This document shows, in pieces, positions 1 to 35,022 of a stretch of 35,022 nucleotides of DNA; the stretch's first letter is position 1; each line of letters begins with the position of its first letter. The position numbers and the translations under genes were made by a program. Source of the DNA: SAR202 cluster bacterium (GTDB lineage Bacteria; Chloroflexota; Dehalococcoidia; SAR202; CAJWER01); the NCBI GenBank assembly GCA_030740335.1, contig JASLXL010000063.1:1-35022 (forward strand), in the 5' to 3' direction. The notes under the pieces are model-generated. The model was not told the origin of the DNA. It worked only from the letters and a program-made list of their open reading frames with translations, and did no database searches.

Positions 1-1067
1 CGAATATCACCGTACCGGAGGGCAGCAGGGTAACGCTGGAGATGATGGACGATGGGATCGGCAGTGACGCTGTGGAGGGAGATGGCAGTTTCACTCTGAC
101 GCTGCCGCCTCTGCTGGCGGAGGGTGAGTACCAGGTTGAGTTGGAACTGGATTGGCTGACATACAACCATCGTATCTCGTCCCTGACTAGCTTTAGCACG
201 AGCATCTTTCCGGGCCTGTTGGTGGCCGCGGTGGACTTCGGAGAACTACAGCCTAGTGTACGGACACACGTTGCCAACGTGGTCGTCCACGTGGACGGCC
301 AGCCCTACCCAGTGAACCCCGAAACGCTCACTGCCAAGTTGAGTTCGACTGAGGACGAGCCGGGAGTTATCGAATTGGTGCCCCGGCGGGTTTATGGCGA
401 TGGCCCGGCCTTCGAGTACGATGTGTTCCTGACGGCGCCGGACTATGGCCGATTCTCTGTACGCTATTTGCTGGATACCGAGTATGCCGGCAGGATCTTT
501 CAGCACAGCACCGACGCCGCGTTCTTTATTGCAGAGCCGCCTGTCGCGGTCACCGAGGTTGTACCCGAGGTAGTTGCGGAGATTGCGCCGGCAGTGACGT
601 TGCCGTCGGCGGTGCAGTCGTTGCCAGTGTCGATCATCAGCGATGCCACCTACGGATTCCCGATGTTGGCGGTCTGGATACCTATAGGCCTACTGGTGGT
701 GCTGGGGGTCGTAGCGTCCTGGGTTCTGACCCGCGCGAAGCCCTACGGCTTCATCTACGATGATCAGGACGATCCTCTTGTGGACTTTGCCGCGATACGC
801 CGGCATCCGGTGCTGGAGTTGCTGCTCAGGGGCTCCGTTAAGGGCAAGGAACTAGGCCTGCCGGGGTTGGAGGGCGTAGTTTTCCGATTCAGCAAGAGCC
901 AGATCCAGATAACCAGCCAAGGTGACCACCCGACAGTCAGGGTGAACAACCAGCCACTGGTCGGGCAGACGACCATCGAAGACCGAACCTGGATCGGCAC
1001 TGGGGGCAAGTTGTACACGTTCCTTGTAAGCCCGCCGTCCCCAATGTTGGAAGGCTCTGGCGATTAG
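1..1067 (+). CDS. C-terminal part of a membrane-anchored surface protein (VWA-type tail with FHA-like end), 5' truncated by the window
   Basis: The reading frame is open from the first bases of the window, so the gene starts upstream; the first in-window ATG (42) is probably internal. The visible 354 residues begin with an Asp/Gly-rich motif (DDGIGSDAVEGDG), like the Ig-like or macroglobulin-like domains that follow VWA domains in secreted proteins. Beta-rich sequence continues to about residue 190. One hydrophobic membrane helix follows (FPMLAVWIPIGLLVVLGVV, about nt 655-725). The last ~110 residues, cytoplasmic by topology, have the strand pattern of an FHA-like or small beta-sandwich domain, although the classic FHA Ser/His motif is not clear. 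The gene ends TAG just before a strong terminator. Membrane topology is seen; the VWA and FHA links are inference. No function can be assigned without the N terminus. Confidence 0.6.
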   Translation, partial: NITVPEGSRVTLEMMDDGIGSDAVEGDGSFTLTLPPLLAEGEYQVELELDWLTYNHRISSLTSFSTSIFPGLLVAAVDFGELQPSVRTHVANVVVHVDGQPYPVNPETLTAKLSSTEDEPGVIELVPRRVYGDGPAFEYDVFLTAPDYGRFSVRYLLDTEYAGRIFQHSTDAAFFIAEPPVAVTEVVPEVVAEIAPAVTLPSAVQSLPVSIISDATYGFPMLAVWIPIGLLVVLGVVASWVLTRAKPYGFIYDDQDDPLVDFAAIRRHPVLELLLRGSVKGKELGLPGLEGVVFRFSKSQIQITSQGDHPTVRVNNQPLVGQTTIEDRTWIGTGGKLYTFLVSPPSPMLEGSGD

Positions 1068-1095
1068 GTACATAGGTCCCCGTTTCCAGAAATAG

Positions 1096-1131
1096 AAAAG
1101 ACCCCGCTGGCTCAACCCGGCGGGGTCTTTT
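1096..1131. terminator. Bidirectional rho-independent terminator
   Basis: A perfect 12-bp inverted repeat (AAAAGACCCCGC / GCGGGGTCTTTT) extends inward by three further pairs around a six-base loop (CTCAAC). It has T-rich flanks on both strands. It lies between the convergent stop codons at 1067 (+) and 1152 (-), so it can end transcription of both genes. Confidence 0.93.
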
Positions 1132-1151
1132 TCGTGCGATTGGGTGTCGGA

Positions 1152-2339
1152 CTAGTCGCTCTCGGTAATGATGACGGTTTTTATGGCATCTCCCGGGTTG
1201 ATCGCCCTTGCCGGGTCCCTGAGCGAAATCTTGTTCACAACATCCATACCTTCGGTCACCCTGCCGAACACTGTGTGGCACGAAGTGCCGGGTATGCTGC
1301 AGTCTTTGGGTGTGCCATCGGGTTCGTTGCCGTCCAGGAATGACGTTGGGACGAAGGTGATGAAGAATTGACTGCCGTTGGTCCCAAGTCCATTCCGGAC
1401 TCCAGCGTTGGCCATGGAGACAGTTCCAACGGTGTCGTGTCGTCGTAGTGGACTGGGCTCATTGTCGAAGGTATAGCCGGGTCCGCCTGAGCCGGTACCC
1501 GTGGGATCACCGCTTTGGGCCATGAAACCTGCTAGGACTCGGTGAAATGTGATGCCGTCATAGTAGCTGTCCCTCGCGAGAAAGACGAAGCTGTTCACGG
1601 TGACGGGGGCTTCCTTAGGGTAGAGTTCGATCGTGAACTCTCCGCCCTTCTCCATCTGAAAGGTCGCGGTGTAATTCTTGTCGGTATCGATGGTCATTGC
1701 CGGTGGGTTTGGGTAGGTCTTGATGGCTGGCTCCTTGTTTACGGGCGTTGATGTAGATGTGGATTCGCCTTCGGTGATTACGATGGTCTTGATCGCATCT
1801 CCGGGGTTTCTTGCCGTGTTAGGGTCCCTGAGGGAGATGCTGTTTACGACGTCCATGCCCTCGATGACCCTGCCAAACACTGTATGACAGGAAGTGCCGG
1901 GAATGCTGCAGTCTTTGGGTGTGCCATCCGGTTCATTGCCATCCAGGAACGTGGTCGGAATGAAGGTGATGAAGAACTGGCTGCCGTTGGTCCCAAGTCC
2001 GTTTCGAATCCCAGCGTTGGCCATCGAGACGGTGCCGACGGTGTCATGGCGTCGTAGTGGGCTAGGCTCATTGTTGAAGGTATAGCCGGGTCCGCCGGAT
2101 CCGGTGCCCGTGGGGTCACCGCTCTGGGCCATAAAGCCTTCAATGACGCGATGAAATGTGATTCCGTCGTAATAGCCGTCCCTGGCTAGGAAGACGAAGC
2201 TATTGACGGTAAGGGGGGCTTCCTTCGGGTAAAGTTCAATAGTGAACTCGCCGCCCTTTTTCATTTGGAAAGTAGCGGTGTAGCTCTTGTCGGTGTCGAT
2301 GATCATTGACGGCGGGGACGTGTAGGTCTTGATGGCCGG
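1152..2339 (-). repeat. Intragenic tandem duplication, unit 609 bp
   Basis: The cyclophilin-coding segment is present twice head to tail (2339-1731 and 1730-1152). The copies differ at about 16 of 165 compared core residues. DNA differences lie largely at third codon positions, for example around 1290-1340 versus 1900-1950. This suggests an old duplication in which both domains stayed under selection. Confidence 0.85.
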
Positions 2340-2522
2340 CTGCTTGGCGATGGGTGCTGGTGTAGGCGTGGACTGAGGTGTCTCGGTCGGTGTGGAGGCC
2401 ATCTGGCCGGTGTCTGACGCTGGTACAGCCGCGTCCGGATCGTCGCTACTACAGGCTGCGAGAAGAGATATCACAGTGACTGCGGTAGTAAACAGTGCAA
2501 CTCGGAGGGTTCGGTTCGGCAT
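1152..2522 (-). CDS. Lipoprotein with two tandem cyclophilin-type peptidyl-prolyl isomerase domains
   Basis: The 456-residue protein begins with a lipoprotein signal peptide: MPNR, a hydrophobic core, then lipobox LAAC with Cys24. A Ser/Thr/Pro-rich linker runs to about residue 60. Two cyclophilin domains follow (about 62-250 and 265-456), with about 90% identical cores offset by exactly 203 residues. Both carry the family signatures FHRVIEGFMAQSGD / FHRVLAGFMAQSGD and GSQFFITF, so the catalytic Arg, Phe and Gln region is intact in both. The Trp of CypA near LDG is Phe here. Each domain has an extra loop with two Cys (DCSIPGTSC) that could form a disulfide outside the cell. It should act as a surface-anchored prolyl isomerase or foldase. 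An AAAGGCAGG ribosome site precedes the ATG. Most bacterial cyclophilins have one such domain. Confidence 0.93.
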   Translation of the reverse strand: MPNRTLRVALFTTAVTVISLLAACSSDDPDAAVPASDTGQMASTPTETPQSTPTPAPIAKQPAIKTYTSPPSMIIDTDKSYTATFQMKKGGEFTIELYPKEAPLTVNSFVFLARDGYYDGITFHRVIEGFMAQSGDPTGTGSGGPGYTFNNEPSPLRRHDTVGTVSMANAGIRNGLGTNGSQFFITFIPTTFLDGNEPDGTPKDCSIPGTSCHTVFGRVIEGMDVVNSISLRDPNTARNPGDAIKTIVITEGESTSTSTPVNKEPAIKTYPNPPAMTIDTDKNYTATFQMEKGGEFTIELYPKEAPVTVNSFVFLARDSYYDGITFHRVLAGFMAQSGDPTGTGSGGPGYTFDNEPSPLRRHDTVGTVSMANAGVRNGLGTNGSQFFITFVPTSFLDGNEPDGTPKDCSIPGTSCHTVFGRVTEGMDVVNKISLRDPARAINPGDAIKTVIITESD

Positions 2523-2584
2523 AGGTCGTGATACCTGCCTTTCTCGACGAGTCGGGGCGTCACGCCGGTGAGGATGACGACCTA

Positions 2585-2613
2585 ATTAAAAGCGAGTAAT
2601 ATTCTACATGCAA
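2585..2613 (-). promoter_or_regulatory. Candidate sigma70-type promoter for the cyclophilin lipoprotein gene
   Basis: Read on the minus strand: TTGCAT (2613-2608), 17-bp spacer, TTTAAT (2590-2585). This places the start of transcription about 55 bases before the ATG at 2522. The rest of the 2523-2762 gap shows nothing else definite. Confidence 0.45.
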
Positions 2614-2762
2614 TGAACGGGACATGCCACGGTCACGAAGGATCGAGTTGTACGGCGAAACGGGTGGTGCTGCTCTGAAACAGGTCTTTGCACCGGTACT
2701 CTCCTGACCATGATCCGCCAATCGAGATTGCAACGAACCCTATCTGAGATGCGTGAGTAGTT

Positions 2763-3510
2763 ATGCCACAACAATCTGAGCACTCCGGGCGTAGCATCCT
2801 CTGCGTGTTTGCCCAACCTGACGATGAGATTGCGGGGGCTGTCGGGACAATCGCTCGCTACGCTGCCGAGGGTGTTGCGGTGCACGTCGTTACGCCCACG
2901 CGCGTGGGCAGGGTTCGCTGGGTCCGGACGACCGTGTTATCGCGCGGGAGGAGCTTCCGATAGTGCGGGAGTCCGAGCTGCGCTCCGCGTTGGTGGTATT
3001 GGGGGCGCACCCTCCGGTTCTGCTAGGCTACAGATAAGGAGAGGTTGCCGATGCCGATTTTGCCGAGCTGGTGGGGAAGGTTTCGACTCACATGGACGAG
3101 GGCAATCCCGATGTTGTGATTACATTCGGTCCCACAGGTATGACCGACCATTGGGACCACAAGACAATGCACTTGGCGAAGGTGGAGGCGTTCCAGCGAG
3201 ATACCGAGATGCTGGGAAACCACTCGCATCTGCTGTATTTCGTAATCCCGCTCGAGATTGCGCTGGAATCCGATCTGAAAATAGAGGGGCCTGAGGCGGT
3301 CCTCAATGTCGTGGTAGACATCTCAGATGTACTCACTCTGAATCTAAAGGCACTGCGAATTCATGGCTCACAGATGGATATTCAGGAGATGATGGACAAG
3401 CTGTAAGAGGGGATGGAGTGGGACCACGAGACGTTCCACCAGGCACTTCCACTCGTGCCGGATGGGGAGATTTCCAAAGGCCTCTGGCCGTATTCGCGTC
3501 TGGTTCGCTG
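2763..3510 (+). pseudogene. Decayed LmbE / GlcNAc-PI de-N-acetylase family gene
   Basis: Homology to the LmbE-type (PIG-L) zinc deacetylases runs through the whole segment but in two frames. The first part (ILCVFAQPDDEIAGAVGTIA) is in the frame of the ATG at 2763. From about 2905 the match continues one frame over (QGSLGPDDRVIAREELP), which needs a net shift of one or two bases near 2900-2908. In that second frame TAA stops occur at 3035-3037 (between LLGYR and GEVADADF) and at 3404-3406 (between MDKL and EGMEWDHETFHQ), while family-like sequence continues after both. The metal-binding His of the HPDDE motif is Gln (AQPDDE). One frameshift, two stops and a lost zinc ligand argue for a true pseudogene. 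A family member is usually about 230-260 residues, matching the remnant length. Confidence 0.85.
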
Positions 3511-3520
3511 TCATACTGAG

Positions 3521-3555
3521 GAGGCCCCCGACCAAGTATCTGGGGTGGGGGCCTC
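3521..3555. terminator. GC-rich hairpin between convergent genes
   Basis: GAGGCCCCC (3521-3529) pairs with GGGGGCCTC (3547-3555), with partial pairing inside the loop. It lies between the LmbE remnant (+) and the mannosidase stop codon (3577, -). There is no clear U-tract on either side, so terminator function is plausible but unproven. Confidence 0.45.
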
Positions 3556-3576
3556 GGACGATGACGATGCCTCACT

Positions 3577-6500
3577 CTAATCCGGTGTAGCCGTCTCGAT
3601 CGCGAAGGTCCGCACCTGGAACGGTGCTACGTCGAATGTGAGGTCTGCGTTGTCCACGCCCACCGGACCCTCGTCCTCTTCTAGTAGGTTGACCTCGAAT
3701 GCGCCGCCCACACCCACACCCAGCTGCAACTCCGCTCGTCCCCGCATGTTGTGGCCCTCGTAGCACCTCAGCACCAGGCGGTCGGAGTCCTCAGCTAGTT
3801 TTATGGTCTCGACGAACACGCCATCGCGGCTTGATGAGACCAGTGACATATCCTGTGGAAGCGTGCCCTCGTGAGTCCCGGTCCTCACCACCGTCATCGG
3901 GTAGTTGAGCTCGAACCCCGCTCTAGTCGCTCCATTTCGCCAGTCACCGGAGTGGGGATAGAGGCTGTAGGTGAACTGGTGGTGCCCCTGGTCCGTCTCG
4001 GGGTCAGGTTGGGTCGGAGATCGCAGCAGGCTCAGGCGCATGACGTTGTCCTTCACGTCGTAGCCGTATTTGCAGTCGTTCAGCAGCGACACTCCGTAGT
4101 CGCCCTCCGAGAGGTCCGCCCACTTCTGGGCGCTTACCTCGAAGCGTGCCTGGTCCCACGGCGTGCTTCGGTGCAAAGGCCTCTGGATGCTGCCGAACTG
4201 GATTTCGTAGGTCGCATCTGTGGCGTTGACGTCCACGGGGAAGGCGACCTTGAGGAGCGTGTGCCTTTCGTGCCACTCGACCTCAGTGTCGAAGTCGATC
4301 CGCGAGGTAGCGTCATATACGTGAATGCGCTGCACCAGTGTCGAATGCGAGAAGGCGCGCCTGATCTCCACGGTGCCGCGAACTGGACCGGTCTCCAGCA
4401 CACGCACCTCAGCCGTCCCATCCATTTCCCAGACCTTGTCATGGGCAAAGAGGTCGATATCCCAAGCGTCGTAATCGATCGGCTTGTCTTCGAATAGCTG
4501 AAATACATTGCCTGCCTCGCCAGGGGCAAGCACCTCGCGTTCAGCGAACTTATCGAAGATCGATGTGATGCGGCCCTGACCATCCAATTCCAGGTGGAAG
4601 AAACGATTCTCCATCGCGGACTCGGTCACGGTGATCGGATACGCAGTCTCCTCGGAGGCACTGGAACCCATCGAGATGGACGCGTAGCCGCAGGACGGGA
4701 CTTCACTCATCTGGACCAGCAGGTCGCCGGCATCAGCGGGGCTGGCGGAGATCTGATGTGGCACGACCTGACCGCTCGAGTCTGCCAGTTGGAGCTGCGC
4801 GGGAAGGCTGTCCGGCGAGAATCGTACTACGTCGGTTCTCGACCAGGATGCCGGGTTGAACACGACCAATGTGTCGCCATCGGTTTTCACTTGTTCAGCG
4901 ATCGTGGCTGTCGCGTCTACTACCACCTGCCCTGCCAGCTTTTGGACGCGGGCGTAGTCGGCTATGGCATCGTTCTCGGGATCCCTAGTGATAGATCCGG
5001 GCAGAATGTCGTGCTGCTGGTTCACCAGAAGCCTGTCCCATGCCTCGCGAATGTTCTCTCGCGGGTACATAGCGCCGACGAGCACAGTTGCCATCGCGCC
5101 GTACAGTTCGGCGTCGTGGACGACGACCTCGCCCTTGCGGTTGCCGCGCTTGATGATGCCCTTGGAGGTGTACGTACCTCTGTGTAATTCCAGGTACAGT
5201 TCGTCGGACCATTCGGGGGCACGATCGGTGCCCAGTCGTTCTTCCAACTCTTCGAAGTAGCCCTGTACAGTCCCGTGCTCAATCTTTACGGGCAGGCCGA
5301 GTTTCGAAACGCGTCGTGCGCGCTCCAGCATCTGAGTCGTTGGGCCGCCGCCACCATCGCCGTATCCATATGTGAACAATATCTGGTCAGACTTGTCCTT
5401 CTGCTGGTAGTGGCCCCAGGCGCCGGCGAGCATCTCGGGACTCAGCACAGCGTTGCATGTCGTCATCCACCCGGCGCGCCCAGGAGAGCGAGCGGTGAGC
5501 TGGTGTGTCAAGACGGTGCTGCCGTCTATGCCGCGCCAGTTGAAGGAGTCGTAGGGGAGGCGGTTGAACTGGCTCCAAGACATCTTGTTGGTCAGAAAAT
5601 ACTTGACGCCGGAGCGACGCAGTAATTGGGGCAGAGCCCATGAGTAGCCAAAGGCGTCCATCACGACCAGCGCCTCACCCGACGACCCGAACTCCTCGCG
5701 GAAGAAGCGCAGCCCGAACGTAATCTGACGAATCAGAGATTCTCCGGAGGGCATATTGCAGTCGGGCTCGGTCCACATCGCGCCATTGACCTCCCAGCGG
5801 CCCTCGGCGATCCGTTCCTTTACAGCGGCGTACAGCTCGGGAAAGTCTTCCTTGCAGTACTCATACACCTTGGCCTGATTCTGCATGAAGGTTAGCTCTG
5901 GATAGCGATTCATGAGGTCAAGGATCGTCGCGACGGAGCGGCCTATCTTGAATCGGTTGACGTCGATTGGCCAAAACCAGGCCAGGTCGATGTGGGTCTG
6001 GCCGACGGCCAGCGCGGTGGCGCCATTTTTTGGAGGGCCGGCGGAGTATATTTCCGCGCGCAGAGTTTCCCCTGCTGCGGCTGCGGACTCGTAAAAGGCG
6101 TTGTCCAGCGGACCGCGATAGTCGACTGCGGTGATCGCTCGGTCCACCGCCGTTATGATGCGGACCTGGTCTACCGAATCGTCTCCCAGGGCCTCTGCGG
6201 CTTCGAAGGCCGTTGCCGCATCCCAGTAGAACTCTTCTGCAACATGGTCTATCACCTGAAGCTCTGTCCCGGCATCAAGGGCCGGGTACTCACGTCCAGG
6301 GCTCGGAAGCCACTCAGTCACGTCGAAGTCTGGCTTCCAGAAGAGATACAAGGCCACGACATATTCGCGGCCACCCTCTGCGCTTTCTGAGAGGGGGATA
6401 TCGTAGTGGAAGGCGTCCAGCCCTTGCGCCAGGTCGCCGTCGATGTAGACCAGGGCCTCGGCGTTGAACAAGGAGTGCAGGTACCCGCCGACCCGCAGAG

Positions 6501-6756
6501 ACAGCGAGACCGGCTTGCCGTCGAAGCGCTGTGGCACGGTAAACCGGGCGCGATACCAGGCGGGCGCGGTGGCCACGTCCCAGGACTCCAGGGCAGGCCA
6601 CGCGGAGTCGTCCAAGGTAGGGTTCTGCCCATCGTCGAGGTCGCCGTCATGGGCGCGCCACGACGTGATCTTCTCACGGTCCCGTACTACGGCATGCCTC
6701 AACTCCTCGATTCTCTGGCGCAGCCTCGGGACGGTCAGCCTGAAATCGGTGTACAT
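3577..6756 (-). CDS. Alpha-mannosidase, glycoside hydrolase family 38
   Basis: The 1059-residue protein is the usual length of a bacterial GH38 alpha-mannosidase, which releases mannose from alpha-mannosides using a zinc ion and an Asp nucleophile. Seen: THIDLAWFWP near residues 254-263 (zinc His and Asp; the family has HIDTAWLWP), MDAFGYSWALPQLL near 366-379 (the Asp before the FGYS-type motif is the expected nucleophile), and VNQQHDILPGSI near 590 (second zinc His). The N-terminal ~230 residues are a beta-rich ancillary region and the C-terminal ~450 form the family's beta-sandwich domains. The start is taken at ATG 6756 because GAAAGGAAC sits seven bases before it; an upstream in-frame start at 6780 would place that site inside the gene. 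There is no signal peptide, so the enzyme is probably cytoplasmic and works on imported oligosaccharides. Confidence 0.93.
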   Translation of the reverse strand: MYTDFRLTVPRLRQRIEELRHAVVRDREKITSWRAHDGDLDDGQNPTLDDSAWPALESWDVATAPAWYRARFTVPQRFDGKPVSLSLRVGGYLHSLFNAEALVYIDGDLAQGLDAFHYDIPLSESAEGGREYVVALYLFWKPDFDVTEWLPSPGREYPALDAGTELQVIDHVAEEFYWDAATAFEAAEALGDDSVDQVRIITAVDRAITAVDYRGPLDNAFYESAAAAGETLRAEIYSAGPPKNGATALAVGQTHIDLAWFWPIDVNRFKIGRSVATILDLMNRYPELTFMQNQAKVYEYCKEDFPELYAAVKERIAEGRWEVNGAMWTEPDCNMPSGESLIRQITFGLRFFREEFGSSGEALVVMDAFGYSWALPQLLRRSGVKYFLTNKMSWSQFNRLPYDSFNWRGIDGSTVLTHQLTARSPGRAGWMTTCNAVLSPEMLAGAWGHYQQKDKSDQILFTYGYGDGGGGPTTQMLERARRVSKLGLPVKIEHGTVQGYFEELEERLGTDRAPEWSDELYLELHRGTYTSKGIIKRGNRKGEVVVHDAELYGAMATVLVGAMYPRENIREAWDRLLVNQQHDILPGSITRDPENDAIADYARVQKLAGQVVVDATATIAEQVKTDGDTLVVFNPASWSRTDVVRFSPDSLPAQLQLADSSGQVVPHQISASPADAGDLLVQMSEVPSCGYASISMGSSASEETAYPITVTESAMENRFFHLELDGQGRITSIFDKFAEREVLAPGEAGNVFQLFEDKPIDYDAWDIDLFAHDKVWEMDGTAEVRVLETGPVRGTVEIRRAFSHSTLVQRIHVYDATSRIDFDTEVEWHERHTLLKVAFPVDVNATDATYEIQFGSIQRPLHRSTPWDQARFEVSAQKWADLSEGDYGVSLLNDCKYGYDVKDNVMRLSLLRSPTQPDPETDQGHHQFTYSLYPHSGDWRNGATRAGFELNYPMTVVRTGTHEGTLPQDMSLVSSSRDGVFVETIKLAEDSDRLVLRCYEGHNMRGRAELQLGVGVGGAFEVNLLEEDEGPVGVDNADLTFDVAPFQVRTFAIETATPD

Positions 6757-6843
6757 GCAAGTTCCTTTCGATCGACTCAAGCGTTGGCAGACAGGCTCTC
6801 ACCACCGGCTTTCGTGTCTGGTAGCCTAGGGTACACGAGTGAA

Positions 6844-7013
6844 ACGGATATGCAAGACCAGAGGTTGCGGACCGGTTGTCCTCGCTAGCGCTCGACGACG
6901 CTCGCGGCGGTTTCCCCGAATACCTCAAGGGGATGGCAAATGAACTAGGCCGACGCGCCGGGATCCAGCAAGCGCACGCTTCGGAGGGCGTAGCCGGGGC
7001 GGAGGGGCTATTG
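6844..7013 (+). other. Coding-like strip without a recognisable gene; possible gene remnant
   Basis: The 251-base gap between the mannosidase and CoA-transferase genes contains an open stretch on the plus strand (after a TGA at 6841, ending at TGA 7011-7013). Its translation looks protein-like (around RLSSLALDDARGGFPEYLKG) but it has no start codon with a ribosome site. It may be the tail of a lost gene, or chance in a G+C-rich region. No family is recognised. Confidence 0.2.
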
Positions 7014-8201
7014 TGAGGGTCCCACCACGACACCCTGCGTCTTCAGTTCCTCGATGCGCTCTGCCGGGTATCTCAGGATGTCCCTCAGAACCTCGTCGGT
7101 GTGCTCGCCGATTGTGGGTGTCGTTCCTACGACCATCGGCGTGCGACTGAACTTGATGTATTTGCCGGAGACGTGGATTTTGCCTGCGATTGGGTCTGGT
7201 ATCTCGACCAGTACCTCGCGTTCGCTGAGGTGCGGCTCGACGGCGGCTTGTGCGACGCTGTTGATAGGTGCGGCTGGAACCGAGTGGTTCGAAAGATGGT
7301 CGACGGCGTCTTTGGTCGTCCTGGTAGAAAACCACTCCGAGAGCACCGCTTCGATGGCCGCGACGTTTGCGTCCCTTGAGGCGCGCTCCTCAAAGCGCGG
7401 ATCATGAAGCCACTCGGGCCGGTCCAGGGCAGCGCATACTCGGGGCCAGATGGCTTCGCTAGTCGCGTGAATCAGGGCCCAGCCGTCAGCGGTCTCATAG
7501 GCGTTGGTCAGCCCCTGCCCGTTGCCTTCCTTTTCCTGAACGGTCCCGTCTGCCAGGTAGGCTGTTATGGGTATTTCATTTGCACTGAACCCGGTGTCGG
7601 CCAGCGACACGTCAATCTGCTGTCCCTCTCCGGAGATATCTCGCTCCCGGAGCGCGGCGAGTGCGCCGATGGTGGCGTGAAGGGACGTAATTCTGTCGAT
7701 GAGGGGAAAGTGGTTCTTGACCGGCGGGCCGTTCGGGGGGCCGTTCAGCGACATCATGCCGCCGAAGGCCTGGCCTATGGGGTCGAAGCCGATTCGGTCT
7801 CTGTGCGACCCGGTCTGGCCGTAGGCCGATACGTTGATCATTATGATCTTACGGTTCAACTCGTGCAGCATCTCATAGCCGAAACCCATGCGATCTATGG
7901 TCCCGGGACGGAAGTTCTGGAGGAACAGATCCGAGACCTTCACAAGGTCATACAAGATGTCCTTGCCTCGCTCGTTCCGCAGATCGATGGCCAGGCTCTT
8001 CTTGCCGGAGTTGTACTGGACCCAGTAGGCGCTCTGGCCGTTGACGATGGGGCCGTTGCCCCTGCTTTCGTCGCCCTGGAGCCCTTCGACCTTGATGACC
8101 TCAGCGCCCATGCGGGCGAACATGAGGGCGCACCGGGGACCGGCCTGGTAGCGGCCAAGGTCCAGCAGCCGGATGCCCTCGAGAGGCGTGGTCCCTGGCA
8201 T
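7008..8201 (-). CDS. CaiB/BaiF family (class III) CoA-transferase
   Basis: The 397-residue protein matches the class III CoA-transferase family, which moves CoA between carboxylic acids. Seen: N-terminal GIRLLDLGRYQAGPRCALMFARMGAEVIKVE, the family's opening fold; FLQNFRPGTIDRMGFGYE near 93-109; and LIDRITSLHATIGALAALRER near 167-187, where Asp169 aligns with the catalytic Asp of formyl-CoA transferase and methylacyl-CoA racemase. The C-terminal part (NHSVPAAPINSVAQA) is also typical. The ATG at 8201 follows the crotonase stop by four bases and has AAAGGAAGG upstream inside the crotonase end, so the two genes form a tightly coupled operon. The substrate cannot be read from sequence; a pathway activating and processing a carboxylic acid is the likely context. 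Confidence 0.93.
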   Translation of the reverse strand: MPGTTPLEGIRLLDLGRYQAGPRCALMFARMGAEVIKVEGLQGDESRGNGPIVNGQSAYWVQYNSGKKSLAIDLRNERGKDILYDLVKVSDLFLQNFRPGTIDRMGFGYEMLHELNRKIIMINVSAYGQTGSHRDRIGFDPIGQAFGGMMSLNGPPNGPPVKNHFPLIDRITSLHATIGALAALRERDISGEGQQIDVSLADTGFSANEIPITAYLADGTVQEKEGNGQGLTNAYETADGWALIHATSEAIWPRVCAALDRPEWLHDPRFEERASRDANVAAIEAVLSEWFSTRTTKDAVDHLSNHSVPAAPINSVAQAAVEPHLSEREVLVEIPDPIAGKIHVSGKYIKFSRTPMVVGTTPTIGEHTDEVLRDILRYPAERIEELKTQGVVVGPSQ

Positions 8202-8205
8202 CTGA

Positions 8206-8970
8206 CTATGACCTTCCTTTGCGATCCAAGAATTCCTTGAACCCCTCAGAAATGGGGGTCGGAGTGAGGTTGCCGCTCTGCGCCTCAAGCTCGGCCCGAT
8301 ACATCTCCTCCCAGCTCGTGCCCATGTCTGATAGGAGCAGCTGCTTTATGCCCGCCACCATGCGCGGGTCGTTGGAGGCGATCTGCTTGGCCAGTTCCAT
8401 CGCCTTGCCCATCAGGTGGTCCTTCGCAACGAGGTGGTTTAGCAGGCCCACGCGGTGGGCTTCTCGTGCCTGTACTACCCGTGCTGTAAACAGCAGTTCC
8501 TTGGCCATCGGCCAGCCTATCTGCTGGGGCAGATTCCAGGTGGAGTTGACCCGGCCATAGGATGCCGCGAGGAACCGAAAACTGGTGTTTTCGCATCCCA
8601 CCCGCATGTCCATGCTCGCGGCCATTACTGCGCCACCACCATATGCCAGGCCGTTTATTGCGCCAATGGTTGGCTTGGTGCAGCTGGCGATGTGCCATCC
8701 ATACGCGGCACGCGCGGGGTCTTCGGGGGGCAGGTCTGACCCTTCGGCCAGCCGGGCCATTTCATGTATGTCAGCCCCGGCCGAAAATGCCTTGTCTCCG
8801 GCGCCGGTGAAGACGAGGGCGCCTACTTTGGTGTCCGCCTCGAGCTCCGTAATCGCCTCGTCAAGTTCGCGGGTGAGGGCACGGCTGAGGGCGTTGAGCA
8901 CCTTCGGGCGTTTGAGTGTGATTACACCAACGCTCTCGTCTCGCTCCACGGTGATGTTTTCGTAAGCCAT
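8206..8970 (-). CDS. Enoyl-CoA hydratase/isomerase (crotonase) family protein lacking both catalytic Glu
   Basis: The 254-residue protein has the crotonase fold signatures: VGVITLKRPKVLNALS near the N terminus, the oxyanion-hole motif AFSAGADI, and NGLAYGGGAVMAASMDMRVG. Aligned without gaps to rat enoyl-CoA hydratase, Glu144 (GGGCEL) is Val here (GGGAVM) and Glu164 (FGQPE) is Ala (FRFLA). It is therefore unlikely to be an ordinary hydratase; isomerase, hydrolase, decarboxylase or another CoA-thioester reaction is possible. The start at 8970 fits the beginning of the conserved domain and has GGAG upstream; an in-frame extension to 9063 would run across the promoter. It is the first gene of the operon with the CoA-transferase. 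Confidence 0.92.
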   Translation of the reverse strand: MAYENITVERDESVGVITLKRPKVLNALSRALTRELDEAITELEADTKVGALVFTGAGDKAFSAGADIHEMARLAEGSDLPPEDPARAAYGWHIASCTKPTIGAINGLAYGGGAVMAASMDMRVGCENTSFRFLAASYGRVNSTWNLPQQIGWPMAKELLFTARVVQAREAHRVGLLNHLVAKDHLMGKAMELAKQIASNDPRMVAGIKQLLLSDMGTSWEEMYRAELEAQSGNLTPTPISEGFKEFLDRKGRS

Positions 8971-9002
8971 GGTAGGTCGCTCCACAGGGGTATGGCCGCG
9001 CC

Positions 9003-9032
9003 AATATAGCAGTGGGTCTTCGGGGCGGTCAA
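9003..9032 (-). promoter_or_regulatory. Promoter of the crotonase / CoA-transferase operon
   Basis: On the minus strand TTGACC (9032-9027), an 18-bp spacer and TATATT (9008-9003) form a good sigma70-type promoter. Its predicted start lies about 26 bases before the ATG at 8970, leaving room for the GGAG ribosome site. Confidence 0.65.
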
Positions 9033-9110
9033 GGCAGGCGCTCCCTTGGAGCGTGGACGCCAAGCCGTGGGGCTGTGTATGATGTCGGAGGTCAAGTAGG
9101 AGGACCTCAC

Positions 9111-10036
9111 GTGGGCGTTAAAGAGCTATCGGAGAATCCCCGCACCGCGGGATTATCGCGAATCAAGTACCTGCAGAGCCGAGGCTCTGAGGAGCAAATG
9201 GCCGAATTTCTCAACGCTCTGTTCCCGGAAGCGTTCAAAGCCAGACACAACGGCGACTATGATACTTTTATCGAGTTCTGGTAGGGGTGGGAGGATGTGA
9301 CCCTGACCGGCCAGTTCAACACCATGGAATTCCCGGACGTAGAGATTTCGTGGGCGACCCTTTCCAGTCCGCTGAGCAGAGCGCAAAGGTCGTATTGGTC
9401 ACCACGGGTGGCCTATATGTCGAAGGGCAAGAACCTTTTGGTTGTGGGGAAACCTAGTACCGCCGGATACCGAGCGATGTGCGGTAGGAGGACATTCGGA
9501 TTCTCCACCATGGCTACGACAACAGGCCGGCAAATCAGGACATCAACTGCGTCTATCCCCTCGGTCGGTTCAAGGAGATGGAATCGGAGGGCAAAATAGC
9601 CGAGCTTTCGGGTACCGGCTACTCCTTCATGGGGATAATCAACGACACCGAGACCTTGATCAACGAAAGTGCGCCGGAGGTCGCCCTCTTCCTGAAGTAG
9701 GATGGGGTCGACGCCGTATTCCTCGCGTCGATCTGACCGATCTGTAACCGGTCCGTTGGACTGGTAGTAAGGGCGATTGAGGCTGAAGGCATCCCGACCG
9801 TGATCACGATGATGTACAAGCAGGTTGTAGATGCTCTGTGGCATCCGCGGGTGGCCTACGCGCGCTTTTCTTTTGGTCACCCCATGGGAGAGCCCGGCAA
9901 TGGTGATCAGCAACGGGTGGTTATCGAAGACGTGTTGGAACTGCTGATGATCGCCACCGAGCCTGGCACCATCGAGGCGCTGCCATACCGATGGCGTTGC
10001 GAGGACTACGCGAAGATCAGAAGAGAGCGGGGCTAG
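9111..10036 (+). pseudogene. Decayed GrdB/PrdB-like reductase (selenoprotein B family), with TGA at the Sec/Cys position
   Basis: A GTG at 9111 with an excellent AGGAGG site opens a frame that stops at TAG 9282. Family homology resumes and, after a frameshift near 9380-9390, continues one frame over to TAG 10034. Recognisable blocks are VVLVTTGGLYVEGQEPF, YRRIPSDV, QDINCVYPLGRF, YSFMGIINDTE, DGVDAVFLASI-TGA-PICNRSVG, AIEAEGIPTVI, FSFGHPMGEPGN and PGTIEALPYRW. They match the glycine/sarcosine/betaine/D-proline reductase selenoprotein B family and its Cys homologues. In-frame TAG codons interrupt it at 9282, 9455, 9485 and 9698. Four ambers plus a frameshift mean it is broken, although residue conservation is high, so the decay is recent. 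The TGA at 9734-9736 is listed separately. It is followed in the same direction by an AcsA-like remnant. Confidence 0.82.
9734..9765 (+). other. In-frame TGA at the family's selenocysteine position with a candidate bacterial SECIS hairpin
   Basis: TGA (9734-9736) lies in DAVFLASI-x-PIC, where GrdB/PrdB proteins have Sec in a U-x-x-C motif and homologues have C-x-x-C. Downstream, ACCGGTCC (9747-9754) pairs fully with GGACTGGT (9758-9765), including one G-U pair, around a GUU loop. The loop begins 18 bases after the TGA. This agrees with the bacterial SECIS pattern as I know it: a small apical loop about 16-37 nt from UGA, with a G in its first two positions. The alternative is a Cys codon (TGC or TGT) mutated to TGA in a dying gene, with the hairpin arising by chance. 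Confidence 0.45.
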
Positions 10037-10069
10037 GGGTTGGGGATTGGGGCCTGATTCGGTCTCCTA

Positions 10070-10100
10070 TTCCACTTGGGGACAAGATTGAGGTGAGGGT
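10070..10100 (+). repeat. Dispersed repeat R2, copy 1
   Basis: The segment ends in GATTGAGGTGAGGGT after TTCCACTTGGGGACAA. The same core recurs at 21295-21329 and 27294-27332. This copy supplies the TGA (10089-10091) that closes the AcsA-like frame on its 5' side. Confidence 0.6.
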
Positions 10101-11453
10101 CCAATCGAGAACGATTCCGAGACAGCGAGCTTTGACTGGGCTCAGGCCTACGACCAAATGGCCTGGTTGCCTGGCGGCGCGCTCAATATGGCTCACGAGG
10201 CAATTGATCGCCACACCCGAGGTCGCCTCGCCCGCAAGATCGCCCTGATTTGGCTGGGTCGCAACGGCGAACGTGAAGAGTACACCTTCGCCCAAGTTCG
10301 TGAGTTGTCCAACCGATTTGCCAACGTTCTGCTGAGCCTGGGTATAGTCAAAGGTGACCGCATCGCCATTCACCTCGACCGGGTTCCCGAGAGCTACTTT
10401 GCTCTACTAGGCATCCTCAAGACCGGTGCAATTGCATGCCCTGTGTTCTCGGGTTTCAGCCCGGAGACGCTAAGGGACCGCATGAAAAAAACAGAGGCCA
10501 AGGTCCTGATTACACATCCCCAGTTGCGCCGAGGTCTCGGCGACCTTGTATACGAGCTGTTTGAGTTGCAGCATATCGTTGTTGTGAACAAAGACGGTCG
10601 ATATCCAGAGCATCCGGAGACTGCCGATCTCGACTATTACGAAGAGATGTCGAAGGCATCGACGACGTTCGTAATCCTGCCGACCAGTCCCTACGACACG
10701 GCTTTGCTGCACTACACGTCCGGGGTGACCGGCGAACCCAAGGGAGTGTTGCTGCGCCACCAATCCATAGTGCAACAGGCCTTAACTGCCAGGTCGATAC
10801 TCGATCTGCGGCCCGGTGATGTCTACTGGTGTACCGCCGACCCCGGCTGGTTTGTTGGCACTACATACGGGTGCCTGGCGCCCTGGGCTGTGGGCGCGAC
10901 CGTGGTGGTACGCGAGGGGCTATTTGAAGCCGAGGCGTGGTACAGGCTGATACAGGAGGAGCACGTCACCGTGTGGTACAGCGCGCCGACCGCCCTGCGA
11001 TTGTTGCAAACTGGGTCCCTCGATCTGCCCGCAGGATACGACCTGTCGTGTCTGCGCCTTGTGGCCAGTGTGGGTGAGGTCCTGGAAGCTGACACAGTGG
11101 AGTGGAGCGTTGGTGTTCTAGGAACGCCGATCCGTAACACCTGGCTACAGACGGAGACCGGCGCGGTCATGTGTGCCGTATACCCGTATATGGACTCGCC
11201 CCTGGGTTCGGCTGGGAAGCCTGGACCGGGGGTAGATCTGGCAGTCCTTGGCCGTGATTTCAGGCGAGTGGAGACGGGGACAACCGGGAATCTGGGGATA
11301 CGCCCCGGATGGCCGGCCATGTTCCAAGGCTATTGGGGGGACGACGACGACGAGTACAACTCGCGGTTCAGAGGAGGGTGGTATGTCACTGACGACATGG
11401 CCCGAATTGACACCGACGGCTACGTATGGATTGAGCGCAGGACCGACGGCTAG
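10101..11453 (+). pseudogene. Acetyl-CoA synthetase-like (AcsA-type) AMP-forming ligase, truncated at both ends
   Basis: About 450 residues match the short AcsA-type acyl/acetyl-CoA synthetases: FDWAQAYDQMAWLPGGALNMAHEAIDRH at the start, LLHYTSGVTGEPKGVLL (P-loop-like adenylation motif), ADPGWFVGTTYG, NTWLQTETGAVM and GGWYVTDDMARIDTDGYVWI. The protein stops at ERRTDG-TAG, where functional enzymes continue with a GRADDVIKTAG-like hinge and a ~110-residue C-terminal lid carrying the catalytic Lys; that lid is absent. On the 5' side homology starts before the first usable ATG (10158) and meets an in-frame TGA at 10089 inside a dispersed repeat. The core has no internal stop, so a shortened protein could still be made, but it should not complete the CoA-transfer step. 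Confidence 0.8.
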
Positions 11454-11503
11454 ACGTGGCGTGGGCGTGTGGGTTGCACCCTGAACACCTTACCCCTCGC
11501 CCT

Positions 11504-13258
11504 CTAGTCTCGCGGGACCAGGGGTAGGGTCACGTGTGAGGGGTACGTCGAGTCGTGGTGGATCGTCTGGAGCGCCGAGACCACGGTCCGGTCGCCACCG
11601 ATTGGTCCGCCGGTGTTGGCGTTGCGGTCGAACCGCGGGAAGTTGCTGCTGGATATCTCCAGCCTGATCCGATGATCCTTCCAGAACAGATTACTGGTGG
11701 CCCACAGGTCGATGGTGTACTCGTAGACCTCGCCGGCGTTGATTGGATCGGCCGGGGTCTTGGGGACCCTGTAGCGAGCGCGTACTATGCCGTCCGTCAG
11801 GTTCCTGGCATAGCCGTCTGGACGTACATCGACCAGCTTGGCGGTGAAGTCGGTGTCCTCAGCCGAGGTGGAAGCGTACAAAGTGACCGTAATTGGACCG
11901 GTGACCTCCATATAATTCTCCAGGGGAGGTGTCGTGTAGACCAGGACATCGTGTCGCGACTCTACTGGCCGCTGGTCAAATGCCCCCGCCGGGTAGACCC
12001 CGGGATCGCTGATGATCTGGCCGCCGCGAGTGGGCACCGGGTCGATAGGATTGTAGACGTAGACATCGGAGGGCTCGCCGATGTTTGGGGTCTGCACATC
12101 CAGCCAACCATCGCCATTTAGCGAGTTGGCCCTGCCGTGACTGTGAAGGTAGTAGTTCACGGATTCGGCTCGTTCCAGTGGCCACTTATCCTCTGTGCGC
12201 CAGACATTCTCGCCCATCACGAAGATCTTGACAGGCTTTTCGTCAGCCACGCCATTGTCCTCGCCCTTGAGCCAGTAGTCATAGTAGCGCAGGATCTGCC
12301 CCTGCATATCGAGTCCAAATGACGAGGCCTGGCTGCCGAATCCACGCTCTCCCGCGACGCTTATCCCGATGCCGCCATGCACCCATGGACCGATAACCAA
12401 TCTCTGGCCTCGCCTCGCATTATCTGAGCCACCCAACTCGCGCATCCTGGTGAAGTTGTTGAGAGTTCCACCGAGAAATATGTCGTACCAGCCGCCGTAA
12501 TTGAAGGCCGGTACCGTTATGTCTGAGTGGGACTCCTCGATAGAGATGCGCTGCCAGTACTCGTCATACTCTGGGTGGTCGAGCCAGTCGTAGTAGTAGG
12601 GCGCCATTCCGCCCTCCAGGTCCGGGAGTTCCTTCATGGGGAGATAGCGGTACCCGGCTTCCACTTTGTCCTTGGCCTCTATCAGGATGTCGAGCTGGCG
12701 TGGTGACAAATAGAGGCGATTGGCCAGGTTGTCCCAGTTCGCGGACGTGAGATTGTCGAGTGTCCACTCCAGGTTGAATCCCAGTTGGAAAGCGCCTCCC
12801 TGCCAGGCCCAACCCTCGTAGTAATCCGACCCGGTGAGCCCTGGTGCTATGGCCGCCAGGGACGGCGGCAACGACCGTGCTGCAAGCCACTGGGTCGCAC
12901 CCACGTACGAGGATCCGTACATGCCGACCTTGCCGTTACACCATGGTTGCCCTGCAACCCACTCGATCGAGTCGTAGCCGTCGTTCATTTCGTCTGTGAA
13001 GGTGTAGAACTCGCCGTCGGAGCTGAAGCGGCCGCGAATATCTTGAATTACGACTGCGTATCCGGCCATCGCGGCGCGTATTGCGTCGAGCGAATAGGTT
13101 CTGGACGACGGGGTGCTCTTGTCATAAGGGGTCCGCTGAAGAAGCGCAGGAAACCCGCCATTGGCGTCCGGGCGGAAGATATCGACGTAAGTGATCGTTC
13201 CGTCCCTCAGCATCAGTGGGCTGTTGGGTTCGAATTTTATCGAGTATGGCGCTGCCAT
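11504..13258 (-). CDS. CocE/NonD family hydrolase (X-Pro dipeptidyl-peptidase S15-like)
   Basis: The 584-residue alpha/beta-hydrolase has the layout of cocaine esterase and Xaa-Pro dipeptidyl-peptidase S15: a catalytic domain with a helical cap, then a C-terminal jelly-roll (PAGAFDQRP near 440, ENYMEVTGPITVTLYAST, and terminal RLEISSSNFPRFDRN). The catalytic triad can be read: Ser117 in GSSYVG, Asp259 in GGWYD and His294 in GPWVHGG; the first two even share their numbers with cocaine esterase. No signal peptide is visible. The ATG at 13258 is preceded by AAGGAGAGGCAGGAG. It probably cleaves an ester or amide such as an acyl ester, glutaryl amide or X-Pro peptide; the substrate is not predictable. 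It converges on the AcsA-like remnant and diverges from CoxG. Confidence 0.93.
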   Translation of the reverse strand: MAAPYSIKFEPNSPLMLRDGTITYVDIFRPDANGGFPALLQRTPYDKSTPSSRTYSLDAIRAAMAGYAVVIQDIRGRFSSDGEFYTFTDEMNDGYDSIEWVAGQPWCNGKVGMYGSSYVGATQWLAARSLPPSLAAIAPGLTGSDYYEGWAWQGGAFQLGFNLEWTLDNLTSANWDNLANRLYLSPRQLDILIEAKDKVEAGYRYLPMKELPDLEGGMAPYYYDWLDHPEYDEYWQRISIEESHSDITVPAFNYGGWYDIFLGGTLNNFTRMRELGGSDNARRGQRLVIGPWVHGGIGISVAGERGFGSQASSFGLDMQGQILRYYDYWLKGEDNGVADEKPVKIFVMGENVWRTEDKWPLERAESVNYYLHSHGRANSLNGDGWLDVQTPNIGEPSDVYVYNPIDPVPTRGGQIISDPGVYPAGAFDQRPVESRHDVLVYTTPPLENYMEVTGPITVTLYASTSAEDTDFTAKLVDVRPDGYARNLTDGIVRARYRVPKTPADPINAGEVYEYTIDLWATSNLFWKDHRIRLEISSSNFPRFDRNANTGGPIGGDRTVVSALQTIHHDSTYPSHVTLPLVPRD

Positions 13259-13309
13259 CTCCTGCCTCTCCTTGAGTCCATTCGGTCAAGCCGTCGATAG
13301 CGGTTGCGA

Positions 13310-13338
13310 ATCTTAGCATAGCGCTTGCACACCTACAA
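13310..13338 (-). promoter_or_regulatory. Candidate promoter for the CocE-type hydrolase gene
   Basis: Minus-strand TTGTAG (13338-13333), a 17-bp spacer and TAAGAT (13315-13310) upstream of the ATG at 13258. A weaker plus-strand pair, TTGGAC (13345-13350) and TAGCAT (13369-13374) with 18-bp spacing, could drive the divergent coxG-like gene. Confidence 0.33.
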
Positions 13339-13411
13339 GGTGATTTGGACTGGGCCGCCGCCCTGTGCTAGCATCCGAGCAAGGTACGCTGCGAGTCGGG
13401 AGATCTATATC

Positions 13412-13852
13412 TTGAAGATAGAGGGACGGTACAGCTTCTTTTCCGGTCCCGAACTGGTATGGGCGAGACTGCTGGAGACCGAGGTACTGGCGGGGTGCAT
13501 ACCTGGCTGCCGGGAATTCCAAGCGGTCACCGAGGATGTCTTCCAGGTGGAGATCAACGCCGGTTTTGGCGCGATTAGCGGTACCTTTAGTGGAACGATT
13601 AAGGTGATCGAGAGGGACGCTCCGCGCTCTCTCAGGATGGTTGTAGAAGGCAAGGGCCCTGCCGGTGGACTTACAGGCGATGCGTTGCTCACGTTCCACG
13701 ATGTGGGTGGCGCCGCTGAGATAGAGTTATCGGGCGATGCCCAGGCAACCGGAATACTGGCCCGGCTGGGACAGCGGCTCATGGCTCCCGCGTCCAAGGT
13801 GATGATCGACAAATTTTTTGATTGCCTTCGAGAAGAAGTCGACGCTCCCTAG
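13412..13852 (+). CDS. coxG: CoxG family protein (SRPBCC / carbon monoxide dehydrogenase subunit G)
   Basis: The 146-residue protein covers the CoxG domain from end to end: KIEGRYSFFSGPELVWARLLETEVLAGCIPGC at the N terminus, then GTFSGTIKV, EGKGPAGGLTGDALLTF and GDAQATGILARLGQRLMAPASKVMIDKFF. CoxG proteins belong to the SRPBCC lipid/ligand-binding fold and are linked to maturation or membrane anchoring of molybdenum CO-dehydrogenase-type enzymes, but many copies, like this one, stand alone with no coxL/M/S neighbours. The start is placed at TTG 13412, which gives the family's usual MKIEG-like beginning with GGAG nine bases upstream; longer frames back to 13325 lack family similarity. A hairpin follows the stop codon. 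Confidence 0.87.
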   Translation: MKIEGRYSFFSGPELVWARLLETEVLAGCIPGCREFQAVTEDVFQVEINAGFGAISGTFSGTIKVIERDAPRSLRMVVEGKGPAGGLTGDALLTFHDVGGAAEIELSGDAQATGILARLGQRLMAPASKVMIDKFFDCLREEVDAP

Positions 13853-13856
13853 GCCA

Positions 13857-13880
13857 TGGTCAGCACTAGAGCGCTGACCA
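13857..13880 (+). terminator. Hairpin just after the coxG-like gene
   Basis: TGGTCAGC (13857-13864) pairs perfectly with GCTGACCA (13873-13880) around an eight-base loop, five bases after the stop codon. The tail (GTATTTG) is only weakly T-rich, so it may be a weak terminator. Confidence 0.45.
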
Positions 13881-13946
13881 GTATTTGAATCAGCCGCTGG
13901 GTCAGCCCATGACCTATGTGCATCTGGAGTTGGTGGAGGGTATTTC

Positions 13947-14846
13947 GTGGTGGACCCCGAAAACAGCATCATAGACTCCCATATCCATATCTGGGCAGCC
14001 GACCAAGAGTCGTACCCTCTAGCTCTAGGCTTTGCGGACTCCGACCTCTGGATTCCTTCATACGAGCCTCAGGACCACCTGGCTATCGCTGGAGATCTGG
14101 GCATCGGCAGGATCAACTTCGTCCAGATGACCTGGTATGGTACGGACCACCGCTACATTTTGGACCAAATCGCCGCCGCCCCGGATCGGTTCGTCGGCAC
14201 GGGAATCGTACCCGCCGTCACAGACATCGATGTAGGGAGTCCTGGAGACACGATGATTGCGCTGTCGAAAGGGGGGATCTATGCCTTTCGGATGCTTGGT
14301 CGTAGTTGGCACAGGCGGCCCATTAGCGACGGACCTCAATGGATGAATCACCATGGTTACGCCGAGATGTTTGAGACCGGCGCCGCGCACAACCTGGTGC
14401 TGAGTTTCCTTGCAGAGCCAAGCGACCTTTCTGAGATCGACCGGATGTGCACACTATATCCGGAGACTCCGGTGATAATTGATCACCTGTGCCGCATAGG
14501 CATCGACGGTCAATTCCCGGACGAGGATATTCGCGCGCTGTGTGATCTGTCTCGCCACCCGAATGTCTATATCAAGGTCGGGCCGTTTCAGCACTTGGGA
14601 TCGAAGTTGCGGCCATACCTCGATGTACTGCCACTTGTAGAGCGGGTCATAGACGCCTACGGTCCAGGAAGATGCATGTGGGAGTCAGATAGCCCCGCAC
14701 TGCGGCCTGGCAATTACGACGCTGATCCGGAACAGGATTTTGCTGCATCGTTGGCCCTGATCCGCGACCATGCAGATTTTCTGGCCGCCTCTGACAAACA
14801 CCAACTTCTTCAGGGCACAGCAGAGCGCCTATTTTTTGAGCGGTAG
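13947..14846 (+). CDS. Amidohydrolase family protein (metal-dependent TIM-barrel hydrolase)
   Basis: The 299-residue protein begins IIDSHIHIW, with the metal-binding HxH at His12 and His14. It has PVIIDHLCRIG in the middle (third metal His) and MWESDSP near residue 248 (Asp at the active site), the pattern of the amidohydrolase-2 family. That family includes 2-pyrone-4,6-dicarboxylate lactonase and decarboxylases such as ACMSD-type enzymes. The start is GTG 13947 (GTG-GTG-GAC) because GGAGGG lies six bases upstream. Hydrolysis of a lactone or decarboxylation of a cyclic acid is the likely kind of reaction; the substrate is unknown. Confidence 0.9.
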   Translation: MVDPENSIIDSHIHIWAADQESYPLALGFADSDLWIPSYEPQDHLAIAGDLGIGRINFVQMTWYGTDHRYILDQIAAAPDRFVGTGIVPAVTDIDVGSPGDTMIALSKGGIYAFRMLGRSWHRRPISDGPQWMNHHGYAEMFETGAAHNLVLSFLAEPSDLSEIDRMCTLYPETPVIIDHLCRIGIDGQFPDEDIRALCDLSRHPNVYIKVGPFQHLGSKLRPYLDVLPLVERVIDAYGPGRCMWESDSPALRPGNYDADPEQDFAASLALIRDHADFLAASDKHQLLQGTAERLFFER

Positions 14847-15013
14847 CTTGCTAATTTTCAAGGTATGGCTCTTCCCAGTTGGCGCTGACATCGCACTGCT
14901 GTTCGACTGGGTCCTGATACCAGCCTGTCTTCAATCCACGCTCCCTTCCAATAGCAGCAACAGTAGCAACGGCCAGGCCCGTTACTACACGAGCATCAGA
15001 TGCTTCAGCCTGC

Positions 15014-15814
15014 TCACAACGAGTTGTTCAGGAACCAGCGTAGGGTAGAGTCGAAGGCGCCGGGGACCTCCTGGTGTGGCCAGTGACCGGCACCTTCCAA
15101 CTCGGTGATACGTGATCCTGGCCGCGCTTCTCTGAGCGCAACAGCGGCGTCGTGGGCCAGAACCGCACTAGCGCGTCCACGCAGGATCAGGGTGGGGCAC
15201 CGGAGTTTGGACCACTCCTGTTGCAGGTCTTCTCGAATATGCACCTCAAGTACCGCCGGGTCCGCTTTGAGCACCCACCTATCACCCGGCAGCTTGGTAG
15301 TGAGGTGGGTTGCTTGATGCTCAATGACCGCGTTTGTGGCGTATGGCTGTAGAGTGCTGAGGTAGTCAATCACCTCTGCGAGCGACCGCCAGCCGACCGC
15401 GGAGGCGTGCTCAAGCTCCCCATGGCTGTTGGCGGCAATGTCACTGTCCACCGCAACCAAAGCTGCTATTCTGTCCGGACTTGCGGAGGCGAATGCTGTT
15501 GCCACCTTGCCGCCGTAGGAGTGCCCGACGAGTACCACGTCTCTTAGATCAAGCTCACGAAGGAGGCGACCAATGTCGCTTGAAAAATCGGCCTGCGAGT
15601 ACGCCCCCTCCGCCGATCGATCACTATCACCATGTCCTCGCAGATCGAGTGCTATAACACGATAGTGGTCCGCCAACCGGTCAGCCGCGCCACTCCAGTT
15701 TGCTGCGCAGTCCTGGAGTCCGTGTAATAGCACCAGGGTCGTGTCATCGGCGGTTCCCCGGTCTGTGTAGTGAAGCCTTGGTGTGGTCTCGTTCAGATAG
15801 CCGTCTCGATTCAT
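15014..15814 (-). CDS. Alpha/beta-fold hydrolase
   Basis: The 266-residue protein is a compact alpha/beta hydrolase. Seen: LVLLHGLQDCAANW (oxyanion loop with HG), VIALDLRGHGDSDRS, the nucleophile elbow VGHSYGG with Ser99, and GAGHWPHQEVP with the catalytic His near the C terminus. It has no signal peptide. It converges with the amidohydrolase gene (167 bases between stops, in which no clear terminator is seen) and diverges from the MFS gene 59 bases away. An ester, lactone or C-C bond hydrolase is possible; the exact substrate is not predictable. Confidence 0.92.
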   Translation of the reverse strand: MNRDGYLNETTPRLHYTDRGTADDTTLVLLHGLQDCAANWSGAADRLADHYRVIALDLRGHGDSDRSAEGAYSQADFSSDIGRLLRELDLRDVVLVGHSYGGKVATAFASASPDRIAALVAVDSDIAANSHGELEHASAVGWRSLAEVIDYLSTLQPYATNAVIEHQATHLTTKLPGDRWVLKADPAVLEVHIREDLQQEWSKLRCPTLILRGRASAVLAHDAAVALREARPGSRITELEGAGHWPHQEVPGAFDSTLRWFLNNSL

Positions 15815-15873
15815 GCAGTCGTAGCCTCTCTGGTCCCTTTACGTGCCCATTGTTTGGCATTAGTATATCCCGC

Positions 15874-17142
15874 ATGCGCGCTCTATACGCCTTTCTTCAC
15901 GCGCAACTCCCATTCCACGGTTGGCTGATAATCGCCGTCACGTTTCTTGCCTCGGCCCTTTCTATAGGGCCAGGCTATGCGTTTGGGCTGTTCATCGACC
16001 CGCTTCGGGACGCCTTTGGTTGGCAGCGGACAGCGGTGAGTGCATCCCTGTCCTTTGCAGCCGTAGGCAGCCTTACCTCGCCACTGCTTGGACGGTTCAT
16101 GGACCGGTTCGGCACGCGGCCCCTGATGGCCGTGTCCCTCGTGATCATGGGCACGAGTTTCCTGATGCGTCCGCTGATGACTGAACTGTGGCACTGGTAC
16201 GCCCTGAGCCTTCTTCAGTACCTGGCGTTCTCCGGTTCGGCAGGACTCCCGGCGGGACGGCTAGTCGGCATTTGGTTCGCGAAATCGCGAGGCCGCGTGA
16301 TGGGAATCACCACCATGGGCAACAATTTCGGCGGGTTCATTGTGCCGCTGATTACGGGTTTCCTACTTGCCTCGGGCAACTGGGAGGCTGCGTTCTTGCT
16401 CTTGGCCGGGCTCACCTACTTGGTCGCGTTGCTATCCATACTGGTGATCAGAGAGAGGCCGGACCGAGGACAGGTGCTGGAAGGACAAGGGGACGCTGGC
16501 GCGAAACCGCCTGAGCTTGACGGTTGGACGGTACGAGAGGCGCTGCACAGCCGGACTTTCTACACGATTGGAGTGGCCCTGAGCCTAGGTGCGTTCACGT
16601 ACAGCGCCGTGCTGCCTCAGATCAGTGACCACCTTGTCTCTCAGGGTATGTCGCGCACAACAGTGCCTTTTGCCATTAGCCTCCTTGCGACGTTTGGCAT
16701 GATAGGCAAACTCAGCTTTGGATACCTGTCGGAGCGGTTCACGGCCCGCCGGATGCTGATGGTGAGCCTTTCTGGGCAGATAGTATTCATAGCGATGATC
16801 GTACGATTTCCCACAGAGCCTATGGCCTGGCTGGCGGCCCCGGCTTTTGGACTGTTCATGGGGGCTTTCGGGGCGCTGGTACCCCTGCTGGTCCAGGAGA
16901 CCTTTGGACTGCGTAACTTCGGCACTATTTCGGGGCTGATTTCGACGGCGTCGGTAGTCCCATTCTTCGTCGGCCCCCTGTTGGCGGGCAGTTCCTTCGA
17001 TATCGCGGACAGCTACGGCCCAGGCTTCCTGATCGTCGCCGCCATGTTCGCGTTGGCCATAGCAACACTGTCCCAGGGTGGCACAGTGCCCGGCGCCATT
17101 CTGGGGCGGAGTTCGGTTACCTACGATGACGAAAGGGCATGA
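15874..17142 (+). CDS. Major facilitator superfamily transporter
   Basis: The 422-residue membrane protein has about 12 hydrophobic helices. It carries the MFS loop 2-3 signature (GRFMDRFGTRPLM) and the central loop IRERPDRGQVLEGQ dividing two six-helix halves. The pattern resembles the oxalate/formate antiporter or monocarboxylate transporter type, so small organic acids are likely cargo (inference). ATG 15874 is chosen because membrane-compatible sequence starts there; the in-frame extension back to 15700 overlaps the divergent hydrolase gene and is not protein-like. No ribosome site is obvious before this ATG, so a leaderless start is possible. Confidence 0.9.
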   Translation: MRALYAFLHAQLPFHGWLIIAVTFLASALSIGPGYAFGLFIDPLRDAFGWQRTAVSASLSFAAVGSLTSPLLGRFMDRFGTRPLMAVSLVIMGTSFLMRPLMTELWHWYALSLLQYLAFSGSAGLPAGRLVGIWFAKSRGRVMGITTMGNNFGGFIVPLITGFLLASGNWEAAFLLLAGLTYLVALLSILVIRERPDRGQVLEGQGDAGAKPPELDGWTVREALHSRTFYTIGVALSLGAFTYSAVLPQISDHLVSQGMSRTTVPFAISLLATFGMIGKLSFGYLSERFTARRMLMVSLSGQIVFIAMIVRFPTEPMAWLAAPAFGLFMGAFGALVPLLVQETFGLRNFGTISGLISTASVVPFFVGPLLAGSSFDIADSYGPGFLIVAAMFALAIATLSQGGTVPGAILGRSSVTYDDERA

Positions 17143-17244
17143 TTACAATGGCGAGGAGTTCGCCATTTGTGAGAGACTCGCTCGCATAACTGGGAATTTT
17201 TCTCACCTGCTCTTGAGGAAGGTCAAACACGACAAGGAGACAGT

Positions 17245-19614
17245 ATGAGCGTAATTGACGCTGAGGCTCTTCACAGGCTGGGTAAGGGTGAGTCGATCGA
17301 ATCGGTGCGCGCCTTTGCAGGAATTTCAGCGGACGAGTTCGAAGAATGGTGGAACGGACAGCTCTCGTCGAGGGTACCGGACATGGCCGGCACTCGGCGA
17401 GTCGAGGGCGCTGCAAGTGTCGAGATATTCAGGGACCAGTGGGGTATACCTCACGTGTTCGCCGACTCCGACGACGACCTGTTCTTCGGTTACGGGTTCG
17501 CCATGGGACAAGACCGCTTGTGGCAGCTAGACTACCTTCGTCGCAAGGCACACGGTAGGCTCTCGGAGATTCTCGGACCGGACGGCCTAGAGCTCGACAT
17601 TGTCGCTCGCACTGTGGGTATCAACCGCATCGCGGCCGAGGAGTTCCAGCGGCTGCCAGACGGGACATCTCGTCGTCTCCAGGCGTTCTCTCGCGGGATC
17701 AACGCAGCGATGGACGAGGCATCGGACCACCTCCCCATAGAATTTGACCTGCTAGACTATAGACCCGAGCCTTGGGCGCCTGTTGACTCCATCGCCATCT
17801 GGGCAGAGTTTCGTTGGTACCTGACCGGTCGTCTGCCAGTCATCATCTATCCCGAGATGGCCTTACGGGCCCTGGGAGATGGCCCGCTTTACAAAGCGTT
17901 CCTGACTGGTGAGGCCGAGGACGAAAGTATTCTTCCGCCGGGCTCGTATGAACCTCGCCGCAACGGGGCCGATCCCGTCGGAGTGGTTGTTAGCGACCCC
18001 GACGAGGGGCTCGGGAGCAACAACTGGGTTATCGACGGCAAGTTGTCGGCGTCTGGCAAGCCGATTGTCGCATCCGATCCGCACATTGCGTTTGCGAGCG
18101 TGTCCTGCTGGTACGAGGCGCACCTGTCGGGCGGCGACGTCAATGCGGTGGGCTCAGGTTACGCCGGTGTTCCAGGTCTGATGTTCGGACGGAACGAGCG
18201 AGTCGCCTGGGGCCTCACCAATAATATCTGCGCCCAGCGCGACCTGTACCAGGAACGGGAGGACCCTGCCCATCCTGGATGTTTTCAATATAACGGTAAG
18301 TGGGACAAATGGACGGAGATAGAGGAACAGATCGAGGTCCGCGGAGCGGACTCGGTGGTGAAGACGGTACGCGTATCGAGAAACGGCCCGATCGTCGACG
18401 AACTGCTGCCCGATCAGGCGAATGATACCGGTCCGGTAGCGTTCCGGTGGATGGGGCACGAGCCTTGCGACGAGATTACTGGAATGCTGGACATGGCAGT
18501 TTCCAGCAGTGTCGATGAGTTCCGCGAGGCGATGCAGGACTGGGTCGTGCCGACACTGAGCATTGGATTCGCTGATGTCGACGGCCACATCGGCTACCAG
18601 TCGGTAGGCCGCCTCCCCATCAAAGAGAATTGGGGGCGCGGCTATAGACCAGGGTGGGACCCGGCCCACCAGTGGCGCGAGTCTATCCCCTACGATGCTA
18701 TGCCGTCCGTGTCGGACCCGGTTGAGGGCTGGGTACGCTCCGCCAACAATCGTACCGCGCCAGAGGACTTTCCGTATCCACTTTCTGGGGTATGGAGCAG
18801 CGGGTACCGGGCGAAACGTGTTCGCAACATGATTGAGGCGGGGACGGCGCACACCCGCGAGGACCTGTCTCGCATGCAGCTCGACACGTTGTCGCTGCGG
18901 GCCGTTGATAGCGTGCCTGGATTGCTGGGGTTGCTCCATGACTCCGACGACCCACGAATTGTCGAGGCTCTGGTGATCCTGGCCTCTTGGGACCGTCGCA
19001 TGGAGCCGGATAGTATCGGCGCCTCCATCTTCGAACTGTTTTTTGACGCATGGGTGCGTGAAGTTGCAGGAGCAAGATTCGAAGGTGATGCCGTCGGGCT
19101 CCTGGCCAGCGCCACCAGCGGCCTATCGACCGAGCTTTTGTCGATAGACCAGCACGGCTGGTTTGCAAATGAGGACCGTGTCGTGGCGGCCGGCAGGGCG
19201 ATGACCAAGACCCTCGATGCGCTGACGAAGCGACTGGGTCCCGATATGTTGAATTGGCAGTGGGGAAACATGCACAAGGTTGCCCTGAATCACACACTTT
19301 CGGGCCGTGGAGAAATCTTCGCAACGTTGGATCGTGGCGGTGATCCGGTTGGCGGTTCGGGCATCACCGTCTGCAACACCGGTTTCGACCCGAACTACCT
19401 TGCAGGTATGGGCGCTAACTACAGGCTAAATGCCGACCTGGCCGACCCGAAGGGCCTGTGGGCGGTCGACGCGGCAGGTCAGTCTGGCCATCCTGGTAGC
19501 CCTAATTACTGCGACCAGCTGTCAAGCTGGCTCGTGGCCGATCTGCACTACTTGCCACTGGACCGGGCCGGTGTAGTGGCCGGGGCGAGAGACAGCCTTC
19601 GGCTGTTTTCGTAG
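17245..19614 (+). CDS. Penicillin acylase family protein (Ntn hydrolase) with an N-terminal HTH-like extension
   Basis: The 789-residue protein matches the S45 penicillin amidase / acyl-homoserine-lactone acylase family, which is made as a precursor and cuts itself so that a Ser becomes the N-terminal nucleophile. The processing site is DEGLGSNNWVIDG, with Ser258 as the expected nucleophile. RDQWGIPHVFADSDDDLFFGYGFAMGQDRLWQLD near 63-96 is the family's alpha-subunit signature, and RVAWGLTNN and DLYQE follow in the beta chain. Most relatives are secreted, but no signal peptide is present here. Instead the first ~45 residues (LGKGESIESVRAFAGISADEFEEWW) look like a short helix-turn-helix. The ATG has AAGGAG six bases upstream. 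It probably hydrolyses an amide of an acyl side chain inside the cell; the substrate is unknown. Confidence 0.93.
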   Translation: MSVIDAEALHRLGKGESIESVRAFAGISADEFEEWWNGQLSSRVPDMAGTRRVEGAASVEIFRDQWGIPHVFADSDDDLFFGYGFAMGQDRLWQLDYLRRKAHGRLSEILGPDGLELDIVARTVGINRIAAEEFQRLPDGTSRRLQAFSRGINAAMDEASDHLPIEFDLLDYRPEPWAPVDSIAIWAEFRWYLTGRLPVIIYPEMALRALGDGPLYKAFLTGEAEDESILPPGSYEPRRNGADPVGVVVSDPDEGLGSNNWVIDGKLSASGKPIVASDPHIAFASVSCWYEAHLSGGDVNAVGSGYAGVPGLMFGRNERVAWGLTNNICAQRDLYQEREDPAHPGCFQYNGKWDKWTEIEEQIEVRGADSVVKTVRVSRNGPIVDELLPDQANDTGPVAFRWMGHEPCDEITGMLDMAVSSSVDEFREAMQDWVVPTLSIGFADVDGHIGYQSVGRLPIKENWGRGYRPGWDPAHQWRESIPYDAMPSVSDPVEGWVRSANNRTAPEDFPYPLSGVWSSGYRAKRVRNMIEAGTAHTREDLSRMQLDTLSLRAVDSVPGLLGLLHDSDDPRIVEALVILASWDRRMEPDSIGASIFELFFDAWVREVAGARFEGDAVGLLASATSGLSTELLSIDQHGWFANEDRVVAAGRAMTKTLDALTKRLGPDMLNWQWGNMHKVALNHTLSGRGEIFATLDRGGDPVGGSGITVCNTGFDPNYLAGMGANYRLNADLADPKGLWAVDAAGQSGHPGSPNYCDQLSSWLVADLHYLPLDRAGVVAGARDSLRLFS

Positions 19615-19721
19615 GGCGCAATTGTCCATGGGAGTCCGGTGGCTGGACCCGTGGTAGAGTGGTCCCACGCGAGGATGGACCGTTAGCAGGCTGTCTGCGA
19701 TGAGAATGGAGGCTCAACACG

Positions 19722-20219
19722 GTGTTCTGTTCGAATTGCGGAGTCCCTAACGATGACGGGGCGTTGTTCTGCGCCAACTGTGGTCAGCCGATAGCGAACA
19801 CATCGACTACCGTGAATCCCGGGTATACGCTCGCGACGAGGCCATCTCGTCTGGGCGCGAAGTTGATCGATATTGCGGTGTGGGTTGGCGCAGGCATCGT
19901 CGTGGCCATCGTCTTCGCTGCCAGTACTCTGCTGGGCTTTCTGTCGCTGTTGGTGGCGGGTGTTGGGATACCGATTGTCCAGATCGCTCTTCTAGCCAGG
20001 GACGGGCAGACCATCGGCAAGAAAATTGTAGATATCCGCATAGTCAGTGTCGAGACTGGAGAAAATGCTGGCTTTGGTACAAATGTAGTCATGCGAGCAT
20101 GGGTCAATGCCCTGCTCGGCATAATACCTCTCTACGCGTTTGTCGACATACTGTTCATTTTTCGTGATGACCAGAGGTGCATCCACGACCTGATAGCGGG
20201 TACACACGTGGTGGAGTAG
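19722..20219 (+). CDS. Zinc-ribbon plus RDD-family membrane protein
   Basis: The 165-residue protein starts with a double-Cys zinc ribbon (CSNC and CANC: Cys3, Cys6, Cys17, Cys20). A short linker is followed by an RDD-type membrane domain with hydrophobic helices near 50-68, 69-88 and 122-145, and the conserved RDGQTIGKKIVDIRIV motif between them. RDD proteins are small membrane proteins of mostly unknown role; some act in ion transport or stress. The start is GTG 19722 with GGAGG about ten bases upstream, and the protein begins exactly at the ribbon. It lies between the penicillin acylase and the PanE-like gene with short gaps. Confidence 0.88.
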   Translation: MFCSNCGVPNDDGALFCANCGQPIANTSTTVNPGYTLATRPSRLGAKLIDIAVWVGAGIVVAIVFAASTLLGFLSLLVAGVGIPIVQIALLARDGQTIGKKIVDIRIVSVETGENAGFGTNVVMRAWVNALLGIIPLYAFVDILFIFRDDQRCIHDLIAGTHVVE

Positions 20220-20254
20220 AATCGAAAAATCGCTTTGAAGGAGTGGACACGAAC

Positions 20255-21280
20255 ATGAAGATCGGCGTACTCGGTGTCGGCGCAATTGGCGGAATAATCG
20301 GCGGCTACCTGGCCAGAGCGAATCACGACGTGACGCTCATTGACCAGTGGCCGGCCAATGTCGAGCATATCAAGGCGAATGGTATTACCGTGACGACATT
20401 TGACCAGGGGCCCTTCACGGCCCAGGCTGACGCCCTGCACCTGGGCGAGGTCGCTGCTGCCCGGCCATCATTTGACGTCGTCGTGCTCTCGATGAAGTCC
20501 TATGACACCCTGTGGGCCTCCAAGTTCATTGAGCCATATCTCGCTCCAGGTGGCTACGTCATGTCGGCCCAGAACTCCATCAACGAGGACGCTATAGCCA
20601 GCGTATTAGGCTGGTCAAGGGTCACGGGCTGTGTCGTCACGCTCGGTGCGGCGATGTATGAGCCGGGCAGGCCTGAGCGCACCAGCGCCTCCGACCGCCC
20701 AGCCTTCGCCCTGGGTGAGCCGTCCGGCCAGACCAGCCCTCGGTTGGAGACGATGGCTGAAGTGATGGGCGACGCAGGTGTAACGAGAATCACGAATAAC
20801 CTATGGGGTGATCGCTGGTCCAAGCTGGCCATTAACTGTATGAGCAACGCCCTTGCTGCCATCACCGGGTTAAGGTCAGCCGAGTTGCGCGAGAACTCCG
20901 AGGTTCGTGGCGTATCTATAGCTATCGCGGTTGAGTTGTTGGCCGTCGCCGGTGGACTGGGTGTGGGAGTCGAGCCCATCAGTGGTGTCTCCGCAGAGAT
21001 GTTTTTGGCGGCGGCAACCGACGGAGGCGTCCGTGAAGAGGTAGAGCAGCAAATGATCGAGTCCGGCAAGACTATCGGTAGTGGTCGTCCATCCCTGGCG
21101 CAGGACATAGTGAAGGGACGGAAGACCGAGGCCGAGCACCTCAACGGCTACGTGGTCCGAAGGGCCCTTGAGGTCGGTGTCCGCACACCCGTCAACAGGT
21201 CGATAGTGGACCTGATAGGCCGCATCGAGACGGGTGATATCGAGGCGTCACTATCCAATCTCAAGTATATCGATCACTAG
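20255..21280 (+). CDS. Ketopantoate reductase family protein (PanE/ApbA-like)
   Basis: The 341-residue protein has an N-terminal NADP-binding Rossmann fold (KIGVLGVGAIGGIIGGYLA) and the C-terminal helical domain of the 2-dehydropantoate 2-reductase family. The conserved region WSKLAINCMSNALAAITGL near 188-206 contains the expected catalytic Lys. The family reduces a 2-keto acid, classically ketopantoate in coenzyme A synthesis, but many members act on other keto acids. The length is slightly above the usual ~300 residues. ATG 20255 is chosen because AAGGAG precedes it and the Rossmann motif starts at residue 2; a longer frame from 20177 would overlap the preceding gene. No other pantothenate gene is nearby, so a true PanE role is uncertain. 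Confidence 0.88.
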   Translation: MKIGVLGVGAIGGIIGGYLARANHDVTLIDQWPANVEHIKANGITVTTFDQGPFTAQADALHLGEVAAARPSFDVVVLSMKSYDTLWASKFIEPYLAPGGYVMSAQNSINEDAIASVLGWSRVTGCVVTLGAAMYEPGRPERTSASDRPAFALGEPSGQTSPRLETMAEVMGDAGVTRITNNLWGDRWSKLAINCMSNALAAITGLRSAELRENSEVRGVSIAIAVELLAVAGGLGVGVEPISGVSAEMFLAAATDGGVREEVEQQMIESGKTIGSGRPSLAQDIVKGRKTEAEHLNGYVVRRALEVGVRTPVNRSIVDLIGRIETGDIEASLSNLKYIDH

Positions 21281-21294
21281 GTCGAGCCGGGCCT

Positions 21295-21329
21295 CCTCTT
21301 TCTTGGAGAGAGAGGATCGAGGTGAGGGT
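21295..21329 (+). repeat. Dispersed repeat R2, copy 2
   Basis: The core CTTGGAGAGAGAGGATCGAG is followed by GTGAGGGT and lies in the gap after the PanE-like gene. It matches copies at 10070-10100 and 27294-27332. Confidence 0.6.
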
Positions 21330-21419
21330 GATCTTCGTCGGGTGCTAGTAGTTACCCGGACGACTAGCCCTGAGCAGTATGATAAATTCTGCGGCATTCG
21401 GGATCCAGGGGAGGGGACT

Positions 21420-22400
21420 ATGAGTAGATTCAAAGAGGCCAGGGACAAGGGTGTCCGGTATCTCATGCAGCACATCCACAATGATGGTAGCTTTGGTGAC
21501 CCGACCCTGGGCGTGACGGAATATTACAAGGTTCCGGCCGCGCTCCTTGTGGCGGGTGAGTCCGCCGCCGCCAGTCGTCTGCTGAGCTGGATCAGAGAGA
21601 ATGGGCTTACCCCGGACGGCGACTTCGGTCCGCGGCCTGCCAGCGAGCTGGACAGCTACTACTACATCTACCACAATGCCTGGGTCATCAAGGCTGCCCA
21701 GCGCATGGGTCAGTTCGATCTGTCGCAGCGGGGCATGGAGTTCATCATGGATTTTTGGGACCCCGAGAGCGGCGGTTTCTACTCGAGTCCAACCGAGCGT
21801 GAGATGGACACGAAGGAGGACCTGTGGGTGGTGGCCGGCGCGGGCTGGTGCGCGATCTACACGGGCATGCTGGACGTGGCCGAGGGTGTGGGCAATTGGA
21901 TGAGAAGGATGATGGACGCCCAGCCCAACTATCCTGAGGAGATGTACACGGTATACAGCCAAAAGACAGGACTGATCACCGAGGTGTTGGACTGCGACGA
22001 CTTCAGGTACGTACTTACCCGCGACGAGTCACGCGACCAGTCATTCTTCCATCCGGGCATCGCGGCAGGGTTCCTCACACGACTTTACAAGGCGACGGGC
22101 GAGCCGGAGTGGCTCTCACTGGCCAGGGAGTACATGCGCTTCGCCGATCACGTCGATGACTACCACTTCAGTCTTTTGCGTGCGGGCAAATTGGGGTGGG
22201 CGGCGTCGATAATGTACACGCTGACCGGTGAGCAGAAGTATCGCGACATGGCGATTAGGGTCGGGGACAACCTCATTGAGACGCAAACAGACGAGGGGTT
22301 CTGGGAAACCAAACTTGGCAACGGAGTGCCAGGCAACGATGCTACCGCAGAGTTGATTGTATGGCTCGACGAAGTCTACCAGGCGGTGGGCGAGGGCTAG
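21420..22400 (+). CDS. Alpha/alpha-toroid protein (terpene cyclase / six-hairpin-like), function unknown
   Basis: The 326-residue protein consists of repeated helical hairpins with aromatic and Gly-rich turns, for example GVRYLMQHIHNDGSFGD near the start and MEFIMDFWDPESGGFYSS near 115. This is typical of (alpha/alpha)6 toroid folds found in prenyltransferases, squalene-type cyclases, GlcNAc epimerases and unsaturated glucuronyl hydrolases. No DxDD cyclase motif is seen, and no signal peptide. The start ATG 21420 is supported by GGGGAGGGG immediately upstream; a longer in-frame opening from 21234 overlaps the previous gene. It may act on a carbohydrate or bind a small ligand, but no function can be named. 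Confidence 0.75.
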   Translation: MSRFKEARDKGVRYLMQHIHNDGSFGDPTLGVTEYYKVPAALLVAGESAAASRLLSWIRENGLTPDGDFGPRPASELDSYYYIYHNAWVIKAAQRMGQFDLSQRGMEFIMDFWDPESGGFYSSPTEREMDTKEDLWVVAGAGWCAIYTGMLDVAEGVGNWMRRMMDAQPNYPEEMYTVYSQKTGLITEVLDCDDFRYVLTRDESRDQSFFHPGIAAGFLTRLYKATGEPEWLSLAREYMRFADHVDDYHFSLLRAGKLGWAASIMYTLTGEQKYRDMAIRVGDNLIETQTDEGFWETKLGNGVPGNDATAELIVWLDEVYQAVGEG

Positions 22401-22419
22401 ACCGCAGGCGGGTTACGGG

Positions 22420-22553
22420 CCTTCGAGAGGCTCAGGCTGAGCGGTAAATCAGGGTGTATTCGCGAATGGTTGGCCGCCCCGTCCCTTCATGGTGGGCCGT
22501 CCACTCGCTCACGGTGAGCCACCTCGTTCGCTTATGGTGAGCTTGTCGAACCA
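22420..22553. repeat. Dispersed repeat R1 cluster
   Basis: A degenerate copy in forward sense (CTTCGAGAGGCTCAGGCTGA, 22421-22440) is followed by an inverted copy (22529-22553, core TATGGTGAGCTTGTCGAACC). Between them are partial repeats of the same half-unit (around TTCATGGTGGGC and CTCACGGTGAGCC). The inverted copy matches 27439-27463 almost perfectly. It fills the gap between the convergent toroid and Mrp genes. Confidence 0.65.
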
Positions 22554-22565
22554 TACTGTCCGGCC

Positions 22566-23420
22566 CTATTGGCCCTCAGAGGGCTCCGACTGGGGGGCGG
22601 CTGAGGTTTCCAGGACTGTCTTGGCTTGCTCCACTATTTGCTGGTACTCGCCAAGGACCGTCTTGCTAGTCAGGACCGTTGGACGAGACGTGTCACGGTA
22701 ATCGGGTCGCAGTTCCAGTCGTCCCAGAAATGGTAGGTCAAGCTCCGAAGCAAGCTCCTCGCCTGCGCCACTGCCGAACATTTCGCCAGAGAAATTCTCG
22801 ACGATCCCAAGTACGTTCACCTTCAACGTCTTTATCATGTTGATGGAGCGCAGGGCGTCCACCTTGGACAGTTCCTGAGGTGTGGTAACCACCACGAAAC
22901 CATCGAGGGTCAGGGTTTGCATGGCCGTAAGCGGTGAGTCCGATGTGCCCGGGGGCAGGTCTACGATCAGGTAGTCCAACTCGCCCCAGTCCGTGGACTG
23001 CAGAAGCTGGTTGATGGCGTTGTGTACCATCGGACCGCGCCAGATGATGGCCTCTTCTTCGTCTTTTTGGAAGAAGCCCATCGACATTATTCGGACGCCG
23101 AAGCGTTCCGGCGGGTACATCTTCTTGTCTTCGTTGACGGTCGGAGGCTCAGAGACCTTCATCGCCCGGACTACATTGGGGCAGTCGATGTCGACGTCCA
23201 GGATGCCGACTCTCGCGCCTTCCTGTGCCAACGTAACGGCCAGATTGACGGCGACGGTCGTCTTGCCGACCCCGCCCTTACCGCTGTACACGCCAATGGT
23301 CCGTTTGACCCCTGCAAGGCTGTCCGTGATGGCGCGCTTCTCCTCGAAGGAGCGCTTCATCTGCTGGATTCTGGCGCGGGCCTGTGCGGCCTGAGGGTGG
23401 GCGGGCTGAGGTTGGGTCAA
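22566..23420 (-). CDS. Mrp/NBP35-type P-loop ATPase (Fe-S carrier family) without the usual CxxC
   Basis: The 284-residue protein has a deviant Walker [10 protein letters not shown] (residues 47-55), [15 protein letters not shown], and the family blocks [51 protein letters not shown] and GIVENFSG. In Mrp/ApbC proteins the last block continues with a CPxC-type pair that holds a bridging iron-sulfur cluster; here it reads [17 protein letters not shown] with no Cys. The N-terminal MIP18 domain fused in many Mrp proteins is absent but is encoded next door at 23546. The start is TTG 23420 with GGAG nine bases upstream; ATG 23360 is an alternative. A role in Fe-S protein maturation is inferred, and the lost Cys pair makes the mechanism uncertain. 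Confidence 0.92.
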
Positions 23421-23545
23421 AGAGTCAGGCTCCGTAGGTCCGGCTACTCTGGCAAACCAGAAAAAGCCGGGGGTTTCCGATCGTTTATCGCAGCGAGGGG
23501 GCTGGTAATCAACGACGCTTGGGGGCCACAGGCCCGAAATGAAAG

Positions 23546-23860
23546 CTAATCTAGGCCTAACTGGGCCTTGCCGTCCTCGGTAATCATGTCCGGGGACCAG
23601 GGCGGCTCATACACCATCTCAACCTCCACGTCTTCAACGCCTTCCATCTCCGCTATTCGCCACTCGGCCTGCTGCGCGATGTATGGGCCCATGCCGCAAC
23701 CTGCGAAGGTGAGGGTCATTTTGACGGATACGTCTCCGTCGTCGACATTACAGTCATAGACGAGCCCAAGGTCAACAACGTTGACTGGGATCTCTGGGTC
23801 GTATACATCTTTCAGCGCCTCAAGCACGGTATCCTGGGTCAAGGTCGCCGTCTCGGCCAT
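23546..23860 (-). CDS. MIP18 family protein (DUF59, SufT/PaaD-like Fe-S assembly factor)
   Basis: The 104-residue protein is a complete MIP18 domain: [25 protein letters not shown] near 12-36, then [19 protein letters not shown] with the conserved Cys55, and [20 protein letters not shown] at the end. MIP18 proteins help target Fe-S clusters to client proteins. It precedes the Mrp-type ATPase in the same direction, 125 bases apart, so the two look like a split version of the fused MIP18-Mrp protein. The ATG at 23860 has GGAGAG upstream, and a strong promoter lies at 23907-23936. Confidence 0.93.
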
Positions 23861-23906
23861 CGGACACTCTCCATCCGCAGTAGTCGGCTACGGTGCCGTT
23901 AGAATC

Positions 23907-23936
23907 ATTCTATCTGGCGTTGGAAGCGCATGTCAA
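23907..23936 (-). promoter_or_regulatory. Promoter of the MIP18 / Mrp operon
   Basis: Minus-strand consensus TTGACA (23936-23931), an 18-bp spacer and TAGAAT (23912-23907). The predicted start is about 40 bases before ATG 23860. The rest of the gap to 24140 holds only a partial copy of repeat R3 (GGGAGTGTGAGAGTGTG near 24060). Confidence 0.7.
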
Positions 23937-24140
23937 TTTAGACTATGTTTGCACGTATTGCTGTTTTAAATCCCCACCATCGCACAATCCAAGTGTCACT
24001 TGCTCTGCATCCGTTGAGGGCTCCCGTCGGCTCGAGGTGTTCCTATGGTCGTGGCGGTCCGGGAGTGTGAGAGTGTGATCCATCGCTGCCAGTGTTTGCC
24101 GTTCCGGACACGACATCCGCCTCGATACCCCTCAGAGCTC

Positions 24141-27100
24141 CTACGGCAAAATCTCAGGGACTTCGTACTCTGCGATCAACTCTTTGAAGGCCGCCACGTT
24201 CTCGTCGACGATGTGTTGCAGGTCGTCGGCCTGTGCATCCAGGCGCTCGTTCAAGGACGCGAACACGTCACGGGACGGTTTGGTAGGAGCCCAGTCTGCG
24301 CTGGCGACGACACCCATCAGTTCCTTGAGTTTCGCGTAGAGACCCAGAGGAATTCCGCGTGGCTGCGCACCCGCGGACCTGAATGGCACCAACTCGTTCT
24401 CCACCTCGCCTAGCTTCTCTGCGATATCCGATGCGGCCTCCGTGAGTCTAGCCTCAGCCGCATGACCCTTCGCCCGCGTAGCCCACTGCTGGGCTTGGTC
24501 GCGCAGACAGCGGATTCGGACAACCTGGTCATGGGTTTCTGAATATCGGTCGCGGATCGCGATTTGGAGTGCAAACTGTGCGTCAAGATCCGCCTGACTG
24601 ACATTCGATCTGGGGTCTGCGGCTATCTCGAAGGATGCCTTGAGAGTATTGCCACCGGTCGTAAGCTCGATCGTGTAGGTGCCGGGAGGCGCCAGAGGGC
24701 CGGTGTTTATTGCTCCGAACGGAGAAACACCACCTGCGACATCCCCAAGCTCCTTACCTTTCGGATATCGAGTATCCCACTGGAACCGGTTCATGCCCTG
24801 GTGTGCATTGAGCCGGTCTTCGCCTTGTAATTCGTTGGAGTAGGTCCTGATGGCTGCGCCCGATGGTGCGCGAAGGGTTATCGCTACTTCGACCTTCGGA
24901 TCGTCGGCGAGGTGATAGGAAACGGTAACGCCTTCCGGAGAGTTCGCACCTGCGTTCAGGTAAATGCGTTTTCTGCCGCCGCTAGGCGTCTCCACCTGGC
25001 GGTAAGTCATCGGCGAGCCTAGAATGTCGGACATGTACTGCTTTCCGATGGTGTCGTCCATAATCGAGCCGGCCTGCCCGAGTAGTCGGATGTATCGTCT
25101 GGGCTTGACCAGATGGGCTGGCGCGGACAGCGCGTCCTCGGTCATCTCGCGCAGTGGAGATAGGTCGTCGAGGATCCAGAACGCACGTCCATGGGTGCCC
25201 GCTATTAGATCGCCATCTTTGATTTGCAGATCGTAGATGGGCACTACGGGCAAGTTGGTTTGCAGTGCGTCCCAGTTCTCCCCGGCGTCGAGGGCCACGT
25301 ACACGCCTGTCTCGGTCCCGGCGTAGAGCAGGCCCGGCCTCTCCGGATCCTCCCTGACCACCCGCGTGAAGTCATCCTCGGGAATGCCAGTGGTGATCTG
25401 GAGCCACGTGTCGCCGTAGTCCTGCGTCTTGAAGATGAAGGGCCGGTTATCGTCCAGCTTGTACCGCGTGGCGGCCACATACGTTGTTGCCGGATAGTGG
25501 GACGACGGCTCGATGCAGGACACCAGCGCCCACTCCGGCAACCCCGGTGGCGTCACGTTCGCCCAGGACACGCCACCATCCCGTGACAGGTGGACCAAGC
25601 CGTCATCGCTCCCTGCCCACAGCACGCCCTGCTCGTGGGGCGACTCAGCGAAGGCGTAGACGGTGCAGTACATCTCCGCCCAGGGACCCTCCGATGTTAT
25701 TGGGCCCGATAGTTGCTGTTTTGACCGGTCGTCGCGCGTCAGGTCTGGGCTCACCGGATCCCACGAGGTGCCCTCGTCCTGCGACCGGAAGACGATATTG
25801 CCACCGATATAGAGGGTGTCGGGGTCGTGGGGAGAGATTACTATGGGGAACTCCCATGCGAAGCGATACTTAAAGTCGGCGGGGGCGGTGTTCTGGTTGT
25901 ACTCTGGCCAGGGCATGATGACCCGAACCTGTCCGGTCATGTGGTCGTAGCGCTGCAGCGTTCCTCCTGGATATGAGGAGTAGACTATATTGGAGTCGCC
26001 GGGCTTGACCGCGATCTTGCCCGACTCCGACAGGCCAACCGTGTACGTGTCCTCCCACAACAACGCTCCCTTGAAGGAACGAGTCGGTACGGACAACGCG
26101 GAGTTGTCCTGCTGCGTGCCGTACACCCTGTACGGGAACTGGTCGTCTGTGGCGACGTGGTAGATTTCGGACGTGGGCTGGTTGTAGATACTCGACCAGG
26201 TCTCTGCGCCGTTATAGGTGACACATGCGCCGCCGTCGTTGCCATTGATCATTCTGAGAGGATTATGAGGGTCGATCCACAGGTCGTGGTTGTCGCCGTG
26301 GGGCGTCGTGATCTTCTCGAATGTGCGCCCGCCGTTGGTGGACTTGAGGGACTGCGCCGCCAGCACCCATACTGTTTCGGAGTCTGTGGGGTCGGCGAAG
26401 ACGTGGGTGTAGTACCAGGGTCTCGATCGTACGTCTTCGGTGTCGTTGAGCTTCTCAAAGGTTTCCCCGCAGTCGTCGGAGCGGAATAGGCCGCCGTGTT
26501 CGGCTTCGATCAGCACCCAGATGCGCCCAGACTTTGCAGCGGAGGCTGCCACGCCCATGCGTCCTTTCAGTCCATCGGGCAGTCCCGGGTTGTCGGAAAT
26601 CTCGGTCCAGGTTTCGCCGCCGTTGTCTGACCTGTAGACCCCGGAGTCGGGACCGCCGCTGCTCATGTCCCAGAAGGAACGTTTGCCCTGCCATAGGGTC
26701 GCATAGAGTCGTCGGGGATTTGTTGGGTCGATGACGAGATCGGCGGCCCCTGCCACATCGCTCTTGTAGAGCACGCGCTCCCAGTTCGCGCCGCCGTTTT
26801 TGCTACGGAAGACCCCTCGCTCCTCGTTGGCCCCGAAAGCGTGCCCCAGCGCGGCGACGTATACAACATCAGGATTTGAAGGGTGCACCCTGACGCGAGA
26901 GATGTGGCGTGTGTCCTTGAGCCCAAGGTTTTTCCACGTCGCACCGCCGTCGTTGGAGCGGTACACGCCGTCTCCATGGGTCACGTCGACCCGGATGCAT
27001 GCTTCGCCGGTGCCAGCGTAGATGACGTTGGGGTCGGATTCGGCCACCGCAATGGCGCCCACAGAGGCGGTGGTAAAGTCGCCGTCCGAGACGTTCTCCC

Positions 27101-27266
27101 AGTACGTGCCGCCGTCGGTGGACTTCCAGACGCCCCCGGCGCACGCACCGAAGTAGAAGACGTTTTGGTCTGATGGGTGTCCGGCTACTGCCACGACGCG
27201 CCCACCTCGGAAAGGCCCGATGTTCCGCCAGTTCATGATGCCGCCGAGAACGTCCACGCTGGCCAT
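24141..27266 (-). CDS. Large BNR/Asp-box beta-propeller protein (sortilin/VPS10-like, exo-sialidase-like fold)
   Basis: The 1041-residue protein carries about ten Asp-box (BNR) motifs of the type S-x-D-x-G-x-T-W: KSTDGGTYW, RSNDGGATW, RSKNGGANW, RSDNGGETW, RSDDCGETF, KSTNGGRTF, RSQDEGTSW, HLSRDGGVSW, KTQDYGDTW and ALDAGENW. They spread over the first ~680 residues and predict two stacked beta-propellers as in VPS10/sortilin and xyloglucanase folds. A beta-sandwich-like segment and a helical C-terminal region (about 900-1041) follow. The start is placed at ATG 27266, where propeller sequence begins and GGAGTG lies upstream. A longer frame to 27323 would read through a dispersed repeat. No signal peptide is visible, which is odd because relatives are usually secreted. 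The function is unknown; glycan or protein binding is the usual guess. Confidence 0.87.
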   Translation of the reverse strand: MASVDVLGGIMNWRNIGPFRGGRVVAVAGHPSDQNVFYFGACAGGVWKSTDGGTYWENVSDGDFTTASVGAIAVAESDPNVIYAGTGEACIRVDVTHGDGVYRSNDGGATWKNLGLKDTRHISRVRVHPSNPDVVYVAALGHAFGANEERGVFRSKNGGANWERVLYKSDVAGAADLVIDPTNPRRLYATLWQGKRSFWDMSSGGPDSGVYRSDNGGETWTEISDNPGLPDGLKGRMGVAASAAKSGRIWVLIEAEHGGLFRSDDCGETFEKLNDTEDVRSRPWYYTHVFADPTDSETVWVLAAQSLKSTNGGRTFEKITTPHGDNHDLWIDPHNPLRMINGNDGGACVTYNGAETWSSIYNQPTSEIYHVATDDQFPYRVYGTQQDNSALSVPTRSFKGALLWEDTYTVGLSESGKIAVKPGDSNIVYSSYPGGTLQRYDHMTGQVRVIMPWPEYNQNTAPADFKYRFAWEFPIVISPHDPDTLYIGGNIVFRSQDEGTSWDPVSPDLTRDDRSKQQLSGPITSEGPWAEMYCTVYAFAESPHEQGVLWAGSDDGLVHLSRDGGVSWANVTPPGLPEWALVSCIEPSSHYPATTYVAATRYKLDDNRPFIFKTQDYGDTWLQITTGIPEDDFTRVVREDPERPGLLYAGTETGVYVALDAGENWDALQTNLPVVPIYDLQIKDGDLIAGTHGRAFWILDDLSPLREMTEDALSAPAHLVKPRRYIRLLGQAGSIMDDTIGKQYMSDILGSPMTYRQVETPSGGRKRIYLNAGANSPEGVTVSYHLADDPKVEVAITLRAPSGAAIRTYSNELQGEDRLNAHQGMNRFQWDTRYPKGKELGDVAGGVSPFGAINTGPLAPPGTYTIELTTGGNTLKASFEIAADPRSNVSQADLDAQFALQIAIRDRYSETHDQVVRIRCLRDQAQQWATRAKGHAAEARLTEAASDIAEKLGEVENELVPFRSAGAQPRGIPLGLYAKLKELMGVVASADWAPTKPSRDVFASLNERLDAQADDLQHIVDENVAAFKELIAEYEVPEILP

Positions 27267-27293
27267 TTTGCAGTTCACTCCGCTGAGATTCCC

Positions 27294-27332
27294 CTTCCTC
27301 TCAATCCCGAGGGAGAGGAACAAGGTGAGGGT
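27294..27332 (+). repeat. Dispersed repeat R2, copy 3
   Basis: CCTCTCAATCCCGAGGGAGA (27297-27316) is followed by GGAACAAGGTGAGGGT, a hairpin-forming version of R2. It lies directly upstream of the propeller gene and shows that the apparent 5' extension of that gene is not coding. Confidence 0.6.
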
Positions 27333-27438
27333 TCCACGCCGCCGCTGGCAGTGTAGCTCAGAAGGCGATCAATGCAAAGGGGTGAGGCGTGTTACAGGGC
27401 ACGCGGATGCGCATATGTAGGTGGTGCATCTGGCCGGT

Positions 27439-27463
27439 GGTTCGACAGGCTCACCATAAGCGG
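27439..27463 (+). repeat. Dispersed repeat R1, copy in the 27.3-27.7 kb gap
   Basis: GGTTCGACAGGCTCACCATA followed by AGCGG; it is almost identical to the reverse complement of 22529-22553. The 415-base gap 27324-27738 has no gene and consists largely of R1, R2 and R3 copies. Confidence 0.7.
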
Positions 27464-27523
27464 GACCTCTTCCTAGGGCGTCCCTGACTTGCACTTCGGC
27501 CCTTTCTTGATATGGGAAGAAGG

Positions 27524-27668
27524 GGTGTGCAGAGCAGCGGGAGTCCCTATGCCGGAGGTATCACAGGGCGCCACTCACAAGGGTTATTCCTCTCTTAATC
27601 GAGGAGATGGGGAGTGCAGAGAGGCGATAGCCCCCTATCCCGGGAGTGTGAGGGTGTCCCTCACAGAC
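27524..27668 (+). repeat. Dispersed repeat R3, two copies (one degenerate)
   Basis: 27611-27668 reads GTGCAGAG...GATAGCCCC...CCGGGAGTGTGAGGG with a 7-bp hairpin (GTGAGGG / CCCTCAC, loop TGT, 27648-27664) and a T-rich run beyond. A degenerate copy starts at 27524 (GTGTGCAGAGCAGCGGGAGT). A third copy lies inverted at 32674-32733. Confidence 0.65.
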
Positions 27669-27738
27669 AACATCAATATTTCTCTTTTTTTCTGCTGGGG
27701 AGGGGTCGCGTGATAGCGTGACCAGGTCAGCAGTCCTC

Positions 27739-30120
27739 CTACATCCCGAGGGCGTCGAAACTGGCCGCCATAACGCTGGTGGAGTCGATCTCGTATTCAC
27801 GGTACAGGTCCTCGGGCGTACCCGACTGGCCGTATCGTGTCACACCGAGCGGGAAGGTGGGTGCCGTAAGTGCCGCTCCCAGCCATGCCAATGTCTGCGG
27901 ATGGCCGTCGAGTACGGTCACGATGGGAACGTGGCGCTCTTCAGGTGAGAGCACGCCGTCCAGGAATGGCTTGTCCCGGTGCCCGGTGTTCATGGACTGG
28001 TGGACCGAGCCCTGGAAGCTGCTGTACAGGGGACCCGGCCCGGTGACGTTGATTATGTTTGCAAATACACCCTCTTCAAGGAGCTGGTTGCTGGCGTCGA
28101 TTGCCCCAGGAACCATCGCGCCGCAGGCGAACACGTTTACCACATTCTCGCCGGGAAGGTAGCCGTCCTCACCACTGCGATCGACCAGCCTGTATGCCCC
28201 GGCGATAACTTGTTGCCGTAGTTGCTCGAGGGCGGCCGGATTGGATGGCGCCGTGAACAAGGACTGGTCGGCTGGCTTCGTGGTCAGACGCAGATATGTT
28301 GACTCGACCCTTGTTCGGATCTTGTCCAGCGCCGACAGGAGTATCCACTCAAGCTCCTGGCCAAAGCAGGGCTCGTAGTAGGCCAGGTCGGGCAGCCCGA
28401 TGCCGATGGAGGGTGTGATTACCGACTGGTGTGAACCACCCTCGGGGCCGAGCGTGACACCAGAAGGGGTGCCGACGACGATGTATCGCGCGCCCGAATA
28501 GACGCTGACCATGAACGCGTCGAGGCCGCGGCGAACGAATGGGTCGTAGACCGTGCCGATCGGGAAGAGCAGTTCGCCTGTCATCTCGAAGGTGAGCCCG
28601 AGTTGACCCAGGCATGTGAACAGGTTGTTTTCTGAGATGCCCAACTCGATGTGCTGACCCTGATCGGACTCGACCCACTGGAGTGATCGGGCCTCGCTCT
28701 CCTCCGGGACATCTTCCTGCGCGGATTTTCCATAAATGCCGACGCGGTTGATCCAGCCTCCCAAATTCGTGGAACTTGCAACGTCCGGGCTCGTTGTGAC
28801 CAGCCTCTCGCGGAGTTCGGGATGGTTGCGTGAAATCTCGGTAAGGACCTGTCCGAATATCTGCTGAGCGGACGCATCCCCCCTGTACGTTCGACCGAAG
28901 CTGGCGGGGATTTCAATCTTGGGGGGAGCGCCGTTCTGGCGCTTTTGCAGATGCAGCCGGTAGCCGGTATCAAGGCACAGACGTCCGGCTGCGGTGTCGG
29001 ACCCGAGCCTGGCTGAAATCTCGGTCTCGCCGATGCCCAGGGTTTCACGGACCTCGGCCATCTGCTGCTCACTAAGGTTGGCGGAGTGGTTTTGCGGGTC
29101 TCCGACAATCGGTAGCATCCATCCCTTCAGCGTATAGGCGAACATGACGGTGGGGCCAGTCGCCTGATCAGCCTTCCCGAAGGCCTCACGGAGCATGGCG
29201 AAGTCGTGGCCACCGAGGTTCCTCAGGAGGGATTGCAGCTCGTTGTCGTCCCACTGGCCGATGAATTCGGCCATGTCAGTGGGGTGCGCACTTGTGCGAG
29301 GCAACCACTCTCGCAGCGTGGCGGCGTTAACCCGGAGCAGTCTCTGATACATCTCGTTAGACATGCCGTCGATGCTGTCACGAAGCAGATCTCCCCGAGG
29401 CAGCTCATAGGCCGCCTGGAGTTTCTTCCCATATTTGGCGTCGATCACGTTCCAGCCGTTGGCGTCGAACATTTGTCTCCAGACATCTGCCCTGATACCT
29501 GGGATAATCCTGTCGAGGCTCTGGCGATTGAGGTCGACGACCCACAGGGCATTCTCAAGGCCTTCCAGGGCGGGGTCGGCTATGCCTTCCCAGACTACCC
29601 CCTCGTCAAGTTCGGCGTCTCCGACGAGGCTGATAAAGCGACGACCGACGCCACTGTCCTTGTTGAGGTGGTTGCGCACGTACTCCTCGGCCAGCCATGC
29701 GAAGTTGGGTGCAACAGCCCCAATTCCGACCGGGCCCGTCGAGAAGTCGACGCCGTCCGGGTCCTTGGTTCGACTGGGGTAGGCCTGCAGCCCGTGGAAC
29801 TCCCTGAGTGTGGTCAGATACTCGGCATCCAGGTTGCCGAGGAGGTACTGGATGGCGTGGAACACCGGTGAGGCATGGGGCTTGACGGAGATTCGGTCGC
29901 CCGCGCGCATGTACTCGAAGTACAGGTAAGTCATGATGGTGACGACGGAGGAGCTCGAGGCCTGATGGCCTCCTACCTTGACTCCGCCGGGGCTCTTCCG
30001 GATGCGGTTGGCGTGGTCCACCATGTTGATGGACAGCCACAAGACACGCTTCTGAATTTCGTGCAGCAGGTCGTCACGTTCGCCGACGGAGCTGGCATCC
30101 GGTATCAAGTCTGTCGCCAT
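27739..30120 (-). CDS. aceE: Pyruvate dehydrogenase E1-type / transketolase-like thiamine diphosphate enzyme (homodimeric AceE type)
   Basis: The 793-residue protein has the single-chain E1 layout. GGHQASSSSVVTIMTYLYFEYMR near 50-72, HASPVFHAIQYLLGNLD near 82-98 and VDFSTGPVGIGAVAP near 124-138 match AceE and transketolase cofactor regions. GDAELDEG at 167-174 followed by LWVVDLNRQSLD is the thiamine diphosphate/magnesium motif. ELGISENNLFTCLGQLG, in the second half, is the PYR-domain region with the catalytic Glu. It is about 90 residues shorter than E. coli AceE, and no E2 or E3 gene is adjacent. It could be an E1 working with subunits encoded elsewhere, or a related 2-keto acid or transketolase-like enzyme. 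ATG 30120 has GGAGG upstream. Confidence 0.82.
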   Translation of the reverse strand: MATDLIPDASSVGERDDLLHEIQKRVLWLSINMVDHANRIRKSPGGVKVGGHQASSSSVVTIMTYLYFEYMRAGDRISVKPHASPVFHAIQYLLGNLDAEYLTTLREFHGLQAYPSRTKDPDGVDFSTGPVGIGAVAPNFAWLAEEYVRNHLNKDSGVGRRFISLVGDAELDEGVVWEGIADPALEGLENALWVVDLNRQSLDRIIPGIRADVWRQMFDANGWNVIDAKYGKKLQAAYELPRGDLLRDSIDGMSNEMYQRLLRVNAATLREWLPRTSAHPTDMAEFIGQWDDNELQSLLRNLGGHDFAMLREAFGKADQATGPTVMFAYTLKGWMLPIVGDPQNHSANLSEQQMAEVRETLGIGETEISARLGSDTAAGRLCLDTGYRLHLQKRQNGAPPKIEIPASFGRTYRGDASAQQIFGQVLTEISRNHPELRERLVTTSPDVASSTNLGGWINRVGIYGKSAQEDVPEESEARSLQWVESDQGQHIELGISENNLFTCLGQLGLTFEMTGELLFPIGTVYDPFVRRGLDAFMVSVYSGARYIVVGTPSGVTLGPEGGSHQSVITPSIGIGLPDLAYYEPCFGQELEWILLSALDKIRTRVESTYLRLTTKPADQSLFTAPSNPAALEQLRQQVIAGAYRLVDRSGEDGYLPGENVVNVFACGAMVPGAIDASNQLLEEGVFANIINVTGPGPLYSSFQGSVHQSMNTGHRDKPFLDGVLSPEERHVPIVTVLDGHPQTLAWLGAALTAPTFPLGVTRYGQSGTPEDLYREYEIDSTSVMAASFDALGM

Positions 30121-30159
30121 CTCGTCCTCCGCGAAATTACGCAGTATCGGGGTGACGAC

Positions 30160-30168
30160 AGTATATCA
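30160..30168 (-). promoter_or_regulatory. Extended -10 promoter candidate for the E1-type gene
   Basis: Minus-strand TGATATACT (TG-N-TATACT) lies about 40 bases before ATG 30120. The -35 region is poor, as is common for extended -10 promoters. Confidence 0.45.
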
Positions 30169-30285
30169 TTGCGCCGCCGAAAAACCGGAACAGATTTTAG
30201 GTGCTGGGACCGAGATTATGGGACCCGGACTCAGAGCCCGACACCCTGAAACCAACACCCAAAACCTTCCCTGTCAAGGGACGAC

Positions 30286-31156
30286 GCCCCCTGGCGTAGG
30301 TGATGACACCGTTCAACGGGCTGCGGTTTGTAACGGGGGAGTAGGCGATATGAGGGTCTCCAACGCCGTCAATCTTTAACGATACGAGCCGCCCGAGGTC
30401 TTTCGCAGGCGACTCGACGACGGTCTCAACCTGGCACTCCGAGCCCATCTAGATGGGCTCGGAGTAGGCAATCCACGGGTTGCCGTTGGCGTCTATGGCG
30501 ATCGATGTAATTTTGCGGGCGCTGATGAACCCGAATGCCAGATTGTCGAGAGTGCCTACTTCCAGGATGGTCCAGTCGGTCTCGCCATGTGCCTTGGTCG
30601 CGTACTTGACTATGCGTCTGGGGAGTGAATTTTTCTCAAAGTAGCTGACGTGGAAGCGCCCGTCGGCGTCTATGATTAGCGAGGGAAATAGCCCCGTCTC
30701 GCCGTCGGTATCGATATGTGCGATGTCCCATCCAGCGTTGCGGCGACTGGTCAGCGCTAGATCTTTGCTGCCCTAGTCGTAGTAGGTGGTGTGCGTGGTG
30801 CCATCGGGGTCTACGGCGATGGCCGGTTTTGTGCCGGTGTCGATCTCCTGTGTTTGCCAGGTTAGAGGAACCGGTCCGGAAGGCGCAGTGCCGCCGGACG
30901 TGGTCTGATCGGTCGGTGCTGTCGTGGAGGGAGCACTTACAGCCACTGTTGGGGACGGTTGGGTTGTGCCGGCTGTATCGGTGGACGGCTCGGTTTTTGC
31001 AGTCGCGGTAGGTTGTGGAACTACGGTTGTAGCGACCTCTGTCGGTGCAGGCAGGGATGTCGCTGTCGGCGCGGCAGCCGGGGGGTCGCTGCCACAAGCC
31101 CTCGACGACTTTCGTGGAATCGTATGGGGATTTCGAGCGGGTGGGCTTGATGCCAA
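30286..31156 (-). pseudogene. Broken beta-propeller lipoprotein gene
   Basis: One frame carries three recognisable pieces. The first is ACGSDPP followed by a long Thr/Pro/Ala/Ser linker (about 31096-30850), the usual region after a lipoprotein Cys, but with no hydrophobic signal peptide before it. The second is blade-like repeats (KPAIAVDPDGTTHTTYYD, then SLIIDADGRFHVSYFEKNS and SIAIDANGNPWIAYSEP). The third is a further blade (LVSLKIDGVGDPHIAYSPV). TAG codons interrupt at 30773-30775 and 30449-30451. Repeats of the type I-D-x-x-G-x-x-H-x-x-Y are common in bacterial propeller proteins of unknown role. The missing signal peptide and two ambers make it a pseudogene. The second amber sits in the centre of a perfect 30-bp palindrome. 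Confidence 0.72.
30436..30465. repeat. Perfect 30-bp palindrome
   Basis: ACTCCGAGCCCATCT is followed directly by its exact reverse complement AGATGGGCTCGGAGT, with no spacer. It lies inside the broken propeller gene, has the stop codon TAG at its centre, and has no U-tract that would make it a normal terminator. Confidence 0.9.
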
Positions 31157-31179
31157 CCTGTCGAAGGGATTTTATTTGG

Positions 31180-31962
31180 CTACTTTCCCAGGTAGTCGGC
31201 GGCCCAGCCAAGGCCCTCCGCGGTGGTGGTGGTCGGCTTGTACTCGCACCCGACCCATCCCTGGTAACCCATCTCGTCGATGGCTTTCAGGACGAAGGGG
31301 TAGTTGATCTCGCCGGTGCCGGGCTCGTTGCGGCCTGGCGTGTCGGCGATTTGGATGTGCGAAATCGAGTCGAGGTTGGTCTGCATTGTGGGCACCAGAT
31401 CGCCCTCCATGACCTGCATGTGGTAGACGTCGTACTGCAGATACAGATTGGAGACGGTGGCCTCCGCGATTATATCGAGGGCGTGTTTGGTGTCTCGCAG
31501 GTAGAAACCCGCGATGTCCCGCTGATTGATGGGCTCAATCAGGAGGCGTACACCCGCGTCCTCGAGTCGTTTGGCCGCGAATCTCAGGTTGGAGACGAAT
31601 GTCTCGCGAAGCGTCTCAGTGGTGGCGTCTGTCGGGGCGATACCGGCAAGGCAGTTGACCTGTAGGCAGCCAAGGATTCCAGTGTACTCGATAGCTGTAT
31701 CGATGCCGGCGCGGAACTCTTTAACACGGTCCGGATGGCAGGCGATGCCCCGTTCTCCCGCGGCCCAATCGCCCACAGGAAGGTTAAAGAGTACTTGAGT
31801 GAGCCGGTAGCGACGCAGCATCTCATCGAGGTCGGTCTTGTCGTACTCGTACGGAGACACGTACTCGACGCCTTTAAAGCCTGCTTCCGCCGCCGCGCCG
31901 AAGCGGTCTAGGAAGTCGACCTCGTTGAACATCATCGTTAGGTTGGCTGCGAGCTTGGGCAT
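31180..31962 (-). CDS. hyi: Hydroxypyruvate isomerase family protein (sugar phosphate isomerase/epimerase TIM barrel)
   Basis: The 260-residue protein matches the Hyi/OtnI family from end to end: KLAANLTMMFNEVDFLDRF, GFKGVEYVSPYEYD, LFNLPVGDWAAGERGIACHPD near 59-79, VRLLIEPINQRDIAGFYL with a metal-binding Glu, LQYDVYHMQ with Asp and His, HIQIADTPGRNEPGTGEINY and GWVGCEYKP with the second catalytic Glu. The family interconverts hydroxypyruvate and tartronate semialdehyde, or a related 2-oxo-sugar acid, in glyoxylate and sugar-acid breakdown. AAGGAG precedes the ATG, and a strong promoter lies at 32004-32031. No glyoxylate carboligase or reductase gene is next to it, so the exact substrate remains open. 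Confidence 0.92.
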   Translation of the reverse strand: MPKLAANLTMMFNEVDFLDRFGAAAEAGFKGVEYVSPYEYDKTDLDEMLRRYRLTQVLFNLPVGDWAAGERGIACHPDRVKEFRAGIDTAIEYTGILGCLQVNCLAGIAPTDATTETLRETFVSNLRFAAKRLEDAGVRLLIEPINQRDIAGFYLRDTKHALDIIAEATVSNLYLQYDVYHMQVMEGDLVPTMQTNLDSISHIQIADTPGRNEPGTGEINYPFVLKAIDEMGYQGWVGCEYKPTTTTAEGLGWAADYLGK

Positions 31963-32003
31963 ATCCTGAGTGGCTCCTTGGTGGATTGGATTCTATCTAG
32001 CCA

Positions 32004-32031
32004 ATTATATTGGAGAGTAAGCCGTCGTCAA
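32004..32031 (-). promoter_or_regulatory. Strong sigma70-type promoter of the hydroxypyruvate isomerase-like gene
   Basis: Minus-strand TTGACG (32031-32026), a 16-bp spacer and consensus TATAAT (32009-32004); the predicted start is about 35 bases before ATG 31962. The remainder of the 31963-32316 gap shows no convincing gene. Confidence 0.75.
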
Positions 32032-32279
32032 CGGGTGATGGCGACAAAGGTATCCATTGTACTTGGACGACTGAACTCGATTGATGTCCCATGCCATTTG
32101 GAGAAACATGCGAAGCCTCGAATTTGCACTGGGGGTCTTGCCGGTTCCCGATGAACTGTGGACTCGCCGATCGTGATCACAAGAGTTGGTGTTTGGATCT
32201 CGATCGTGAAGCTAGCGGCAGCCGCCTGCGGCGGAGTGGCCGGTCTGACGGTCGTGATCGGGATCGACCCCTCGGTTGA

Positions 32280-32308
32280 TTGCGTTGCCTTGGCCCGTGT
32301 TGTATCCT
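32280..32308 (+). promoter_or_regulatory. Candidate promoter for the small membrane protein, possibly leaderless
   Basis: TTGCGT (32280-32285), a 17-bp spacer and TATCCT (32303-32308) end only eight bases before ATG 32317, so transcription would start at or next to the start codon. Confidence 0.4.
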
Positions 32309-32316
32309 TTGGTGCC

Positions 32317-32568
32317 ATGGAACTATCTCGCGTACTCGACTCACCATTCGCCTGGGCAGCGGCAGGATTTATCATCGGCCTCGCCCTGGGGGTCAGCGCT
32401 CTGTCCGCATGGCTCCTGGCGATAGGGTTTGGGGCATTTCTCGTCAACCTGAAGCTTCATGGTCCATCGCAGCATTGGAATGAGGGGTGGCTGTTCGCGG
32501 CCGGTCCTGCATTCATGATGGCGTGGGTATTTGGCTTCATTGTGCGCGGTCTAGTTTTCACCAGCTGA
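32317..32568 (+). CDS. Small membrane protein, 83 residues, unknown function
   Basis: The predicted protein has three hydrophobic helices: FAWAAAGFIIGLALGV, ALSAWLLAIGFGAFLVNL and WLFAAGPAFMMAWVFGFIV. A short polar loop (KLHGPSQHWNEG) separates the last two. The frame is open back to 32158, but sequence before 32317 is not membrane-like and a promoter-like element sits there. There is no ribosome site, so a leaderless message is assumed. No family is recognised. Confidence 0.55.
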   Translation: MELSRVLDSPFAWAAAGFIIGLALGVSALSAWLLAIGFGAFLVNLKLHGPSQHWNEGWLFAAGPAFMMAWVFGFIVRGLVFTS

Positions 32569-32673
32569 GCGACTGGCCTCGCCATCTCGCGCGGTTGTGG
32601 CCCACCGTTGCCACCCACGCCGATATTGAGGCTGTGTTTCCCTTGCGGGTGCACCTCCCGAAGAGAAGATAAT

Positions 32674-32733
32674 AGTGTGAGGCACCCTCACACTCCCGGC
32701 AAAGGGGCTATGACCCTCTGCACATCCGCTCAA
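32674..32733 (-). repeat. Dispersed repeat R3, inverted copy
   Basis: It begins with a perfect 9-bp hairpin (AGTGTGAGG / CCTCACACT, loop CAC, 32674-32694), then CCCGGCAAAGGGGCTATGA. Its reverse complement matches 27611-27668. The 355-base gap 32569-32923 holds this copy plus the tandem units below and no gene. Confidence 0.65.
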
Positions 32734-32776
32734 GGCCCGGAACCGGGGTCACAGGCCCACCAATAGGAGTGTGGCT

Positions 32777-32960
32777 CATCGATATGACACCTCCCAGTTT
32801 GACACAGCGTCCGCTGCACCAGCCTCCTCGGCGTTACACTCCTAGTCCTGATGGCGCGCGCAACATCTGGCCAATCGACATGACGCTCTCCGACCGACAA
32901 GGCGCGCGCAGCGCCTCATCGATATGAGAACCCCAACCCGACAAAGAGCACGCAGTGCCT
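32777..32960 (+). repeat. Imperfect repeat units overlapping the start of lutA
   Basis: Three related units begin CATCGATATGACA (32777), CAATCGACATGACG (32872) and CATCGATATGAGA (32917). Each continues with a CCGACAA-type and GCGCAGCGCCT-type stretch. The last two are adjacent with a 45-base period. The ATG of the lutA-like gene lies inside the third unit. Confidence 0.6.
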
Positions 32961-33697
32961 CGCTGTTTGTGACGTGTGTGGTTGACCAGTTCTACCCAGA
33001 GGTTGGGGAGAGCACAGTCCGGTTACTGCGAAGGCTCGGCGTGGAGTTGGACTTCCCGGAAGGCCAGACCTGCTGTGGGCAGCCAGCGTTCAACTCCGGA
33101 TTTAGAAGCGATGCTATGCCGGCCGCCCGTCGTTTCCTGGAAACCTTTAAAGATAGCCCCCAGATTGTCGTGCCGTCGGGATCGTGCACGGCGATGATCC
33201 GCGTCTACTACCTGGAGATGTTCCAGGACGACCTTGAAACGGCGCGATTGGCTATCGAAGTAGGCAAAAAGACCTTCGAGCTTTCCGAATTCATCGTGGA
33301 CCAACTTGGAGTCACCGATCTGGCCGCCGCCTTGCCCGACAGGACACAAGGCCAGGGCCAACGGGTTGCCTACCACCCCGGCTGCCATCTGAATCGTGAG
33401 CTGGGCGTCGTGTCGCAGCCTCTTACACTCATGGACTCACTTCCGGAGATCGAGCTGGTTCCCTTTGAGCAAACGGATGTCTGCTGTGGATTCGGCGGTA
33501 CTTTTTCGGTCAAGTACCCGGAGATTTCCGGAGCGATGCTCCGGGATAAGGTCGATGCCGTCCGAGACTCAGGGGCTGACACGTTGGCGGCGTGCGACGC
33601 CACATGCCTGATGCAGGTAGGCGGAGGCCTGGAGCGACAGTCGGTGTCGATTCGTACGGCCCATCTTGCCCAGATCCTGGATGAGGCGACATCGTAA
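32924..33697 (+). CDS. lutA: LutA-type (CCG-domain) lactate utilisation protein
   Basis: The 257-residue protein matches LutA/YkgE, a subunit of the LutABC iron-sulfur L-lactate dehydrogenase system. It has two CCG (Cys-rich) domains: VTCVVDQFYPEVGEST near 16-31 with Cys18, TCCGQPAFNSG with Cys50-Cys51, SGSCTAMI with Cys88; then YHPGCHLNRELG with Cys154, DVCCGFGGTFSVKYPE with Cys187-Cys188, and ACDATCLMQ. These Cys bind a non-cubane Fe-S cluster in relatives. It overlaps the next gene by one base (TAATG), so the two are co-translated. The start is uncertain: ATG 32924 lies in a repeat unit and has no ribosome site, and the first ~12 residues (RTPTRQRARSA) are not family-like. Confidence 0.92.
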   Translation: MRTPTRQRARSASLFVTCVVDQFYPEVGESTVRLLRRLGVELDFPEGQTCCGQPAFNSGFRSDAMPAARRFLETFKDSPQIVVPSGSCTAMIRVYYLEMFQDDLETARLAIEVGKKTFELSEFIVDQLGVTDLAAALPDRTQGQGQRVAYHPGCHLNRELGVVSQPLTLMDSLPEIELVPFEQTDVCCGFGGTFSVKYPEISGAMLRDKVDAVRDSGADTLAACDATCLMQVGGGLERQSVSIRTAHLAQILDEATS

Positions 33698-35022
33698 TGG
33701 AGACAAAGACAAAACAATTTAAAAAGACGACGGCTGCCACCATCGCAAATCCAGAGCTACAGTCCAGGCTCCGCAATCTCTACGACGGCTTTTACAAGGC
33801 ACGAGATCGGGCTGTCGACGCCACACCCAACTGGGATGAGTTGTCAGACAAGGGGCGGGCCATCAAGGCTCACACCATTCAGCACTTAGGGCACTACCTG
33901 GAGATGGCCGAAGCCTGCGTCATCAAAGCAGGTGGCAAGGTATATTTCGCAAAGGATGCCGAGGCTGCCAACAAGTATGTGCTCGACCTGGCGCAATCCC
34001 GTGGTGTGCGCTCGGTGATCAAGAGCAAGTCCATGATCTCCGAGGAAATGGGGCTCAACCAGCGACTCGAAGAGGCCGGGATCAAGGCAGTGGAGACCGA
34101 TCTGGGTGAGTACCTGATTCAGCTGAAGGGCGAGACGCCCTACCACATCATTGCCCCAGCGATTCACATGTCGAAGGCGGATGCCGCGGCTGTTCTCCAG
34201 GCACAATCGGATGTCCCCATCGGCGACTCGATTGAGGAAATGGCAGCCGCTGCTCGTGTGCAGCTCCGCGAGAAGTTCGTGGTCGCGGATATGGGAATTA
34301 CGGGCGTGAACTTTTTGGTGGCCGAGACGGGAACAGTGGTGCTAGTCACGAACGAGGGCAACGGCAGGATGAGCACTTCGATGCCTCCCATCCACGTTGC
34401 GATCATGGGCATGGAGAAGGTGGTGCCGTCCATGGAGGACCTGGGCACCATGCTGCGATTGCTTGTGCGCTCAGCCACAGGGCAGCGTTTGTCCAGTTAT
34501 GTGACTACGGTAACGGGTCCACGACAAGAGAGCGACGTTGACGGCCCGGACGAATTTCACTTGGTAATCGTGGATAATGGCCGCTCGAAGATGCTTGCCA
34601 ACCCTGAAATGCGGGAGGCGCTGTACTGCCTGCGTTGCGGCGCATGCCTCAATGCCTGTCCGGTGTATCGGAAGGTGGGCGGCCATGCCTACGGTTGGGT
34701 ATATTCAGGGCCCATTGGCGCGGTGGTTTCGCCTATGCTGACGAGCCTGCCAGAGGCCAGTGACCTCCCCCACGCGTCGAGCCTTTGTGGCGCGTGCCGC
34801 GAGACCTGTCCTGTACAGATTGACATACCCCGGATGCTGCTCCATATGCGTTCGGAACTGGCTGAGGGCCGTGTCGACCCAAAGGCCAAGAGTGCCCCAC
34901 TGCTGGAGCGCCTGTCTATGAAGGCCTGGAGGATGTCGGTGGCCGGACCGATGATGCTGCGCGTATCGAATCGGCTGGGCCGCCTACTGCAGATGCCGAT
35001 AACCAGGGGGGGTCGTGTCAAC
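33697..35022 (+). CDS. lutB: LutB-type iron-sulfur protein of lactate utilisation, 3' end outside the window
   Basis: The frame starts with the ATG that shares the last A of the lutA stop codon and runs open for 442 codons to the window end. The N-terminal LUD domain (KAHTIQHLGHYLEMAE, GITGVNFLVAETGTVVLVTN, VPSMEDLGTMLRLL) is followed by two 4Fe-4S motifs: CLRCGACLNACP (Cys311, 314, 317, 321) and CGACRETCPVQIDIP (Cys364, 367, 371). This is LutB/YkgF, the ferredoxin-like subunit that passes electrons from lactate oxidation. About 30-40 residues are missing at the 3' end by family length. A lutC gene is expected just beyond the window. Confidence 0.93.
   Translation, partial: METKTKQFKKTTAATIANPELQSRLRNLYDGFYKARDRAVDATPNWDELSDKGRAIKAHTIQHLGHYLEMAEACVIKAGGKVYFAKDAEAANKYVLDLAQSRGVRSVIKSKSMISEEMGLNQRLEEAGIKAVETDLGEYLIQLKGETPYHIIAPAIHMSKADAAAVLQAQSDVPIGDSIEEMAAAARVQLREKFVVADMGITGVNFLVAETGTVVLVTNEGNGRMSTSMPPIHVAIMGMEKVVPSMEDLGTMLRLLVRSATGQRLSSYVTTVTGPRQESDVDGPDEFHLVIVDNGRSKMLANPEMREALYCLRCGACLNACPVYRKVGGHAYGWVYSGPIGAVVSPMLTSLPEASDLPHASSLCGACRETCPVQIDIPRMLLHMRSELAEGRVDPKAKSAPLLERLSMKAWRMSVAGPMMLRVSNRLGRLLQMPITRGGRVN

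Follow-up and report, generated by a model that had tools for sequence, protein, structure and literature searches.

In the Sargasso Sea, the UxxC 'proline reductase PrdB' ranked third in abundance among selenoproteins, with 42 genes (PMC1088965), and PrdB in GOS comprised 235 Sec and 110 Cys sequences (PMC2398784); in a later GOS study 'proline reductase' made up 6.4% of selenoprotein genes (PMC9402790). Members of this marine family (Sargasso Sea, GOS; pfam07355) combine a UGA at the first position of UxxC, a SECIS just downstream and membership of PF07355, all of which are common to the gene described here. The available parts of PMC1088965 and PMC2398784 leave the host group unnamed, whereas close homologues of our gene come from records titled Chloroflexi. 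It also differs from the marine genes in being a pseudogene.

Two other systems are close. Clostridial D-proline reductase PrdB (TIGR04483) has homology, the UxxC motif and the Sec position in common with our gene, and GrdB (TIGR01917/TIGR01918) shares the PF07355 family and an aligned Sec site, but the motif reported for GrdB is UxxCxxC (PMC13188914), compared with U-P-I-C-N-R-S here. Remnant SECIS-like structures have been described after Sec-to-Cys conversion (PMC1794560); in contrast to the remnants described there, the present one includes the TGA itself.

The gene lies in a window of 35,022 nucleotides, the whole stretch of DNA that was analysed. It adds a member, now decayed, to a known family, enzymes of this kind having been known since 2005, and motif and Pfam family together suggest that it belongs to the marine UxxC PrdB subfamily. 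Its features are as follows.

about 9111..10036, + strand: decayed PrdB/GrdB-like UxxC selenoprotein gene, from GTG 9111 to TAG 10034-10036, with a frame change near 9385
9282..9284, + strand: inactivating in-frame TAG in the N-terminal part
9455..9457, + strand: inactivating in-frame TAG
9485..9487, + strand: inactivating in-frame TAG
9698..9700, + strand: inactivating in-frame TAG just 5' of the Sec codon
9734..9736, + strand: in-frame TGA, almost certainly the selenocysteine codon of the U-P-I-C motif
9743..9745, + strand: TGT, Cys of UxxC
9747..9765, + strand: hairpin, almost certainly a bacterial SECIS, of 8 pairs including one G-U, with a 3-nt loop GTT that starts with G

The selenocysteine site and its hairpin

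From 9734 the + strand reads TGA CCG ATC TGT (TGA-Pro-Ile-Cys) in the frame that encodes the C-terminal portion of a PrdB-like protein, and the TGA occupies the first position of the redox motif, where the earlier note had placed it. In a first set of 15 related loci the aligned codon was TGA in all. We then drew on 117 genomes chosen as relatives of G004, the genome of the syntenic locus L004; at a cut-off of E <= 1e-10, 53 of them held a match. Each of the 75 matches has one TGA inside it, with stops other than TGA in three and none in the remaining 72. The codon aligned to 9734 was TGA in all 52 fetched loci that cover the site; with seven repeats of a stretch set aside, these amount to 45 distinct sequences in addition to the window. 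By record title, the TGA-bearing loci include Spirochaetes, Pyrinomonadaceae, Ktedonobacterales and Deltaproteobacteria; one locus (L015) is without the second Cys of the motif. Thus the comparison of TGA with Cys codons that the earlier note had called for came out on the side of TGA.

Among 66 homologues in the protein database (P0001-P0066), 14 end at most six residues before the motif, 50 are C-terminal pieces, one is of another kind, and only P0001 spans the site, with Cys. The 66 were examined as proteins, a form in which the stop codon behind the 14 ending at the site is not visible. The 64 split proteins look cut, as would be expected from gene callers that stop at TGA. The sources of some of the 66 call them 'D-proline reductase (dithiol) PrdB', a name that looks as mistaken as the cut.

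Just downstream of the motif, arms ACCGGTCC (9747-9754) and GGACTGGT (9758-9765) enclose the loop GTT (9755-9757). The earlier note had described an 8-bp, fully paired stem with a GUU loop 18 bases after the TGA: the eight pairs and the loop stand, but it is the loop that starts 18 nt past the TGA, the stem starting at 10 nt, and one of the pairs (9750 with 9762) is G-U. Bacterial SECIS elements are characterised by a guanosine in a small apical loop (PMC1088965). Of 46 distinct sequences, 45 carry G as the first or second loop base and one breaks the rule, which agrees, together with the covariation below, with the earlier proposal that the hairpin fits a bacterial SECIS. Each of the four stretches that were folded contains the hairpin in its minimum-energy structure, but the z-scores (-2.06, -0.39, 0.18 and -0.91) make folding energy alone weak evidence. 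The pairing exceeds chance: among 20,000 versions of this window stretch redrawn with synonymous codons, 292 formed all eight pairs.

The hairpin does covary. The set comprised 46 distinct sequences, the window and the 45 others with L015 kept, giving 368 cells. Paired cells amounted to 90.2%, compared with 72.0% in shuffles, and the covariation score was 0.492 compared with 0.139; neither value was reached by any of 500 shuffles. Sliding the pairing by 1-3 columns left at most 42.7% paired and a score of at most 0.096. The count of two-sided changes does not stand out, since the six of eight pairs that show them are reached by 36 of 500 shuffles, and a slide of +2 gives eight two-sided pairs and 19 pair types compared with six and 17 for the true hairpin. 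RNAalifold recovers five core pairs unaided, each with two-sided changes.

Because the stem lies inside coding DNA, we made a synonymous-codon control (2000 runs), in which the window's codon usage was applied to every species. The observed 332 of 368 paired cells compare with a mean of 229 and a maximum of 254, and the five core pairs are all formed in 44 of 46 sequences compared with a mean of 3.3 and a maximum of 11. Judged from these alignments, compensatory changes have preserved the hairpin in the relatives, to a degree beyond synonymous codon choice. Rfam, searched with the full window at E up to 1, returned no match; thus no Rfam SECIS or tRNA-Sec model speaks for or against the hairpin.

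Decay of the gene in the window and in L004

The window copy is a pseudogene of the UxxC PrdB-like selenoprotein family. Its frame is interrupted, apart from the TGA, by four TAG codons and a frameshift, and it is these lesions that carry the claim, not amino-acid replacements. The TGA and hairpin are nevertheless kept, much as the earlier note had pictured a Sec signal preserved as a fossil in a broken copy. The start at GTG 9111 was set by analogy with P0026, which opens V-D-L-K-E-L. Two predicted proteins of 207 residues, P0005 and P0009 (88% identity over 45% of the query), are unbroken at the protein level from their start until just before the Sec position; thus copies open up to that site exist.

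L004, from a record titled uncultured Chloroflexi (isolate ERR599008_bin.106), is syntenic with the window, at 88-92% DNA identity in long pieces. Going by this match and by the titles of L001-L004, the window would derive from a Chloroflexota bacterium, perhaps one of the SAR202 type. Its counterpart gene is without the stretch matching about 9280-9596 and a further 21 bases, and it retains the TGA and the hairpin, with one stem pair broken. No lesion was shown to be common to the two copies: opposite the window's TAG at 9698, L004 has a sense codon, two of the other TAGs fall inside the stretch absent from L004, and the first lies at its edge.

Substitution rates between the window and L004, calculated with our own Nei-Gojobori script, differ along the gene. 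In the C-terminal half (121 codons) dN/dS is 0.38, compared with 0.18 for CaiB, 0.13 for EchA, 0.16 for AcsA and 0.08 for part of CocE in four neighbouring stretches, and this raised value fits relaxed constraint. The N-terminal part (window 9111-9278, 56 codons) gives a dN/dS of 0.12, and replacements at conserved columns are not in excess in the window or in L004 (2 of 34 in each, with 0-6 among 50 homologues); both results would count against decay. The dS of that N-terminal part is oddly high, about 1.17, compared with 0.22-0.33 in neighbouring genes, hinting at a different history, for example recombination with a related copy.

Selenocysteine machinery in relatives and rival readings

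The machinery for selenocysteine was sought in the genomes of relatives reached through related loci. A tally of SelB, tRNA-Sec and SelD at E <= 0.001 was uninformative, as it rings in all 14 control genomes, and counts over the cut-offs were used. SelA exceeds its cut-off in ten of ten genomes and SelB in eight of ten; the SelB wing domain is found in seven of eight (G002 is without it), and SelD in seven of eight (not in G004), with an in-frame TGA in each of the seven. For tRNA-Sec, the cut-off of 47 bits was passed by nine of ten genomes, but also by five of 14 controls and by second hits in four of the ten, so we took only scores of at least 56 bits as clear. This leaves eight of ten genomes, with G004 (44.9) and G009 (47.3) below the line.

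The nearest relative, G004, is itself a MAG in which SelA and the SelB wing domain are present, and in which we found no SelD over the cut-off, no clear tRNA-Sec and no second PF07355 gene (PF07355 matches number none in G004, two in G001 and one in G046). These gaps may reflect MAG incompleteness, or a Sec trait partly lost together with the broken gene. From the relatives we infer Sec use in the window's own organism as well, and for the lineage the suggestion of selenoprotein use made from the window alone is borne out by these counts.

The null already named in the earlier note is that a Cys codon (TGC or TGT) mutated to TGA in a decaying gene and that the hairpin arose by chance. A copy that is broken elsewhere too would allow this, as would the existence of a Cys form of the family (P0001, and the 110 Cys homologues in GOS; PMC2398784) and a folding energy that is unremarkable in three of four stretches. 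It fails on the relatives: TGA stands in 52 of 52 related loci, the hairpin covaries strongly and beyond coding constraint, and Sec machinery is found in relatives. With a conserved TGA and a covarying hairpin in intact relatives, we reject the mutation, whose chance we regard as extremely small.

Two further readings keep the Sec codon and dispute the decay. The first, that an intact Sec gene was missequenced or misassembled, gains something from the close copies open up to the site (P0005, P0009), and we consider it very improbable: four stops and a frameshift fall in one gene while the four neighbouring stretches keep a dN/dS of 0.08-0.18 against L004, and the syntenic gene in L004 is broken in other ways. 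That the gene is still expressed, with TGA read as Sec and the TAGs as an amino acid through suppression or pyrrolysine, draws on the fact that all four inactivating stops are TAG. However, a frameshift breaks the gene as well, the L004 counterpart has large deletions, dN/dS is raised in the C-terminal half, 72 of 75 matches in relatives are without a stop other than TGA, and the window gene and its L004 counterpart both terminate at TAG; its probability is close to nil. Both readings were rejected. Thus, we conclude that TGA 9734-9736 is almost certainly a genuine Sec codon, and that the hairpin is likewise a genuine bacterial SECIS; the gene around them later became a pseudogene.

The enzyme family and its neighbourhood

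The window piece matches TIGR04483 (PrdB) at E 2.4e-35 over profile positions 67-236 of 238, and PF07355 (GRDB) at E 4.7e-10. The earlier label 'GrdB/PrdB-like' holds as family resemblance, but the curated cut-offs of both enzymes are missed. The TIGR04483 score is 122.1 bits against an equivalog cut-off of 300; the best matches in intact relatives (G001, G002 and G003) reach 176-194 bits, and none of four relatives' genomes exceeds 300. The GrdB models TIGR01917 and TIGR01918 give 48.0 against 602.2 and 56.7 against 65.45 bits.

Partner subunits were scarce. PrdA (TIGR04480), searched for without a positive control, had matches in none of eight relatives' genomes, all MAGs. PF09338, the family of component B partner subunits that we take to cover PrdA also, was found in one of eight (G002 only; MAGs of unstated completeness), and that hit indicates that such partner genes are findable by search in this group. 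G002, a Chloroflexi MAG (L031, L032, L063 and L064), carries two GrdB-type Sec genes, with UGTC and UGSC, each immediately followed by a PF09338 partner gene, and separately from these a U-P-V-C gene.

The gene has one neighbour on either side.

8206..9063, - strand: divergent gene of the enoyl-CoA hydratase family, next upstream, present in L004 and L033 as well
10158..11453, + strand: AMP-forming acyl-CoA (acetyl-CoA-type) synthetase, next downstream, conserved neighbour, 431 aa, short at its C-terminus

The same arrangement occurs in L033 (genome G046), with EchA divergent upstream, a Sec gene open apart from its TGA, and an AcsA-type synthetase downstream. L001 and L002 have the synthetase downstream too, and no synthetase match lies within the fetched flanks of loci other than L001, L002, L004 and L033.

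In the window (10158-11453) and in L004 (3547-4836) the synthetase ceases to follow its family at one shared stretch of residues, after which the window gene stops at 431 aa and that of L004 adds about ten unrelated residues before its stop; from the same start point the protein has 545 aa in L001 and L002. The common truncation apparently remains under constraint, dN/dS between window and L004 being only 0.16. A 58-base stretch at window 27606-27663 is 83% alike to L004 5549-5604, in opposite orientation and, in L004, within extra DNA behind the synthetase, and is perhaps a small dispersed repeat.

The scores and the neighbourhood speak against 'D-proline reductase' as an automatic label. Intact, the enzyme is probably not a D-proline reductase, as the cut-off is missed, seven of eight genomes give no GrdE/PrdA-type partner, and an acyl-CoA synthetase adjoins the gene in the closest relatives. 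The U-P-x-C subfamily thus resembles PrdB and GrdB but probably performs another reaction, on a substrate perhaps handled with the adjoining synthetase. Tentatively, and with a probability we place just short of even, we propose that the U-P-x-C proteins form a separate selenoenzyme, neither D-proline nor glycine reductase, that does without a GrdE/PrdA-type pyruvoyl partner and acts together with the adjoining AMP-forming acyl-CoA synthetase in Chloroflexi; in this lineage its gene would be disappearing through decay and not through Sec-to-Cys replacement.

Bacterial Sec decoding relies on SelB with Sec-tRNA and a hairpin downstream of the UGA. In intact relatives, the ribosome would reach the UGA that opens the redox motif U-P-x-C, SelB with Sec-tRNA would bind the hairpin with its loop some 18 nt further on, and Sec would be inserted. 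The resulting enzyme would probably be a thiol/selenol reductase of the PrdB/GrdB superfamily, acting beside the acyl-CoA synthetase. In the window copy, the four TAGs and the frameshift would halt translation, no full enzyme would be made, and the Sec codon and hairpin would persist as a remnant.

A Sec codon that is almost certainly real survives here, hairpin included, in a broken gene, and selenoproteins of a type met chiefly in ocean metagenomes are linked to records titled Chloroflexi. Together, the window and L004 catch a selenoprotein gene during its loss by decay.
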